IMG/VR virus record: IMGVR_UViG_3300032893_000050
Span: 1 to 58,591 of that record
DNA: 58,591 nucleotides
Reading direction: 5' to 3' (one strand)
DNA from: a virus
The position numbers and the translations under genes were made by a program. Each line of letters begins with the position of its first letter. Positions within the stretch are counted from its first letter, which is position 1. This document shows, piece by piece, positions 1 to 58,591 of this stretch. The notes below the pieces were generated by a model. That model searched no databases and was not told the DNA's origin. It saw only the letters and a list, made by a program, of their open reading frames with translations.

Positions 1-256
1 CAACTCGAGCCGCAACTTCCGCCGCAACTTACGCCGCAACTTACGCCGCAACTCGAGCCGCAACTGAAGCCGCAACTGAAGCCGCAACTTCCGCCGCAAC
101 TCGAGCCGCAACTTCCGCCGCAACTTACGCCGCAACTTACGCCGCAACTCGAGCCGCAACTGAAGCCGCAACTGAAGCCGCAACTGAAGCCGCAACTGAA
201 GCCGCAACTTCCGCCGCAACTGAAGCCGCAACTTCCGCCGCAACTGAAGCCGCAGA
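1..256 (+). repeat. 12-bp coding tandem array, tetrapeptide AATX
   Basis: A perfect 12-bp tandem array (unit gccgcaactNNN) runs from the window edge. In frame 3 it reads Ala-Ala-Thr-X about 21 times. X is only ever CGA, TCC, TAC or GAA (R, S, Y, E), with no synonymous variants, so units are homogenised at DNA level. The order R-S-Y-Y-R-E-E-S occurs twice in succession, which is a 96-bp higher-order duplication. The array continues beyond the window. Confidence 0.95.
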
Positions 257-1043
257 TCATCTTGTGAGTTTCCTATTAGAATGTATTTCCAAATCCTGGA
301 GAATGTATTCGGGCGGTAATCAATGGTCTTCGTGGAGTTCGTTCATCACAGCTGGGCGCTACGTCTATCAATTGCCAATAGATTATTCCAAATGGGATCA
401 CTGGGAAGTTCTCAGCAAAGTGTCTGGACCGAGATATGTTCACAAGCGATTTTCTATCGTGAGTGATTTACCGATCCGGATCGGTCGAGATGAACAAAAT
501 CGACCACACTGTTCTGAAGGTCCTCAGTTAGAATGGCGGGATGGGTGGAAGACGTACTATTGGCACGGAACGAAAGTCGATTGTAGGGTTATTGAATATC
601 CCGAATCGTTCACGAGAGAAGAATTGATGGGGTCAAATAGTGAAGCGAATCGGGCGATTGCTGAACGACTCGGCTGGGAGCGCTATATAGAGAAAATTGG
701 AGCGCATAAACTCAACGACTGGCAAGATCCGAGAACACTTCTTGACTATTCACTTCTTGAATTGCCATCAGAGTTGGGTGAATTGAGACCGCGGCTGCTT
801 ATGATGAAAAGTCCACCACTCAACGACGGCACGCAGCCGAAGTTCATTGAGCCGGTTGATCCTGGTCTGAAAACCGCTCAAGCTGCGCGCAAGTGGCAGT
901 TTCGTCTATCATCTCATCAGGCGGCGCGATACTACAGGCACGGTGATATTGTGGTAACGTACGCTCCCAAAGACTCTCTCTACTGGCCATCGGTAGAGGA
1001 ATGCAACGCAAACCCAGAAATCGAATTTGTACAGGAGGCGTGA
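3..1043 (+). CDS. DUF6745-like protein with N-terminal AATX repeats, 5' partial
   Basis: Open from the window edge: about 85 residues of AATX repeat lead into a globular domain of about 260 residues. The domain resembles DUF6745 proteins of phages and bacteria: a GGNQWS.W motif, then LPIDYSKWDHWE, QNRPHCSEGPQLEWRDG and a Tyr-Trp-His-Gly segment. Family members usually carry a further N-terminal domain, missing here because the gene runs off the window. The molecular function of the family is unknown. A small partner gene follows 1 base after the stop, which matches the usual neighbourhood as I recall it. Family assignment is from memory of motifs. Confidence 0.75.
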   Translation, partial: TRAATSAATYAATYAATRAATEAATEAATSAATRAATSAATYAATYAATRAATEAATEAATEAATEAATSAATEAATSAATEAADHLVSFLLECISKSWRMYSGGNQWSSWSSFITAGRYVYQLPIDYSKWDHWEVLSKVSGPRYVHKRFSIVSDLPIRIGRDEQNRPHCSEGPQLEWRDGWKTYYWHGTKVDCRVIEYPESFTREELMGSNSEANRAIAERLGWERYIEKIGAHKLNDWQDPRTLLDYSLLELPSELGELRPRLLMMKSPPLNDGTQPKFIEPVDPGLKTAQAARKWQFRLSSHQAARYYRHGDIVVTYAPKDSLYWPSVEECNANPEIEFVQEA

Positions 1044-1044
1044 T

Positions 1045-1314
1045 ATGACTGAAATCAAAAGACACAATGGTAAACTGGTTCTCGGCGACGGCGAAGTCAC
1101 GGGTCACCAACACACCATTCGAGACAAATCGGCGAGAATGTTCCGGATAAACGTCGAAGATCGCGCTTTGAACATTCCTGACGGCGCAACACTGCGCCAT
1201 GAGCGCGGCGATGTTCCGGCTGAGCACCGCGACATCATATTGCCAGTGGGCGAACCAGTCGTAACAACAAAGAGGCAATACATTCCAGAAGGGTGGACTC
1301 CGGTTCTTGATTGA
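1045..1314 (+). CDS. Small DUF6745-neighbour protein
   Basis: 89 residues, all-beta looking, with GDGEVTGHQHTI followed by LRHERGDVPAEHRDIILP and a C-terminal arginine/tyrosine strand. Short proteins with a G-E-x-T-G-H-x-H-x-I motif commonly accompany DUF6745 genes. The start at 1045 is chosen because aggaggcgtgat places a strong ribosome site just upstream; an upstream in-frame start at 1027 would overlap the previous gene. The His residues could bind metal, but no function is known. Confidence 0.75.
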   Translation: MTEIKRHNGKLVLGDGEVTGHQHTIRDKSARMFRINVEDRALNIPDGATLRHERGDVPAEHRDIILPVGEPVVTTKRQYIPEGWTPVLD

Positions 1315-1330
1315 GCAAATGACTATCAAG

Positions 1331-1573
1331 AATCGAAAGGATGTGGAGGCTTTGCAGGACAGTGTCCAAGCTGGGCAACAAAGTCGATACGACCCTATCA
1401 GGAGCAGAAACGATGGCGAGGTCTTGCAGGTCGAGCCTTCTGGTGAGTTCCTCGGTGGTGTCGCGTGCGCGTCAGGAGTCGAAAGGATGAGGAGGTTTTG
1501 TAGTACGGGGTGCCAATGAGGTAAATCAAAGGCACCGCCGAACGCCGGGAAGCAGAAGGAAAGGTGCTGCAAA
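1331..1573 (+). repeat. Degenerate ~73-bp repeats in an intergenic leader
   Basis: About 260 bases separate the neighbouring genes. They hold three clear and one weak copy of a unit beginning roughly ag(t/c)(c)gaaaggatgNggaggNtttgcagg, with ATGs at 1341, 1413 and 1487 and a weak fourth copy near 1549. Small open frames exist here (for example from 1319 to 1519), but they track the repeat and do not look like conserved protein. It may be a decayed repeat or an RNA leader with serial Shine-Dalgarno-like sites. Confidence 0.45.
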
Positions 1574-2362
1574 GTGGCCCACAAGTCAACCGTAGAGATT
1601 CCGCCAGCGGACGAACTCAAGTTGCGCTGGTACTTTTCCCTGGGAATTTCAGCCTTCGAATTCTCCACGTTCGGCAGACAAATCGAACTTGCTCGACTGC
1701 ACAACGAAGGTTCATTCATATGCCACAGCTGCGGGGGTGATGGAGTCTCTGGCTCCGGTGCGTTCGCGGTAATCTGTCGCGCATGCAAGGGCCGCGGAAC
1801 GCATCGCTCAAGTCTGTCGAGCCATGCACCCTCTAGATTCGCTACAATCCGGTGCGAGAAGTGTGATGGTGTAGTCGGAAATGATGATTGCCCCGATTGT
1901 GGTGGTGATGGCTACATCGAATCATCGGGCGCTTTCGAAACTGGTGCTCAGCCATCAGAGCTTCACGAGCCGGATATCTCGGAAATCAAGCTATACGGCG
2001 AAGTTGCCCGAGTTCTACGTGTACTCAGCAAGACACATAATCAGGTTCTTGAGCGATTTTATGGTGACTGCGGAGAAAGATGGGCTAGAACAGACCGCGG
2101 TCGCATGTTCTCGCTTTACGACCTCACCAAGGCAGGCAAGATGCTGCTGGAGACGTTTGCGAAGCCAACTGAGGCCTGCCTGCCACCAATTGAGCGCATC
2201 GGTGTCGCCGCCGAACTCGAACGAACCAAGTCCGTCGAACGCCGAAGGCAGCAGCTAAGCGACGCTCTGGCCCAATCGGTCAAACTGTACGGATCGACAG
2301 CATCATCCTGGTGCGCAGCTCGGCAGCACCAGAAGGAGACCATGTATGCAAAGGCGGTCTAG
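1574..2362 (+). CDS. DnaJ-type zinc-motif phage protein
   Basis: 262 residues from a GTG start with ggaaaggtg upstream. The centre carries cysteine pairs of the DnaJ zinc-centre type: CHSCGGDG (about residue 51), CRACKGRG (about 70), CEKCDG (about 94) and CPDCGGDG (about 105). These would fold two zinc sites. The flanks are helical; the C-terminal part (RWARTDRGRMFSLYDLT) resembles recurrent phage hypotheticals of early regions. It is not a J-protein because no HPD J-domain is visible. It likely binds protein or nucleic acid; the role is unknown. Confidence 0.7.
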   Translation: MAHKSTVEIPPADELKLRWYFSLGISAFEFSTFGRQIELARLHNEGSFICHSCGGDGVSGSGAFAVICRACKGRGTHRSSLSSHAPSRFATIRCEKCDGVVGNDDCPDCGGDGYIESSGAFETGAQPSELHEPDISEIKLYGEVARVLRVLSKTHNQVLERFYGDCGERWARTDRGRMFSLYDLTKAGKMLLETFAKPTEACLPPIERIGVAAELERTKSVERRRQQLSDALAQSVKLYGSTASSWCAARQHQKETMYAKAV

Positions 2363-2558
2363 GCGTAGGTTGTCCCGTGTGTACCTGAGCTCCAGAGAGC
2401 TTGCTCAATTACTCGGTTTCGAAACGACCGAGGGCGCGGTCGAATTTTTGAAACGCGAGAAATTAGGCCGAAAGCTTGGCGGACGCTGGAAGGTAACGCT
2501 TGACCAACTGCAGTCAAGCTATCCTGAAATGGCAGCAAAAGCACTTCGAAGCGTATGA
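2346..2558 (+). CDS. Excisionase/MerR-like helix-turn-helix protein
   Basis: 70 residues. The sequence LSSRELAQLLGFET then AVEFLKREKLGRKLGGRWKV is the winged-helix pattern of excisionase/AlpA DNA-binding proteins: a recognition helix followed by a lysine/arginine-rich wing. It overlaps the previous gene by 17 bases and has aaggag upstream of its ATG. With no integrase in the window, it is more likely a small transcription regulator than an excisionase. Confidence 0.6.
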   Translation: MQRRSRRRLSRVYLSSRELAQLLGFETTEGAVEFLKREKLGRKLGGRWKVTLDQLQSSYPEMAAKALRSV

Positions 2559-2694
2559 ATCCCAACGAAACCCAACAAGACACCCAAAACCGCATCGCGC
2601 ACGTGGGCGCGTACTTTTAGGATTACCGAACAAGCCGCAGCACGCGGCAGCGTCCAGGCCAAGTGACCGGCAGGCGGAACATCCCATCAAGCGC

Positions 2695-2877
2695 ATGAAG
2701 CAGGAGCCAGCAGCCAAGCCCCGCCGACTCATCATCGACGTGCCGCCATCCTGGCTCAAACATGTCCGTGACAGCGCCCTCAAAGCGTCAGTGGCCCAGC
2801 GGGTCATCGAAAAGCAGATGCGGCGCCTAGAATCCGAACGAAATCAGGCGAGCGGAACACCACAGCGGCACGATTGA
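2695..2877 (+). CDS. Small basic hypothetical protein
   Basis: 60 residues, basic and helical (RLIIDVPPSWLKHVRDSALK then VIEKQMRRLESER). The reading frame is open upstream to 2500, but codons before 2695 read as low-complexity arginine/proline, so the ATG at 2695 is preferred; no strong ribosome site is visible. Between the previous gene and this one lies only a 21-codon frame (2556-2621) that overlaps the previous stop as ATGA. Confidence 0.4.
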   Translation: MKQEPAAKPRRLIIDVPPSWLKHVRDSALKASVAQRVIEKQMRRLESERNQASGTPQRHD

Positions 2878-2917
2878 GCCGCATAGTGCTCGCCGGAACA
2901 ACGCACCAGGTCGCCGC

Positions 2918-3613
2918 ATGAACGACATGGCACAAGGCTGGTCCCCGGCCCTCACGGCCCTGCACGAGGACATGGCAGCGGGGCAGCACCCCATGGATGT
3001 CGCGGCACGCCGGGATGCACTGGCTCAGCTGCACCGGTACTTCAGCGCTGACCAAGCGCTTACCATCCTGGAGGTCGGTTGTGGCTCCGGATACCTGCTG
3101 GACGAAATCGCCGCAGCGTTTCCCAGCGCTGGCATCTTCGGCGAAGACGTTCACCCCACGGACTCAACGATTGCCGGGTGGAGCCTGCTCGACTGCCCGC
3201 TACCCACCGGATTGTGTGACGCCGTCCTAGCCCTCAGCGTCCTAGAGCACATCCAGGACGACACCCTGGCCCTGCAGCAGCTCTATCGCATCCTGAGACC
3301 CGGCGGCATCGCCATCATCCAGGTCCCGGCAGGGCAGCACCTGTACGACGGCTACGACGCAGCCCTGGGTCACTACAGGCGCTACGCTGATGGGGTCCTG
3401 GCTCAGCAGATGCTCAACGTCGGGTTCGAGATCACACGCGAAACGCATCTCGGCGCGGTGGCATACCCGGCATTCTGGGCAGCAAAGACCTGGAATCAGC
3501 TCACGCACGCCAAGCCGAGTCCGGAACTGGTCCGCGAAAACGCGACCAGCTCTTCCAACGGAATGCTCATGCGCGCTGCGCTCAAACTCGAACAGGCGCC
3601 GGCAAGTGGCTGA
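2918..3613 (+). CDS. Class I SAM-dependent methyltransferase (type 11)
   Basis: 231 residues. SAM-binding motif I is LEVGCGSGY (residues 51-59), a short acidic strand follows (GEDVHP), and LALSVLEHIQDD (about residue 105) is the motif IV/post-IV region typical of the Methyltransf_11 group, followed by LRPGG. The substrate cannot be read from sequence; relatives act on small molecules, lipids or sugars, and no DNA-methylase N/DPPY motif is present. It could belong to a modification cassette with nearby genes. Confidence 0.8.
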   Translation: MNDMAQGWSPALTALHEDMAAGQHPMDVAARRDALAQLHRYFSADQALTILEVGCGSGYLLDEIAAAFPSAGIFGEDVHPTDSTIAGWSLLDCPLPTGLCDAVLALSVLEHIQDDTLALQQLYRILRPGGIAIIQVPAGQHLYDGYDAALGHYRRYADGVLAQQMLNVGFEITRETHLGAVAYPAFWAAKTWNQLTHAKPSPELVRENATSSSNGMLMRAALKLEQAPASG

Positions 3614-3659
3614 ATTACCCGGTTGGCATTAGGTGTCTAGTCACGGGAGTCAAGACGAA

Positions 3660-3902
3660 GTGAATTCGGTGCTGGTGCTTCATAAATGCGGTCGATGTGG
3701 GCAAGCGGCTATTCCGTTCGACTTGGAACTCCGAGGCGAACAAGTCGCGAGCGGATGGTCATGCAAAGAGTGCTTGCAAAAGACGCAGAATGAGCTCGAA
3801 AGCGTCAAACCAGTCTTTGAAGCGATGCTAAGTTGTGGGGTTACTCGGGACGTCGCAAACGACGTCATGACGTATTTGCTCGAAAGGCATAACCCGACTT
3901 GA
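3660..3902 (+). CDS. Small zinc-ribbon protein
   Basis: 80 residues. Two cysteine knuckles, CGRC and CKEC, are separated by about 27 residues, as in a zinc ribbon; the remainder is helical. The GTG at 3660 has gggag about 10 bases upstream; a longer GTG start at 3633 has no visible ribosome site but cannot be excluded. The stop overlaps the next start (TTGA), implying translational coupling. Confidence 0.6.
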   Translation: MNSVLVLHKCGRCGQAAIPFDLELRGEQVASGWSCKECLQKTQNELESVKPVFEAMLSCGVTRDVANDVMTYLLERHNPT

Positions 3903-4087
3903 ACTACAAACGCGGCAAGCCGAAGTCAAAGCGCGCTGGCTGCCTCTGGTGCAAGCCTCACAAGGCCGAGAACGTCCGCAAGATTCCTCGAAGCAAGCGG
4001 GCTCAGTCGATACTATCCGAGCGCATCGGCATCGTGTACATCAACGGCAGGCAAGTGGCCGAAATCGAAAGCATGCGTGCGAGATGA
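3899..4087 (+). CDS. Small basic protein with CxxC knuckle
   Basis: 62 residues from a TTG start overlapping the upstream stop. The N-terminal part is Lys/Arg rich with CLWCKPHK, followed by a beta-rich tail (GIVYINGRQVAEIES). It probably binds nucleic acid. The stop again overlaps the next ATG. Confidence 0.5.
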   Translation: MNYKRGKPKSKRAGCLWCKPHKAENVRKIPRSKRAQSILSERIGIVYINGRQVAEIESMRAR

Positions 4088-4284
4088 CCACCGACCCCCG
4101 CGAACGCCGCAGCCCCGAGCCCATCCAGCCGAGGCACATCGAAATCGCTAGGCTGTGCGGTGACTGGTGCGGTGGGACCAGGGGGACTGAATCCTACATG
4201 AGGCGGAAAGTTGAGCCGGCGAATGGCAGCGCCTCAACCCCGCCAACAGGTATGCATCAAAGTACCAGCGCCCGAGTGGCCTAA
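4084..4284 (+). CDS. Hypothetical small protein, possible frame break
   Basis: 66 residues starting at an ATGA overlap. The first 40 residues look protein-like (PRHIEIARLCGDWCGG). After about 4214 the frame that looks coding is the one running into the ParB gene (GEWQRLNPANRYASKYQRP, directly before its ATG). A missing base near 4216 would fuse this gene to the ParB-like protein. Alternatively both are separate and this is chance. Confidence 0.35.
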   Translation: MTTDPRERRSPEPIQPRHIEIARLCGDWCGGTRGTESYMRRKVEPANGSASTPPTGMHQSTSARVA

Positions 4285-4289
4285 CGGAA

Positions 4290-4988
4290 ATGTCTCGTAA
4301 TTCGACAGCAGAAAAGGCAGAACTGACGCCCGGCGCACTAATGCCTGACAGAAACCATGCGCGCGAGCCGGCGGCCGAATGGGTGCACATTGACGAGCTG
4401 GTCCCGTGGGAAAAGAACCCCAGGAAGAACGACGAGGCGGCCCCGAAGCTTGCAAAGCTCATAGTCAAGCTTGGGTTTGGGTCGGCCATGCTGGCCTGGA
4501 TAGACCCGGCAACGGGCGCCAAGCAGATTTTGGGTGGTCACACTCGCAAGAAGGCGGTCAAGATACTGCAGCGGAAGTTGCCGATGTGCAGCGCCACGCA
4601 GCGCGCCAAGTGGCATCCTGACGCAATCAGGACCGCCGAGACTGGCATGCTTCCGGTGCGAGTCCGGACAGACTTGACGCCTTCACAGGCTCACCAGCTG
4701 GCAATCTCTGACAACAAGGCCAACGAATGGGCCGATTGGGACGATGAGCTACTGCCAGACGTTCTGTCCGAGTTCAGTCTCGACGACGTCGAGGACATGG
4801 GCTTTGATCCAGACAAGCTCGACAGAATGGCCGACGATCTGTATGGGCTTGGGGAACTCAATAAGCCGTCGATCGATGTCACTGGTGGCGACAGATTTGA
4901 GCTTCGGATATCGGGACCGCTCGACGCTCAACTCGAAGTGATGCGGCTGTTGGGTAAGATTCCAGGCGTTGAAATCTCTGAGTCATGA
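4290..4988 (+). CDS. ParB-like (ParB/Srx fold) nuclease-domain protein
   Basis: 232 residues. The ParB N-domain pattern is clear: IDELVPWEKNPRKND (ParB box I-like), then LGGHTRKKA, the GxxR/GGHxR phosphate-binding signature, and TPSQAHQLAISDNKANE, which resembles the helix following ParB domains in phage methyltransferase-associated proteins. No HTH domain for parS binding is seen, so a partition role is unlikely. Phage ParB/Srx proteins often sit next to methyltransferases, as here. Stop and next start overlap (ATGA). Confidence 0.8.
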   Translation: MSRNSTAEKAELTPGALMPDRNHAREPAAEWVHIDELVPWEKNPRKNDEAAPKLAKLIVKLGFGSAMLAWIDPATGAKQILGGHTRKKAVKILQRKLPMCSATQRAKWHPDAIRTAETGMLPVRVRTDLTPSQAHQLAISDNKANEWADWDDELLPDVLSEFSLDDVEDMGFDPDKLDRMADDLYGLGELNKPSIDVTGGDRFELRISGPLDAQLEVMRLLGKIPGVEISES

Positions 4989-5596
4989 AATCTTCGCCGC
5001 TTGCGACGCTGAAAAATAACACTCAGCGGTTCAACGCAAAGCATGCGGTCGACGCGAAGACCACCCTTCGACTAAAAGCCGCCGCATGGTGTCAGCCTCT
5101 CAATGTTTTCGAGGGATTCTATGGGTCCGGTGAAATGCGCAAACGCGCATGGTCCAATGCTGATTATTGGGTTGGATGTGATACCGAACCATGGAAAGCG
5201 GGACAAGAACCGCGATTAGTTGGAGACAACAGAATCGCCCTCCGTTCGTTGGACTTGGGACGGTTCAACGTTTTCGATCTAGACGCCTTTGGTTCTCCCT
5301 GGGATCAGCTGCTCATAATTTCTGAGCGACGCCAATGGGATATGGGAGAACACGGATCGATCGTCATAACAGACGGCACATCCATGAATTTGAGACTAGG
5401 TTCGGTTCCAAAGTCACTAGCGCAATTGGTTGGCGTATCATCGCGCAGGTCCTCGGGGAATGGCCTAGAGCTTCAAAGCCAAGGACTGCTAGCATGGTGC
5501 GAAGTTTCTCACGTTAGACCCGTGGACATATTTAGCGCCAGGGGTGACACATGCGCAGTGATGAAATACTCATGCGTGAATTTCGAGGGTCTTTAG
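4985..5596 (+). CDS. Trm1/TcmP-like methyltransferase-fold protein
   Basis: 203 residues. FEGFYGSGEM resembles a SAM-binding loop, WVGCDTE the motif II acidic strand, and FDLDAFGSPWDQL the D-x-D-x-F-G-S-P motif of Trm1-type tRNA methyltransferases and of TcmP (three-Cys-motif partner) proteins. TcmP families are defined by adjacency to Gp37/Gp68 proteins, and exactly such a gene converges on this one with a 27-base 3' overlap. The nucleic-acid substrate is unknown. The methyltransferase fold is moderately sure; the TcmP link is inferred from motif plus context. Confidence 0.6.
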   Translation: MKSSPLATLKNNTQRFNAKHAVDAKTTLRLKAAAWCQPLNVFEGFYGSGEMRKRAWSNADYWVGCDTEPWKAGQEPRLVGDNRIALRSLDLGRFNVFDLDAFGSPWDQLLIISERRQWDMGEHGSIVITDGTSMNLRLGSVPKSLAQLVGVSSRRSSGNGLELQSQGLLAWCEVSHVRPVDIFSARGDTCAVMKYSCVNFEGL

Positions 5597-6412
5597 GCGA
5601 CCAACCCCATCAAGCTTCTTGTGCACGTAGGTAGCCGGCATTGCTCCGGGCTTCGTGGGCATCTCGTCCCAGGTTCGACCGTCGAGCAATCGACCCGCTG
5701 ACGTGGGTCGGGATCCACCGTGTTGCTTGAAAAATAGCGGCACTCCGAACTTGATGCACTGGTCGCGCAGTCCGCGAATCCAGTCAGTGTGTTCAGGGTT
5801 CGGTTCCCATTTGCCTTTGCGGTTCTTGCGAGCCAGCCCGCGGACATCGGCTATGGTTGGGTCCATCATGTGAGAGCCTGACTCTCCACCGATGATCAGC
5901 CAGTCGATTCCGATGAGGTCGAGGTCAAGCGGTCCGAGCAATGGTTCCGCTGAGACGAACTTGACTCCGGCATTGATGGCCTTGAGCGTGTCGAGCCGGT
6001 GTGCTGTGAGTTGGTGTTCAATCGTGACACCGAGCCAGACGCAATCCGGAACCGCTCGAGTCGCAAAATATCGAGCGGCCAATTCGGGGCGCTTGGTCAG
6101 CAACTGATAGCGGTGCCGAGGTGTCGAGCGAATTGCGTCAAACATTTGGTCTCGATACGAGTCCGGGATCTGTTTGTGAAACCAGTCACTGGTCGAATTG
6201 CAGAAGATGAGACTCGGATTCTTGATTCGCGAGGGTTCGTCCAGCTTCCAAGGCCGCATTGTGATGTCGAATCCGTTAGGGAATGCCGTCGTGCCGCGCT
6301 TGTCCTCGGTGAGGCGCTCTGCATAGCAGTGCTTGCACCCAGCGCTCACTTTTGAGCAGCCACTTACGGCTCCCCACGTTAGCTCGGTCCAGAGAATTTC
6401 AGTCTCTTGCAT
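5570..6412 (-). CDS. Gp37/Gp68 family (DUF5131) radical-SAM-like protein, copy 1
   Basis: 280 residues. The N-terminus has the three-cysteine motif CSKVSAGCKHCYAE (C-x6-C-x2-C, about residues 19-32), which in this family is thought to hold an iron-sulfur cluster as in radical-SAM enzymes. Other family marks are IFCNSTSDWFH, LLTKRPE, FVSAEPLLGPL and WLIIGGESG, and the end GRLLDGRTWDEMP. The gene is full length and intact, unlike the second copy near 50 kb. The biochemical activity of the family is not established. Confidence 0.88.
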   Translation of the reverse strand: MQETEILWTELTWGAVSGCSKVSAGCKHCYAERLTEDKRGTTAFPNGFDITMRPWKLDEPSRIKNPSLIFCNSTSDWFHKQIPDSYRDQMFDAIRSTPRHRYQLLTKRPELAARYFATRAVPDCVWLGVTIEHQLTAHRLDTLKAINAGVKFVSAEPLLGPLDLDLIGIDWLIIGGESGSHMMDPTIADVRGLARKNRKGKWEPNPEHTDWIRGLRDQCIKFGVPLFFKQHGGSRPTSAGRLLDGRTWDEMPTKPGAMPATYVHKKLDGVGRLKTLEIHA

Positions 6413-6427
6413 TTTTACAAGCCCTTT

Positions 6428-6877
6428 CTAAATCATCGACACCAGCTGAGCCGTCACGCTGGCAACACCATCTAAGTCCGGAAACTCGCGAAATGCTCCG
6501 AGTCCCCCGATTTTGTTGCGAGTGTTCGGTTCGAATTTCGACTTGTCCCACACTGTCCTGTCTGCGAGCATAGGGCGTGTCGATTTGATATCGGAAATTG
6601 GCGCGTTATCGACCAACTGAGGATTCACCGGACCATACAGCTCTAATCGCGTTGCCCAATCCTCATTGCGGCAGCCGCCGGGCGCCGGGCTCGAAACGAG
6701 GCAATGGACACGGAGCAACACAGGCTCCTCCGGCTGTGCGTGTTCTAGTTCGTAGTTCGATTCGGCGATGAGCACGCCGCCGATGCGTTTGGTCAACGGT
6801 ATGATTCGTGCGCCACTGAGGTTGTATTCGCGAGTTTCGCCACACGGGACCTGTTTTGTGATGCGTAGATTGGTCAT
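6428..6877 (-). CDS. Hypothetical protein, beta-rich
   Basis: 149 residues when started at the ATG at 6877 (a GTG start at 6910 would add 11). It contains alternating beta-strand patterns (EYNLSGARIIPL, PVLLRVHCLV, RLELYGPVN) and no recognised motif. It lies 15 bases upstream of the DUF5131 gene on the same strand, so the two probably share a transcript starting in the divergent gap before the terminase. Confidence 0.6.
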   Translation of the reverse strand: MTNLRITKQVPCGETREYNLSGARIIPLTKRIGGVLIAESNYELEHAQPEEPVLLRVHCLVSSPAPGGCRNEDWATRLELYGPVNPQLVDNAPISDIKSTRPMLADRTVWDKSKFEPNTRNKIGGLGAFREFPDLDGVASVTAQLVSMI

Positions 6878-7035
6878 TTCGAGTCGCTTTCTATCGGTCT
6901 TGACCGACACATAGATAATGATGCTAAGTAAGCGACTTTGCTAGTCTTTTTTGCGGCACTGCTAAAACCATAGGAAGACAACCTTTTCACCAAAAGCCAC
7001 GACCTTTCTTAGTCCAGGCCCGCGGATAAATCGAC
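6878..7035. promoter_or_regulatory. Divergent intergenic region before terminase
   Basis: About 160 AT-richer bases separate the leftward DUF5131 pair from the rightward packaging operon, so promoters for both are expected here. T- and A-runs (for example gtcttttttgcg near 6942) are present, but I cannot place convincing -35/-10 pairs. It could also hold the packaging recognition site, since small-terminase proteins often bind near their own gene. Confidence 0.4.
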
Positions 7036-7521
7036 ATGGCAGGCAAGACCCGAGGCCCGAAATTCAAGCTGGACCGAGCCCTTGAGGCGCGTCTAATCCA
7101 GCTGCTCGAAGCGGGCGTCCCAAGTTCAGTCGCCTATCCGGGGGCTGGAATCAGTCGCGAGACGGCCAGCGACTATCGGCGGCGTGCTCGATTGGGCGAG
7201 CCACGCTTCGTTGAGTTTGACGAGAAGATTCGGGCCGCCATCGCCAAAGGCCGTGTCGGTCTGCTCCTGCAGGTCCGCAAGCATGGCAATAAGGACTTCC
7301 GGGCTCCGGCGTGGATTCTGAACAACGCCCACTCGGAAGAGTTCGGCCCCAAGTCTAAGGTCGAAATCTCGCTCGAGCAGGAAGCGCAGAAGCTCCTAGG
7401 CGTAGCCAAGAAGGCGTTGCCACCCAGTGAATACGCAAAGCTACTCCAAGCCTACATCGCAAGCCAGCAGGGTAATGCTGGAGATGGCCCAGCGGGAACT
7501 GGCGAGCCTGACGGCGAGTGA
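7036..7521 (+). CDS. Terminase small subunit
   Basis: 161 residues. The N-terminal part is a helix-turn-helix (ARLIQLLEAGVPSSVAYPGAGISRETASDYRRRA) of the kind found in small terminases, followed by a helical middle (FVEFDEKIRAAIAKGRVGLL) and a low-complexity Gly/Asp tail. It lies directly before and overlaps the large terminase, the canonical position. Its role is to recognise the packaging site and stimulate the large subunit. Confidence 0.8.
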   Translation: MAGKTRGPKFKLDRALEARLIQLLEAGVPSSVAYPGAGISRETASDYRRRARLGEPRFVEFDEKIRAAIAKGRVGLLLQVRKHGNKDFRAPAWILNNAHSEEFGPKSKVEISLEQEAQKLLGVAKKALPPSEYAKLLQAYIASQQGNAGDGPAGTGEPDGE

Positions 7522-8947
7522 GACGATAGTTGACCCGCTAGAGTTCATCCGAGACAAGCTAGGCGACAGGCTCTGGTCGCGACAGATTGAGCTAGTCCAG
7601 TCAACCTGGGCGAACACGATCACAGGGTGCATCTCGGGGCAGAAGACCGGCAAGACCCGGTGCGCCGCCGACATCGCAATCACGTGGTGCAAGAGTCACG
7701 CGGAAGGAATCGTCCGGCTAGCGTCGGCATCAGAAGACCAGCTCATTGACGGTCTATGGGGTGAGATTCGCCGGCTCCTGCTGGCGCACCCTGAGCTAGG
7801 TCCCGCTCCTGCGCTTGCGCCGTCTACGGGCTGGCGACTGAGCGAGCAGCAAAAAATCATCGGCGTCACCGCCAAGGAAGCAAACCGCATTGCGGGTCGT
7901 TCTGGTCCCGAGCAGCTCTGGATCGTCGATGAGGCATGCGGGATCGACTACTCGCTCTGGGAGGTCATCCTAGGCAACCTCATGGGTGGCGGCCACCTCG
8001 TATGGCTGACCAACCCTGTTAGCATTGGCGGAAAAGTCTACGACTGGGACACCAAGCCCGATAGCGCCGCAAACGTCATCCGAATTGACGCCCGCGAGGG
8101 GCCGAACTTCGAGTTTCTCCCCGATGGCAAACCAAATCCAAACTGGACAGGCGAGATAGTACCAGGCCTGACGACGCCAGAAGGCGTACAGACCATCGTC
8201 CAGGATTACGGCGAGGACTCGGCCGAGCATGACGTGCGCGTCAAAGGCCGCTTCCCGCGCCAGGGATCGAATGTGGTCATTCCGCTTGGGCTTGCCGAAG
8301 ACGCCATCAAACGCTGGGACAGCACGCCTGACGAAGGCCCCCTTACCCTGGGCGTTGACGTGGCCCGGTTTGGCGATGATGACTCAAGCATTGCGCCGCG
8401 CCGAGGTCTACGGGTTGGACGCCCGCGACCGTTTCACGGTCTCGATAACGTCGCGCTGGCGACCAAGGTAGTCGAGGTCGCAACCGAACTTCGCATTGGT
8501 GATGAGCGCGTCTCGCTGGTGGTTGAGGTAAACGGAACCGGCTCAGGTGTAGTCGATACACTCAACAGCTGGATTGCCGACAAAGAGCGGAAGCTCGAGT
8601 GGCTCACCCTGCTGGCCTTCGATGCCGGTTCATCTGCCGAGGATGACGACGCCTACGTCAATGTCCGGTCTGAGCTCTGGTTCGCTGGGCAAGAATTTCT
8701 CAAGGAAGGCGGCGCAATCCCTCCGGACCAGCGCCTCAAGGGCGAACTGATTGCGCCCATCTACAGCTTCGACACGAAGATGCGTCGCAAGGTCGAATCA
8801 AAGGACGACATCAAAAAGAAGACCAAGCGGTCACCTGATATCGCCGATTCGGTGTTGATGTCGCTGGTTCAAGTCGATGAACCCGTTGATATCCCATACA
8901 ACCCAGCCAAGGCAGTCAAGCGCTACGAGTCAGTCCTAGGCATGTGA
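7475..8947 (+). CDS. terL: Terminase large subunit
   Basis: 490 residues. The ATPase domain has a variant Walker A, GQKTGKT (residues 55-61), and Walker B LWIVDEA (about 147-153). The RNase H-fold nuclease begins with GVDVARFGDDDSS (about residue 291) and continues with VVEVNGTGSGVVD and the late acidic segment RSPDIADSVLMS. The ATG at 7475 is chosen because agcaggg sits just upstream and the longer in-frame start at 7427 would overlap terS by 95 bases. It cuts and translocates phage DNA into proheads. Confidence 0.92.
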   Translation: MLEMAQRELASLTASETIVDPLEFIRDKLGDRLWSRQIELVQSTWANTITGCISGQKTGKTRCAADIAITWCKSHAEGIVRLASASEDQLIDGLWGEIRRLLLAHPELGPAPALAPSTGWRLSEQQKIIGVTAKEANRIAGRSGPEQLWIVDEACGIDYSLWEVILGNLMGGGHLVWLTNPVSIGGKVYDWDTKPDSAANVIRIDAREGPNFEFLPDGKPNPNWTGEIVPGLTTPEGVQTIVQDYGEDSAEHDVRVKGRFPRQGSNVVIPLGLAEDAIKRWDSTPDEGPLTLGVDVARFGDDDSSIAPRRGLRVGRPRPFHGLDNVALATKVVEVATELRIGDERVSLVVEVNGTGSGVVDTLNSWIADKERKLEWLTLLAFDAGSSAEDDDAYVNVRSELWFAGQEFLKEGGAIPPDQRLKGELIAPIYSFDTKMRRKVESKDDIKKKTKRSPDIADSVLMSLVQVDEPVDIPYNPAKAVKRYESVLGM

Positions 8948-8951
8948 GCCG

Positions 8952-9224
8952 ATGCCATACTTCAAGCCAACCCCGTCCGCGCAACAGGTCCAAGCTGAGG
9001 CGGAACGACTGAAGCTTGAGTCGATGCGAGACAGGCTGCGGACGCGTCGCTACGCCGGCATCCTAAGCGAGACACAACTCCGCAGCATGCCAGACGCCGA
9101 TGGCGAGAAAGAGCTGATGGCCATGTTCGGTGCGTGCGGCTACCAAGGCAAGACCGTTGCGTCACCGACGCGCGAGACTACCGACGCCATGTCCGCTGAA
9201 CTGAAGAAGATTCGTGGATTCTAA
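8952..9224 (+). CDS. Hypothetical protein between terminase and portal
   Basis: 90 residues, Arg/Glu-rich and helical in the first half (ERLKLESMRDRLRTRRYAG), with a Gly-Tyr-Gln loop and a basic helical end (MSAELKKIRGF). No recognised family. Its location between terL and portal with a 4-base gap suggests a head role. Confidence 0.65.
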   Translation: MPYFKPTPSAQQVQAEAERLKLESMRDRLRTRRYAGILSETQLRSMPDADGEKELMAMFGACGYQGKTVASPTRETTDAMSAELKKIRGF

Positions 9225-9247
9225 AAGCTCCAACCAAAGACTGACTC

Positions 9248-10873
9248 ATGAAATGGCCCTGGAGCAAAAAGCCGTCGGCGTTTGAAGCCGAATACGACGC
9301 CGTCAAGAAGCTACCCGATCCAAACAACCAGCTTGTGGGGCCGTCGTGGTGGGAGGGGCGAGGCTACGAGAGCGACGCAGCGCCAATCATCCCGACGTTA
9401 GAGCGCGTCAACAAGCAGACTGGATTTGCTCGTCCTCCGATCATAGACCGGTTTCCTGTTTTAATCGGTCAGAACCTCACCGGGCAATATCTCAGCTCGG
9501 CGATGCGGCTATGCAACAGCGGCTATCGGTACCAGTACGTTGACGTCATTGACGAGCTGCTCGAGAACGACCCCGACACACGTGCGGTAGTTCGTGCACG
9601 TGTTCTAGGTGTCGCAAGCGGCCGCTACGAAGTACAGCCTGCAGAGCTACCAGGTTCGGCGACAGACGCGGAACGCAAGCTAGCTCAGACGGTAGCAGAC
9701 CGATACGAACTCGACTTCCGAAACATCCCCTGCCTAACCCAGCGACTGCAGCAGCTCGCTTGGGCTGACATCTACGCGGTCGCGGCCCACGAGATCATGT
9801 GGGAGCATCCGGACAGCAAAACGTGGTGCATCGAAGACCTGTCGTTCATTCACAGCCGGCGCCTCAACTACACGAATCCGGTCACGTGGGACTTGCACGT
9901 CTATGACCAGGGCCTGGTCGGTCCCGGCAGCGACTACATGGGTCCGACCGTGGGCGTCTATGGGCTGCCGGTTGCCAAGTACCCGGGCAAGTTCATCACT
10001 CACACGCCGAGTCTGTCGGGGCAGTACCCAACCCGCGATGGCGAGGCCCGCTACATCGCCTATTACATGCTGCTCAAGCGCATGGTGGTCAGGTGCACCG
10101 GGCAAGACTTCGAGCGGCTCCTGCGCCCCTGGGTGGTTGGCTACTTCAATCGCCAGATGGCCGAGGGACAGGACGCCCCGTTCGCCGACTACAAGGACAT
10201 CGCGGCCCTGAACGATGCCCTGGACGCGTTCGGGTCGGGCTCGATGAACGCGGCCGCGCTGCCCAACAGCGTCAAGGTCGAGATTCTCCGGGCCGTCACG
10301 GCTCTGTCGGCAGATCAGTTCCTGGCCTTCCTGAATCGCTCGATTGCCAAGTCGCTGATCGGGCAAGCTTTCACGACTGAACCGGGGCCGAACGGCAATT
10401 TGGCCACGGCCGAAGTCGCTGACAAGAACACGACCAAAATTCTGATTTACTCAGCGTCGTGCTTGTGTGACACCCTGCGACGTGACCTAGCAGTTCCGTG
10501 GCTACGTCTCAACTACCCGAACCTTTCGCGCGTCTACGCGCCGCGCCACGTTGTATCGGTTGACGATCTGCCGACCCCGCAAGAGCTGGCCAAGATCGTC
10601 AAAGACATGGCTGAGTGCGACTTGCCCATTGACGGCAAAGACGTTGCACAGCGGACAACCCTGAAGCTCACCGATCCGAATGACGCGACTGCGATCCGAA
10701 CCCGGATGCTTTCGCCACAATACGGCCCAAACCCTGCGGAGTCCGGCGAAGCCCCCAATACGGCAATCGGCGTCAAGAATGCCGACCAATCAAAGGCCGA
10801 CGACAAGACAGCCGACGGCAAGAAACCCAATCTCAAAGTTATCGGCAAATCACAGCCCTCAACAGAAAGCTAA
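9248..10873 (+). CDS. Portal protein, DUF935 (Mu gp29-like)
   Basis: 541 residues. Characteristic DUF935 segments: DELLENDPDTRAVVRARVLG, EIMWEHPDSKTWCIEDLSFI, HSRRL, the long helix YIAYYMLLKRMVVRC, FERLLRPWVVGYFN, SLIGQAFTTEPGPNG and the C-terminal LAKIVKDMAECDLPIDGKDV. The dodecameric portal forms the DNA channel at the head vertex. The tail after about residue 480 is Lys/Asp-rich low complexity. No MuF (gp30) gene follows, unlike phage Mu. Confidence 0.9.
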   Translation: MKWPWSKKPSAFEAEYDAVKKLPDPNNQLVGPSWWEGRGYESDAAPIIPTLERVNKQTGFARPPIIDRFPVLIGQNLTGQYLSSAMRLCNSGYRYQYVDVIDELLENDPDTRAVVRARVLGVASGRYEVQPAELPGSATDAERKLAQTVADRYELDFRNIPCLTQRLQQLAWADIYAVAAHEIMWEHPDSKTWCIEDLSFIHSRRLNYTNPVTWDLHVYDQGLVGPGSDYMGPTVGVYGLPVAKYPGKFITHTPSLSGQYPTRDGEARYIAYYMLLKRMVVRCTGQDFERLLRPWVVGYFNRQMAEGQDAPFADYKDIAALNDALDAFGSGSMNAAALPNSVKVEILRAVTALSADQFLAFLNRSIAKSLIGQAFTTEPGPNGNLATAEVADKNTTKILIYSASCLCDTLRRDLAVPWLRLNYPNLSRVYAPRHVVSVDDLPTPQELAKIVKDMAECDLPIDGKDVAQRTTLKLTDPNDATAIRTRMLSPQYGPNPAESGEAPNTAIGVKNADQSKADDKTADGKKPNLKVIGKSQPSTES

Positions 10874-10876
10874 CCC

Positions 10877-11479
10877 ATGGCTCAGCCTCCGACCCTGCCA
10901 GCTCAGTCTCATATGCTACTCATTGACGAAGTCGCCAAAGAAGTGATCCGCTTTCTGTGCGGGCAACGCAAAGGCGTCATTCCGATCAAGCAGGTGCGGG
11001 TAGTCGCCACTAGCGCGCTTACGATTACCGGCAACTCCTACACGGTTGATAGCGTCAATCTATCGACTGGCGATCGCGTGCTCCTGACCGCTCAGAGTTC
11101 GAACCTGGCCAATGGCATCTATGTCGCCACCGTGACATCGACGACGATGACGCTGGCGCGCGACGTTGACGCCAATGAAGAGAACGATTTCCAGTCCGGC
11201 ATGCTGGTAGCGGTTGGCGAGGGGACCGTTTACGGTGGAACGCTCTGGAGAGTTACGACCGCTGGCTGGCCCGGAACCAAGACGCTTGGCAATGATGCTC
11301 TAGTGTTTGCACAGCTGACGACATTGGGAGTCACCGGTGCAACGGGCGCGACTGGCCCGACCCTTTCCGTCTCGGCGCCGTCTGGCGTCACCGTGCCAAC
11401 CAACGCCACCACAATCGTGTTTGGAACGGGTCTGTCCGGTAGCATGTCGGGAACGACTCTCACGCTCTGGAAGCCGTAA
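10877..11479 (+). CDS. Structural protein with fibre-type domain and collagen-like tract
   Basis: 200 residues. The middle (YTVDSVNLSTGDRVLLTAQ, NGIYVATVT, GMLVAVGEGTVYGGTLWRV) matches a beta-rich domain common in phage fibres and decoration proteins. A short GATGATGPT collagen-like stretch and a serine/threonine-rich beta tail follow. Finding it directly after the portal suggests a head fibre or decoration rather than a tail fibre. Exact role unknown. Confidence 0.65.
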   Translation: MAQPPTLPAQSHMLLIDEVAKEVIRFLCGQRKGVIPIKQVRVVATSALTITGNSYTVDSVNLSTGDRVLLTAQSSNLANGIYVATVTSTTMTLARDVDANEENDFQSGMLVAVGEGTVYGGTLWRVTTAGWPGTKTLGNDALVFAQLTTLGVTGATGATGPTLSVSAPSGVTVPTNATTIVFGTGLSGSMSGTTLTLWKP

Positions 11480-11481
11480 GA

Positions 11482-12540
11482 GTGACGATAGCGGCCGCAA
11501 TCCTAGCCGGCGGCAATCGTGAGCACCTCATCGGCGACGCCATCAAGAGCGTCGACCCGATGGTGGACCACGTTGTGCTGATCGACACCGGTTCGTCTGC
11601 AAAGGCAGCCATTCAGGTTGGCCGCGAGCTGTTGGGAGACCGGTGCACAGTCTTTGAGATGCCGGAGCCGTTCGACTGCGCGACGGGGCGGAACTTCTGC
11701 CTTGATCGCGCGCACGAGCTCGGCTTCGACTGGGCTCTACCGCTCGACACCGATGAGCGCATGCACGGCGATCCCGCAACGGTTCGTCGAATGCTGGACG
11801 AACTGAAGCACATTGACCACATCCTGATCGACGACGCTTCGGGCCTCTACAAGAAACCAAAGTTCATCCGGGTACCACGTAGCGGTTACTGGGATGGGGT
11901 CGTTCACGAGGCATACGTCAGCATGGCGCCGCGTGCGGTCGCGATTGGCATCACGTTCTCAGAAGTGCCCAAGTGCCCGGTCGAGCAAATCTGCCTGATC
12001 GCCACGGTCGAGTACCAGACCCGCAAGGCTCTTGAGCAAGACCCCAACAACGCCCGCTATCACTACTACCGTGGCGACTCACTGGCGGCGCTGGATAGAT
12101 TCGACGAAGCCGTCGAGGAATTCCTGCAGGCGGCCAAGCTGAGTCGGTGGGACGAGGAAATCGACTGGAGCCACTACCGAGCCGCCCAGACCCGGTATTG
12201 CCAGGCCCACTACGAGGAATCGATCGGCATCTGCCTCGACTCCACGATGCGAATCCCTGAGCTGCCCTGGTTGGCAGCGCTCGGATACCATTCGCTGAAA
12301 CGATACGACCTCGAAATCGAGATGGCCAACAAGGCTGCTGATTTGGCCGCCGTGCAACGCAAGACCGAACGGGTTGGCTTCGCGAACCGGTACGCCTGGT
12401 GGGAAGGGCCTTTTGATTGTCTCAGGTGGGCTTATCACGAGCTGGGCAACCTTGAGCGGGAGACCGTCGCCTACGTGAAGTTCCTGTCCCTCAAAGACGA
12501 ACGCGAGAAGCACGACAAGCTAACCCGACTGGCAGCCTAG
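11482..12540 (+). CDS. Family 2-type glycosyltransferase with TPR-like C-terminus
   Basis: 352 residues from a GTG two bases after the upstream stop. The GT-A part shows DHVVLIDTGSS (nucleotide-binding region), RNFCLDRAHELGFDWALPLD and the DxD-type metal site DTDERM. From about residue 180 the sequence becomes helical tandem pairs (YHYYRGDSLAALDRFDEAVE and similar), as in TPR-containing glycosyltransferases. Its place among head genes suggests it glycosylates a virion or host-surface molecule; substrate unknown. Confidence 0.82.
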   Translation: MTIAAAILAGGNREHLIGDAIKSVDPMVDHVVLIDTGSSAKAAIQVGRELLGDRCTVFEMPEPFDCATGRNFCLDRAHELGFDWALPLDTDERMHGDPATVRRMLDELKHIDHILIDDASGLYKKPKFIRVPRSGYWDGVVHEAYVSMAPRAVAIGITFSEVPKCPVEQICLIATVEYQTRKALEQDPNNARYHYYRGDSLAALDRFDEAVEEFLQAAKLSRWDEEIDWSHYRAAQTRYCQAHYEESIGICLDSTMRIPELPWLAALGYHSLKRYDLEIEMANKAADLAAVQRKTERVGFANRYAWWEGPFDCLRWAYHELGNLERETVAYVKFLSLKDEREKHDKLTRLAA

Positions 12541-12552
12541 AAAGACTCTACC

Positions 12553-13035
12553 GTGGGACTAACGATTACCTCAAGACTCAACTCGTTTGCGAGCGGCGTT
12601 GTGTCCGTGGCCCGCTCGGGCACGGGCGCCATTGCCGCCGACAACACGACCCTGAGCGACGCCAACATACCGCCCGCATCGGGAGTTGATTGCTACCTGT
12701 ACGACACCGTATTTATCGGCGTCGAAATCACAGGTGGTTCAAGCCCGACCATGACGATTGAGCCGCTGTTTCGCGACTCAACGGATGCAGCCGACGGCGC
12801 GCGCTGGTTCCGGGTTGTGTGCGGAGCGACTGATGGCGTAACACCAGCGTCAGCCGCGAACCTGACTACCGGCGCCCTTGCCAGCAACGTCAACTTCGCC
12901 GAGATCAAGGTCTTCGGTAGCCGCAACGTGTTCTTCCGCGTCACTGCGGTCGCAAACGCCACCAACACGACCGCCTGGAAGATTCTTGTGTTCCCCGGCA
13001 AGGTCCGAATCCCGACAGGTCTGTCACGTGGCTAA
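12553..13035 (+). CDS. Hypothetical structural protein, beta-rich
   Basis: 160 residues from a GTG. Ser/Thr/Ala/Gly-rich beta pattern (VDCYLYDTVFIGVEITGGSS, RWFRVVCGATDG, NVFFRVTAVANATN). It resembles small phage decoration or fibre proteins in composition only. It overlaps the next gene by 8 bases. Confidence 0.6.
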   Translation: MGLTITSRLNSFASGVVSVARSGTGAIAADNTTLSDANIPPASGVDCYLYDTVFIGVEITGGSSPTMTIEPLFRDSTDAADGARWFRVVCGATDGVTPASAANLTTGALASNVNFAEIKVFGSRNVFFRVTAVANATNTTAWKILVFPGKVRIPTGLSRG

Positions 13036-13234
13036 GGCGTCTGCGGCCAAGAAGCAGCCGGTCCGCAAGGCTGCCCCTCGAGCGCGCAATCTCAAGCTGG
13101 TCAGCCCTCCAACGATCAAGATGGCGTGCCGGTCCTGCAACAAGACTCACGACGTCGATAAAGACAAGGCATTCGCGGGTCCCGTCAACTGCCCAGACTG
13201 CTTTGTCCAACTCGTTCCCGCAGAACTGTTCTAA
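13028..13234 (+). CDS. Small zinc-ribbon protein
   Basis: 68 residues from a GTG overlapping the previous stop. A basic Ala/Lys/Arg N-terminus (AKKQPVRKAAPRARN) precedes a two-knuckle zinc ribbon: CRSC near residue 36 and CPDC near residue 57. The basic tail suggests nucleic-acid contact. It is the last gene before the protease polyprotein, 2 bases away. Confidence 0.65.
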   Translation: MAKASAAKKQPVRKAAPRARNLKLVSPPTIKMACRSCNKTHDVDKDKAFAGPVNCPDCFVQLVPAELF

Positions 13235-13236
13235 CA

Positions 13237-16200
13237 ATGCCGTACTTGCAGGAGCACGCCGCCCGGCAACATCAGCCCGGTGAATACAAGAGCTTTGCCC
13301 GCAAGGCTTTGCCCGGCATCAAGGGAATTGACGCCATTTACGGCGTCCGCAAGAGCGACGGCAAGACCGAGATTCAGTCGTTCAGATTCGACAAGAAGGT
13401 TTGGTCGCCATCGAAGGCCAGAGCCTGGCTGAAGCAGCACGGCAAGCGCGCCAACGTTGAAGCCGCCAAGTCCACCAAGGCTAGCGTGCCCTCAGATCTA
13501 TCCCCCGTTGCAACGGAGCAATCCTTGTCCACCAAGCAAACAGTCGCAGACGACGTCCGCGAGCAGCTGTCGGACGACTATCCACCGGAGTCTACCCAGT
13601 GGGTCGAGTCCGTGCAGTGGGATGGCCCGAAGTCTGTCTCGCTGGTCGATATCGATTTCGCCAACGAGCAGAAATGGCGTGCGTCGGCTGAGCCCGAGAA
13701 AATTCTCAAGTTCGCCAAGAAGATCCAAAAAGGCAAGCTCAAGCCGATGGTACTCGCCAAGGTGCCCGGGAACGAGAAGCTCGTCGTTCTAGACGGACAT
13801 CACCGCGCGTTGGCCAATCGTGCTCTTGGGCGCCCCGGGCTCGCCTACGTGGCGACGGTGCCGAGCAACAAGGGTCCCTGGATGGAGATGCACTCCAGTC
13901 AGACGCACGGCCCCAGCACGTTTTCGATCGAGACCACCGACGCCATCCTGCTGTCGATCGCAAAAGCGCCCACCGACCTATCTGACAATGTTCTGTCCCA
14001 GCTCTCCAAGGACTACCCCCCCGAGGCAACCGCATGGGTCAAGCAGGCGACTTGGTCTGGGCCTCGGACGATTTCGATGAGCAGCGTCGACCTCTCGCAA
14101 GAACAGCAGTGGCGAGCTGCCTCGGAGCCCAAGAAGGTCGAAAAGATCGCCAAAAAGATCCAGAAGGGGAAGCTCAAGCCGATCATCGCGGTGCAGTCTC
14201 CCGACTCCGACAAGTACACGGTCGTTGACGGGCATCACCATGCGCTTGCCTATCTCGATCTTGGCCGCGATCCAGTCGCGTACGTCGGTCAGGTACCCAG
14301 CAAGCATGGTCCGTGGACGGACATGCACTCCAAACAAATCGAGGATCCGAGCCCGATGTCCCTGCAGCCTGAGCAACAGACTCTATTCGACGTCGGCGTG
14401 GGCGCCGTGCATGTGCCAGGAACCGTCAAAGCAAAGCCACAGAAGCTATACGTGAGTGCGAAGCAGCGCGACAAGATGCCCGCGTCCCAGTTTGGTGATC
14501 CGGCGAATAAGTCCTACCCAATCCACGATAAAGCGCACGCCGACAACGCTGCGGCTCGCCTTGAGCAGCAAAAGGGCTCGATGTCTCCAGGTAAGTACGC
14601 CGCAATCAAACGGCGCATCAAGGCCGCCCAGCGTCGTTTTGGCGAAAAGCCAGGAACCAAGTCGTCGATCGTAAGTCCTTCAGGCTATCGCATTAGCCTG
14701 CGGCATCCCGGCGGTGGCAGCACGGTCATCCAGCACCGCATGAGTGCTCTATCAGGTGAGCAGGCCCTGACGGCCATGTGGCTACCAGATCCGGGTCAGC
14801 TACTGACCTACATTCCGATCGACAAGACCGAAGCGCTTGCCGAGCCACAAGCTGACGAGTCTGGCAACAAGCGCATCTGGGTCCAGATTGCCCGCACGGG
14901 TGCATGGGCGGGACATCCCCAGGGTGCGTTTGCGATCACTCCCTCGACCCTGGACCAGATGGTCCAGAACTTCTACGCGCAGGACTTCGGCCGCATCCAG
15001 TGGGACTTCGACCACGCTTCGGCGATGCCTGCGAACTCGGGCACGTTGCCTCAAATCGGCAAGCCCGCGCAGGGATGGATCTACGCGCTTAGACGCGAGG
15101 GCGACAGGTTGTTTGCACTGACCGAATGGCTGCCGCTTGCCAAGCAGTACATCAAGAATGACCAGTATACAGGCGTAAGCCCAGTCATCAATTGGCACTT
15201 CGCGGATCGGGCCACTGGCAAAGAAGTGGGTCCAACGATCACATCGGTCGCTCTCACGAATCTGCCTTTCATCACCGGCATGGACCGCCCCATCGCGGCC
15301 AGCCTCCACGGTATCGCTCGCAATCAACGAGGACCAATGCCTGTTCCACTCACCGAAATTGACGCGGGTGCTCAGCTGCTCGATACGGGCGAGCCCTATT
15401 GCTATTACTCCGATGCGGATTTGATGTCGCAGCTTAAGCAGGTTTTTGGACTGCACGAGCTAGCGACCGCGCAGCAATGCAAAGCCGCGCTATCGAATCT
15501 GACTGATCATCTCGATGCTGTAGACGGCGACGGTTCGGCGCACCACGAGGGCGTGGATCTCGGCACCTACATCGCGAAAATGCGCGATCTGATCAGTGGC
15601 GCCAAAGGGATGAGCGCCACCGAAGTCCTGCAGTTTCTGGATGGAATTCTCGACGCCTACATGAAGGAAAACGGCATTGCCGATCCGGACGAAGACTTGT
15701 CGCTGAGCGCTGCTGCCCCGCAGATTGACGCGCCCGCGGCCGCAGTCGAACCATCAACGGTCGCCACGGCGGCCTCAACGGAAGGAGCCATCGTGGCTGA
15801 CCCTCAAACACCGCCGGTCGTCGCAACCGATCCGGCAACCGTGACGCCTGCCGGCACGGCAACTCCGCCCGTAACGCCTGCCACCGAGACCGCGGCTAGC
15901 GTTGCATCCACCGAAACCCCAACGCTTGAGCAGTCTGAATTGATTCTGCGCGTCGCGGCCCTGGAGGCCGAGAACACGCAGCTCAAGACGCAGATGCAAA
16001 GTCTATCAGCTTCTGCTGAGACCGAGGAACAGCGGCTCAGTGCTGAAGTTGATTCAGTAATCCGCGTCTACGGTCAGAGCAAGGGTCTCAAGCCTGAGCT
16101 GAAGCCTCATCTGTTGCAGCTCCTCAAAGCGAAGCCCGACGCATTCCGGGCCGCGTATCCGCCGGTTGCGCCAGACCAGGAGCACTTGCTGCTCAATCTC

Positions 16201-16437
16201 ACGGGTGGCGGGGCGTCGAATCCGAACGCACCCGGTGCACGCGTTCCCGCCGATACGGCCCTGGACATCAATCCACCGACTCGGTTGAACGAGCATCAAG
16301 CCATTCTGGCGCTCGGTCTCAACGGTCTAACCGATCAACTCGTGGAAGCGGGGATCCCGTTCTCCATCGCACAAATCAAGGCGGACCAGAAAATCCGCGA
16401 GGCCCGCCAGGCCCTAGAAGCAACCCGACAAGGATAA
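13237..16437 (+). CDS. Polyprotein: ParB-like x2, DUF6582-like, Mu I-like prohead protease, scaffold
   Basis: 1066 residues, far longer than a usual Mu I-type protease (about 350-400). Domains: residues 1-75 a prohead-associated module (VRKSDGKTEIQSFRFD); about 112-228 and 258-368 two tandem ParB-like domains, each with DYPPE, KKIQKGKLKP and a (V/L)DGHHxALA motif; about 404-475 a DUF6582-like segment (MSPGKYAAIKRRIKAAQRRF); about 540-690 the protease (IQWDFDHAS, KPAQGWIYAL, TSVALTNLPFI); after 853 a coiled-coil scaffold. The protease removes scaffold in proheads. ParB domains in a head protein suggest a packaged, injected polyvalent protein (inference). Confidence 0.85.
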   Translation: MPYLQEHAARQHQPGEYKSFARKALPGIKGIDAIYGVRKSDGKTEIQSFRFDKKVWSPSKARAWLKQHGKRANVEAAKSTKASVPSDLSPVATEQSLSTKQTVADDVREQLSDDYPPESTQWVESVQWDGPKSVSLVDIDFANEQKWRASAEPEKILKFAKKIQKGKLKPMVLAKVPGNEKLVVLDGHHRALANRALGRPGLAYVATVPSNKGPWMEMHSSQTHGPSTFSIETTDAILLSIAKAPTDLSDNVLSQLSKDYPPEATAWVKQATWSGPRTISMSSVDLSQEQQWRAASEPKKVEKIAKKIQKGKLKPIIAVQSPDSDKYTVVDGHHHALAYLDLGRDPVAYVGQVPSKHGPWTDMHSKQIEDPSPMSLQPEQQTLFDVGVGAVHVPGTVKAKPQKLYVSAKQRDKMPASQFGDPANKSYPIHDKAHADNAAARLEQQKGSMSPGKYAAIKRRIKAAQRRFGEKPGTKSSIVSPSGYRISLRHPGGGSTVIQHRMSALSGEQALTAMWLPDPGQLLTYIPIDKTEALAEPQADESGNKRIWVQIARTGAWAGHPQGAFAITPSTLDQMVQNFYAQDFGRIQWDFDHASAMPANSGTLPQIGKPAQGWIYALRREGDRLFALTEWLPLAKQYIKNDQYTGVSPVINWHFADRATGKEVGPTITSVALTNLPFITGMDRPIAASLHGIARNQRGPMPVPLTEIDAGAQLLDTGEPYCYYSDADLMSQLKQVFGLHELATAQQCKAALSNLTDHLDAVDGDGSAHHEGVDLGTYIAKMRDLISGAKGMSATEVLQFLDGILDAYMKENGIADPDEDLSLSAAAPQIDAPAAAVEPSTVATAASTEGAIVADPQTPPVVATDPATVTPAGTATPPVTPATETAASVASTETPTLEQSELILRVAALEAENTQLKTQMQSLSASAETEEQRLSAEVDSVIRVYGQSKGLKPELKPHLLQLLKAKPDAFRAAYPPVAPDQEHLLLNLTGGGASNPNAPGARVPADTALDINPPTRLNEHQAILALGLNGLTDQLVEAGIPFSIAQIKADQKIREARQALEATRQG
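15782..15787 (+). promoter_or_regulatory. Internal ribosome binding site for nested scaffold
   Basis: aaggag lies 5 bases before an in-frame GTG at 15793, deep inside the protease gene. A near-perfect Shine-Dalgarno at that spacing is not expected by chance inside a coding region and supports internal initiation. Confidence 0.7.
15793..16437 (+). CDS. Nested scaffold protein, in-frame with protease
   Basis: 214 residues sharing frame and stop with the protease polyprotein. It starts with a Pro/Thr/Ala-rich linker, then a coiled coil (ILRVAALEAENTQLKTQMQS) and a helical capsid-binding-like C-terminus (FSIAQIKADQKIREARQALE). Separate scaffolds made from an internal start of the protease gene are known in lambda (C/Nu3) and Mu (I/Z). 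The strong internal ribosome site points to the same arrangement. Confidence 0.7.
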   Translation: MADPQTPPVVATDPATVTPAGTATPPVTPATETAASVASTETPTLEQSELILRVAALEAENTQLKTQMQSLSASAETEEQRLSAEVDSVIRVYGQSKGLKPELKPHLLQLLKAKPDAFRAAYPPVAPDQEHLLLNLTGGGASNPNAPGARVPADTALDINPPTRLNEHQAILALGLNGLTDQLVEAGIPFSIAQIKADQKIREARQALEATRQG

Positions 16438-16441
16438 TCAC

Positions 16442-16888
16442 ATGACTACTCTTCCGTATGTTCAAATCGGCGAAGGGCCTGACTACACTTCAGTGCCCGT
16501 CTACAACGCAGGCCAGACCACAATCTACGCTGGCTCTCCGCTTGTCGTTGACTCTGCGAATCCCATGAATAGCGCAGGGACAAACAATCAAATTGCCGTC
16601 GCGACGCCCGTTGCGGCCGCATCGGCGCTCATCGTTGGAATCGCTCGACAAGACATTCCAGCAACCAGCGAAGGCCGCATGGTCCCGATTGGCCCCGTCG
16701 TTACGGGCGTCTGTGACGTCGCCGGTGTGACCGCTGGTGCTCAAGTCGCTGCTGGCACAACCAGCCCCTACACGGCCCTGACGATGGCAGCCGGAGGCAG
16801 TGCCGCGTTTGGCATCGCGCTGGCTTCCGGAGCATCCGGAGAGACCATCCCCTATGTACTCACCTACATCGCGTACGCGCATTCATAA
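16442..16888 (+). CDS. Head decoration protein-like (DUF2190-type)
   Basis: 148 residues. Small beta-barrel composition with VPVYNAGQTTIYAGSPLVVD, VAAASALIVGIARQDI and an Ala/Gly-rich C-terminus, as in DUF2190/decoration proteins that trimerise on capsids. Its place between scaffold and major capsid supports this. Confidence 0.65.
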   Translation: MTTLPYVQIGEGPDYTSVPVYNAGQTTIYAGSPLVVDSANPMNSAGTNNQIAVATPVAAASALIVGIARQDIPATSEGRMVPIGPVVTGVCDVAGVTAGAQVAAGTTSPYTALTMAAGGSAAFGIALASGASGETIPYVLTYIAYAHS

Positions 16889-16926
16889 GGGTCAATCCTA
16901 TCACTCTTCACACAAGGACTACAAAA

Positions 16927-18423
16927 ATGTCTGATGAACACATTGTCCCTCTCTCGTACGCAAATGAGTCTGATGCTCAGGTGCTTTCGGTTCAAGTTGA
17001 CGGTCGCCCTGTTCGTATCGACGTTGTGACCGGTCATCTATTCGACAGATTCGGCAACGACGCTGGCCGTTGGTCTCCCATGGAAGAGACCAGGATCCAA
17101 GATCAGAACACGGCCCTTTCGCGTTCCGCACATCGCGAATCCGCGCACCAATCCGCCCTCGGTATTGCCGGATCATGCGTGAGCCCGCATGGTCACGAAT
17201 ATGTCCAGAGCGTCGCGAGAAGCTACCAAGCTCTTTCGATTGCAAACTCGGAGCAGCGCGCCCAGTATCTGGAAACCGGTACCTACAAGGAAACGGCCGC
17301 AAAAACTCGGATCGATCCCAAGGCTGCCAAGTTCCTGACTGATTGGCGTAACGCTAATCAGACCGAGCAGACTCAGTTGCTTTCAGCAGCGACGCCAGAG
17401 CAAATGAAGCTGCTTGTTGCGGCTGCGTCCCAGGCTCTTGACGTTGGGGTTGCTGACGTTCACGTCGCGCAAGCGCTGCCGAACTTCATCACCGGATACC
17501 ACAACGAGGGTCCCGTAGCGGACGTATATTCGCCTCCGTTGGTTGTGCAACACAAGTCCGATTACTACTGGCAATACAAGAAGGAAGACGCGTTCCAGCG
17601 TGCTCTTCCGCAGCTTGGCGCAGCCGGCGGTGCCCCGTCCGAGATCTTCCCACGATTCGGAAACACGGAGTTCACGGCGATTCAGCGTGCCGTCGCGGCA
17701 TTCGTGCCCACGGAGGTCGAGGCCAACCAAGACGCTCCGCTGCAAATCAAGCTCGGACATGAGAACCGTATGCTGGATGCGGCAATTCTGGAACGAGAAA
17801 TCCGCACCCAGGCGCTGGCTCGCACGTCCGGAAACTGGAACAGCGCAACCACGCTGGCCACCACCTATCAGTGGAACGGCGGCGCCAACAGTGATCCGGT
17901 CAAGGACATCCAGACCATCATCGAGTCCAGCTATGGTGAGCCCAATGCGATGATCATCCCGGGTCACATCTGGCACGATATGGTCCGGAACCCCGCGGTT
18001 CGCTCGTACTACACATACGGCGGGTCGACCCCTGGAATCCTCACGGACCAGCAAATGGCCGCGCTGCTTCGTCTGCCTGAGATTTACGTGGCGCGGATGA
18101 AGTACATCAACACTTCGGGTGCCCTAAAGTACGTATGGGGTGACGACATCACCGTGTTCAGGCGCCCGCTTGCGATGCCGCCCGTGAATCAACGCGACGT
18201 ATGCACGTCCGTGACGTTCCGGTGGGCGATGCAGAACATCAAGATCCCCGACGGGCAAACGTTCTCGCCCGAGATGACGGACGGTCGCGGCTGGGTCATG
18301 CGGCAGTTCTTCAATCAAATTCGCGGTGGTCTCGGCGGAATCCAGATGATTCTGTGCCTGGCTGACGCGGAAGTCCAGACGAGCAAGTATATCGGCAACC
18401 TGCTGATCAACGCTCATCAGTAG
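16927..18423 (+). CDS. Major capsid protein
   Basis: 498 residues. The first about 180 residues are helical and acidic with a Gln/Ala-rich stretch; this resembles a delta-domain removed by the protease (inference). The HK97-like part follows: VADVYSPPLVV, FPRFGNTEFTAIQRAVAAFV, EREIRTQALARTSGNW, a P-domain-like segment NAMIIPGHIWHDMVRNPAVR and the late beta strands DDITVFRRPLAMPP and VCTSVTFRWAMQN. Size, position after scaffold and decoration genes, and a following hairpin fit the major capsid. Confidence 0.82.
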   Translation: MSDEHIVPLSYANESDAQVLSVQVDGRPVRIDVVTGHLFDRFGNDAGRWSPMEETRIQDQNTALSRSAHRESAHQSALGIAGSCVSPHGHEYVQSVARSYQALSIANSEQRAQYLETGTYKETAAKTRIDPKAAKFLTDWRNANQTEQTQLLSAATPEQMKLLVAAASQALDVGVADVHVAQALPNFITGYHNEGPVADVYSPPLVVQHKSDYYWQYKKEDAFQRALPQLGAAGGAPSEIFPRFGNTEFTAIQRAVAAFVPTEVEANQDAPLQIKLGHENRMLDAAILEREIRTQALARTSGNWNSATTLATTYQWNGGANSDPVKDIQTIIESSYGEPNAMIIPGHIWHDMVRNPAVRSYYTYGGSTPGILTDQQMAALLRLPEIYVARMKYINTSGALKYVWGDDITVFRRPLAMPPVNQRDVCTSVTFRWAMQNIKIPDGQTFSPEMTDGRGWVMRQFFNQIRGGLGGIQMILCLADAEVQTSKYIGNLLINAHQ

Positions 18424-18436
18424 ACGTGGTCATGAT

Positions 18437-18459
18437 AGGGGCGGCGTAGTGTCGCCCCT
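18437..18459 (+). terminator. Hairpin after the capsid gene
   Basis: aggggcg and cgcccct form a 7-bp stem with a 9-base loop, 14 bases after the capsid stop. No T-run follows, so it is a weak or partial terminator or an mRNA 3' stabiliser that keeps capsid expression higher than downstream genes. aaggagg, the next gene's ribosome site, follows at 18465. Confidence 0.55.
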
Positions 18460-18476
18460 CATCCAAGGAGGCGAAC

Positions 18477-18920
18477 ATGTCACAACCTAATCAACAGCAA
18501 CAATCTCAATCGCAAAGCCCTCGGGCTCAAACGCTCAAGATTCGCATGAAGCCCGGATGTGGCCGCATGCTGATCGGGCGCAAATACAAGCTCATTGACG
18601 ACACTATCGTTGCTCGGCGCCCAAAGACGCGGGACGACATTGCAGACGTGGTGGACGAATATTTGGAGCAAGGACAGGTTGCCGAGGTAACACTGGAGCA
18701 AATTGCCGCACTGCTTGGCAAAGACGGCAAACCTGCTCGTTCCGTCGAAGGCTATAGGATGCGCAAGATCGAAGGCAAGCTCTTGACCCACGACAAGCAG
18801 GGCAACGAGCTACCACACCCAGTCCAGACCGAGGACACGTGGACGGCGTCGAATGTCGTCTGGCAAGGCAACGAGCTGATTGCATCCCATCCGGATTGTC
18901 CCATCGAGATTGTGAGCTAA
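18477..18920 (+). CDS. Hypothetical head protein
   Basis: 147 residues. A Gln/Ser-rich N-terminus leads into IRMKPGCGRMLIGRKYKLID, an acidic helical middle (DDIADVVDEYLEQGQVAEVT) and a mixed C-terminus. No family recognised. Strong ribosome site (aaggagg) upstream. Confidence 0.65.
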   Translation: MSQPNQQQQSQSQSPRAQTLKIRMKPGCGRMLIGRKYKLIDDTIVARRPKTRDDIADVVDEYLEQGQVAEVTLEQIAALLGKDGKPARSVEGYRMRKIEGKLLTHDKQGNELPHPVQTEDTWTASNVVWQGNELIASHPDCPIEIVS

Positions 18921-18924
18921 CACA

Positions 18925-19419
18925 ATGGGATTAGAGACGCCCCTGATTACGGCCGCGCAATTGCGGGCGTCTCTTACGCCAGAGGTCTATCTGGCCATCT
19001 TCGACGATGATCGGACTGGTGACATTGATAGCGTGGACGTTTCTGACGGGGTCTTGGAAGTACTCAATGACGCGCACGCGCTGACAATCTCGTCTCTTGG
19101 TCCCCTGTACGCTAGGCTGCCAACAAGTTCCGACGCGAAGGTTTCAATCCTTCTCAAGGCAGCCGAAAAGCAGTGGGCTCGAGCGTTCGCGTTTGAGCGG
19201 CGCCCTGAGTTCGAGCACGAATACGGGTATGGTGGCGAGAAGAGTAAGGCGGAGTCCAGGGCCAAGCGGATCCTGGATGAAATCCGAGCCGACCTAATGC
19301 AGATAGTTGATGCACCACCCGAACCCCAGCCGCGCAATGTAGGCGGCATCATTCGTCGGCGCGTCCAGCGAGTATTCCTAGACGGGCCAAACGGCGAGCG
19401 CAACTCTGGCGACTTCTAG
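18925..19419 (+). CDS. Head-tail connector, DUF1320 (Mu gp36-like)
   Basis: 164 residues. LRASLTPEVYLAIFDDDRTG and VLEVLNDAHALTISSLGPLY resemble the helical gp36/DUF1320 adaptor, followed by LLKAAEKQWARAFAFERRPEF. Such proteins sit under the portal and join head to tail. Its place right after the capsid block agrees. Confidence 0.75.
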   Translation: MGLETPLITAAQLRASLTPEVYLAIFDDDRTGDIDSVDVSDGVLEVLNDAHALTISSLGPLYARLPTSSDAKVSILLKAAEKQWARAFAFERRPEFEHEYGYGGEKSKAESRAKRILDEIRADLMQIVDAPPEPQPRNVGGIIRRRVQRVFLDGPNGERNSGDF

Positions 19420-19421
19420 GC

Positions 19422-20240
19422 ATGACCATGGACCATGCTCCGTATGCGGGCGACGTCGACGTCTTCGGCAAGCTCGTCCTAGATCCGGTCCCGAAATACC
19501 AGGACGGGATCAATCCTGACGAGCAGGCGATCGGAGACCCGAGCCTGGTCGTGATCGGCGAGTTCATCCGCGCCGTCATGGTGGCACGCCTGAGCGATGC
19601 ATGGTCGGACATCAACAAGCCGTCCATCGGCGGTGGAACTCCTGTTGTCAAGACGATCAGCTACAACAACCCCGAAGACAATACGTTCAACAGCAAGGAC
19701 TTGCCGGGCCTCTACGTGTTCATGCCACGGGACAAGCCGGACAAGCACGAACGCTACGCTGACTGTCAGTTCTGGCGCATCCGGTACGTGACGGTCCTGT
19801 GGATACCGCCGCAGCGCGACCAAGTGCAACGCGCAGACCGCAGCCCATTCTTCAACGCGGTTTCTTCAGCAGTTCGCGGCGCTCTGTGCTTGGACCGATT
19901 CCCTGGATATGTCATCGAGGGCGACACCGACCCCTACGCGGCCACGTGGGGTTCATCCCTGATGATCAATGCTGGGCTCTCGAAAGAAGTGGCCGCCGAT
20001 GACGATATCGAATTCAATGTCGTGGACGTCAAAATCGACATGCCCAAGGTGCCCGGTTCCAAAGATGGGACCTGGGAAGGAGCGCGGTTCAATCTGCGCA
20101 TCTACGAGGACTTGGACGTTTCGATGACGCGTCGTAACGCGTATGCGCCACCGAAGCTTGACGCGACCATCACCGAGAACCCGGACCGGACTGTCGAGCA
20201 GTTCGGATACGTGAGCGAGACCGCTGGAATACCGACATGA
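19422..20240 (+). CDS. Head-tail joining or tail-terminator candidate
   Basis: 272 residues. Beta-rich with FWRIRYVTVLWIPPQRDQ, SPFFNAVSSAVRGALCLDRF and FNLRIYEDLDVSM, a layout reminiscent of gp37/tail-terminator proteins but much longer than usual (about 150). No specific motif. Overlaps the next start (ATGA). Confidence 0.6.
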   Translation: MTMDHAPYAGDVDVFGKLVLDPVPKYQDGINPDEQAIGDPSLVVIGEFIRAVMVARLSDAWSDINKPSIGGGTPVVKTISYNNPEDNTFNSKDLPGLYVFMPRDKPDKHERYADCQFWRIRYVTVLWIPPQRDQVQRADRSPFFNAVSSAVRGALCLDRFPGYVIEGDTDPYAATWGSSLMINAGLSKEVAADDDIEFNVVDVKIDMPKVPGSKDGTWEGARFNLRIYEDLDVSMTRRNAYAPPKLDATITENPDRTVEQFGYVSETAGIPT

Positions 20241-20458
20241 ACTGGGAAAAGCAAGTTCCCGAGCTGCAACTCACCATCGATGACCCCGACGCTTCCGGCA
20301 TTGGGCGACGGCAATCAACGGTGTTTCGCAAGCTCGCCGTGCAGCGCATTCCAGGTCTTACCAAGCAGGTCACGATTCACACGGTGGTCGGGAACCTGGG
20401 CCTGCAGATTCTGGGCGCCGCTTACCAGCAGCAATGTTCCACACTACCTTCGAACTAG
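20237..20458 (+). CDS. Small hypothetical tail-region protein
   Basis: 73 residues, start overlapping the previous stop. Basic central helix (QSTVFRKLAVQRIPGLTKQV). It overlaps the next gene by 25 bases, so translation is probably coupled. No family recognised. Confidence 0.55.
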   Translation: MNWEKQVPELQLTIDDPDASGIGRRQSTVFRKLAVQRIPGLTKQVTIHTVVGNLGLQILGAAYQQQCSTLPSN

Positions 20459-20997
20459 ACAAGACGGGCCTGCGCGAAGCCGGCGAGGCAATTACGCGAG
20501 GACTCAAGCATCTAGTCGAGACGTCTGTCACGGAAGCGGGAGAGATTGCCCGGGACGTCGCAAGACAGGGCAACTTCAAGGACAGGACCGGCGAGCTGCG
20601 CCGAACCATCTACACGAAGCCGCTGGGGTGGTCGGGCGAGACCTTCTGGGCGCTCATACATGCCCCGGCAAGGGGCGTCAACGGATACTACGCGTTGTTT
20701 GTCGAGGAAGACACCAAGGCCCACGACATCTGGCCAAAGGCTGCTCACGGGTTTACGGGTCCGCTCCGCAGTGGCCAAACGAGACGCGCAAGCGGCCGCG
20801 GTCCCCATGAGCACATCGTCGGCCGTGGGCAAGCCCTGCGCTGGGTCGATGCTGGTGAAGAGCACTTCGCTAGAATGGTCCACCACCCCGGTACGCAGGG
20901 GCGCCACTTCATGGCAGACGGCGCCCACACGGCAGAAATCTGGCTTCGTGCACGCATCCAAAACGGATTCGCGGGTCTGCAAGCGGTCCTGAATTAG
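20434..20997 (+). CDS. HK97 gp10-like tail completion protein
   Basis: 187 residues. The N-terminal helix LVETSVTEAGEIARDVARQG, then FKDRTGELRRTIYTK, ALIHAPARGVNGYYALFVEE, and a late GxxGRHFMADG segment match the gp10/neck-completion family: TG.L..SI-like motif, Y..fvE.G.-like motif and a proximal PFL/FM element. These stabilise the head-tail interface. Confidence 0.75.
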   Translation: MFHTTFELDKTGLREAGEAITRGLKHLVETSVTEAGEIARDVARQGNFKDRTGELRRTIYTKPLGWSGETFWALIHAPARGVNGYYALFVEEDTKAHDIWPKAAHGFTGPLRSGQTRRASGRGPHEHIVGRGQALRWVDAGEEHFARMVHHPGTQGRHFMADGAHTAEIWLRARIQNGFAGLQAVLN

Positions 20998-21017
20998 TTA
21001 TCCACAAGGGATTCTCA

Positions 21018-21482
21018 ATGGCATTACCTGTCAAGACACTATCGGTTTACTCGAATCCGTGGGCGGCCACGGACCATGAGGGGCGCCCGTCTGGGGCGTT
21101 TCCACACGACGTTTCCTTGCCAGGAATGGCAGGGCGCTACGTCAGCGCGACCATGCAGGCGATCGAAACGCAGCCACAGGTCACCCGAACAATCGGCACC
21201 ATGACTGAGATTCTAAATCATGCTCAACATGACCGCACATGGGACTTCAGCGACCAAGCAGTAACGGTGCCGAACTCGCCCTACTACATGCGCGCCATCA
21301 AGGACGGGACACTGTTTCCTGCCAATGAGCAGACCGCGCAACAGGCTGGACTCAAGCTCCTGAGCCGCGCCGGATACCTGAAGGCCGCGCGAGCCGCCGC
21401 CAAGGCTGAATTCGACGCCATGCACGGCGCCGGCACGTTTGACTCGGTCAACCCACCCGAACCTGCAAAGGCGGACAAATAA
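21018..21482 (+). CDS. Hypothetical protein preceding the sheath
   Basis: 154 residues. Contains PYYMRAIKDGTLFPANEQTA, similar to DUF2635-type small proteins that come just before sheath genes, inside a longer chain with an Ala/Lys-rich helical end. It overlaps the sheath start by 1 base (TAATG). Confidence 0.6.
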   Translation: MALPVKTLSVYSNPWAATDHEGRPSGAFPHDVSLPGMAGRYVSATMQAIETQPQVTRTIGTMTEILNHAQHDRTWDFSDQAVTVPNSPYYMRAIKDGTLFPANEQTAQQAGLKLLSRAGYLKAARAAAKAEFDAMHGAGTFDSVNPPEPAKADK

Positions 21483-22978
21483 TGACTATCTCGATCGTTG
21501 GCTTCACGAGCGACGACAAGGTACCGGGCGTTTATGGGCAGACCTCATACGGGTCTGGTCGCATTAGCGTCGGCGAATTTCCGGTCAAGTTGCTCATCAC
21601 TGGCAACAAGACCAGCGCTGGGTCCATGACTGCCGACTCGGACATTTCGCAAATCATCAGCGCGGATGACGCCGATGCCAAGCTAGGCGCCGGATCTGAG
21701 GCGGCAATCCAGGCCTACGCGGCCTTGGCAATCGACGGAGTGACCCTGTACGCGGCACCGGTCGCGGAAGCTACTGGCGGCGCCGCTGGAGCGATCACCA
21801 TCCTGATTGGCGGCACTTGGTCCACGACTGGCCAGATTGATTTCAAGCTACATGGGCGCCAGTACTCGGTCGGGATTGCAGCCACCGACTTGGTCGCAGA
21901 CGTGGGCGGGAAGATTCGGGACATCTTCAACTCGAACGCACGCAGCCCCGTTACAGCAACCTTCGACACCCAGACGACCACGCTCACGACAAAGAGCAAA
22001 GGCATTCGGGCCAATCAGTACAACCTTTACTGCGACAAGTCTCGAGTTCCAACGGGTCTTACGGTCACGATTACGGGCGGGACAGCGTCTCACACGGGAG
22101 CGCGGTCACTCACGCCGTTTGCGAGTGGCGCCGGTACGGACTCGGTCACGAACGTTGTGGCTCTCCTGCAGGCGGACGTTTACGACTTCATCGCGTCGGC
22201 CCAGAACGATTCCACGAATGCGGCCGCCTGGAAGACCCATGTTGAGTCCGAGTGCTCAGCGACCATAGGTCACCTCGAGCATGTCATGTTTGCGCTCAAC
22301 GGCACGTCGGCTGGCGCTATCTCGCTGGCTGGCACGACCCTCAATAGCCAGCGCGGTGCCCTCGTGTGGCTGCAGAACGGCGAGAGCCACCCTGCTGCCA
22401 TGGTAGCGACCGCGGCCGCCATCAGGGCCACCCTGAGCCCGCAGAACCCCAACACCAACTACGACAAGATGGTGCTATCAGGCATCGCCCCGCAGTCCTT
22501 CCCATCGGACGTTCCGTCGCACGGGACCATGAAGACGCTGCTGAACAGTGGCGTGACCCCGCTCAAGACGGACGGCTCGAATGTCCGGATCGTCGGCGGC
22601 ATCGGGACCCACTGTCTCAACGGCACATCGCCCGATTACCGAACGTTCACGTGGGGCGACTCGGACACGCCGGATCGCACCCGCAAGGAACTGTCGGCAC
22701 TTTGGGTCGGGGTCGCGCAGAGCAATCCGTGGAACGGAGCAGATCCGCCTCCCGGAACCCTTGCAAACGAAGGCGTCATCACCCCCAACCAGTGGAACGC
22801 CATCGTCCTTGAGGAACTCAAGCGCGAAGAGAAACTCAACTGGATTCAGGACGTCGACACGAACCTGCCGCACAGCGAGTTCGATACGTCTCGCAAGTGC
22901 ATCATGACCGGCGCACCCGTCGTGGTCCGGAGTCAAACCTGGCAGCTAGGCGTTCTCGTCATGCAGACGGCCGCTTAA
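21482..22978 (+). CDS. Tail sheath protein
   Basis: 498 residues. N-terminal GFTSDDKVPGVYGQTSYG and KLLITGNKTS match Mu gpL-like sheaths; a central insertion has IDFKLHGRQYSVGIAATDLV. The conserved C-terminal domain has LNSQRGALVWLQNGESHPAA, VLSGIAPQSFPSD, and a final block LPHSEFDTSRKCIMTGAPVV. It defines the phage as contractile-tailed. Confidence 0.88.
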   Translation: MTISIVGFTSDDKVPGVYGQTSYGSGRISVGEFPVKLLITGNKTSAGSMTADSDISQIISADDADAKLGAGSEAAIQAYAALAIDGVTLYAAPVAEATGGAAGAITILIGGTWSTTGQIDFKLHGRQYSVGIAATDLVADVGGKIRDIFNSNARSPVTATFDTQTTTLTTKSKGIRANQYNLYCDKSRVPTGLTVTITGGTASHTGARSLTPFASGAGTDSVTNVVALLQADVYDFIASAQNDSTNAAAWKTHVESECSATIGHLEHVMFALNGTSAGAISLAGTTLNSQRGALVWLQNGESHPAAMVATAAAIRATLSPQNPNTNYDKMVLSGIAPQSFPSDVPSHGTMKTLLNSGVTPLKTDGSNVRIVGGIGTHCLNGTSPDYRTFTWGDSDTPDRTRKELSALWVGVAQSNPWNGADPPPGTLANEGVITPNQWNAIVLEELKREEKLNWIQDVDTNLPHSEFDTSRKCIMTGAPVVVRSQTWQLGVLVMQTAA

Positions 22979-22990
22979 AGGAGCATCAAA

Positions 22991-23368
22991 ATGGCATATC
23001 GTGGCTACTCTGTATACTTGAACGGAACCCGGGTCGTCCAGGCCGAGAATGCATCACTGAAATGGATGTCGAACTCGGAATCGGTCATCACCGATGAGGG
23101 GTACCAGGGCGAAACCGAAGCCCACCAGACCTGCGAGATCACCCTCGACAAGGCGGTTCCCGCTGAGGGAGACCAGGCCCACATCATGCTCCTGGACATG
23201 CTTGCGAACAAGCAAGACCAGAACATATCGATAGGAATTCTCGGCGGCGAAATTCTACAGAGCAAGTTCAAGGTCGTTGACTCGACGTTCACGTCGGACA
23301 TGGCCAAGCAGCTCACCAAAGGTTCAATCACGTTACGCGGCAAAATTCCGAAACGAATCAGCCTGTAA
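22991..23368 (+). CDS. Tail tube protein
   Basis: 125 residues immediately after the sheath. Beta pattern GYSVYLNGTRVVQAENASLK, CEITLDKAVPAEGDQ and FTSDMAKQLTKGSITLRGK fits Mu gpM-like tubes. aaaggagcatcaaa gives a good ribosome site. Confidence 0.85.
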   Translation: MAYRGYSVYLNGTRVVQAENASLKWMSNSESVITDEGYQGETEAHQTCEITLDKAVPAEGDQAHIMLLDMLANKQDQNISIGILGGEILQSKFKVVDSTFTSDMAKQLTKGSITLRGKIPKRISL

Positions 23369-23385
23369 CATAGGAGCAATCCGCC

Positions 23386-24140
23386 ATGAGTAAGATGCGC
23401 GATCTAATGCGAGGGACGCGCGCAATACATGTCGTAGAGCTTCCGCTCGTCAACGTCCCCAACGCGGGAGCGGAACCGTCGCCAGAGCTCGACGAAGCGC
23501 GCAAGCGCGACGCCGAGGCACTGGGCACAACCGTCGAGCAGCTACCCGTCAAGGCCCGCGTGGGTCTGCGGGTGCTGCTGCCGAGGCAGTGGCTTGACGT
23601 CCAGACTGCCGCTAGGGCGCTGGCAGTCGAGCGCGGAAACCCGAACCCGACCGAGGATGACCCGAACTACAACCTCGGCACGCAGGTCAACACGCTAGCC
23701 CGTGCGTGCGTGGACCCCGACAGTAATCCGTCGGATCCAGACCTATTCTTCGGCGACGGCAAGACCATCGAGTCAGCCGTCAAAGACCTGCTGGATAACG
23801 AGCACCTGACCCGCGATTCGCTCACGTACCTGTGCGACGAGTGGGAGTGGTGGAACGACCGCGTCAATCCGCAAATCAAGAACCTGTCAGACCACGAGAG
23901 GCTGGCCTTCATCGGTCGCATGGTGGAGACGCCAGACATTTTTTTATCATTGCGGCCGGGTGTGCAACGCAGCTTAGCGCATTTTATGGCCGTCCAGCTG
24001 TGGAGCTTGTCGATGCTCAGCTCGGAATCTGGTGGTGGCTCAACCACATCTACACTGAGTGGTCCGAAACCGGAAAGCTCCCTGCTGCAGTGAAGGCGCG
24101 CAATGGGGACCTACAGGCAACTGACGGCAAAGCGCAATGA
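23386..24140 (+). CDS. Tail assembly chaperone with -1 frameshift (short form ends 24093)
   Basis: The zero frame runs to 24093 (235 residues). At 23940-23946 the heptamer T-TTT-TTA would let ribosomes slip to -1 and end at 24138-24140, giving about 251 residues. The -1 extension is clearly more protein-like (ATQLSAFYGRPAVELVDAQL then IWWWLNHIYTEWS) than the zero-frame tail. Expression of two tail chaperones by frameshifting between tube and tape measure is general in tailed phages. A missing T in the run is the alternative; in that case only the long form exists. Confidence 0.75.
23940..23946 (+). promoter_or_regulatory. Slippery heptamer T-TTT-TTA
   Basis: In the zero frame the codons read ATT-TTT-TTA; both the P-site TTT and A-site TTA tRNAs re-pair with TTT after a -1 slip. 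A weak GGCC/GGCC pairing is possible downstream, but no strong stimulatory hairpin is obvious. Confidence 0.7.
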
Positions 24141-24642
24141 GGTAGCCGCACCTCCTGCGCAGCTAAAGATCAACAACGCCGAGATTTGCGGCGACTACAA
24201 GACCATCACGGGCGAGCCGCGCCCAAAAGGCGACCTGATTGTTGGCATTCGAATACCCACGGAAGCAGACGATCATCAATCACGCAAAGCAGCCGAAGAT
24301 AAAGGCGGCGACTCGATCCGAGAATACAACCGACAGCTAGTCATCCTGCACTGCGCGAGAGCCATATGCGATCCTAACGATATCTCCAAGTGCCATCCAG
24401 ACTTTACGATGCCCGATCAGCAGCTACCACTCGTGCTTACGAGTAGCTGTCTCGACAGAATTTTCGACTATGTTGAGCGGCTCAGAATCGAGCAGAGCCC
24501 GGTATTCCCCGAAGCTACAGACCAGGAACTGGCGGAACTGGGCCATCTCATCTGCACGGCGAATTGCCTAGACGAGCTCACGTCGGCGCGCGAGGTTAGG
24601 TTCCGGAAGCTGTGTCGGTTCCTGCTGGATCAGATTCAGTGA
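24103..24642 (+). CDS. Hypothetical tail-assembly-region protein
   Basis: 179 residues. The ATG lies 10 bases after the short chaperone stop and inside the end of the frameshifted form. Pattern: GDYKTITGEPRPKGDLIVGI, a helical cysteine-containing C-terminal half (LVILHCARAICDPNDISKC, HLICTANCLDELT, KLCRFLLDQIQ). No family recognised; position suggests a second chaperone or tail factor. A terminator follows at once. Confidence 0.65.
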   Translation: MGTYRQLTAKRNEVAAPPAQLKINNAEICGDYKTITGEPRPKGDLIVGIRIPTEADDHQSRKAAEDKGGDSIREYNRQLVILHCARAICDPNDISKCHPDFTMPDQQLPLVLTSSCLDRIFDYVERLRIEQSPVFPEATDQELAELGHLICTANCLDELTSAREVRFRKLCRFLLDQIQ

Positions 24643-24672
24643 AGCCCCTGGTGTTAGCACCGGGGGCTTTTG
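24643..24672 (+). terminator. Rho-independent terminator closing the head-tail operon
   Basis: agcccc pairs with ggggct, with an inner gtg/cac pairing, then tttt. It starts at the stop of the preceding gene. The opposite strand lacks a good T-run, so it mainly ends rightward transcription, splitting the structural genes before the antisense island. Confidence 0.85.
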
Positions 24673-24690
24673 TTCATGTTGCGATTCCAC

Positions 24691-25044
24691 TCATCGCTCA
24701 ACCACAGCGTTCTGAATCATCGGCGTAGAACTCAGGAACGCTCCGGTTAGTCTGGGCGATTCGTGATCATGCTCTGTAATGACGGCGCACGGGACTTCTC
24801 CGCCATCGACGGCTCGTTGCCCATTCGAATCTAGATAGATGGTCCCGACCAAGCTCCCGTCAGGGCTCACTTCTACACTGACAACATCACCAATGAACGT
24901 CGGGTTCTTCCGGTAGAATTCGTAAGGCCCAAGCGTCACCGCAACCGGAGCACTGAAATTGTCGTGAGCTGATCGGATATACTCGGTAGTTATCCGGGTT
25001 CCGTCGTTCACCACGAGTCCTAGCGTGAGTAGTTTGACTTTCAT
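24691..25044 (-). CDS. Hypothetical protein, last gene of antisense island
   Basis: 117 residues. Start at 25044 chosen by ggagaaacg before the ATG and its overlap with the previous stop (ATGA). Beta-rich: VKLLTLGLVVNDGTRITTEY, FIGDVVSVEVSPDGSLVGTI, GEVPCAVITEHDH. No family recognised. Confidence 0.65.
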   Translation of the reverse strand: MKVKLLTLGLVVNDGTRITTEYIRSAHDNFSAPVAVTLGPYEFYRKNPTFIGDVVSVEVSPDGSLVGTIYLDSNGQRAVDGGEVPCAVITEHDHESPRLTGAFLSSTPMIQNAVVER

Positions 25045-25424
25045 CGTTTCTCCTTCACGTCTTTGACCCATTCAACGATGGGATCACCAAGGCTATCAAA
25101 CCCAGTTATCCAGCCTTGCGCTTTTTGATATTCAAGAACATTCGAAAGAACTTCCGCGACAGGTATAGTCATGGTCGGGCATTCGGATATCTTCCGCTTG
25201 CTCTCGTACGCGATAATGCGTCTTCTGGTCCAAACGTATTCGAGTAGTCGAAGCATGCGACCGAGCCACATGTCTAAGGTTTCCCGGTCGTCTTCCATGA
25301 GTGTCATCTGCACGGCATGGCAATACAACTGGTCCCACCGCGCGATGTCGTCGAACGTTTCGGGTCCGCTCACGAGCAGGCGCGCGTCTTCTGGGTCTAG
25401 TCCGCTGGTGTCGATGTCAATCAT
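25041..25424 (-). CDS. Hypothetical acidic helical protein
   Basis: 127 residues. Helical throughout with DDRETLDMWLGRMLRLLEYV and RRRIIAYESKRKISECP. Coupled to both neighbours by ATGA overlaps. No family recognised. Confidence 0.65.
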   Translation of the reverse strand: MIDIDTSGLDPEDARLLVSGPETFDDIARWDQLYCHAVQMTLMEDDRETLDMWLGRMLRLLEYVWTRRRIIAYESKRKISECPTMTIPVAEVLSNVLEYQKAQGWITGFDSLGDPIVEWVKDVKEKR

Positions 25425-25597
25425 CTGTCTATCTTTACTTGTGTCGTGTCAATAACATCACAGGTTTCGGGGTCCCACATGTAGCGGTCATGGCTGTCCT
25501 CCAGAGCGATTCCTACTGCTCCCGGAGGAAGACGCGTCGGGTTCAGGTCAATCAGAACAACCTGCTCTTGTTCTGGCGGATCAAAGTTTCCGATCAT
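25421..25597 (-). CDS. Small hypothetical protein
   Basis: 58 residues, easily missed by length cut-offs. ATG at 25597 overlaps the stop of the upstream gene, and its TGA overlaps the next ATG, so it sits exactly in the coupled chain. Content: QEQVVLIDLNPTRLPPGAVG then DSHDRYMWDPETCDVID, resembling other small phage proteins with a proline-glycine turn before a strand. No function known. Confidence 0.65.
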   Translation of the reverse strand: MIGNFDPPEQEQVVLIDLNPTRLPPGAVGIALEDSHDRYMWDPETCDVIDTTQVKIDR

Positions 25598-25938
25598 AGC
25601 TTAGCAACTCCCTTCAGCGGCCTGCCGTCAACGCAGAATTCGCCAGTTTGCCTGTCCAGTTGGATGCGCGACGGGTCGACCCTAACGTTTCGTTTGCTCA
25701 CGTCTGGATCGGTAATTTCCTCGAACCCAGCAACGCCGAATAGAGCCAAGTCGAGTTCGCATTGTGAACGAACCGATTCAGGAAAGTAGGTAGATGGCTC
25801 CAGCATCTGAACCGCTTTCTTGAGGCAGTCGAGGCAAATCTTGTACGACGCGGGGTCACACTCATGTGCCCCACATGTCCCTATTAGGAGCGGTTTGAAG
25901 TCACATTCGCTGCATTGGCAATCTTTGATTCGTTCCAC
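25594..25938 (-). CDS. Cysteine-rich zinc-binding-like protein
   Basis: 114 residues. The N-terminal half has CQCSEC, GTCGAHEC and CLDCLKK, enough for one or two zinc sites; the C-terminal half is beta-rich (VRVDPSRIQLDRQTGEFCVD). Function unknown. Confidence 0.6.
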   Translation of the reverse strand: MERIKDCQCSECDFKPLLIGTCGAHECDPASYKICLDCLKKAVQMLEPSTYFPESVRSQCELDLALFGVAGFEEITDPDVSKRNVRVDPSRIQLDRQTGEFCVDGRPLKGVAKL

Positions 25939-25941
25939 GTG

Positions 25942-26358
25942 CTACTCTCCTTTGATGTCAACCCCATTGCATCTTCCGCGAAGCCTCCCGATCACGTGAT
26001 ACCAGTCTGTCCCCTCGGGAAGCTTCTTGCACTCGTCATAGGCCCAACTCGATAACAGGAGCGTTGCGCCGCGAATCTCCCAGTGCTGCACGGCGCCGTC
26101 GTCAAGCGTCTTCGGTAACCGATCGACGACTTTGCAGATGAGCGTATCGGGTTGGTACGGCTGATTCTGCATCTCGGCTACAGCTGCCTTGATGTCATCG
26201 ATTGGGTCCGATCTAACGGGCCACGGCGAGGCGGCAGCGAACGTGGACAGCGGAGGAACGGGGTGCAGTGGTTGACCGATTGCGTCAATCAGGCGAACTT
26301 CATCGGACGGTGGAGTGATGATTACGGCCCCCGGTGGCAGCTTCTCGATTCTATGCAT
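25942..26358 (-). CDS. Hypothetical protein
   Basis: 138 residues. N-terminal LPPGAVIITPPSDEVRLIDA, an acidic linker, then a compact C-terminal part with HWEIRGATLLLSSWAYDECK. The PPGAVxI opening also occurs in the 58-residue protein of this island (25421-25597), hinting at a shared small fold. Overlaps the preceding gene by 8 bases. Confidence 0.6.
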   Translation of the reverse strand: MHRIEKLPPGAVIITPPSDEVRLIDAIGQPLHPVPPLSTFAAASPWPVRSDPIDDIKAAVAEMQNQPYQPDTLICKVVDRLPKTLDDGAVQHWEIRGATLLLSSWAYDECKKLPEGTDWYHVIGRLRGRCNGVDIKGE

Positions 26359-26674
26359 CCTTCACCACCTTCAGTTTGAACCGACTCGGCTTGTAGAAGC
26401 ATTGCATCTCGGCGTGATTGTAACCGCTGCAGATTGTCACGAATGCGGGTCCTTTCTCGTCCTGCGTGATGCACTGCCCATTGGTTCCGCGGTTTATGTC
26501 CAGATGTTCGCACTGCGCGCATGACTCGAACATCGCCAGGGCCTTGAACAGGCAAGCGGGGCAGAGCTCGACGTAGTCCCCGGTATCCTCGAATTGCATT
26601 ACTCGAGCAACATCTCGATTGCATTCCGAGCACGTAAAGTTTGACGACAGAAGCTCGCGGTTCAGTAGTTTCAT
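26351..26674 (-). CDS. Zinc-ribbon protein
   Basis: 107 residues from the ATG at 26674, which overlaps the upstream stop. Cysteine pairs CSEC (about residue 14), CPAC (about 38) and CAQC (about 52), plus later Cys residues, indicate at least one zinc ribbon. C-terminal tail is basic (KPSRFKLKVVKDA). Confidence 0.65.
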   Translation of the reverse strand: MKLLNRELLSSNFTCSECNRDVARVMQFEDTGDYVELCPACLFKALAMFESCAQCEHLDINRGTNGQCITQDEKGPAFVTICSGYNHAEMQCFYKPSRFKLKVVKDA

Positions 26675-27006
26675 CTCATCTCCGTCCAATGAGTAAGCTT
26701 TGCCTTTGACTCGGCTGCCTTGATAGTCGCGAGTCGGAATTGACCAGCCTTGAACTCGCCTGATCCAATGAACCATCCGCAATTTACCAGCGAAATGTCC
26801 TTGAACTGGACTAGTTCAATCACCGTCATCAGCGGCCCTCCAGACTTGAGCTGGACCACGTCTCCGGGTTGAAACGGCTTCGGTTCGTCGGGAGGCGGAT
26901 CGGGTTGTTCAAACTGCTTAGTTTCATCGGAGGGCGGATCAGGTTGCGGATCGACCTGCGTCCCGTCATCGTGTAGCCATGTGCGACTGATTGGATAGAA
27001 TTTCAT
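26671..27006 (-). CDS. YodC-like (DUF2158) protein
   Basis: 111 residues. The core FQPGDVVQLKSGGPLMTVIE, CGWF and FKAGQFRLATI is the short beta-barrel of YodC/DUF2158 proteins. A duplicated Pro/Asp linker (QPDPPSDE and QPDPPPDE) precedes it. ATG at 27006 has ggag upstream. YodC function is not known. A host-derived small protein in a phage tail operon is unusual. Confidence 0.75.
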   Translation of the reverse strand: MKFYPISRTWLHDDGTQVDPQPDPPSDETKQFEQPDPPPDEPKPFQPGDVVQLKSGGPLMTVIELVQFKDISLVNCGWFIGSGEFKAGQFRLATIKAAESKAKLTHWTEMR

Positions 27007-27296
27007 TGTCTGAATCTCCAATTTCTCCGTTGTTTCTTGGATGAATACTTGAAGCTATTGCCGATGCGGTATGCCGTATCGACGACTTCATGCGGTACTA
27101 ATCGCGGACAGAGTTCTGTGACCATTTCGCGTACGATTAACTGAGGATCTTGATCTTGTCCAATGATCCTTTTTGCTTGTCTGCCGTTGAATTCTAGCAA
27201 TAGAACTAAAGATCCACTCGGTCCTCTGAGAGGATCAAAGTATTCTTTCGGTGCGCATCCAGGCAGCAAGCTTTCAGCATAGCTCATCAGATTCAT
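27003..27296 (-). CDS. Hypothetical protein
   Basis: 97 residues. Start at 27296 chosen for gaggaaatttcgg before the ATG; the frame is open further up to 27434 but reads as Arg-rich noise. Content: SGSLVLLLEFNGRQAKRIIG then LIVREMVTELCPRLVPHEVV and a basic C-terminus. The 140 bases before it (27297-27437) contain no supportable gene. Confidence 0.55.
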   Translation of the reverse strand: MNLMSYAESLLPGCAPKEYFDPLRGPSGSLVLLLEFNGRQAKRIIGQDQDPQLIVREMVTELCPRLVPHEVVDTAYRIGNSFKYSSKKQRRNWRFRQ

Positions 27297-27437
27297 CCGA
27301 AATTTCCTCTTGCGACAGCGAAAAATCCGTTCATGCTTTCCGTGCAGGTGTTTCCAAGTGCTCCTGCCAGGGCCAGGACGTGTCGCAGCGTCGCTGGCCC
27401 GATTACTTTGACCCGTCAGCCATCCTGAGCGCAACCA

Positions 27438-28091
27438 CTAACCCGATAGCCGAACCCTAGACGGGAGAATGAACGTGCCTTTTGCTATGTCATTGAAAGC
27501 CTTCATGTAGGCAGAGTGTGCTAGTTCAGGCGTTTCAAATATTCCAAGGTATACACTTTTTCCAGCAAAGTTTATTTTTGAAGTCCACTTATTGCGGTGT
27601 CTGACTGCTCCAACGGGAATTCCAGAACGATGTTTAATCTTATTAGTAGAGTTGAGTCTATCCGTGGCAACTCGTATGTTCAGTACACCAAAAATACTAG
27701 AGTTGTTCAGTCCGTTCCCGTCAATATGATCTATTTCTAGATGATCAGGGCAATCAAGAATCATCCTGTGCATGCGAATCGTCTTTTGATGGGACCGCTC
27801 GGAAAATTTGACATTTGAGGCTGCATAGTAGGTCGTGTTTCCACGAATTGCGAACCAGCGGAGCTTGCTAATAAGTGGGTAATGGCAAGTGTCAACCAGG
27901 GCGTACTTTTGCTGAGTCAGTACGATGCATGTGATACCTGGAGCAATTTCCCAATGATCGTTCTTAGGTTTAGAACTGGAACATTCCGGAGAACAGAACC
28001 TACCCCATCCGCGGAGTATTGTGCTAGGTGAATTCTTAGCAAGAAATTCATTGCCACAGAATTCGCAAGGTCGTAATATTTTACCACTCAT
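27438..28091 (-). CDS. HNH homing endonuclease with AP2-like C-terminus
   Basis: 217 residues. N-terminal zinc knuckle CEFCGNEF ... CSPEC, central HNH core with MHRMILDCPDHLEIDHIDGN (His-His-type catalytic box) and a C-terminal AP2-like DNA-binding piece, VYLGIFETPELAHSAYMKA. Ribosome site aaaggagaagtg precedes the ATG. It is the first gene of the antisense island and is more AT-rich than its surroundings, a sign of independent transfer. Such enzymes move themselves, and sometimes neighbours, by double-strand-break repair. Confidence 0.88.
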   Translation of the reverse strand: MSGKILRPCEFCGNEFLAKNSPSTILRGWGRFCSPECSSSKPKNDHWEIAPGITCIVLTQQKYALVDTCHYPLISKLRWFAIRGNTTYYAASNVKFSERSHQKTIRMHRMILDCPDHLEIDHIDGNGLNNSSIFGVLNIRVATDRLNSTNKIKHRSGIPVGAVRHRNKWTSKINFAGKSVYLGIFETPELAHSAYMKAFNDIAKGTFILPSRVRLSG

Positions 28092-28186
28092 TGGATCACT
28101 TCTCCTTTGGGTTGGGCCTCGGACGTGTCAGCGTTACGAGGCCAATTAGTTTGAATCATCAGCCGCTAAAGACAAGGTGAAATCGA
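28092..28186. promoter_or_regulatory. Divergent gap, expected promoters for island and tape measure
   Basis: 95 bases between the antisense HNH gene and the tape-measure gene. Because a terminator ends the upstream tail operon at 24.67 kb, the tape measure and baseplate genes need a new promoter, most likely here or as read-through. I see no clear -35/-10 consensus. Confidence 0.4.
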
Positions 28187-30391
28187 ATGGCCGCTGATGT
28201 GAAATTGCGTATAGGATGCTCACTGGATAAGTCCCTAGACACCGTATTAGGCGACTTCGCCAAGCGTGTCGACCGGGCCACGCGCGAGATGGCCAAGATG
28301 TCGCAGGCGGCGGAGCGGCTCAAGGTCGAGGCGGTCAAGAACAGCACGCGCCAGCAGCTGACCGAGGAGGAGAAGCTTGCGCGAGAGATTGAGCGACTAG
28401 ACAAGCACCTGACGAGCAGCAAGGCGATCGAGCTGAGACGTCAGATTGATGCAAAGAAGCAGGCACTGCGCGATGAGGTCAATGCACAGCGGCAGTCACA
28501 GCGCGAGCTAGAGCGCTTCGCCTCACGGACCAGCTATCGGGCGACTCGGTTTCTGTTCCCGCGCCCCGAAGGGATGCTGGGTTATGCGGGCCGCGTTGGA
28601 ACTGACCTGTTGCGCGGCGTCGGCGTAGACACAAGCTTTGGCGGCGGGGTTCGGCGGGCAGTAGAACTGCAGCGTCAGGCCCAGATACTTGCCAACAACG
28701 CGTATCAGCCCGGACAAGCTGGTGCTGCTGGTATTCGCGTTTCCGCGAAGGAACTTACCGACGAAGCCCACAAGCATGCCGAAGCGTACGGCATCGAGGG
28801 TGGTGCCGAGACCATTATCGGCGGCCTAACGAAGTTCAACAAGTTGACGGGTGACCTCCGCCAGGGACGTGACATCACTGCCGACATGGTCAAGCTCTCG
28901 GCGGCAACGGGAGCCAACTTCGAAGACGTCATGGGCGCGGCAGCGGTGTTGTCCAAGAAACTCGGAGAAATACCGGACAAGCAGAAAAAAATCTACGAAC
29001 TAATGCGCGGATTTGCCTGGCAGGGCAAGCTAGGCGCGGTTGAGATCAGCGACCTTGCGTCCAGTATGCCGCGTCTGCTCTCGGGCGTCACGCGATTTGC
29101 TGGCGACACCGGAATCAACATAGCCAAGCTGGGTGCATTGGCTCAGATGGCCCGCGGTGGTCCAGCGAGTTCAGCGCGAGAAGCCGCCACTGGCGTCGCC
29201 CGCATGGCTGACATGTTCGTCAAGAAAACGGCCATCAAGAACATGAAAGGAATCGGCCTAACTGAGTCGGATTTGTTCGTCAAAGGCGCTGGTGGAGCTC
29301 GACAAGTAAGAGATCCGTTTTCAATCATCATGCGGGCGCTGGAACTTACCGGCGGCGACCCTGCAAAGATGATGTCAGCGTTCAGGTCCACGATGGGAGC
29401 ACGTCCCATTGAGCGCATGATCGACCTCTATCGACAGGGCGGGGGCCGCGGCGGCGGTGGCATAGCTAACGTTCAGAAAGAAATCAAGATGCTGATGTCC
29501 GGTTCGGGCGTCGGCATGTCGAACGAAGTCGTCGAGGACATGGCGAAGCGCCAGTCCGAGACGATGGCGAACAAGGCCCAGAAGTTCCAGGACAAGCTTG
29601 ACCGCATCACCGAGTCGCTTGCCGAGCGACTGCTGCCCGTACTTGAGCAACTTGCCCCCGACGCTCTCAAGGTAGCCGAGGCGTTCAGCGGAGTCGTCAA
29701 GTGGGCCGCGACCAATCCCGGTGAAGCAATTGTAGGAGCGATAACGCTCAGCATTGCTAGGGCTGGGTTGGAGTCTGGGTTCCGGCGTTCGATCGAGCAG
29801 GCACTTGGGGTGGGGACACCATTTCAGACCGGCGCCATGCAGGCCGGAAGCAGCATGATGAAATTTGCCACGGTTGCCAGCAATGCCATCACGGTAATTG
29901 CTGCGGCGGTGGCCGCCTATGAACTCGGCAAGCAGGGCGCAGAGTCAATCGCTAAGCGAAGCGCCGCTGAAGCCGGAGAGACCGGAAACGTAGTAGATAA
30001 TCTGTCGCTCGCACACGGCGCAGACTTGGCCAAGTCGATCGCCGCCGCGAAAGAGAAGGTCGGCAAAATCAAGGCGCAGCGCGCCAAGCGCGGTGGGCTT
30101 GACGTTGGCCTGAGTGACTGGCTCGAACGCGTTGGCGGTGGTCGTAGCCAAGGTCAAGACCTGGCCTCGACCGAGAACATGATCCGACTCAAGGAACAGG
30201 AACTGTCACGCTACAACGCAACTGGCAGGGCACAGCGAGTCTCGAAGCTCGAAGCGGGCGAGGCTGCCATGCTAGCTGATGCCATTAGCGGCAGGACACT
30301 GAAGGTCCAGGTCATGAACCCTCCGGCTGCTGCTGGAAACCCATCTAAGGTCGATCCGAAAGGTCGCGAGCCTCCTCCGGGGCAGAGGTAG
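28187..30391 (+). CDS. Tail tape measure protein
   Basis: 734 residues. Start has aaggtgaaatcg upstream. Long helical N-terminus (about 25-150), TP901-type core with AYGIEGGAETIIGGLTKFNK, GRDITADMVKLSAATGANFE, MPRLLSGVTRFAGDTGINIA, MARGGPASSAREAATGVARM, then hydrophobic segments near residues 510-585 and a basic end. With the usual 1.5 angstrom per residue this predicts a tail near 110 nm. Confidence 0.88.
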   Translation: MAADVKLRIGCSLDKSLDTVLGDFAKRVDRATREMAKMSQAAERLKVEAVKNSTRQQLTEEEKLAREIERLDKHLTSSKAIELRRQIDAKKQALRDEVNAQRQSQRELERFASRTSYRATRFLFPRPEGMLGYAGRVGTDLLRGVGVDTSFGGGVRRAVELQRQAQILANNAYQPGQAGAAGIRVSAKELTDEAHKHAEAYGIEGGAETIIGGLTKFNKLTGDLRQGRDITADMVKLSAATGANFEDVMGAAAVLSKKLGEIPDKQKKIYELMRGFAWQGKLGAVEISDLASSMPRLLSGVTRFAGDTGINIAKLGALAQMARGGPASSAREAATGVARMADMFVKKTAIKNMKGIGLTESDLFVKGAGGARQVRDPFSIIMRALELTGGDPAKMMSAFRSTMGARPIERMIDLYRQGGGRGGGGIANVQKEIKMLMSGSGVGMSNEVVEDMAKRQSETMANKAQKFQDKLDRITESLAERLLPVLEQLAPDALKVAEAFSGVVKWAATNPGEAIVGAITLSIARAGLESGFRRSIEQALGVGTPFQTGAMQAGSSMMKFATVASNAITVIAAAVAAYELGKQGAESIAKRSAAEAGETGNVVDNLSLAHGADLAKSIAAAKEKVGKIKAQRAKRGGLDVGLSDWLERVGGGRSQGQDLASTENMIRLKEQELSRYNATGRAQRVSKLEAGEAAMLADAISGRTLKVQVMNPPAAAGNPSKVDPKGREPPPGQR

Positions 30392-30392
30392 C

Positions 30393-30542
30393 ATTTCTAA
30401 CTTCAAATTCGCTGACTTCCCCATCGTCTCGAATCACACGGGTCACGACGTAGTTTCCATCGATCAGGTTTTCGTGATTGATAATCCGAACGACGTTGCC
30501 GACTTACACGTCCAAGTTCCGTACCTCGCTCCTACCCTGTAG
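30393..30542 (+). CDS. Possible 49-codon gene or tape-measure extension without normal start
   Basis: The gap after the tape measure is fully open in the +1 frame and reads like protein (SNFKFADFPIVSNHTG, VSIDQVFVIDNPNDVADLHV) up to TAG. No ATG, GTG or TTG starts it; the only candidate is ATT at 30393 with gagg a few bases upstream, or a +1 frame change at the end of the tape measure. May be real coding sequence with a rare start or an assembly indel. Confidence 0.4.
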   Translation: MSNFKFADFPIVSNHTGHDVVSIDQVFVIDNPNDVADLHVQVPYLAPTL

Positions 30543-30545
30543 CAC

Positions 30546-31451
30546 ATGGCTTCCCTCGACGCGACCCACAAGCTGGCTTTCGGCGGAATCCGGATACCTT
30601 ACAGCAAATTCTCGATCGAGCTGAAGACGCCGTCGCACCAGCACCGCTATCCTCACACGCCCGGGGCCGCGCTCGAGAAAATGGGGCGCGAGCCTTACGT
30701 GTTCTCGATCACCGGCGTCTATGACGACTGCCTGACGCCTGAAGTCCTGCCAGCGAACTGGACGATCGCGCTAGCGACGCTGCGGCGCATGGCCGAGGAT
30801 GAGCAGACCGATAACGCCGAGGTGCCGCTAATCGGCACCATCCGGGCCAAGATCGAAAATCTCAAGATCGACATTGACGCGCGCAGGACGTCAGGTCCCG
30901 AGGCGGTGAGCTTCATGCTGATCGAGGACATGACCGATCAGTTCCTGGACGCGTACATCTTCCAGACCGCTCAGAACGCCCTGCAGACATCCTACGACAA
31001 CATGGTCGCCAATGACCTCGCGAGTCGATTCTCAGCGCCATCCCTGAGCCTCTGGAGCCAAATCAACAACGCCGTCAGTGACGTGTTGGCTATCAAAGAC
31101 CAGGCTCAACTCTACGCGGGCCTATATGAGTCAAAGATTCTCTACGCGATCGACCTCATCAAGACGGCTGACTCTACGCTTGCAGAACTCGAAGATCCGC
31201 TCAACAATCAGGTGTTCCAAGATCTGATAGCAGCGTGGTCTGCGCTTGCTGACTTGGTCAACAACCGGTTGTTGATGAACAACGACATGCAGAAATACAC
31301 GGTCGTGCGCGATTCGACCCTGAGCGAAGTGGCTATTTCGATATCGGACATTGCCGGCCACACCATTGAAGCGGGCGACCTATTGGGCATCAATCTGATC
31401 CCCGACCCATTCAGTGTCCGCGCTGGCACTTCAGTCAACTACTACGCTTGA
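30546..31451 (+). CDS. Mu gpN-like tail/DNA circularisation protein with LysM-like end
   Basis: 301 residues. N-terminal FGGIRIPYSKFSIELKTPSH and HTPGAALEKMGREPYVFSIT resemble the gpN/DNA-circularisation family (a baseplate ring protein). The end MQKYTVVRDSTLSEVAISIS ... AGDLLGINL is LysM-like, as in many tail proteins next to the hub. Adjacent to the hub gene. Confidence 0.75.
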   Translation: MASLDATHKLAFGGIRIPYSKFSIELKTPSHQHRYPHTPGAALEKMGREPYVFSITGVYDDCLTPEVLPANWTIALATLRRMAEDEQTDNAEVPLIGTIRAKIENLKIDIDARRTSGPEAVSFMLIEDMTDQFLDAYIFQTAQNALQTSYDNMVANDLASRFSAPSLSLWSQINNAVSDVLAIKDQAQLYAGLYESKILYAIDLIKTADSTLAELEDPLNNQVFQDLIAAWSALADLVNNRLLMNNDMQKYTVVRDSTLSEVAISISDIAGHTIEAGDLLGINLIPDPFSVRAGTSVNYYA

Positions 31452-31455
31452 GCCA

Positions 31456-32724
31456 ATGGCTGACTTTGAACCCGGCGACATCAATGATTCGGTCCAGCTG
31501 GTCATTGACGGCAAGGAAATCAAGATTGCCGAGAGCTACGAGGTATCCATTCGGGTGCTGCAGCAGCCCGCCGCATTCACGCTCCGGATGGGCTGGGGTG
31601 GCACCGTCGCAGATCTTCGCGAACAGTTCGGACCGGGGCAGAAATTCCAGCTGTACGTGGGCGGTGCTCGGGTGCAGTCGGGAAGAATCGACGCCGTGAA
31701 CGCGCCCGATGGCAAGACGGCTCAAATCGAAATCAAGGGGCGCGACTGGACTTCGGTGTTGTTCAAGAGCGCGATTGTTGACGAGGTCTCGTTCAGTGAG
31801 CGCACCTTCCTCGATGTCACGAAGCGGGTGCTGAAGATTTGCGGGCTCGAGGACCACCCGATTTTCGGCAACAATGACGCCTTGCGCGAGATGCAGACGC
31901 ACGCCGTCACCCGGATCGTCTCGACCCCGAACGCGTCAGACCAGGTTGCGAATCAGGAAACGGGCCTTACCGAAATCGGCACCATCCAGTCCGTGACCGT
32001 CCAAACCCTGGTCGCCAAGGTGGGTGAGACCTGGTGGCAGTGGTTGCAACGCCAATACAAGCTGGCTGGAATCTACCTGTGGTGCGCCGCCGATGGCTCA
32101 TTCGTGATCAGCAGCCCAGACCCCAATCAAGGCACATCCTACATCATTCGGGTCAAGCGGGACCAAACGAAGCTCGATACCACCGTGCTGTCCGGGCAGC
32201 TCACGAACGACACCACGAACCGGTACTCGCTCTACGTCTGCCACGGTCGCTACGGCGCCGGGCAAGCGGGGCGATCGAAGTACACGGGGCGCTTCCCTGA
32301 CGACGAGATGATCGGTCTCGGTTTTCCCGAGACCGAGGCCTGGGTCATCTACGACAACGACGTCAAGAGCAACAAGCAAGCGGAATATCGAGCACGCCGT
32401 GAATGCGCAGAGCATCGCCGGGCTGGGTGGAACCTGCACTACACGCTAGCGGGTCACGTGGTCCCGGCCAAGTTCCAGAAGTCAGACCTTACCAATTGGG
32501 GACCTGACCTCATCGCTGAAGTTTACGACGACGACCGTGGCATCTACGAGAACATGTACATCGAAGCGGTCACGTTCGCGCGCAGCATGGAAGGGACGAC
32601 GACCAGGGTCGAGCTGATGCGCCTGCAAGACATGCAGTGGCTCGCCGAAGACCTGAGCGAACTGCGCAAGAAGGACAAGAAAGTGTTGTCGGGCGGGTCA
32701 CCGCTTCCTAGGAGAGGTCACTAG
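31456..32724 (+). CDS. Baseplate hub protein, Mu gpP (gp44)-like
   Basis: 422 residues from the ATG at 31456. DSVQLVIDGKEIKIAESYEV and SIRVLQQPAAFTLRMGW form the typical hub N-terminal barrel; FQLYVGGARVQSGRIDAV and IEIKGRDWTSVLFKSAIVDE continue the T4 gp27/Mu gp44-like fold. Overlaps the following spike gene by one base (TAGTG). Confidence 0.82.
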   Translation: MADFEPGDINDSVQLVIDGKEIKIAESYEVSIRVLQQPAAFTLRMGWGGTVADLREQFGPGQKFQLYVGGARVQSGRIDAVNAPDGKTAQIEIKGRDWTSVLFKSAIVDEVSFSERTFLDVTKRVLKICGLEDHPIFGNNDALREMQTHAVTRIVSTPNASDQVANQETGLTEIGTIQSVTVQTLVAKVGETWWQWLQRQYKLAGIYLWCAADGSFVISSPDPNQGTSYIIRVKRDQTKLDTTVLSGQLTNDTTNRYSLYVCHGRYGAGQAGRSKYTGRFPDDEMIGLGFPETEAWVIYDNDVKSNKQAEYRARRECAEHRRAGWNLHYTLAGHVVPAKFQKSDLTNWGPDLIAEVYDDDRGIYENMYIEAVTFARSMEGTTTRVELMRLQDMQWLAEDLSELRKKDKKVLSGGSPLPRRGH

Positions 32725-33467
32725 TGTCGCGCGAATTCAGAACCGCAATCACGACGGGCTACACGGCAGAGAAGTTTCTGGCCGTGCAGTGCGACGCTCA
32801 TGGTGACAATCCAGGCGAGGGCTTCCAGCTGCTCGTTGCCCCATACGGTTTCGTTTCCCGTCCGGTCGACGCCGACAACGACAACGGCAATTACCGCGGC
32901 GGCATTGTAGCGACTGACACCGAAGGCGCGTCTGAGCAGTTCAGTTGGTGCCTGCATGACGTCAGGATCGCATCAAAACTGCCACCTCTGACGAAGGGCA
33001 GCGCGGCACTCTACAATTCAGCAGGCGCATTCATCCTGCTTGATACCGACAACGAAGTGGAGCTCCACTACGTTCCGCAGGGAACCAGCAAGGCTCACGC
33101 GGTCACGATCGGAAAGACTTCCACGGGAAAATCCGTAATCTGCCTGCAGCACGCGGACAAGCCATTCCTGCAGCTGGATTCCGAACGTGCTCAGCTACGC
33201 GGACCTGGCAATGCTTACCTAGAAGTTCTTGACAAATCGGTCAACATCAATGGCTCCGGCAAAGTTCTAGGCTCATTTGCGGTAGGCGGCACGGAGGCTC
33301 AACCGACCCTGAATGCCACCCTGTTCGCTACGTGGTGGGAAGCCGTATCGTCAGCGGTATCGGCTCAGGGTACCACGCCACTGACCGGAGCGACCCTGGG
33401 TGCCGTCCTTCAGGGTCTCGGAGCCGCGCTCGAGTCTACGTTCACCCAGTTCTTGAGAGGCCTTTAG
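32724..33467 (+). CDS. Baseplate spike, Mu gp45-like
   Basis: 247 residues from GTG with ggagaggtc upstream. It opens with a putative OB-type domain (LAVQCDAHGDNPGEGFQLLV) and ends in a beta-helical part (GKSVICLQHADKPFLQLDSE, AQLRGPGNAYLEVLDKSVNI) plus a hydrophobic helix. It fits the membrane-piercing central spike position. Confidence 0.75.
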   Translation: MSREFRTAITTGYTAEKFLAVQCDAHGDNPGEGFQLLVAPYGFVSRPVDADNDNGNYRGGIVATDTEGASEQFSWCLHDVRIASKLPPLTKGSAALYNSAGAFILLDTDNEVELHYVPQGTSKAHAVTIGKTSTGKSVICLQHADKPFLQLDSERAQLRGPGNAYLEVLDKSVNINGSGKVLGSFAVGGTEAQPTLNATLFATWWEAVSSAVSAQGTTPLTGATLGAVLQGLGAALESTFTQFLRGL

Positions 33468-33471
33468 GTCA

Positions 33472-33825
33472 ATGGCCTCGGCCTGCAATTTTGCTCTCAC
33501 GATTCCGCCGGAGCCAGCGCTACCGCCACAGCTTCCGATTCCAGAGCTTCCTCCCGTACCGCCTATTCCTGACCCGCCTGGGCTTCCTGGGCTCACCTTG
33601 GCAGGACTGCCGACGATTGTGCCTCCAGTCATCGAAGCGCCCGTAGTGCCCGTCCTAGACCTGCCGCCGATGCCTCCAGTGCCGGAGCCTCCAGCGGTGC
33701 CGCTGCCAGGAGTCCCGGAGCCAGAAATCCCGATCCCAGTGCCGCCCGCCGTCCCGGACCTATCAATCCCGGACATGCCGCTTCCCGAGCTGGCCATCTG
33801 CCCGCTGGACCAGCAGTACACGTAA
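33472..33825 (+). CDS. Proline-rich protein next to spike
   Basis: 117 residues, about 40 percent proline. Irregular PP.PP.P repeats lie between a single Cys near the N-terminus (ACNFALTIPPEP) and one near the C-terminus (LAICPLDQQYT). Short proline-rich proteins with terminal Cys occur beside spike genes in other myoviruses as I recall, but I know no tested function. It could be a tip or plug on the spike, or a chaperone substrate. Confidence 0.6.
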   Translation: MASACNFALTIPPEPALPPQLPIPELPPVPPIPDPPGLPGLTLAGLPTIVPPVIEAPVVPVLDLPPMPPVPEPPAVPLPGVPEPEIPIPVPPAVPDLSIPDMPLPELAICPLDQQYT

Positions 33826-33834
33826 GACTCACCA

Positions 33835-33893
33835 GGACCCGAGTGTCCCTCGCCCCCTGTCTCGGGTCCGCCCTTTCCACCGGATTGCTCCGG
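33835..33893 (+). promoter_or_regulatory. Two hairpins in the gap before gp46-like gene
   Basis: ggacccgag (33835-33843) pairs perfectly with ctcgggtcc (33861-33869), 9 bp with a 17-base loop. A second stem ccgga/tccgg (33880-33893) has a ttgc loop. No T-run follows, so intrinsic termination is unlikely; mRNA processing or stabilisation is possible. Confidence 0.6.
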
Positions 33894-33901
33894 AGCCATC
33901 A

Positions 33902-34315
33902 ATGTCATTTTACTCAGCCGCTTACGCGACCGGACCGTTTGGGCAAGACCCCACCGAAGTCGAAGCGCCTGTGCAGCGCACCGCTACTGCGGCGGCACTC
34001 CATTACGACGGGACCCTTCGCGATTGGCTACTAGACGCCAACGGTGTCCCGGTGCCGGCAGATCCGACCGATGTCGGGATGGCGCTGAGCTTCTGCGACC
34101 CGCTCAACAACGACCTGTTTTCGATTGAGTATCTGGGCCTGCCCGACACGCAAAAGCGGCTCGAGGACATCGTCGCAAACGCGCAGCCAGCAAAACGTCT
34201 TGTAGCCGAAGGCAAAGCCAAGATCATGTCGGTCGATTACGAGGAGCAGGAGCGCGGATTGAAAGTCTTGGTCCGGTATCAGAATCTAGTCACTGGCAGC
34301 ATTCACACGGTGTAG
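33902..34315 (+). CDS. Baseplate wedge protein, gp46/gp25-like
   Basis: 137 residues. DWLLDANGVPVPADPTDVGM and the second half (GKAKIMSVDYEEQERGLKVL then VRYQNLVTGS) match the Mu gp46/T4 gp25 fold. It directly precedes the J-like gene, the standard order. Confidence 0.75.
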   Translation: MSFYSAAYATGPFGQDPTEVEAPVQRTATAAALHYDGTLRDWLLDANGVPVPADPTDVGMALSFCDPLNNDLFSIEYLGLPDTQKRLEDIVANAQPAKRLVAEGKAKIMSVDYEEQERGLKVLVRYQNLVTGSIHTV

Positions 34316-34316
34316 C

Positions 34317-35849
34317 ATGGCAGAGCTCGTAGTATCAACTCGGACGCAGCTGCATGACCGCATGTGCGCCAACTTCAAGGCGCGGGTCATTGACGCGGGC
34401 CTGTCAACGTCTCCCGACATTGGACCAGACTCGTATGAGTCAAAGCTATTTCAGGCGATCGGCGACAACCTGGCTCTGATGTCCAACAATGCAGTCGTGG
34501 TCGCGCGTGGCGTGTCCCTGCAGGACATGGACATGACGCAGCTGACCGCGTTCGGGAACACGCCGGGCATCGACACACCGCCACTCGCGGCCGTTGGGGC
34601 ATTCGGGTACATCCAAATCACGACCGCGACCGGCGGCACGTCGCTGGACACGACCCGGCAGTGGAAGAATGCTGCCACAAATCTGGTTTATCAGGTCGTT
34701 ACGGCTGGCACGTACGCGAACCAGGCGACGGTTCCAGTGCAGTGCACGACCGGCGGCATCGCCACAAACGTCGACCCGGGCGTCATCCTGACGGCGGTTA
34801 CGACCGCTCCGGGATGTTATCCGACCGCGCCCGTTGTCGCACAGCCGAACGGACTAGGGCTTGCGGGTGGGCGCGAAGCCGAGCAGGAAGGCACCTATCG
34901 GCAGCGACTGAGCAATGCTATTGCGCACCCAGCCGCGATGGGCAACGTCGACCAGATCGTTGCTGCCGCCGAGAATTCGGCCGGGCACGGTGTGCCAGTC
35001 CAGAAGGCATTTGCCTACCCGCAAATCATGGGGCCTGGAACGTGCGCGGTCGCGATCATGCTGACGCCCGCTAGCGCAACAGGCTCAGTGTTTCCCAGCA
35101 GCGGGCAGCTCAATTCGGTCGGCGCATTCATCGACGCGCAGGAATCGATCGACGACGGCATCTTCATGCTTGAGATGCTTGCCCGGAACGTTGACCCGAT
35201 CCTGAAGATTCAGTGGACGCGCAGTAGCTCGGGCTGGGCAGACGTCGCCCCGTGGCCGACCATCGCCGCGACCCCCAGCGCGGTGGCAAAAATCACGTCC
35301 GCGACGTCCCCAACCTCGTTTGTGATCAGTACGTTCACCGGCTATGCCCAGCCCGTGAATGGTCAACGGCTGGCCATTTGGAACCAGAGCACGGGGCAGT
35401 TCGTCCGCAAGACCATCGCAAGTTTCTCAGGTACCGGGCCATGGACGATCACCGTGGACGTGACCGGTAACGCCTCCGACATCACGTACACGCCGGCTAC
35501 GGGTCAATTCGTGATGCCGTGGTCCGACAACATCAACGACCTGGTGCCCGTCATGCTTGCCTACTTCGCAGCATTCGGACCCGGAGAAAATGCGCCCGAT
35601 GGATTCTCGCCCACGACTAGCGACCGTTGCTGGCGCCATCCTCTGCAGGACGTTGGCGAGTGGCCCACAATCCTTGATGCGCGCGTCGCTAACGTGCTCA
35701 ACGAAGTAGCATCGGTCTCGTATGCAACCTATGTGACGGATTTGGGCACGGGCAGCTACTCGACCACGACCACCAAGACCAACGTCGGGACTCAGACGGT
35801 GAGCGTGTATCGCCTGACCCTCGACGACATTGCCTTTTACCCAGGGTAA
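34317..35849 (+). CDS. Baseplate J-like protein, Mu gp47-like
   Basis: 510 residues. LTAFGNTPGIDTPPLAAVGA and ATVPVQCTTGGIATNVDPGV lead to the hallmark GGREAEQEGTYRQRLSNAIA, with further AENSAGHGVPVQKAFAYPQI. A domain insertion with SSSGWADVAPWP and Thr-rich repeats follows before the C-terminal wedge part. Connects baseplate to fibres. Confidence 0.85.
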   Translation: MAELVVSTRTQLHDRMCANFKARVIDAGLSTSPDIGPDSYESKLFQAIGDNLALMSNNAVVVARGVSLQDMDMTQLTAFGNTPGIDTPPLAAVGAFGYIQITTATGGTSLDTTRQWKNAATNLVYQVVTAGTYANQATVPVQCTTGGIATNVDPGVILTAVTTAPGCYPTAPVVAQPNGLGLAGGREAEQEGTYRQRLSNAIAHPAAMGNVDQIVAAAENSAGHGVPVQKAFAYPQIMGPGTCAVAIMLTPASATGSVFPSSGQLNSVGAFIDAQESIDDGIFMLEMLARNVDPILKIQWTRSSSGWADVAPWPTIAATPSAVAKITSATSPTSFVISTFTGYAQPVNGQRLAIWNQSTGQFVRKTIASFSGTGPWTITVDVTGNASDITYTPATGQFVMPWSDNINDLVPVMLAYFAAFGPGENAPDGFSPTTSDRCWRHPLQDVGEWPTILDARVANVLNEVASVSYATYVTDLGTGSYSTTTTKTNVGTQTVSVYRLTLDDIAFYPG

Positions 35850-35851
35850 CC

Positions 35852-36322
35852 ATGACCACCAACCCATTTGGCACCTCGCCCCCAACGGTCCCGACCTTAG
35901 CGGACATCGGTCTCGGTCTACTCGTTGACGATCCCGAATATCCTCCAATTCCTACAGAACAACCAACCGCGCAGCAGATCAACCTGCACGACTTTTGCTC
36001 GGCTGTTGCGGCCTTGATGTGCCCACCCCTGATCGTGTCAGTCGTCTACGGCTCGAGCTACACACTTGGCGGATTTAGGGCAACCAATCCGAACATCGCC
36101 GCTGGCGACATCACGATTATCCCATGGGCGACCGGATCAATGTCCGTCACAGTCACGGCGGGAAAACTTCCGTCACATGGCGGAATGCTGCCCATGGCAT
36201 GGTCTCACAGGACCGGAGCTACTGCAGCGGGGCTCTACATTTCGAACGGCGCTAACGTGACCATGGTCAACAGTTCTGGTTTCATCGACGGTTCGTTCAC
36301 GGTTGCGATTTGGGGCTCGTGA
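35852..36322 (+). CDS. Hypothetical baseplate-region protein
   Basis: 156 residues. Pro/Thr-rich N-terminus followed by beta strands (MCPPLIVSVVYGSSYTLGGF, GSMSVTVTAGKLPSHGGMLP, FTVAIWGS). No family recognised. Stop overlaps the next ATG by one base. Confidence 0.6.
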   Translation: MTTNPFGTSPPTVPTLADIGLGLLVDDPEYPPIPTEQPTAQQINLHDFCSAVAALMCPPLIVSVVYGSSYTLGGFRATNPNIAAGDITIIPWATGSMSVTVTAGKLPSHGGMLPMAWSHRTGATAAGLYISNGANVTMVNSSGFIDGSFTVAIWGS

Positions 36323-37290
36323 TGGCTGGATCTGCCCTGAATGCATTCGCCTGTTGCGGGGCGTTTCGGCTGTCTTCGCGGACCACCTATGCCGAGAAAT
36401 TCTACCGTGAACTGACGGCGGCCGAGCAGTACAAGGGCGGCGACGGAGCATTTGACTCGTCGTGGAACACGTACAACTCATGTCGCAATTACGCGATCGC
36501 GATGGCGATGCAGACCGTTCAGCTGCAGCTCGACCACGCAGCGGCTCAGCGCGATCCGCGGTACGTGACCGAAAAGCTCGAAGAACTTGAGGCGGACTAC
36601 CAGCTAATCCCACTTGCGACCGACACGATTGTTGACCGCCGCAATGCTCTGGCGTCAGCGATGGCGCTTCGAGAGGGCAACGTCGAGACAGCCATCCGCG
36701 CTGGACTGACGAGCATCTTTGGAGCTGGCTTCATGGGGATCAAGACACTGTCAACGACAGATGTTCCGCCATTTCTGATCGGGCAAACGACGCTGAAATC
36801 ATTCGATGCGCGCCGGCCTGGTATCGAGACCAAGCTGGTTCAGACGACCTCAAACGTTAGCGTCGTCGGCTCGAAGACGGTCACGTACCAGCAGGTGGGC
36901 TCGCACACGACCGCCGTGGCCGCTGGTGACAAGTTGGTCGTAGACATCAACTGCAACGGCCGCACCGAGGTCGTTACCGTAACGGCCGCTGATGCGGGCT
37001 CATTCACGGCGACGTTCGCGAATGGGCACGATTCCGGCGCCATCTGCTCGACCGCGCAGTGGCCAGCTTGGATCGGCTACAAGCGGCACCTGCTAATCCT
37101 TCTGAGCGCGACCGCTTGTGCAAATGCAGGCATGCTCAGGAAGGCAAACAACTTCCTCGACTACGCTATGCGGGGCACGTCGTCCTATGCGTTCGTGCAG
37201 GCCCCAACGTCTTCGCTGAGCGCAGGACCGTACAAAATCGGCTCGTCTCTAACCGGCCACAACGTAATCGGCACCGTTTCGTTCTCCTAG
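36322..37290 (+). CDS. Baseplate/tail protein in gp48 position
   Basis: 322 residues. ATG at 36322 overlaps the previous TGA. Helical middle (YVTEKLEELEADYQLIPLAT then DRRNALASAMALREGN) is similar to the RxxxLxA region of gp48/DUF2313-like proteins, followed by a beta domain (VTYQQVGSHTTAVAAGDKLV) and the end YKRHLLILLSATACANAG. The gp48 link rests on position and weak similarity. Confidence 0.6.
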   Translation: MAGSALNAFACCGAFRLSSRTTYAEKFYRELTAAEQYKGGDGAFDSSWNTYNSCRNYAIAMAMQTVQLQLDHAAAQRDPRYVTEKLEELEADYQLIPLATDTIVDRRNALASAMALREGNVETAIRAGLTSIFGAGFMGIKTLSTTDVPPFLIGQTTLKSFDARRPGIETKLVQTTSNVSVVGSKTVTYQQVGSHTTAVAAGDKLVVDINCNGRTEVVTVTAADAGSFTATFANGHDSGAICSTAQWPAWIGYKRHLLILLSATACANAGMLRKANNFLDYAMRGTSSYAFVQAPTSSLSAGPYKIGSSLTGHNVIGTVSFS

Positions 37291-37298
37291 AGGTCAAA

Positions 37299-38255
37299 TT
37301 GGCACATTTCGCATACCTCACATCACCGGCTGCCCGCGGCGGAACGACGACGCAGTGGCCCGATCAAGGCCAAGTCTATTCCGAGGACTTCGCCTGGTTC
37401 GCTGCGTGTGCGTTCAAGTCCATCAATGGCGACGACGGCGGCACGTGGGCGCCTGGGGCAGCGATCATCATCGGAGGTTCTGGGCTGCAGATTTCTTCGT
37501 CGTCGGCTTTTTTGGTAGCTCACAGCGCAACCATTGGCACCTACGGCGGAAGTGATCAACTAACCAGCAACGGAACCACGTGGCTGCGTGGCGTGGCCAC
37601 ATTCGACGCCGGAGCCCAATTCAACGCGAGCGGCAATGTAACCGTTCTTGGTAACTTCACCGCAGTCGGCGACAATATCACGTTGGGGGATAGCCCCGCT
37701 GATACGTTAGCGGTAAATGCAGGCACATCGTTCAGCGCAGCGGTGTCGTGTACCGACAACTTCACAGTCAACGGCGGCTCGTCAGGATCTCACAAGGCAA
37801 TCACGATTGGCCAATACGTTGACGTGAATTCGCACGGCGTATGGACACACACTGGCAACGCTCTATTGCAGGGAGCAACGACAATTATTCAGCTTAGCGT
37901 ACCTGCCGGCGAAGCTGTTCTAATCGATCCCGAACTTCGCGCCAATGGCGGAATTCGTCAGCCCGTCCAGACCATCACGGCATCCACGACCGTAGTAACG
38001 ACTGGTACCCGATGGGTGATTTGCAATATTGCGGCAGGCGGCTACATCACGCTGCCGTCAGGTCAGCCCATCAACTCGATGATTACGATCAAGAACATCT
38101 CGACTCTGTCAGTTGCGGTGCATTACCCCGGCGGCGGTACAATCTGCCAGCTGCAGGATGCAACCGTCATGGACGCCGATCATCCGCCGCCTCGAGCCGA
38201 TGTCTATTGGGATGGATCAAATTGGCAGATTTTCGACTGGTTCAAGCTGCTCTAG
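37299..38255 (+). CDS. Tail fibre protein, beta-rich
   Basis: 318 residues starting at TTG 37299 with aggtcaaa before it; the frame is open upstream but overlaps the preceding gene. Ser/Thr/Gly/Asn-rich repeats (FDAGAQFNASGNVTVLGNFT, AVGDNITLGDSPADTLAVNA) form an elongated beta structure, and the end (VYWDGSNWQIFDWFKLL) is a common fibre terminus. Confidence 0.75.
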   Translation: MAHFAYLTSPAARGGTTTQWPDQGQVYSEDFAWFAACAFKSINGDDGGTWAPGAAIIIGGSGLQISSSSAFLVAHSATIGTYGGSDQLTSNGTTWLRGVATFDAGAQFNASGNVTVLGNFTAVGDNITLGDSPADTLAVNAGTSFSAAVSCTDNFTVNGGSSGSHKAITIGQYVDVNSHGVWTHTGNALLQGATTIIQLSVPAGEAVLIDPELRANGGIRQPVQTITASTTVVTTGTRWVICNIAAGGYITLPSGQPINSMITIKNISTLSVAVHYPGGGTICQLQDATVMDADHPPPRADVYWDGSNWQIFDWFKLL

Positions 38256-38591
38256 CGCGCAGTCGGACAGAACGCCGCAGCTGGCCGCGCAATCCCCGTT
38301 GCCCGCGTCTGGAGCGATGATGCGGACGCGACTTTCGCATGGGTCAATCGTCAGACCGCAAATCTGGTAGTCGTCGCCCATCATGCAATTGAGAGGCTCG
38401 CCACTGATGACCGTGGTCGGGTTGCAGAACGGGTAAACCTGTCGGCACTGGCAGCCCCATTCGCCATCCTTGCACCACGCCTGAGAGCTTTTCGATTCAG
38501 ACTGGGGATCCCAATCTTCCGAGTAGGAAGCAGCGGCAGTCGAGCACCCCATCAGCAGCGTGGCGAAAATCAATGTGGTATAGCGGGTCAT
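38217..38591 (-). CDS. Cysteine-rich predicted lipoprotein, antisense in fibre region
   Basis: 124 residues. MTRYTTLIFATLLMGC is a signal peptide ending in a lipobox, lipid Cys at residue 16. The mature part is acidic and has about 11 Cys residues (WCKDGEWGCQCRQVYPFC, CGLTIDPCES, CAASCGVLSDC), implying disulfides in the periplasm or at the surface. aggagacctact gives a strong ribosome site. The gene faces against all neighbours and overlaps the fibre gene end by 39 bases. It may be a superinfection-exclusion lipoprotein or an outer-membrane spanin-like partner; neither is proven. Confidence 0.7.
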   Translation of the reverse strand: MTRYTTLIFATLLMGCSTAAASYSEDWDPQSESKSSQAWCKDGEWGCQCRQVYPFCNPTTVISGEPLNCMMGDDYQICGLTIDPCESRVRIIAPDAGNGDCAASCGVLSDCALEQLEPVENLPI

Positions 38592-38686
38592 AGTAGGTCT
38601 CCTGTCCAGACTTGCTCGGGGTCCGGTGGTTCCAGCCACGCGGACCCGGCTGCTCAATGGTACGTCCAGAACAGAGGATTGCAATA

Positions 38687-38980
38687 GTGGGCAAATGCGC
38701 AGCGGCGCGATTAGTCGCGCAAGACCAGAAAATCAGGGCGATTCTGCAGATTCTTGCGCCCGGCCCGAAGCTCGCAACCGACCTACCCCGGTACGCGTCC
38801 GAACTTCTGATTGCCAAACAGCAGGGACTCTGCGCGGCCACGTGCGTGCACCGGACCACGTCCAGCAATGCTGGTGAGCACTCCAAGTGGCTATGGCGCA
38901 TCACGCCCGCCGGCAAGCGGTGGCTAGCCGATCATCCCAGTCGCGCACCGGTCATGCATCAGTCCGCTGCTCCAAGTTGA
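38687..38980 (+). CDS. Putative winged-helix small protein
   Basis: 97 residues from a GTG with agagga upstream. Helical pattern ARLVAQDQKIRAILQILAPG then LPRYASELLIAKQQGLCAA, and a wing-like WLWRITPAGKRWLADHP, which is the shape of winged-helix DNA-binding proteins. It overlaps the antisense TM gene by 29 bases, so only one of them may be expressed at a time. Confidence 0.5.
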   Translation: MGKCAAARLVAQDQKIRAILQILAPGPKLATDLPRYASELLIAKQQGLCAATCVHRTTSSNAGEHSKWLWRITPAGKRWLADHPSRAPVMHQSAAPS

Positions 38981-39179
38981 GCTGAGCAACGCGACGAATC
39001 GTATCGCGCTCCACTTGGGCGGCGTCTATCTCGCGCTGAACTGACTGGCGTAGGTTCTCGAGCGCGACGGCACGCTGCACCCAACGCTCGCGCCATCGCA
39101 GCTGGACCATGTTCCACGTGAAGCTCAGGGCGAGGGCGCAGACACCGACCCCAGTCAAAACGCCGTAGAAGAACTGCAC
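38952..39179 (-). CDS. One-TM coiled-coil protein, i-spanin-like candidate
   Basis: 75 residues from a GTG. N-terminal TM helix (FFYGVLTGVGVCALALSF) followed by a charged coiled coil (RAVALENLRQSVQREIDAAQ). This is the layout of an inner-membrane spanin (Rz). The predicted lipoprotein lies downstream on the same strand. No endolysin is nearby and the ribosome site is weak. Confidence 0.45.
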   Translation of the reverse strand: MQFFYGVLTGVGVCALALSFTWNMVQLRWRERWVQRAVALENLRQSVQREIDAAQVERDTIRRVAQLNLEQRTDA

Positions 39180-39213
39180 CCCGGAACGCTACCCGCAAGC
39201 AAGGCAACGCGCA

Positions 39214-39402
39214 ATGAACACCTCTGAATACAGGGCCACTCAGGCAGCTTTTGCCGGCAACAACAAGGACTTGGGCATCAAGCAGTCTTGGGGAGGGCAG
39301 CCCGGCGCCACCGACGCCGACGTGATGCCGGACGGCGTCCTGACCGATGAATTCGGCAACTACATGGTCGACCATCAGAGCCGCTGGCAAATCGCTCTCT
39401 AG
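39214..39402 (+). CDS. Small hypothetical protein before tailspike
   Basis: 62 residues; NTSEYRATQAAFAGNNKDLG then GVLTDEFGNYMVDHQSRWQI. caagg lies upstream of the ATG. Compact, polar, no family recognised; 12 bases before the tailspike start. Confidence 0.5.
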   Translation: MNTSEYRATQAAFAGNNKDLGIKQSWGGQPGATDADVMPDGVLTDEFGNYMVDHQSRWQIAL

Positions 39403-39414
39403 AAGGAACTATCA

Positions 39415-41133
39415 ATGACACAACCGATCAGCAGCGTATTCTCGACGCTGAATCGTTATCGTGACGTCCAGTACGTCGCGTCGTCGCCCAGCACCGTTGA
39501 CCCCGCTTCGTGCACGTACGCGGACTTTGACGGAGCAACTGTGGACAAGTTTGCGAACCTGCGTGTCTTGATTCCGAGCGGAGACAACGTCGGCGTCTAT
39601 TCGGTCGACTCGGGCGGGACGTCCCTAACGCTAGACCCGCACTTCGTCTGCTATGAGGGAGCTACCATCAGGTGCCTGGGGTCTGCGGCTCGCCCGACCT
39701 ATCGCCAGATAGCCGCTAACGGATCCGTGACCCCGACATTCGTCATTGTCGGGAATGGGCCTGTGACGGAATTCGGGGCTGATCATACGGGAGCGACCGA
39801 TTCGACGACGGCACTCAACGCAGCGCTCGCCGCGGGTGTTGGGGATCTGCTTCCGGAGAGTCAGTACAAAATCAATGGGACTCTTATCTTGCCGGCCGCC
39901 ACCGTTGTACAGGACGACAGTCGCCGCACGTTTACTGGTATGCGGCACACGCGCCTGCACGGAAGCGGCCACTCACGTGTGACTGTTGCCCCCCGAGGTT
40001 ATCCAACGTGGGGGTATAGCGGGGTGGTTGGTGGGTCGGTTATCAAGCAAACCAGCTCCGAAGCGATCCCTGCAATCAAGGTGAATACTGATGCGACGAG
40101 CGCAACGGGCCACGAGCTGTCGGATTTCGAATTGCTTGGCGCTGGCATTGCTGGATCGACTGGAATAAGCTACTCCGGGGGCGGGGTCAAAGGCAACGAA
40201 ATCATTGAAAATGTGCGCGTTGACAACTTCGGCACGGGCATTGATCTCACCAATTCGATCAACTCGCGCTTGCGAAACGTAGAGGTTGGCGGTTGCGACA
40301 TAGGGATCACGACCGGAGACGGAAGTGCTATCAATTCGCGCACAGAGATAGTCAGCGCGACCTTGGAGCAGTGCGCTACGGGAGCTGTGCTTTCCGGGTT
40401 TGGCGCCGATACCGTGTCGGGTGGACTGGTCGAAAATTGCGGTACCGGGATTGTGGTGCGCCCCGCAGCTAACGTATCCGACCCGCCTATAAAATGCATT
40501 CGCGACACGATGTTCGCCGATACACCAAGAGGCGGCTGCGACGTCGTCATTGACACAACCAGCGGATACTGCAAAGTCGTTGTTGACGGCAACACGACCA
40601 GTGGCGGATTTAAGACCATGGGAGGGTGGCTGTATACTCTAACGCTCGGGCATAACAGTGGTAATCAACATTGGTGCGTGTGCCTATCTCCCCTAAGCTA
40701 CAACACGGTCATTGAGCGTGTCAGTGACCTGTATTGGCTATTTGACTACGGTGTTGGCACTACTGTCATCAATTCAGCGGCGCGCCGGGCGCCAGCGTTG
40801 TACCTCGACGCCGACAACATTGTTGACGGCGGCGGAGGAAGCGCATCTTCGTGGGCGGCGTCGCAAGGTTCCGCCGGAACTGTGGCGGTGTACACGGCAG
40901 CCAAAACATCGACTACCGTGTGGGGTGGTGGCAAACGTACGGCGGATTTCGACACGGGCTATCACGGGTGGCAAATCACCAGCGGCACCACGGGCCTCAA
41001 CGGAGTCAATGCGCCTTTTATGTTTTTGATGTCGCAACACAATTTGCCGTCAACATTTTGGATATGTGGAAAAAAGCGGACTAACAATGACCTACGATCC
41101 GGAATTCACCACCAATCGCGATGCGCTGTTTAG
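39415..41133 (+). CDS. Tailspike with pectate-lyase-like beta-helix, frame change near 41.0 kb
   Basis: 572 residues as read. Pectate-lyase-type opening EFGADHTGATDSTTALNAAL then a right-handed beta-helix pattern (GISYSGGGVKGNEIIENVRV, SRLRNVEVGGCDIGITTGDG). The last 30 residues as read look unnatural. A one-base shift at the cctttta run near 41015 instead gives PFYVFDVATQFAVNILDMWK ending with TAA at 41082-41084, two bases before the next ATG. So the true gene probably ends at 41084. It likely binds or cuts host surface polysaccharide. Confidence 0.75.
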   Translation: MTQPISSVFSTLNRYRDVQYVASSPSTVDPASCTYADFDGATVDKFANLRVLIPSGDNVGVYSVDSGGTSLTLDPHFVCYEGATIRCLGSAARPTYRQIAANGSVTPTFVIVGNGPVTEFGADHTGATDSTTALNAALAAGVGDLLPESQYKINGTLILPAATVVQDDSRRTFTGMRHTRLHGSGHSRVTVAPRGYPTWGYSGVVGGSVIKQTSSEAIPAIKVNTDATSATGHELSDFELLGAGIAGSTGISYSGGGVKGNEIIENVRVDNFGTGIDLTNSINSRLRNVEVGGCDIGITTGDGSAINSRTEIVSATLEQCATGAVLSGFGADTVSGGLVENCGTGIVVRPAANVSDPPIKCIRDTMFADTPRGGCDVVIDTTSGYCKVVVDGNTTSGGFKTMGGWLYTLTLGHNSGNQHWCVCLSPLSYNTVIERVSDLYWLFDYGVGTTVINSAARRAPALYLDADNIVDGGGGSASSWAASQGSAGTVAVYTAAKTSTTVWGGGKRTADFDTGYHGWQITSGTTGLNGVNAPFMFLMSQHNLPSTFWICGKKRTNNDLRSGIHHQSRCAV

Positions 41134-41800
41134 TGTGTTGCCGCCGTGGCTTCGCAATTTCTGGGGCGCGCGTCTACTCTATGCGATCACAATCCAGGTG
41201 GATGCGCTGGAAGAGATGGTGAAGCAAGCGGTCTTGGCGAGATTTCCCGGCTTCAACGCAAGTGCACTTCCAGACCTTTGCCGTGCACGTGCGATCATCC
41301 GCGGACCGCACGAAACTGAAGCGCAGATTACGCGGCGCCTGATAGAGTGGCTCGAGATCCATCGTCTCGACGGCCATCCTGGTGGCATTCTGCAACAGTT
41401 GCTTGCGAACTTCTCGCCGTGGTCGTTGCACATGCGCGTCGTATTTGCAAATGGTAACTACTTCGATTCAGACGCGGCAATCACTCGTGCTCAACCTTGC
41501 GGAGGCCGAACGCTGGGCAGGGCAAATCACGCAATTCCACTCGGAGATCACCTAATGCGTATCAAAATCAAATACGTCCCGGTCTACGTGTTGAGCGACG
41601 CGGAAGGTACACTCGCCGTATTGCGGACACCTTCACATGCGCGCAGTCTGCAAGCTGACTTTCCTGGGTCCACATTCGAGCGGCAGCACTACGTCGAGCC
41701 ATCGTGGGAGTCGGCAATCCCCGATGGTCCCAAAATGATTTCGAATGTCTCGGATCGGGTTCGAACATTTCTTCAAACACGTCTGGAGGGGCAGGCGTGA
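41087..41800 (+). CDS. Tail protein; possible frame break near 41.45 kb
   Basis: 237 residues from the ATG at 41087. The first about 120 (RDALFSVLPPWLRNFWGARL, RGPHETEAQITRRLIEWLEI) resemble phage tail/adaptor proteins. From 41451 to 41555 another frame reads better (SLVLNLAEAERWAGQITQFH, ending TAA) and its stop overlaps an in-frame ATG at 41555 that has ggagatcac upstream. Two genes are therefore possible: one ending at 41555 after a frame change, and an 82-residue protein at 41555-41800. Confidence 0.6.
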   Translation: MTYDPEFTTNRDALFSVLPPWLRNFWGARLLYAITIQVDALEEMVKQAVLARFPGFNASALPDLCRARAIIRGPHETEAQITRRLIEWLEIHRLDGHPGGILQQLLANFSPWSLHMRVVFANGNYFDSDAAITRAQPCGGRTLGRANHAIPLGDHLMRIKIKYVPVYVLSDAEGTLAVLRTPSHARSLQADFPGSTFERQHYVEPSWESAIPDGPKMISNVSDRVRTFLQTRLEGQA

Positions 41801-42087
41801 AACTTAACACACCCACTCGCTGGCTGCTTTGCCGGTGACCGTGACGGGTTCGGCACCGAACAACAACACTATGCGGATAGGGATTACCGGACCCGGCGGT
41901 TCCATCCAATGGACCACAAAGGCCGTCATTTGGGCCAACTAAACGATCTGTCGCTAGTCGCTTAACCACAATCACACAAGTCATCTGCTCCGCTGAATCT
42001 TAGGCAACGGCGGAGCGAACGTGCGTCGTAGAAACTTTTGGCGGCCGGCGCGACGCTGGTATGCCCACAACTCTGAAAGGAACCATC
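41801..42087 (+). other. Gap with remnants of fibre-like coding sequence
   Basis: No convincing gene. A 44-codon open stretch (41808-41942) without ATG start reads PVTVTGSAPNNNTMRIGITG, like a degraded or frameshifted fibre end. A 26-codon GTG frame (42021-42101) with ggag upstream reads NFWRPARRWYAHN and overlaps the next gene. Together with the break at 41.45 kb this suggests an eroding cassette. Confidence 0.4.
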
Positions 42088-42657
42088 ATGCAATTACATG
42101 ACATCGTACACAGCAAGGCGAATCCGCGGGTCAACATGACCATTTGCGGTTTCGCAACACGCGAGCAACTGATCGCCAACACGCATCAGAAGTATGCTCT
42201 ACACATTGCCCATTTTCGGGGCAGCATCCCACCTGAACTCGAGGATGACTTTGGTGACAAGGCACCGTCGGATGACGCGGTGTTTTGCGTCTTTCACGAG
42301 CCTGATGAGAATCATCCGCGGCGCGTAGCGTCACGCGAGAAGGCTGACAAGGCTGTCGCGGCTGCTCACGCTGGCGACGCTTGGAAGAATCACCCAGTGA
42401 TGACTGGAGTTAACCATGTTCGATCGGGTGTGTTACCGCTTGTCGATCACACTACTCCCGAAGGGGCACTCGCTATTGCGGAAGGTCGCGCGCTTGCTGC
42501 TGATGCGCATCTAGCGTGTTTCGGCTACGCAAAAGACGTCGTCAAGATGAGCGACGCAGAAATCAAAAAGTGCGCGCTGGCTTTCATCCACGCGAGCCAC
42601 ACGCGTGATGGCTATATTCATGCTTGGTTCAAGCGCGAAGAACTGGTGGAGGGCTAA
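42088..42657 (+). CDS. Hypothetical protein in fibre region
   Basis: 189 residues. aaaggaaccatc before the ATG at 42088 sets the start; an upstream in-frame ATG at 42061 lacks such a site. Mixed helical protein with KYALHIAHFRGSIPPELEDD and AIAEGRALAADAHLACFGYA. No family recognised. Confidence 0.65.
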   Translation: MQLHDIVHSKANPRVNMTICGFATREQLIANTHQKYALHIAHFRGSIPPELEDDFGDKAPSDDAVFCVFHEPDENHPRRVASREKADKAVAAAHAGDAWKNHPVMTGVNHVRSGVLPLVDHTTPEGALAIAEGRALAADAHLACFGYAKDVVKMSDAEIKKCALAFIHASHTRDGYIHAWFKREELVEG

Positions 42658-42659
42658 TC

Positions 42660-43055
42660 ATGGCATTTGCAAAAACTACAGCTGGACAGGTTGCATGTCT
42701 AACGCAGGTAACCGCTAACTCATATGGTGGTTTTGCTGGGGCTCTTGGTGGCACGAGCGGTGGTGGGCTGATCAAGGGTTACACGACTGGACTCGGTACA
42801 TTGCTGACTACGTGGACGCTTCCCGCGTGTACGGCTACGTCCAATGCGTACGCGATGACGGGAACTCCACCGGTAGCAACGCCAGGAAACAACGGTGTCA
42901 TGGCTGCGTATACTGTCTGCACCTCAGGCGGTACTTCGCTCGGCCAAGGGACAGTGACAGCAACTGGTGGCGGCGGAGACATGACGTTGAACAACACGAC
43001 TGTCGCGACGACATCAAACGTCACTTTGTCAACGTGGAGCCACACGGAAAACTAA
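42660..43055 (+). CDS. Small beta-rich virion protein
   Basis: 131 residues, Thr/Gly/Ala-rich (GLGTLLTTWTLPACTATSNA, GTVTATGGGGDMTLNNTTVA), with ggagggctaatc before the ATG. Composition matches head-fibre or tail-fibre accessory proteins that precede a large fibre gene. Confidence 0.65.
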   Translation: MAFAKTTAGQVACLTQVTANSYGGFAGALGGTSGGGLIKGYTTGLGTLLTTWTLPACTATSNAYAMTGTPPVATPGNNGVMAAYTVCTSGGTSLGQGTVTATGGGGDMTLNNTTVATTSNVTLSTWSHTEN

Positions 43056-43058
43056 CCA

Positions 43059-43472
43059 ATGACTGCGGTAGCGCTAAATTACTTCACCGACTTTAAGCTG
43101 CAGTTGTGGCTCGGCAAGCACAATTTCAACACCAATACGTTCAAGCTACTGCTGACGAATGGCGCACCGTCAGCAGCTTGGACGGCCATTTCACAGGCGA
43201 CTGAGATTACCGCTGAACACGGCTATCCATCGGCAGGGATCTCGCTCACGACTTCGGCGACAGCGAGTGGATTTGTAATAGTTAGCTACACTCTGACTGC
43301 GTCAGGAGGCACAATAGGTCCGTTTCAATACTCGATCATCTATAATTCAAGCGTCGGCGATTCAAACAACCTAGTTGGTTGGCTTGACTATGGTTCCGCT
43401 ATCACGATGCAGGACACTCAAACAAACCTGTGGGATTTCCCGGCAACTCTGATTTCACCAACCTGGTCCTAG
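43059..43472 (+). CDS. Fibre-associated protein
   Basis: 137 residues. FKLQLWLGKHNFNTNTFKLL and GPFQYSIIYNSSVGDSNNLV followed by GWLDYGSAITMQ are typical of a conserved phage protein found immediately upstream of large fibre genes. Likely a virion structural component. Confidence 0.7.
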   Translation: MTAVALNYFTDFKLQLWLGKHNFNTNTFKLLLTNGAPSAAWTAISQATEITAEHGYPSAGISLTTSATASGFVIVSYTLTASGGTIGPFQYSIIYNSSVGDSNNLVGWLDYGSAITMQDTQTNLWDFPATLISPTWS

Positions 43473-43475
43473 TCG

Positions 43476-46400
43476 ATGGGCATCAATGTCACCAATATTA
43501 CCGCAGCGCTTGCGAACACGAACATACCGTTCGGTGCGCCCGCTGGGATCATCGTTCGCGACTCTGTTACGGGTGACTTCCTTTATCCACTTCTATCCAC
43601 TAGTGCAGTTAACTTATGGACAAACACCGATGGAGCAAGTCAGCCGTCGAAGTTAGCCAGTTCTAACATCACTGCGTCTGACGGACCATTTTGTATGGTC
43701 CAGGACACGGTCAATGACCGCATACACATGTGCTCCTACTACGGTGGAGCAATGGCTTACTACCGTCTGGCGCTAACGCGTTCCGGTGGTCATGTCACTG
43801 GATGGACCGTCGAGGCAAACGGCATCGCATTTCCAGCGGTCCCAAGCTCGCTTAGCGATGCTCGCGTTTGGCAAGTCGTTATCATGCCAGATGGCAATGG
43901 CACGAGGCAACTCGTATTCGTTGGTACCGATGGCAGCGACACAGGCAATTGGCGATATACGATTTGCACAGCAGCGTTGACGGTTTCGGCGACAAGCGGT
44001 TTCAAGTCGCTCGCCGGCACAGCCAATACGTGGTCAGTCGGCACGACTCATACGGATGGGACATTTGCTTCATATGGCTATCATGCGCAGGTCCAGCCAA
44101 TCGGATCCGCTGGCAATTTGGTTGTGTTGTGGGGCGCGCAGGGTCTGGGAGATCAGACTAGTTATGTTGCTCCAGTACGAGCCCAGATCTGGACGGCAAG
44201 CGGAGCGACATGGTCAGCGGGTGGCGAATCAACAGTAGTTACCGGTTCAACTCAGTCGTTTTTGGGGACGTCATGCTCGCTTAATGGCAATGCGTATTTT
44301 GCCACGTCGTACAATGCTGCGCTTCCCGGCGTAGGCAGTCTCTACATTACTAAGGTTGACAGCTCAGGAACCATCACACAGAGCATCACGGGTGCGCTGA
44401 GTTTTGGCACCTCGATCGACGGCTGGGAACCCATGATGGGCCTGCACGTCACGACAGATGAAAAGGTCATCCTGATTTGTTGCCCGCGTCAATATAGCGC
44501 GATGACGGTGCGTTGCTGTAGCTGGGATGGCGCTAGCTGGACCTCACAATCACTTGTGGGTGGGACAACGGCAAAGTTGGCGCTGTGGACCTCGGGTAGG
44601 AGCTGGGGTGACACAGGAATTGCGATTGCGGTAGGGAATAATACTGGTTCCCCTCCATATTCGGCTTATTTCGCATCCGCATGGTGGACGGCAGACGCAA
44701 CCTATGTTTGGACCGATAGCGCTAAAACCCTTACTCTCACTACCGGATCGACTAACTGGGTTTGGAGCGGTGCAGCGCCGTCCATTTCGGGCAACACCGC
44801 CGGTAACGCAAGTGGCAGCACCGACGTCACAACGCTGAGTGTCAACATTGGAAGCCCGACAAATGGTGAGCGCGTTGTGCTGTGTCTGGTCAAGCGCGGC
44901 ACCGCCGCATTTACGGCTACTCCAGACGGGTGGACCGCGGTTGATTCGTTGCGCGCTAACGGTACCACAGATAGTACCTGCTGCTACTATCGAGATTGCG
45001 ACGGCACCGAGGGGGCTACAGTCAGTTTCACGGTTGCATCGGCGATCTCATTTGCGGCCAAGACTTGGCGCATCGCGGCTGGTACTTTTGATCGGTATTC
45101 ACCTCCAGCAATCGCGGTACATCAAGTCACGAGCGCGGCATCGAATAACAATCCTTCAGCGGTAACGCCCGGGTGGGGCAGCGGAAACGACCTGTTTTTG
45201 TGCTGGGTTGGTTGCAACGGAAACGCGACAATCACCGGAAGCCCGACGAACTATTCGACGATCGGCTCAGTGCGATCGACAACGAGCACAAGCGCAAACC
45301 GGCAAGCGTGTGGCTACTGCTATCGTACGGCGCTCACGACGACGGAAGATCCGAGCGCGTTTACCAACTCATCATGCATCTCGACCGCATACACGATTGC
45401 AATCGCTCCGCTGAATATCGGTGTTGCAAGTTCCGCGACTTGCGCGCAGGTGAGTAGTGGGGTCGCAACTGAGTCGGCGACTGGTACATCTGCTGGCAAT
45501 GCTACGAGCGGAGATTGCTCCGAGGTTGGCGGCACGGCTGCGACTGAGTCAGCAACTGGATCTCAGGTTGGGACCGCGGATTGTTCAGAAACGGCCACCT
45601 CCGCGGCAACTGAAGCTGCGACCGCGACGCAAACTCAATCAACAGATTGCTCTGAGCAGTCAACAGGAGTTGCGGCTGAGTCGAGCACAGCAACACAGAG
45701 CCTGTCCGCGTCATGCTCCGAGACCGCCAGCGCTGCTGCCACTGAGTCTGCAACTGCAACTCAGACGGGCACCGCCGATTGTGCGGACACGTCGAGCGCA
45801 GCGGCAACCGAGGCCGCAACCGGTACACAGTCACAATCAGCCGATTGCTCCGAGATCGCGTCAGCTGCAGCCATCGAGGCCGCCACCGCGAACAATCCCA
45901 TTGCGACCACGGCAGTTTGCGCGCAGTCATCGTCAGCAGCGGCAACCGAAGCATCGACACTGACGCAGGCGCCGCAGGCAGCCTCGTGCGCTGAGACGGC
46001 GAGCACGGCGGCCACGCAGGCAGCAATAGCATCTCAGACGCTCACCGCACAGTGCATACAGCAGTCGGTCGGCATTGCAACCGAGGCTGCTATTGGGGAC
46101 AACGCAGGCACGTTCGCGACAACGGCCGCGTGCTCTGAGCAGGGATCTGCTAACTCCACCGAATCGGCGGCGGCAACCCAACAGAATCAGGGTACATGCT
46201 CACAATCGTCGAGTGCTGCTGCTGCCGAGTCTGGCACTGCAACACAATCAGCCATCGCGCAGTGCAGTGAGGTGGCCGCGACCGCTGCGACCGAAAGCGC
46301 ATCCGGGACCAATCCGGTAGCTACTACCGCCGCATGCATGCAGCAATCGTCGGGCATTACGATCGAGAGTTGCACCGGTATCGGGTACAATGCGGCATCG

Positions 46401-46979
46401 TGCGCGCAATCCAGTTCCGCGATCGCTACCGAATCAGCAACGTCGACGCAGTCGGTGACCGCTGACTGCGATCAGGATTCCTCGGGCGGCGCTACTGAGC
46501 TGTCCACCGCAGTCAACGTCGGAACCTATGCGACGGTTGCATATTGCTCACAACAGGGCGCCCCCAATTCAGTGGAATCGAGTAGTGGCAGCCAGTCGGC
46601 GTTTGCTAACTGTGACGCGCAGTCAAGCGCCAATGCTACTGAGCACGGACAAGCGCTGCAGAGCATTTCGGCGCAATGCATCGAGCAAGCCGTCGAGATG
46701 GCAACCGAATTTGCCACGGCACTCTCTAACCTGGCAGCCACCGCATCGTGTGACGAGCGTGCCCGAGATCTAGCAACAGAGTTGGCCTCAGCTTGGCAGA
46801 TGACATTTGCTGATTGTTCCGAGGAATCAAGCGCATTCGCGACGGAAAGCGGCATATGGCTCAATGCTTTGCCCATGATGACGGATGTGTTGTTTTCGCT
46901 TCAGGCGACCGCGCAAATGCAGCTGTCTCTCGACGCTTTCGGTAAACTCCGAATGTCACTCACAGCGAGGCAAGCATGA
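43476..46979 (+). CDS. Large fibre/adhesin with cysteine-marked 22-residue repeats
   Basis: 1167 residues. Residues 1-420 look like a beta-propeller-type domain (repeated W-S.G..W patterns, SIDGWEPMMGLHVTTDEKVI), 420-645 a beta-sandwich (VVLCLVKRGTAAFTATPDGW), and 650-1125 twenty-one repeats of consensus xCSExSSxAATExATxTQxxxA. The last 40 residues differ. Cysteines are rare in phage fibres, so the regular Cys per repeat is striking. It probably forms a long stalk or solenoid on the virion. Confidence 0.8.
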   Translation: MGINVTNITAALANTNIPFGAPAGIIVRDSVTGDFLYPLLSTSAVNLWTNTDGASQPSKLASSNITASDGPFCMVQDTVNDRIHMCSYYGGAMAYYRLALTRSGGHVTGWTVEANGIAFPAVPSSLSDARVWQVVIMPDGNGTRQLVFVGTDGSDTGNWRYTICTAALTVSATSGFKSLAGTANTWSVGTTHTDGTFASYGYHAQVQPIGSAGNLVVLWGAQGLGDQTSYVAPVRAQIWTASGATWSAGGESTVVTGSTQSFLGTSCSLNGNAYFATSYNAALPGVGSLYITKVDSSGTITQSITGALSFGTSIDGWEPMMGLHVTTDEKVILICCPRQYSAMTVRCCSWDGASWTSQSLVGGTTAKLALWTSGRSWGDTGIAIAVGNNTGSPPYSAYFASAWWTADATYVWTDSAKTLTLTTGSTNWVWSGAAPSISGNTAGNASGSTDVTTLSVNIGSPTNGERVVLCLVKRGTAAFTATPDGWTAVDSLRANGTTDSTCCYYRDCDGTEGATVSFTVASAISFAAKTWRIAAGTFDRYSPPAIAVHQVTSAASNNNPSAVTPGWGSGNDLFLCWVGCNGNATITGSPTNYSTIGSVRSTTSTSANRQACGYCYRTALTTTEDPSAFTNSSCISTAYTIAIAPLNIGVASSATCAQVSSGVATESATGTSAGNATSGDCSEVGGTAATESATGSQVGTADCSETATSAATEAATATQTQSTDCSEQSTGVAAESSTATQSLSASCSETASAAATESATATQTGTADCADTSSAAATEAATGTQSQSADCSEIASAAAIEAATANNPIATTAVCAQSSSAAATEASTLTQAPQAASCAETASTAATQAAIASQTLTAQCIQQSVGIATEAAIGDNAGTFATTAACSEQGSANSTESAAATQQNQGTCSQSSSAAAAESGTATQSAIAQCSEVAATAATESASGTNPVATTAACMQQSSGITIESCTGIGYNAASCAQSSSAIATESATSTQSVTADCDQDSSGGATELSTAVNVGTYATVAYCSQQGAPNSVESSSGSQSAFANCDAQSSANATEHGQALQSISAQCIEQAVEMATEFATALSNLAATASCDERARDLATELASAWQMTFADCSEESSAFATESGIWLNALPMMTDVLFSLQATAQMQLSLDAFGKLRMSLTARQA
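45424..46860 (+). repeat. 21 tandem 22-residue repeats with six-repeat super-period
   Basis: Cys-to-Cys spacings read 25,22,22,22,22,22,24,23,22,26,22,22,24,22,22,26,22,22,24,22. From the fifth repeat the pattern 22-22-24-22-22-26 recurs, and equivalent cysteines at 45714, 46131 and 46545 are 417 and 414 bases apart. The 24-residue units carry NP-ATTA-like endings and the 26-residue units NxGT(F/Y)AT; each 26-unit is followed by a QGxxNSxES unit. This shows duplication of six-repeat blocks. Confidence 0.85.
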
Positions 46980-47275
46980 GCTTTAAGCAGTATTCCGATG
47001 TTGTGTTGTCGAATAAGGCGAACGAACCAGTTCAGGATCTGGACGGCAATCTATTCGATGGAACGGCAAAGCTTTACCTAGCGATGGACAGCGAAGATTT
47101 TTCCAAGGTGTTACCCGTCGATGTGCTGGTATCAGCAGGACTTTGGTCCTATAAGTATTATGCTGATACCAAGGGACTGCTTTGCGGAGAAATTCGAGCC
47201 GAGGGAGCAACGCACGGCTCATCTGGAATTCGCAAATGGATAATAGAACCAAGCCCATTTCCGGGGCCAATTTGA
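46976..47275 (+). CDS. Hypothetical protein after fibre
   Basis: 99 residues, start overlapping the fibre stop (ATGA). VVLSNKANEPVQDLDGNLFD and GLWSYKYYADTKGLLCGEIR are beta-rich. Possibly a fibre chaperone or cap. Confidence 0.55.
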   Translation: MSFKQYSDVVLSNKANEPVQDLDGNLFDGTAKLYLAMDSEDFSKVLPVDVLVSAGLWSYKYYADTKGLLCGEIRAEGATHGSSGIRKWIIEPSPFPGPI

Positions 47276-47305
47276 CAATGCCAGACTTAGGGCAGAATTG
47301 GACAG

Positions 47306-47761
47306 ATGAAGATGACGGAACGAGAAGCCATATTGGAAAGCGAGCTCGCAGAAAAGAACCGTCAGTTAGCCGAAACATCGGCTGAGCTTGCTAAAGCCCG
47401 ACAAATCATCGCTAGCTATGAGAGCCACGATACCATGCCGCCATCGAATAGAGACGAACCGACTGGAGATCACTCGCGCGACGTTGAACAGATGACAATT
47501 CTGCTCAGGTTAGACGGTCTCGAATCTCGAGAGTCTATCAGGGCCGGGGAAATTCAGGACTTGATTCAGCGGGTGGATGGCATGCTCGAGCGAACAGATC
47601 GCGTGTTGAGATTGGCGGAACAACAGCCTGTAGTCGATCCGGAGGCCTTGAGGGAACTGACGGCATTGGTTCGATCGTTGCCATGCCTTCCGAAGGGTAC
47701 CTGCCCAGAACATGAGCCGTTGCATCTAGCATCGGTAGCGCCGTCAAGCCGAAAGCTATAG
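47306..47761 (+). CDS. Coiled-coil hypothetical protein
   Basis: 151 residues. Strong N-terminal coiled coil (EAILESELAEKNRQLAETSA, ELAKARQIIAS), a second helical part (IQDLIQRVDGMLERTDRVLR) and a C-terminus with CLPKGTCPEHEP. No TM. Possibly a lysis or fibre accessory. Confidence 0.6.
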   Translation: MKMTEREAILESELAEKNRQLAETSAELAKARQIIASYESHDTMPPSNRDEPTGDHSRDVEQMTILLRLDGLESRESIRAGEIQDLIQRVDGMLERTDRVLRLAEQQPVVDPEALRELTALVRSLPCLPKGTCPEHEPLHLASVAPSSRKL

Positions 47762-47777
47762 CCATTCCGGCAGTCGA

Positions 47778-48239
47778 ATGAAAACGCTCTGCATCGCTCC
47801 AGAAACCTGCCCGATTGCGCACGATGCACAGCGGGAGGCGCATGCGGCAAAAGCTGCGGCGCTCGAGGCCGTCGAGAATTCCGGCGCGGCTATTGGTCAA
47901 CTCGCCACGCTACATCAGCAAGTCGACGCGCAGGGCGACATTCTACGGCGCATTGATAGGCGCACGCGCTGGCAGACGATTCTGCAATGGGCGGTCCCGG
48001 TACTCGTCACTGCTGTCGGGATTTACGTCGGATGGGCGGGGGCGACACAGCAAACCCGCAACGACCGGGCTGGGTATGACGGTGGCCAAAGGGCGGCCGT
48101 CGATGAGCTGCGCCGCCAGAGCGAAACGACGGAGCAGATTGCTATTCGTGCGGGACGCGCAGCAGCGAAACAGTTCGCCGAGGAGTTCACATTGCGCGCG
48201 AATCCAGCGCCCATTGCGTCAGCTTCCGCGAAGCGCTAA
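47778..48239 (+). CDS. Single-TM protein, holin/XhlA-like candidate
   Basis: 153 residues. N-terminal soluble helix with a coiled coil (ATLHQQVDAQGDILRRIDRR), one TM helix (ILQWAVPVLVTAVGIYVGWA, about residues 73-93) and an Ala/Glu-rich tail. This arrangement is seen in haemolysin XhlA-type lysis accessories at the end of late operons. A terminator follows. Confidence 0.55.
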   Translation: MKTLCIAPETCPIAHDAQREAHAAKAAALEAVENSGAAIGQLATLHQQVDAQGDILRRIDRRTRWQTILQWAVPVLVTAVGIYVGWAGATQQTRNDRAGYDGGQRAAVDELRRQSETTEQIAIRAGRAAAKQFAEEFTLRANPAPIASASAKR

Positions 48240-48263
48240 CACTGCCGAGTGGTAAGCGACGTT

Positions 48264-48292
48264 CCCCGTGCCCATGGTGGGTGCGGGGTTTT
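48264..48292 (+). terminator. Rho-independent terminator ending the late operon
   Basis: ccccg/cgggg outer stem, inner ccca/tggg, then tttt, 25 bases after the last rightward stop. It separates the late rightward genes from the leftward operon. Confidence 0.85.
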
Positions 48293-48410
48293 CGTCATTT
48301 CACGCAGCCCGCTCCCATGCCTCAATCTCGGCGCGGCTACAAGTAGCTTGCCATGCCGTTGCTGCAGCCCATCCCTGAGCGCGGACCAAACATCTTCTCG
48401 ATTCGTCTCT

Positions 48411-48539
48411 CTATAGCTGAGCTCGAATGGTTTTGATCCATTCGCTGGAAGACATTCCAATGGGCAAGCAAGTCGGCCGACAATGCGCATGCGGCACCAG
48501 GGTCTTCGACAAAGTAAGCGACACTTCAAAACCGACCAC
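48411..48539 (-). CDS. Possible continuation of the zinc-ribbon gene after a frame break
   Basis: A 42-codon frame begins with GTG overlapping the TAG of the preceding gene. It reads FEVSLTLSKTLVPHAHCRPT and C, supplying the second cysteine pair that the preceding CVNCGEPC lacks. One extra G in the ggg run at the junction would fuse them into a 4-Cys zinc ribbon of about 103 residues. The rest of 48293-48410 holds no gene I can support. Confidence 0.4.
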   Translation of the reverse strand: MVGFEVSLTLSKTLVPHAHCRPTCLPIGMSSSEWIKTIRAQL

Positions 48540-48721
48540 TACCCGAATTTCGCGCACGGCTCTCCGCAATTCACACAAACAGAGCCGCGTTCCCCCTGCC
48601 AGTCGATCCGTAGATTAGGCTCGTCGATCGATCCAGCGCACGCGTCGACGGAGGCTCCTAGTTCGCGGCCAGCGTCGGAGTTTTGAAACTCCTCAAGTGC
48701 TTTCAGGATGTCGTCAGTCAC
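48539..48721 (-). CDS. Small zinc-knuckle protein, probably truncated
   Basis: 60 residues from GTG (gaggtg upstream, GTGA overlap with the preceding stop). Helical N-terminus (DDILKALEEFQNSDAGRELG) and a lone CVNCGEPC knuckle at the very end, which suggests the ribbon is cut by a frame change. Confidence 0.5.
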   Translation of the reverse strand: MTDDILKALEEFQNSDAGRELGASVDACAGSIDEPNLRIDWQGERGSVCVNCGEPCAKFG

Positions 48722-48900
48722 GCTGCCCACACCTCGCGGTCCAGTTCGTCACGGATGAGCGTGACCTGCCATGCCATGGTGGCGGCGTGCTCCGCCGCGA
48801 CTCGTCGCTCGAGTTCCTGCTCGATGACATCCGGGTCCTGGCTGCGCTGCGGCGCGTCTACGGGGCGGTTTTGGGGGTTCTGTTGGGGTCGCATTGGCAT
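48718..48900 (-). CDS. Small helical protein
   Basis: 60 residues; aaaggaaa directly before the ATG. Gln/Pro-rich start then an acidic helix (VIEQELERRVAAEHAATMAW). It is the first gene after a good promoter and is coupled to the next. Confidence 0.55.
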   Translation of the reverse strand: MPMRPQQNPQNRPVDAPQRSQDPDVIEQELERRVAAEHAATMAWQVTLIRDELDREVWAA

Positions 48901-48943
48901 TTTCCTTTGCGGCCGGAGCCGCAGTCTAACGAGTCATGCGCCA

Positions 48944-48972
48944 ATTGTGCATCACGGGCGGCCGGTTGTCAA
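48944..48972 (-). promoter_or_regulatory. Sigma-70-type promoter, leftward
   Basis: On the minus strand TTGACA (48967-48972) and CACAAT (48944-48949, 4/6 to TATAAT) are separated by exactly 17 bases, 44 bases upstream of the ATG at 48900. It would drive the last small genes of the leftward operon. The wider gap 48901-49024 has no gene. Confidence 0.6.
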
Positions 48973-49024
48973 GCGCTAGGTCGTTTTGTCTTGACTGGCT
49001 CGCCTCAGTGTCTCGCGGATCTGA

Positions 49025-49393
49025 TCATTCACACAGCTCCCCGATCACGTCTTCCAGCTCCGCGAACTCCTCGCAGTCATCGAACCACCAACCCGACTCT
49101 CTGAGTTGCCTGAGTAGCGCCTTGATGTCGCCGACCGTCATCTGCACGGAATCCCAGCACCAGTTGCCGACGCCGGATGTGCGTCCACGCTTTGGATACC
49201 GCACGCCATCGACAACAATTGCCTTGTCCTCGAACTCCAGTGACGGCACCAGCTCTGCATCGAACATCAGACAATCGCCTTCTAGTATGTCGCTCTTGCT
49301 GTTCTCGACTTGGATGCCGTCGAAGCACCCGCGAAACGCTCCGTTGCCGCCATCGTTGCAGCAGAAGTCGACCGTTAGGAATTTGTCAGGCAT
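49025..49393 (-). CDS. Hypothetical protein
   Basis: 122 residues, coupled to the upstream gene by ATGA. Beta N-terminus (DKFLTVDFCCNDGGNGAFRG) and acidic C-terminus (WWFDDCEEFAELEDVIGELC). No family recognised. Confidence 0.6.
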   Translation of the reverse strand: MPDKFLTVDFCCNDGGNGAFRGCFDGIQVENSKSDILEGDCLMFDAELVPSLEFEDKAIVVDGVRYPKRGRTSGVGNWCWDSVQMTVGDIKALLRQLRESGWWFDDCEEFAELEDVIGELCE

Positions 49394-49581
49394 CACGTAT
49401 TCTCCGGCAGTTCGCAAAACTGTTCAGGTTCCCAATCGACCCCGTACTCAGTGGTGCATATTCCGTGGCGACGATGCAGTGCAACCACTGGTGTTTCTCC
49501 GGGCTTTCTCAACACTACGAATCGCTCGAATCCGCCGAGTGCTTCGATTGGATGCCACTTGTCAGGCTCATCTCTAAACAT
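49393..49581 (-). CDS. Small hypothetical protein
   Basis: 62 residues. ATG at 49581 lies 8 bases inside the preceding gene with gaggcg upstream. FRDEPDKWHPIEALGGFERF then VVLRKPGETPVVALHRRHG. No family recognised. Confidence 0.5.
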   Translation of the reverse strand: MFRDEPDKWHPIEALGGFERFVVLRKPGETPVVALHRRHGICTTEYGVDWEPEQFCELPENT

Positions 49582-49798
49582 AGCGCCGCGCCTCTCGAAT
49601 CCAACGGATGCATAGTCTGAGCGCTGACGGAGTACCGACTCGACCATTCAAAAAGCTCTCGAAGTAGTCTGCCGCAAACTGAAGCTTCGTAGCCAGACTC
49701 GCGTTGCGACCGGGAACTTTTGCCGGATCGAAGTGAATGACTAGCTTTGAATTCTTGCTAGTCAGTGTTTGGATGTCGGGTAGTTTTCTACTTGCCAT
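49574..49798 (-). CDS. Small hypothetical protein
   Basis: 74 residues with a strong ribosome site (ggaggagtg) before the ATG. Contains SKLVIHFDPAKVPGRNASLA and a helical, basic end (LRLCIRWIREARRYV). No family recognised. Confidence 0.55.
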   Translation of the reverse strand: MASRKLPDIQTLTSKNSKLVIHFDPAKVPGRNASLATKLQFAADYFESFLNGRVGTPSALRLCIRWIREARRYV

Positions 49799-49806
49799 CA
49801 CTCCTC

Positions 49807-49995
49807 CTATCCGAATGATGTAAAGAATCCGCGCGCTCGGCTATCCAAAATAATCTGCTGGGTGCATGGATAGCATAGCCACTCGCCCCACCGAATGGGC
49901 GCCACATCGTTGAACCGAAGTTCGGTGCATTCACCGCATTTTTCGCAACGAAATGGTGAGTCTTTCGGAACGTCCTGAATGGGGTTACTTGCCAT
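49807..49995 (-). CDS. Small zinc-ribbon protein
   Basis: 62 residues. CEKCGEC and CYPC knuckles separated by a strand (LRFNDVAPIRWGEWL) form a zinc ribbon. ATG at 49995 has ggagaaatg upstream. This start lies inside the in-frame continuation of the interrupted DUF5131 gene, consistent with an intact parent gene that overlapped it. Confidence 0.6.
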   Translation of the reverse strand: MASNPIQDVPKDSPFRCEKCGECTELRFNDVAPIRWGEWLCYPCTQQIILDSRARGFFTSFG

Positions 49996-50071
49996 CATTT
50001 CTCCAAGGCAATTCAGTATGCTGCCGCCCATCGAGTTCGGGCATTGAGACGAGTTTGCTATCGCGCATGAG

Positions 50072-50887
50072 CTATTTGAGGAAGAACGCCACGCCAGCCT
50101 GGGCGCACTGGTCACGAATCGAGCGGACCCAGTCGTCCTCGCACGGGCGCGCACCGGGGCCGCTTTCACAGCCGACGAGCATTCCGTCAATCTTAGAGCC
50201 AAACGCTGCATCTTGTGATTCGCCGAATGCTGCAGCATCCCAGAAGTTGATTTCGGAAAGCAGAGGTTCAGCACTCACAATCCGCGTTGCCGCCGGAGTA
50301 TCCAGCAGCCACAAGATGCGTTTCTCCGCCTGCTCTTGGTTCTCGCAGCTGACGCCGGGAATGAAATTTGGCAGCGGCCAGTATTCTCCCTCGTGGGCGT
50401 GACACCACTGGTGACGCTCAGCCAGCGCCTCGCCTTCATCACACACGAGGTCTTCAAACTCCTTGTCGCTCAACAGTTCTGACATCCTCTGCGGGCGCTT
50501 TGTGAGTGCGATGAATTTATGCTGCGGACAAGCGGCCATTATTGCAAACACCCTGATGATGAAGCCCAGCGGTACTTTTTCGTGGAACAAATCGCTCATC
50601 GAATTGCAAAACACCGTGCGCGGCTTGCGCCACCTGAGCGGTCTGTCGAGCATCTCGGGTAGGCACCTGACTTCACCTGTCCAATGCGCCCCATACTTGT
50701 TTCTCGACCGAGAACCAATCTCAGTCACCAATCCATGGTATGGTAATCCTTCTTTGGAGAACCTGCCTGCCATTCGCTCTGCATAGCAATGCTTGCACCC
50801 ATCCGATGCATGAGAGCATCCACGGACACAATTCCAGACCTCGCCCGGCGTCCCGTCAGGATTCGCTGCCCACTCGATGCTAGTCAC
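50072..50887 (-). pseudogene. Gp37/Gp68 family (DUF5131) protein, copy 2, interrupted by TAG
   Basis: 271 residues from a GTG at 50887 (GTGA overlap) to TAG at 50072. It has the three-cysteine motif CVRGCSHASDGCKHCYAERM, VFCNSMSDLFHE, ALTKRPQRM, IVSAEPLL and a GCESG box, and breaks off at VAFFLK. Reading past the TAG in the same frame gives SKLVSMPELDGRQHTELPWR and a TAA at 49985, which matches the LDGR..dE.P end of the family. So the last 28 residues are cut by a nonsense change, a sequence error, or are made by read-through. Confidence 0.75.
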
Positions 50888-51108
50888 GGCTGCACCGTTT
50901 TGACCGTAATGACTGGTTCGCCGATGAACTCCAAGTCGTTTTGCGTTTTGGCGTCCCATGCCTGGTTATTTAGAGCATCCTTAGCCGATTGTTCTGCCTG
51001 CTTCAGCACCTGTGCCATCGAGCAATCTAGCCCCCAATGATCGTGGCATTTGACGCGAATTGTCAGGACTACTTCTGCCGTGATACTTATAATTCGTTTG
51101 TCACTCAT
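50884..51108 (-). CDS. Small hypothetical protein
   Basis: 74 residues, coupled on both sides by overlaps. ISITAEVVLTIRVKCHDHWG and a helix AQVLKQAEQSAKDALNN: an alpha/beta mini-fold. No family recognised. Confidence 0.6.
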   Translation of the reverse strand: MSDKRIISITAEVVLTIRVKCHDHWGLDCSMAQVLKQAEQSAKDALNNQAWDAKTQNDLEFIGEPVITVKTVQP

Positions 51109-51479
51109 GATTTTGCCTTCCGCGCCGCGAGCTCATCGGCGGCGGCAACGAGCATTTTGAGATGTCGATACCAATCATCGCCACACAGCGGAACAAGCGA
51201 CGTTGTTTCACCTGTTCGCAAATACCAGCGCGCATTGTTGCGATACAATTTATCCCCATCACTCAGTTCAATCGTTGGCGGCGCGTCCTCCAATTCCTTG
51301 GCCTTGAGCGCTTCCCACTCGCGGCGCAGAGCGATGGCGGTTTCGATGACGTCGATTGTCCATGAGTAGCCATTCGTGACGACATCCGAATAAATAACGG
51401 TCCGTTCATTGCGGTGCACGTTGCCGCCCTCATCAACTAGCCACCGAAACCCATCTATTTCTCGCTCGATCGTTGCCAT
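51105..51479 (-). CDS. Hypothetical protein
   Basis: 124 residues. Beta part (GFRWLVDEGGNVHRNERTVI) and a long helix (IDVIETAIALRREWEALKAK), then NNARWYLRTGETTSLVPLCG. No family recognised. Confidence 0.6.
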   Translation of the reverse strand: MATIEREIDGFRWLVDEGGNVHRNERTVIYSDVVTNGYSWTIDVIETAIALRREWEALKAKELEDAPPTIELSDGDKLYRNNARWYLRTGETTSLVPLCGDDWYRHLKMLVAAADELAARKAKS

Positions 51480-51480
51480 C

Positions 51481-51747
51481 TCACTCGCCTTTCTTCGGTT
51501 CGCCGTAGCTGCAATATCCAGAGCCGTCTTTCGGCATCGCAGGAACTAGCATTGTGCACCGGCGTTCTTGTTGTGGATGCCAATGCAAGCAATCCCGGCA
51601 CCTGGTTGGCTCTGGGATGTAGGCGGCCTGATCGGGATACCGACGTTCTCGAGTAACAGAAAAACCTCCATGTGCAACCAACGGTAGAATCAGGTAGAGA
51701 ACGTCTGGTTTCTGCCACATCGGCAATCGTCGCTTGTCAGTTGCCAT
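51481..51747 (-). CDS. Cysteine-containing small protein
   Basis: 88 residues; ggaaaggg before the ATG. C-terminal CRDC, RRCTM and YCSYGEPKKGE look like a metal site of the kind found in small phage proteins. It starts 11 bases before the preceding gene ends. Confidence 0.55.
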   Translation of the reverse strand: MATDKRRLPMWQKPDVLYLILPLVAHGGFSVTRERRYPDQAAYIPEPTRCRDCLHWHPQQERRCTMLVPAMPKDGSGYCSYGEPKKGE

Positions 51748-51994
51748 CGCAAATCCCTTTCCTATCAAGTTCGATGAGGCGCTCAACTCGTGCCACGTGT
51801 TCTCGGTACCTAACTGGTCCCATTTGATCACGCAGAGCCGCATCGTGGCGCTGTCGAGGCGATGCGGGTGACACTTCTCGCCCGCACCCAGGGCAGTGCG
51901 TCTCCTCATCACGCACGGCACAGTCACAGTTGTCACAAAACAGCGTGCTATTGGTGGCGCAGCAGTAGCGAACTGTTGTTACCTTGTCAGTCAT
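51737..51994 (-). CDS. Zinc-ribbon protein
   Basis: 85 residues. YCCATN, CDNCDCAV and CPGCGRE supply a double zinc ribbon at residues about 11-40; the C-terminal half is a basic amphipathic helix (HVARVERLIELDRKG). Confidence 0.6.
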   Translation of the reverse strand: MTDKVTTVRYCCATNSTLFCDNCDCAVRDEETHCPGCGREVSPASPRQRHDAALRDQMGPVRYREHVARVERLIELDRKGICDGN

Positions 51995-52009
51995 ACAATC
52001 CCCAAATCG

Positions 52010-52246
52010 TCAGTCATGGGTAATCGATTTCATCCTCTCGGAAAACTTGTCGGCGGCCGCGTAAACAGCTGCCATGTGCTTCTCCTTTGCCCGCTTGCGC
52101 CCTCGGCGCCAGTCTTCCAACTGGTCGTACCAATCTATGGCCGTCACGACCAACTTAATTAATGTAACGACTATGATTGCCGTCACAATGCAGAACACTG
52201 CACACGCCACACCGAAAGCAGCTGCCTGCTTGATGAGCTCAGTCAT
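52010..52246 (-). CDS. Small membrane protein
   Basis: 78 residues. One long TM segment (AFGVACAVFCIVTAIIVVTL) then a basic amphipathic tail (YDQLEDWRRGRKRAKEKH). Start overlaps the upstream stop. May be an inner-membrane early protein (exclusion, holin-like); no proof. Confidence 0.6.
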   Translation of the reverse strand: MTELIKQAAAFGVACAVFCIVTAIIVVTLIKLVVTAIDWYDQLEDWRRGRKRAKEKHMAAVYAAADKFSERMKSITHD

Positions 52247-52488
52247 GGTGGCACCGGTAGCCATTCGGAGTCAGCTGCAACAAATTCACCGTGCGGGTTG
52301 AGGACCCAAGTATTACCGTTCATAACAAATCGCTCAAGCACCTCGATGCCATGTGGCGCCCGTTCCTCGCTCTGCTTGCGCCAGCGGAGTTGGTCTTTCA
52401 GGTCAGCGACTTGCTTCTGCAGCTCTGCGTTCTGGCTTTTCAATTGACTCAATTCCGAGTCGATTAGCTCGTCTTCAGGACCGTCCAT
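52243..52488 (-). CDS. Coiled-coil small protein
   Basis: 81 residues. Coiled coil SQLKSQNAELQKQVADLKDQ and a beta tail (FVMNGNTWVLNPHGEFVA). Overlaps the Fis-like gene end by 14 bases. Confidence 0.6.
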   Translation of the reverse strand: MDGPEDELIDSELSQLKSQNAELQKQVADLKDQLRWRKQSEERAPHGIEVLERFVMNGNTWVLNPHGEFVAADSEWLPVPP

Positions 52489-52738
52489 GATTGCTCCATA
52501 CCCGGCGAATGTCGGAAGTTATGCCGTGTTTTAGACACAGGTCATGCAGATGTTTGCGGTCCATTCGAGCCTCGCGGGCCGCTTTGCTGATGTTCCCCCG
52601 GTGGCGCTTCAGCAGTTCGCTGATGTACCGGCGCTCGAACGATTCTGTGTACTGCCTCCGGTTCTCGCCGTAGCTTTTAGTCCAGTCGAACTTGTTCGGA
52701 AACAGGTCGAACCTATCAAGATTTTCTATGATGTTCAC
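52475..52738 (-). CDS. Fis-type helix-turn-helix protein
   Basis: 87 residues from GTG (ggaggtttgagc upstream). FERRYISELLKRHRGNISKA and AREARMDRKHLHDLCLKHGI are the Fis/NtrC-type DNA-binding helices that end sigma-54 activators. No AAA+ activator domain is present, so it is a stand-alone regulator, perhaps captured from a bacterial response regulator and used to reprogram host transcription. Confidence 0.82.
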   Translation of the reverse strand: MNIIENLDRFDLFPNKFDWTKSYGENRRQYTESFERRYISELLKRHRGNISKAAREARMDRKHLHDLCLKHGITSDIRRVWSNHGRS

Positions 52739-52889
52739 GCTCAAACCTCCACAATCCTAGCGGGCACAATCGGCAATGAGACGGACCAGCCAGTCGAGTC
52801 TCACGCGCGATGAATCTGGCCTCGAGTTCGCTGCTTGCCGGGACGCACATCGTGCCCGTTGCGTGGTGGGCGGTGTATTGACGGGTCAT
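52716..52889 (-). CDS. Possible small protein
   Basis: 57 residues. ATG overlaps the upstream stop as ATGA; ELEARFIARETRLAGPSHC and CPLGLWRFEREHH follow. It overlaps the Fis-like gene by 23 bases. Position in the coupled chain supports it; composition is only mildly protein-like. Confidence 0.4.
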   Translation of the reverse strand: MTRQYTAHHATGTMCVPASSELEARFIARETRLAGPSHCRLCPLGLWRFEREHHRKS

Positions 52890-53191
52890 TGTTCCTCGGT
52901 CGCCTCTACCGCGTCTTTGAGTTGCTCAAGCAGAGCGTTCAGTTCGCGATTCATCGACGGATAGTACGCGATCATCTTCTTGGCCGCAGCGAAAACGGGA
53001 TCAAGTTCAGCATTACGGATGACGGCGAGCGCAATCTCTGGGGGAGCCATCCGCTCAGGGCACGCTAAACCGGGCCGTTCATCAAGGATTTGCAAGCTTC
53101 CGTGTTGCGATATTCCGACAAGTCTTCCTGGAGAAACCGCGCTTCCCCATGCGTTGAATGCCCATCCAATTGGTAGTTTCTGTTTAGTCAT
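52886..53191 (-). CDS. Hypothetical protein
   Basis: 101 residues, aaaggtgatca before the ATG. Compact start (LPIGWAFNAWGSAVSPGRLV) and an acidic helical end (ELNALLEQLKDAVEATEEQ). The 90 bases upstream (53192-53281) hold no gene. Confidence 0.6.
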   Translation of the reverse strand: MTKQKLPIGWAFNAWGSAVSPGRLVGISQHGSLQILDERPGLACPERMAPPEIALAVIRNAELDPVFAAAKKMIAYYPSMNRELNALLEQLKDAVEATEEQ

Positions 53192-53281
53192 TGATCACCT
53201 TTAGTTTGACGGCGCCCGAAGCGGGATGGAATCGAGCGCCGTCCGTGTTGCAGACCGCGGTAGTCCGCCGCGGCAGAGTTG

Positions 53282-54346
53282 CTATTCAATCTCGCGCAGT
53301 TTCGGCATGTGTTGGTCGCGCCAGTCCATGACCGCCCCAACATCCTCGAAGTCCTCAGCTGCTTGCAGAATTCTGTCGCACGCTTCAACTATCGCGATGA
53401 CGCCGGCTTCTTTTGCGTGGCGCTTGATGTCCTTGACTTCGGCGGGGAGCAGGCCAGGCTTCGAGTCGGTCTTCGGTGGCGGAGCGGCGGATTGCTGTTT
53501 GCGCGCTTGCGATGCGGGCAGTCTTTTGCCGTCGTTCTCCGGCAGAGCAGGGGCCGGCGCCGGGCCTTCGGTTGTGTCGTATCCGGTGATGTCGTGGACC
53601 TCTCCGTCCATGAGTCCACTATTCCCTCCTGTGAGAATGTCGTACACGGCCTTGTAGAGCTTGCGTTCCGCCTTGCCAAGTATTCCATCGTCGCCCATTC
53701 CGAAGTTCTGTTTGATCGATAGGCGCGAATCGCGCAATTGTCCATCCTCCAGCTTTTCGATGTCGAGATCCAATTTCTGCAGCTTACCATTCAGGAGCCA
53801 TGACGCGTGAGCGCCAACGTATGCCGACTTTGTTTTTTCGTCCTTCACCGGCACCAGAAGTGATTTGCGAAAGTCTGTCAGCCCTGGCCACTCCATCACC
53901 AGGCGCTTGATCCCGTTCTTCGCAACGTACATGTTTTGAGCCAAAATATTGAACTCGTTGTCATTTGGCTGAAGCCCGCGCATGAGCGCTTCGATCAGGC
54001 ATTCTCTAACTACGGGCATCGGATATCCTGGACGCCAGTCTTTTCCAGCGCCTTCCTGTGGTGGCCGATCTCTATCGGTACGGAAGCCAAGTGAGCTGCT
54101 CTGGAGGTTCATGAAAATCTTCATCACGTCGTCGGTAAGCACCTTCCGAAGTTGCTGGATACCCACCGAGCGTCGAATTGAACGGGCTAACACGGGCAGC
54201 GCGATCATTTCCTGAGTTGCGCACGAAGCAACAACCAATTGCACCTCATCAATCGCAGCAAGAACCGCTGGAGCGTTCGACACCTGATCAATGCGCGCTA
54301 GGGCAGCGCTTGTTTGTTCCCTCTGTTCTGTCGTTTCTTGAGTCAT
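53282..54346 (-). CDS. RecT-like single-strand annealing protein
   Basis: 354 residues. The core (VRECLIEALMRGLQPNDNEF, NILAQNMYVAKNGIKRLV, LDLDIEKLEDGQLRDSRLSI, DGILGKAERKLYKAVYDILT) has the helix-loop plus beta-sheet layout and the GLxPxxNEF-type motif of phage RecT-like recombination proteins. A Pro-rich linker and a helical C-terminal tail follow. It is directly downstream of a RecB-like nuclease, the usual exonuclease/annealer pair. Confidence 0.7.
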   Translation of the reverse strand: MTQETTEQREQTSAALARIDQVSNAPAVLAAIDEVQLVVASCATQEMIALPVLARSIRRSVGIQQLRKVLTDDVMKIFMNLQSSSLGFRTDRDRPPQEGAGKDWRPGYPMPVVRECLIEALMRGLQPNDNEFNILAQNMYVAKNGIKRLVMEWPGLTDFRKSLLVPVKDEKTKSAYVGAHASWLLNGKLQKLDLDIEKLEDGQLRDSRLSIKQNFGMGDDGILGKAERKLYKAVYDILTGGNSGLMDGEVHDITGYDTTEGPAPAPALPENDGKRLPASQARKQQSAAPPPKTDSKPGLLPAEVKDIKRHAKEAGVIAIVEACDRILQAAEDFEDVGAVMDWRDQHMPKLREIE

Positions 54347-55485
54347 CACAACCTTCTTTCTGAAATACTGAACGTGTCCACCATCTCGACCGCGCCCGCG
54401 GCCTCCAAATCTGCCTTGAGTTTTCGCTTTGCTGCAGCGCCATTGCCGCGACCGGCGCGCTCAGCGACTAGCTTTTCAATCTTGGTCACGCTGAGCTTCG
54501 ACACTTCGGCGTAGTCCTGTTCGTCGAAGCCAATCCGCTCAAGCACCTGCCACGTCAGCCGTGTGTCGAGTTCCCGCTTGGGCTGATTCTCTAGCATCAA
54601 CTTCGCTTCACTTCCAACGATTTCGCCGCGTTTTTGCAGCAAAGCTCGGATCGCATCATTGGTTCTCTCGGCGATGGTTGTTACCATTTTCGCCGTGCGT
54701 CGGAGCTGAATCAGCTCATCCGGTGGCATGCGCTCAACCTGTTGCGCAATCGAGTCAACGTCCACGTTTTGAATTGCCGCTACCGACGCTCGCGCGAGAC
54801 CGTTTGCCGCTTCGCATTCATACCAGCGCGGGCAGTGCACGCACTTCTCATGAGGGTGATAAACGCCATCCCACTGCACAACCTCGGTCTCGAGTTTGCG
54901 CATCCATTCTTGCGCCTTTTCCCGGGTAATCGTGTAGTTTTCGAATTGCTCGTGGCGTACCCACAAGATCGTGACTGTTACCTCGCGCAGCTGCGGAAAT
55001 GCGAGCAGGACCATCGAGCCATAGGCCATCATCTGGTGGTAATAGTCGGTGTCTAGACGGCCACCCTTCCAATCGTACAGTCTAGCAACGTCGCCGCTGA
55101 TTGCGATTCCGTCGATCGTACCTGTGATCTTGAGGCCCGCAACTTCGATCGGATATTCGATGGCTACCTCTGTGATGGATCCCGGGAACGACTCTCTGAG
55201 CTTCGCCCACAGCCTCGTGGCTTTCGCACACAGGAAACGCAATTCATTGCAATCGCAGCCATGCTCAGCTGCTACCTCGTCCACGAACTCCCAGTCAATT
55301 GAGCCGATTCGCGGTAGCGATTCGCAACACTTGTGCATTGCGCTGCCAGCGTCGGCCGCTTCGTTGGATATATTGATCCGTGTTGACGTGTTGCGAATAG
55401 AACCAGGACACTTGAAAGCCAGAGGCAACGTGCTTGCCCTGAGCAGAGATATGATGATTCCGTGTGTTTCGACCGGGGCGTTCAT
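54346..55485 (-). CDS. PD-(D/E)XK nuclease, RecB/Cas4-like
   Basis: 379 residues. ITGTIDGIAI ... LYDWKGGRLD gives the catalytic D...(D)xK core (the expected E/D-x-K is D-W-K) and YHQMMAYGSMVLLAF the QxxxY motif. One early Cys (FKCP, residue 26) and a later cluster CVHCPRWYEC may hold an iron-sulfur cluster as in Cas4/AddB. Coupled by overlaps to HNH and RecT-like genes. Likely a 5'-3' exonuclease for recombination. Confidence 0.82.
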   Translation of the reverse strand: MNAPVETHGIIISLLRASTLPLAFKCPGSIRNTSTRINISNEAADAGSAMHKCCESLPRIGSIDWEFVDEVAAEHGCDCNELRFLCAKATRLWAKLRESFPGSITEVAIEYPIEVAGLKITGTIDGIAISGDVARLYDWKGGRLDTDYYHQMMAYGSMVLLAFPQLREVTVTILWVRHEQFENYTITREKAQEWMRKLETEVVQWDGVYHPHEKCVHCPRWYECEAANGLARASVAAIQNVDVDSIAQQVERMPPDELIQLRRTAKMVTTIAERTNDAIRALLQKRGEIVGSEAKLMLENQPKRELDTRLTWQVLERIGFDEQDYAEVSKLSVTKIEKLVAERAGRGNGAAAKRKLKADLEAAGAVEMVDTFSISERRL

Positions 55486-55961
55486 GCAGCTTTCCTTTGT
55501 ATTGGTTCGCCAAGGGCTCGCTCAATGGACCATCCGCGTTTCAGTCTTCCATTGAGACAACTCGTCGTAATACCGATAGCCTCGGCCCATGCAGATATGC
55601 AGCGCCTCTGTCCGTTGAACTCAATGAACACGTTCCTGCGTAGATTGCGATTCTGCTCCTTGCGAGTTGCCCATCGAACATTTCCAGGCTCGTACCCCTT
55701 GGAGTTGTCGATTCGATCGAGGGAGTGTCCGGGCGAGGGACGATTCCCTATTTCATTCAGAAAAGCCATGAAGCTTGATCGAAATCCTGTGTGAACAGCG
55801 ATTCCGCGTCCACCATAGTTTCTATAGTGCTTGCAGTTCGGATTCTCGCATCGCTCGATCATCGCCTTCCAGGCTCGATATTCGGGTGTGAAGTTGGAGC
55901 CGCCAAAGCAATGCCCGTGATGTGAACGAGGCGCTTTCTTTATTCCAAGATTCTTGCTCAT
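55482..55961 (-). CDS. HNH-type endonuclease-like protein
   Basis: 159 residues. YRAWKAMIERCENPNCKHYR, YGGRGIAVHTGFRSSFMAFL, and SLDRIDNSKGYEPGNVRWA are the markers of a common phage HNH/AP2-like family, followed by a helix-turn-helix C-terminus (CISAWAEAIGITTSCLNGRL). It is inserted, but tightly coupled, between the SMC-like and RecB-like genes. The lower GC hints at acquisition. Confidence 0.8.
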   Translation of the reverse strand: MSKNLGIKKAPRSHHGHCFGGSNFTPEYRAWKAMIERCENPNCKHYRNYGGRGIAVHTGFRSSFMAFLNEIGNRPSPGHSLDRIDNSKGYEPGNVRWATRKEQNRNLRRNVFIEFNGQRRCISAWAEAIGITTSCLNGRLKRGWSIERALGEPIQRKAA

Positions 55962-55963
55962 AG

Positions 55964-57457
55964 TTACTCCGCAGCCTCAACTTTCTGTTCGACGTATGGC
56001 ACGCCGCGCAGCTCGCCATCGGTCGCCATTGCTGTGATGACGAATGCTCCGTGCGCTTTTGCCGCCGAGTGTAGCTCATTGCGTAGGCTTCGTGCCAGTT
56101 CGCCAAACGCCTCCTGAGGAAATGCAATCAACCGGTTCTTGCGCGTCGCAATACGCATGATTTCGTGCCACTTCTCGCCACCGCTGAGCTCGTCGAAATA
56201 CTCATGGTCGCTGCGATCAGTAGCGACAACCAGGCGCGGGTCACCATCTTCTGACATGCGCACGCGCAGTGGGCAGTCTTCCAGCGACGCGATCGAGTTC
56301 GAGAGCACCTCAAACGTATCGGCAGCAGCTTGGCGCAGCCTGTCCGCATGCTCCGCAAGCTGCGCAGCCTTGGCCAAGTGTTCCTTGGCGCGGTCGCGCG
56401 CCTTGAGCGCTGACCGTATCGCGATGGCCTGCTCGACAGCTCTGCGCGCGGTTCCCACGGATTCAGCCGCGTCGTCCACCTCGTCGTCGGTTGTTTCGGT
56501 GGCCCCGCTGGCTGCTTCGATTGCAGAGTCTAGTTCGCCGCGAAGTGACACCTGAGAATTCGCACTATTGAGTTCGCTCCTCGCGTTGCGCTCCTTCTCG
56601 GCGGACAGCTTCTGCTGCGCTTCGGCGTCACGGAGCATCTCCGAGATTCGTGCTACTTGAAGGTTAGCTTGCCTAAGTTCACCGGCAGCCTGCTCGAATG
56701 CTTCGCTGGCCTCGTACACCGACTTCCCAGGCGGCAACTTCGCGAGCCGTGCGCGCGCCTCGTCAGCGGCCTGGACGGTCCTGAGGTATGTCGCCCGCTT
56801 TTCCTTGATGGTACTATGCTCCCGGATCGCGTCCTCGAGATTGCGTTGCAACGTCTGCTCATCGGGCGGCTCTGCATCGCCAACGCCTTCAGCTATGGTC
56901 AGCTGTGCCTTGGCGTCGGACTCTGCGGTCCGCTTCTGATCCTCGATGCGCCGGCACTCACGCTCAATCTCGCTCTTAGTCCGCGTTGCCATCTCGACCA
57001 AGTCTGTCGTCTCCATGAGTTTGTCCGACACAATCTCGCGGAAATTCGCGCGGCCGCCAAGCAGCGGGTAGAACAGTTCCGGGCGCGCATCGGCGCCAGC
57101 CAGACGACACAGCGTCACAATGCGATGACGGTCACGGGTCTTGGCATCCTGGAATTTGGGCGAGTGCAGATCGACGATCGACAAGTCGCCAAGCCCCTCG
57201 ACTGACAAGTCTCCTTCTGACCGAGTCGTCTTGCTAATTCTGACAGTCTTGCCGGCGACCTCGGCTAGTCCCCTGTTTGCACCGTCGCGCTTCGTGGGCT
57301 TGACGTCGCAGCGCCCATCGACCACCAGTTGAATCGTGCGTATACAGGTAGATTTTCCGGCTCCTGGATTTCCCTCTAGAACATAGAGGCCAGGCTCGGT
57401 CATCTGGAATTCAAACTCAGTGATAGGTCCAATGTTTTCGATGTGTATACTAGGCAT
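55964..57457 (-). CDS. SMC/RecF-like ATPase
   Basis: 497 residues from the ATG at 57457 (ggaggcaac upstream). Walker A is GNPGAGKST (residue 29 on), long coiled coils occupy about 180-370 and the ABC signature is LSGGEKW (about 424). The Walker B equivalent reads RLIAFPQEAFGEL, with Gln where Asp-Glu is expected. C-terminal ITAMATDGEL resembles the H-loop area. It probably works with the exonuclease/annealer in DNA repair or recombination. Confidence 0.82.
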   Translation of the reverse strand: MPSIHIENIGPITEFEFQMTEPGLYVLEGNPGAGKSTCIRTIQLVVDGRCDVKPTKRDGANRGLAEVAGKTVRISKTTRSEGDLSVEGLGDLSIVDLHSPKFQDAKTRDRHRIVTLCRLAGADARPELFYPLLGGRANFREIVSDKLMETTDLVEMATRTKSEIERECRRIEDQKRTAESDAKAQLTIAEGVGDAEPPDEQTLQRNLEDAIREHSTIKEKRATYLRTVQAADEARARLAKLPPGKSVYEASEAFEQAAGELRQANLQVARISEMLRDAEAQQKLSAEKERNARSELNSANSQVSLRGELDSAIEAASGATETTDDEVDDAAESVGTARRAVEQAIAIRSALKARDRAKEHLAKAAQLAEHADRLRQAAADTFEVLSNSIASLEDCPLRVRMSEDGDPRLVVATDRSDHEYFDELSGGEKWHEIMRIATRKNRLIAFPQEAFGELARSLRNELHSAAKAHGAFVITAMATDGELRGVPYVEQKVEAAE

Positions 57458-57488
57458 GTTGCCTCCAAATCTGTGTGATCCTGTACGT

Positions 57489-57680
57489 TCAAGCTGTCGG
57501 AATAATTCCCGGGAAATGCCGCGAAATGTCGATGATCGTGTGGGCAAATCGGTCAAGGGTTGCCCGATGATTGCGCACTCCAAATCGGTGGCTGAGCACG
57601 ATCGAAAACGCCAGAGTTTCGATGGTGTCGATCGCGAAGCAGCGCCCGCATGAGCAGCCGTTGAGGCCTATCTTGAACAC
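57489..57680 (-). CDS. Small hypothetical protein with Cys knuckle
   Basis: 63 residues from GTG. N-terminal NGCSCGRC is a compact cysteine cluster, followed by DTIETLAFSIVLSHRFGVRN. Overlaps the preceding gene by 13 bases. No family recognised. Confidence 0.5.
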   Translation of the reverse strand: MFKIGLNGCSCGRCFAIDTIETLAFSIVLSHRFGVRNHRATLDRFAHTIIDISRHFPGIIPTA

Positions 57681-57901
57681 GACTCAAGCTCCCGCAGTTG
57701 CTCCCGCAACTCGGCGTCAATCGTGACATCGGCGTATTCGTTAAATGCCAATACCATCGGGTGCCTCGGAAAGTTCTTGCTCAGCTCGTCAACCACGGGC
57801 TTTGCTGCCAGCGCGAACCGATTGGCTACCGCAACTCTGTGCAGAAGGTCCGCGTAGTTCGGATTGCCGGCGCTTCGTTGAGTTGTTGGTGAGTCATTCA
57901 T
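57668..57901 (-). CDS. Small helical protein
   Basis: 77 residues, start at 57901 with gaggg upstream. Helical: YADLLHRVAVANRFALAAKP, ELREQLRELESCSR. No family recognised. Confidence 0.55.
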   Translation of the reverse strand: MNDSPTTQRSAGNPNYADLLHRVAVANRFALAAKPVVDELSKNFPRHPMVLAFNEYADVTIDAELREQLRELESCSR

Positions 57902-58076
57902 GGGCATCCCTCATCACCGTCATGACATGGCGGCTCAATCGGTCGTATTCGAGACGCAGCACGTCGATCGGCTCAGCGTGCATGTCGAGCGCCACTGAGA
58001 CGCCCTTGAGATATGCCGACGCAAGGTGCGGCTTATCGGGGCAGTTCGCGAGCAGTGGGCTAAGCGACTCAGGCAT
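57894..58076 (-). CDS. Small hypothetical protein
   Basis: 60 residues beginning inside the end of the pentapeptide gene. SLSPLLANCPDKPHLASAYL and DVLRLEYDRLSRHVMTVMRD. The longer frame to 58235 is an overlap artefact. No family recognised. Confidence 0.5.
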   Translation of the reverse strand: MPESLSPLLANCPDKPHLASAYLKGVSVALDMHAEPIDVLRLEYDRLSRHVMTVMRDAHE

Positions 58077-58591
58077 TGGATGCCTCGCCAATTCCCATCG
58101 CCTCAATATACGCCTTGACAGCGAGATAGTTTGCTCGAATGCGTTTGAAGTCTTCCGATTCGCGCGGGGTCTCGAATACCTCGGAACTTGCAAACCATTC
58201 ATCCCATTCAGCAATCGATTTGGACTTGCATCCAATGTGGATGATCCCGTCGAGTCTGTATGTGACGCTCCATTTGCACCAGATCGGTACCCTTGCGCCG
58301 TCGAGACTTGCGCGGACGAGCCTTGCGCGGACGAGACTTGCGCCGTCGAGCCTTGCGCCGTCGAGCCTTGCGCCGTCGAGACTTGCGCCGTCGAGACTTG
58401 CGCCGTCGAGACTTGCGCCGTCGAGACTTGCGCCGTCGAGCCTTGCGCGGACGAGCCTTGCGTAGTCGAGACTTGCGCGGACGAGCCTTGCGCCGTCGAG
58501 CCTTGCGCCGTCGAGCCTTGCGTAGTCGAGCCTTGCGCCGTCGAGCCTTGCGCGGACGAGACTTGCGCCGACGAGGCTAGCGCGGACGTGA
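58069..58591 (-). CDS. Pentapeptide-repeat protein, 5' partial
   Basis: About 173 residues visible, open to the window edge. Some twenty pentapeptides of type L-D-G-A-(R/S) or L-V-R-A-(R/S) form a right-handed quadrilateral beta-helix. The C-terminal domain ([20 protein letters not shown] then [35 protein letters not shown]) is the usual cap of phage pentapeptide proteins. Function in phages is unknown; some relatives mimic DNA. Confidence 0.85.
58297..58591 (-). repeat. 15-bp tandem array coding for pentapeptides
   Basis: Plus-strand units are ttgcg(cc/cgg/ta)(gtcg/acg)ag(ac/cc), about 19-20 copies with few variants, mostly gac-ggc, gtc-cgc or gac-tac dipeptide codons and ctc-g. The array ends at the window edge and is likely where the assembly stopped. 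Confidence 0.9.

Follow-up and report, generated by a model that had tools for sequence, protein, structure and literature searches.

A phage head-maturation protease gene with two tandem ParB/Srx-fold domains and a junction motif shared with the major capsid protein

The head-maturation protease gene of a contractile-tailed phage was found to carry two tandem ParB/Srx-fold domains in an N-terminal extension that is absent from the proteases of four related phages and that ends exactly at a 14-residue motif shared with the major capsid protein. The window, meaning the whole stretch of DNA that was analysed, is one 58.6-kb IMG/VR virus record, and the tail type is indicated by its sheath and baseplate wedge genes. 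We put at roughly one in two the probability that the extension is a nucleotide-using effector which is borne by the protease, packaged in the head, self-released and probably injected.

Architecture of the fused gene

The fused gene coincides exactly with one open reading frame (Table 1), in which a small N-terminal domain, the two ParB/Srx-fold domains, DUF6582, a Mu I-type protease and a scaffold part follow one another, and it is flanked by portal and decoration genes on one side and by the major capsid gene on the other. A scan for terminators and promoters gave nothing above chance. The head gene cluster of the window also holds a glycosyltransferase-like gene with TPR repeats (11482-12540), for which no counterpart was seen between portal and protease in the related phage L008, and within the head operon of L008 the other strand carries an ORF for an HNH-like endonuclease (5117-5632, minus strand; judged by eye). 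Elsewhere in the window, two paralogous PHROG 2045 genes that are 28% identical (5570-6412 and 50072-50959, both on the minus strand) share a CxxxSxGCxHCYAER-type motif.

Table 1. Coordinates of the fused protease gene, its parts and the capsid gene in the window
Feature	Residues	Coordinates	Strand	Remarks
Fused protease gene, 1066 aa (115 kDa)		13237..16437	+	ORF and alignment to relatives
Unnamed N-terminal domain	1-72	13237..13452	+	Elsewhere mainly 5' of prohead protease in protease-capsid polyproteins
ParB/Srx-fold domain 1	103-225	13543..13911	+
DGHHR motif, domain 1	186-190	13792..13806	+
ParB/Srx-fold domain 2	248-370	13978..14346	+	Tandem sister of domain 1
DGHHH motif, domain 2	331-335	14227..14241	+	Arginine replaced
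GAGGA, 10 nt, in-frame internal ATG (codon 374)		14341..14358	+	May be the ancestral start of the protease, retained (weak evidence)
Junction motif FDVGVGAVHVPGTV	384-397	14386..14427	+	Candidate self-cleavage site
DUF6582	416-469	14482..14643	+	Also in ParB-less relatives
Mu I-type protease domain	540-690	14854..15306	+	Conserved GH 559-560, DFDH 590-593, SP 648-649
Scaffold-like C-terminal part	700-1066	15334..16434	+
Major capsid protein gene		16927..18423	+
Capsid copy of motif, LDVGVADVHVAQAL	171-184	17437..17478	+	At pro-segment/mature boundary

A preliminary description of this DNA had proposed a fusion to a Mu I-type protease, and this was confirmed by a match to Mu-like_Pro (Pfam PF10123; E 4.4e-20, 72.9 bits, above the gathering cut-off of 25.2) and by a PHROGs match to head maturation protease (E 5e-22). 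The conserved GH, D-x-x-H and S-P positions appear intact and are the same as in the distant homologues of Campylobacter and Helicobacter phages. DUF6582 (PF20223) was matched at E 7.9e-6 with 26.6 bits against a gathering cut-off of 27.3, and PHROG 16160 covers the same stretch (E 1.9e-12). It had been taken for a linker of the ParB pair, but since DUF6582 occurs in the proteases of three of the four ParB-less relatives, comparison with them indicates that it is native to the protease lineage, and its arrival together with the ParB pair is ruled out. AAS/TAAS tripeptides at residues 687-689, 845-847 and 886-888 are kept in all five phages within otherwise variable protease-scaffold linkers and are possible further cut sites.

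The excess length of the gene had been attributed to the ParB pair. The pair does lie in the extension, but most of the extra length is the whole extension of about 380 residues upstream of the ancestral protease start, which includes a further widespread phage domain that had been overlooked, at residues 1-72. This domain of about 70 aa has the pattern PYPNEHAAR...GIDFIYGI...RFD...EARxWL and was not recognised when searched alone against Pfam and PHROGs. It was found at no fewer than 568 confirmed viral places (loci L116-L195 are among its bearers), and the 42 ORFs examined contained Peptidase_S78 in 35 cases, S78_2 in one and a capsid domain in 34. Because it mostly accompanies prohead protease and capsid domains, the extension of the window is itself of head type.

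Fold and family of the tandem domains

That the gene encodes two tandem ParB-like domains held up well, as the two are 53% identical over 125 aa without gaps (E 6e-52) and were matched in domain searches. A DGHHxALA motif had been assigned to each and is present in both, as DGHHRALA from residue 186 and DGHHHALA from residue 331, but the pocket arginine of the GxxR motif is kept only in domain 1 (R190) and is replaced by H335 in domain 2. The two domains are each other's closest relatives in the tree (support 97/74), with domain 2 on the longer branch, and tandem duplication is therefore the simplest origin. The dN/dS between the copies is about 0.21 at a dS of 1.7, which is near saturation. 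DGHHH was seen in domain 2 alone within the homologue set; the invariance of the arginine elsewhere is partly a search bias, as the larger homologue scan required [IV]VDGHHRA, while in the earlier one the position could be R or H and the next A or W.

The ParB/Srx fold expected for these domains was recovered in the structure predicted for domain 1. An AlphaFold2 model built from a 30-row alignment had a mean pLDDT of 92.5 and a pTM of 0.85, and it shows the alpha+beta fold common to ParB, Srx and SerK. Among its best 50 Foldseek matches in the PDB, nearly all belong to the ParB/Srx superfamily (PadC, sulfiredoxin, SerK, KorB, Noc, ParB and SbnI), with probabilities near 1.0 for most, TM scores of at most 0.56 and no E-value below 1e-3. 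At the sequence level the window protein was matched by the PHROGs 'ParB-like partition protein' family (E 3e-9) and by ParBc_2 (PF08857; E 4.7e-4, 20.8 bits, below the gathering cut-off of 23.6), and the domains scored 17.3 bits with TIGR00180 (ParB partition), below the curated cut-off of 58.45. Neither an HTH nor a C-terminal dimerization domain next to the NTPase fold was found in the ORF with Pfam and PHROGs. The label 'ParB-like' is thus right as to fold, but by these profile scores the domains fall outside the ParB partition proteins and are best called an unnamed phage family within the ParB/Srx superfamily, below every curated cut-off.

By sequence, the solved proteins closest to the domains are SerK, which the profile matches at E 1e-5 and which also has the DGHHR motif, and SbnI. 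An identity as SerK enzymes was dropped on the score with NF053625 (SerK free serine kinase; 40.8 bits, below the curated cut-off of 380) and on the unclear counterpart of the catalytic Glu30, opposite which profile alignments put A149 or A151 of domain 1, with E152 adjacent. The ligand of a ParB-fold protein can be CTP, ATP or GTP, and the sequence does not reveal which (PMC12704722). Going by its kept motif, domain 1 is likely to bind a nucleotide, and domain 2, in which the motif arginine is gone, probably serves as a partner that is either altered or without catalytic activity. Nucleotide-related chemistry for the pair would be a guess, one that is aided by the partnership of the family with NUDIX domains.

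Relatives of the pair surfaced once motif-focused rows were added to the ParB profile. The first two-row profile found no relative on viral contigs, tblastn of the pair against 50,697 phage records gave no match, and searching viral contigs with the full-length protein as a single query likewise gave no relative, and no close relative that bears the fusion. The profile scan yielded 42 and later 66 viral loci of this ParB/Srx family with up to 49% identity, and the same pattern gave only six weak matches, mainly methanogen, against one genome per species from 84,980 species. Thirty non-redundant homologous ORFs contained Phage_portal (18), Phage_portal_3 (3), Portal_Mu (2), MuF (13) and NUDIX (18), and a second set of 26, partly truncated, contained Phage_portal (10), MuF (9) and NUDIX (16), where all counts are per profile and may overlap. 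Of the homologous ORFs that were scanned, about 60% thus pair the family with NUDIX. Several environmental phages (L041, L043, L047, L048, L063, L075 and others) encode portal-MuF-NUDIX-ParB/Srx polyproteins of about 1200-1900 aa. From these fusions we infer that the family is a recurrent head-borne cargo, mostly attached to portal, MuF and NUDIX domains.

Neither the protease nor the N-terminal domain of the window was matched in any of 72 ParB-family ORFs, and the window is the sole case found of this family attached to a Mu I-type protease. PHROG 'head maturation protease' matches in homologues were not accepted as proof of a protease, as in L048, the one inspected, the match falls on the MuF part.

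Junction motif and relatives without the extension

Four related phages were located through their capsid protein and protease. All four proteases align with that of the window from about residue 384 to the end and the first 380 or so residues are absent; they start with MADLP-LDVGVASVHVSGAVG, MTQA-LDIGEGAVHIPGAIG, MPSV-LDIGVGDVHTPGAIG and MSA-LDIGTGDVHIPGAVG, where the motif follows within about five residues. No ParB-family domain was found in the records of these relatives, which are partial. On this alignment the cargo-free protease is the ancestral state, with the extension added upstream of the ancestral start, and because the orthologues lack the cargo it is dispensable for assembly in the relatives.

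The motif, LD[VI]GxxxVHxxxxx, has its window copy exactly where the extension ends. It was observed in exactly two proteins in each of the five phages, the protease and the major capsid protein, and scored 33-41 bits at these ten sites and at most 10.4 bits anywhere else in the ORFs of the five phages; the 14-position matrix was built from the same ten sites, which inflates their own scores and leaves the gap to other positions as the informative quantity. In the capsid proteins the motif comes after an N-terminal segment of 110-170 residues. Distant capsid proteins without a pro-segment begin with MPLLTPSSVHIDQPLTN, 8-9 residues before the aligned VH, and since they begin aligned at the motif, it probably marks the mature capsid N-terminus. 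We regard the motif as a strong candidate for a cleavage site common to the protease and the capsid protein. Cleavage there would split residues 1 to about 384-397 (42.4 kDa, pI 9.3) from an acidic protease-scaffold of 72.8 kDa, and because the matrix scan found no second copy within the extension, the cargo would be expected to survive whole. A structure prediction of the capsid protein reached a pLDDT of 41 and was left out of the evidence.

Proposed function and comparison with known systems

The head gene cluster of the window encodes a head protein with an effector-type domain joined to it, which is the arrangement that marks head-packaged effectors. Release of the pair in the prohead as head-borne cargo is supported by the family context and by the motif shared with the capsid protein. 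The protease-scaffold would bear a basic N-terminal cargo of about 42 kDa, consisting of the residues 1-72 domain and the two ParB/Srx-fold domains, which would be built into the prohead as part of it. The activated protease could then cut at LDxGxxxVH and free the cargo inside the head, with the capsid pro-segment removed at the same type of site. The repeated portal and MuF fusions of the family suggest that the cargo may enter the next host with the DNA, where at least domain 1, with its DGHHR kept, might bind a nucleotide and act in early infection. More speculatively, nucleotide-based immunity or host metabolism could be the target, to which the NUDIX partnership is a pointer. The cargo reading follows from the orthologues without the extension and from the presence of the family otherwise on portal and MuF proteins, which are recognised carriers of packaged effectors (PMC5512222; PMC9503650). 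Counting against it, the protease fusion is known from one phage only.

The pair might instead work in the producing cell during assembly, as a nucleotide-sensing regulator or a structural part of the scaffold and protease, with the motif serving as a capsid-docking peptide. Such a docking or assembly role is possible because VH is kept also in capsid proteins without a pro-segment, and the residues 1-72 domain is common on prohead-protease polyproteins and ParB/Srx folds can serve as NTP switches (PMC12704722). We nevertheless find this reading rather doubtful, as the relatives build heads with the same protease and no ParB/Srx pair, and the homologues sit on portal and MuF proteins, which are different partners in assembly; a cargo fits this placement better than a regulator of the protease would. 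It is somewhat less probable still that the gene makes two products, with initiation at the ATG of codon 374 giving most of the protease free of cargo and a full-length form made in minor amount, so that translation rather than cleavage alone sets the cargo dose. This ATG is in frame ten codons before the motif, the relatives start a few codons before theirs and GAGGA lies 10 nt upstream; a lone Shine-Dalgarno-like match could be due to chance, however, and the relatives' own starts mostly have none. Two products would in any case be compatible with the cargo explanation.

The presence of the fusion in only one of five phages could also mean that loss of a stop codon neutrally fused a cargo gene to the protease gene, with no function attaching to the fusion itself. 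This is very unlikely given the open frame of 382 codons, the good conservation of both domains (dN/dS about 0.21), a composition of the extension like that of the rest of the gene and the coincidence of the joint with the motif. An assembly chimera joining two genes in frame, which a single IMG/VR virus record and the lack of a close fusion-bearing relative might suggest, is the least probable of these readings, since the joint is in frame at a meaningful position, the composition is uniform and the residues 1-72 domain is of a type usual on prohead proteases.

Returning to the self-releasing cargo, we tentatively propose that the copy of the capsid maturation site at the joint ties release to the same proteolytic switch, and that a phage-specific ParB/Srx enzyme family, carried by portal, MuF or protease, might target nucleotides as infection begins, perhaps those that serve as immune signals. 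The same protease with and without cargo offers a clean natural comparison. The predicted cut site is precisely placed, and the ParB/Srx family, itself uncharacterised, turns up again and again on phage head proteins of several kinds. If the proposal is true, phages can couple the loading and release of an effector to capsid maturation, and the family would be a candidate enzyme for taking over the host early or for counter-defence.

The closest solved structures by sequence, SerK and SbnI, are enzymes of 242-256 aa, and although SerK has DGHHR too, the window domain differs in its score against the SerK cut-off and in having no clear match to Glu30. The ParB and Noc CTPase clamps share the fold but usually have a GERR-type motif in place of DGHHR, along with the HTH and dimerization domains that were not found in the window protein. 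The fusion is a variant of the already known polyvalent and head-effector theme in which the carrier is the protease itself. The phage P1 record is annotated with DdrB and also encodes a partition ParB, and the window-family profile gave no match to it even at E 10, with a positive control matched. Like the window domains, the polyvalent DdrB-like ParB is a ParB/Srx-fold domain in a late or head-gene context that was proposed to be packaged and injected, and DdrB of P1 undergoes processing and is present in the head (PMC5512222); unlike it, the window has a duplicated domain carried by a Mu I-type protease. NUDIX domains (T4 NudE-like) fused to MuF, portal or capsid-processing peptidase are similar in placing a nucleotide enzyme on head proteins, protease included, but have another enzyme fold, and the available text describes no junction motif (PMC9503650). 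In phage T4, the gp21 protease cuts off its own first nine residues as well as the gp23 pro-segment, and it also trims IPI, a protein that is afterwards injected (PMC9958956). The proposed system resembles T4 in a core cargo that is trimmed by the prohead protease and injected, and in a protease that trims itself and cuts the capsid pro-segment (PMC9958956), but the cargo genes of T4 are separate from the protease gene.
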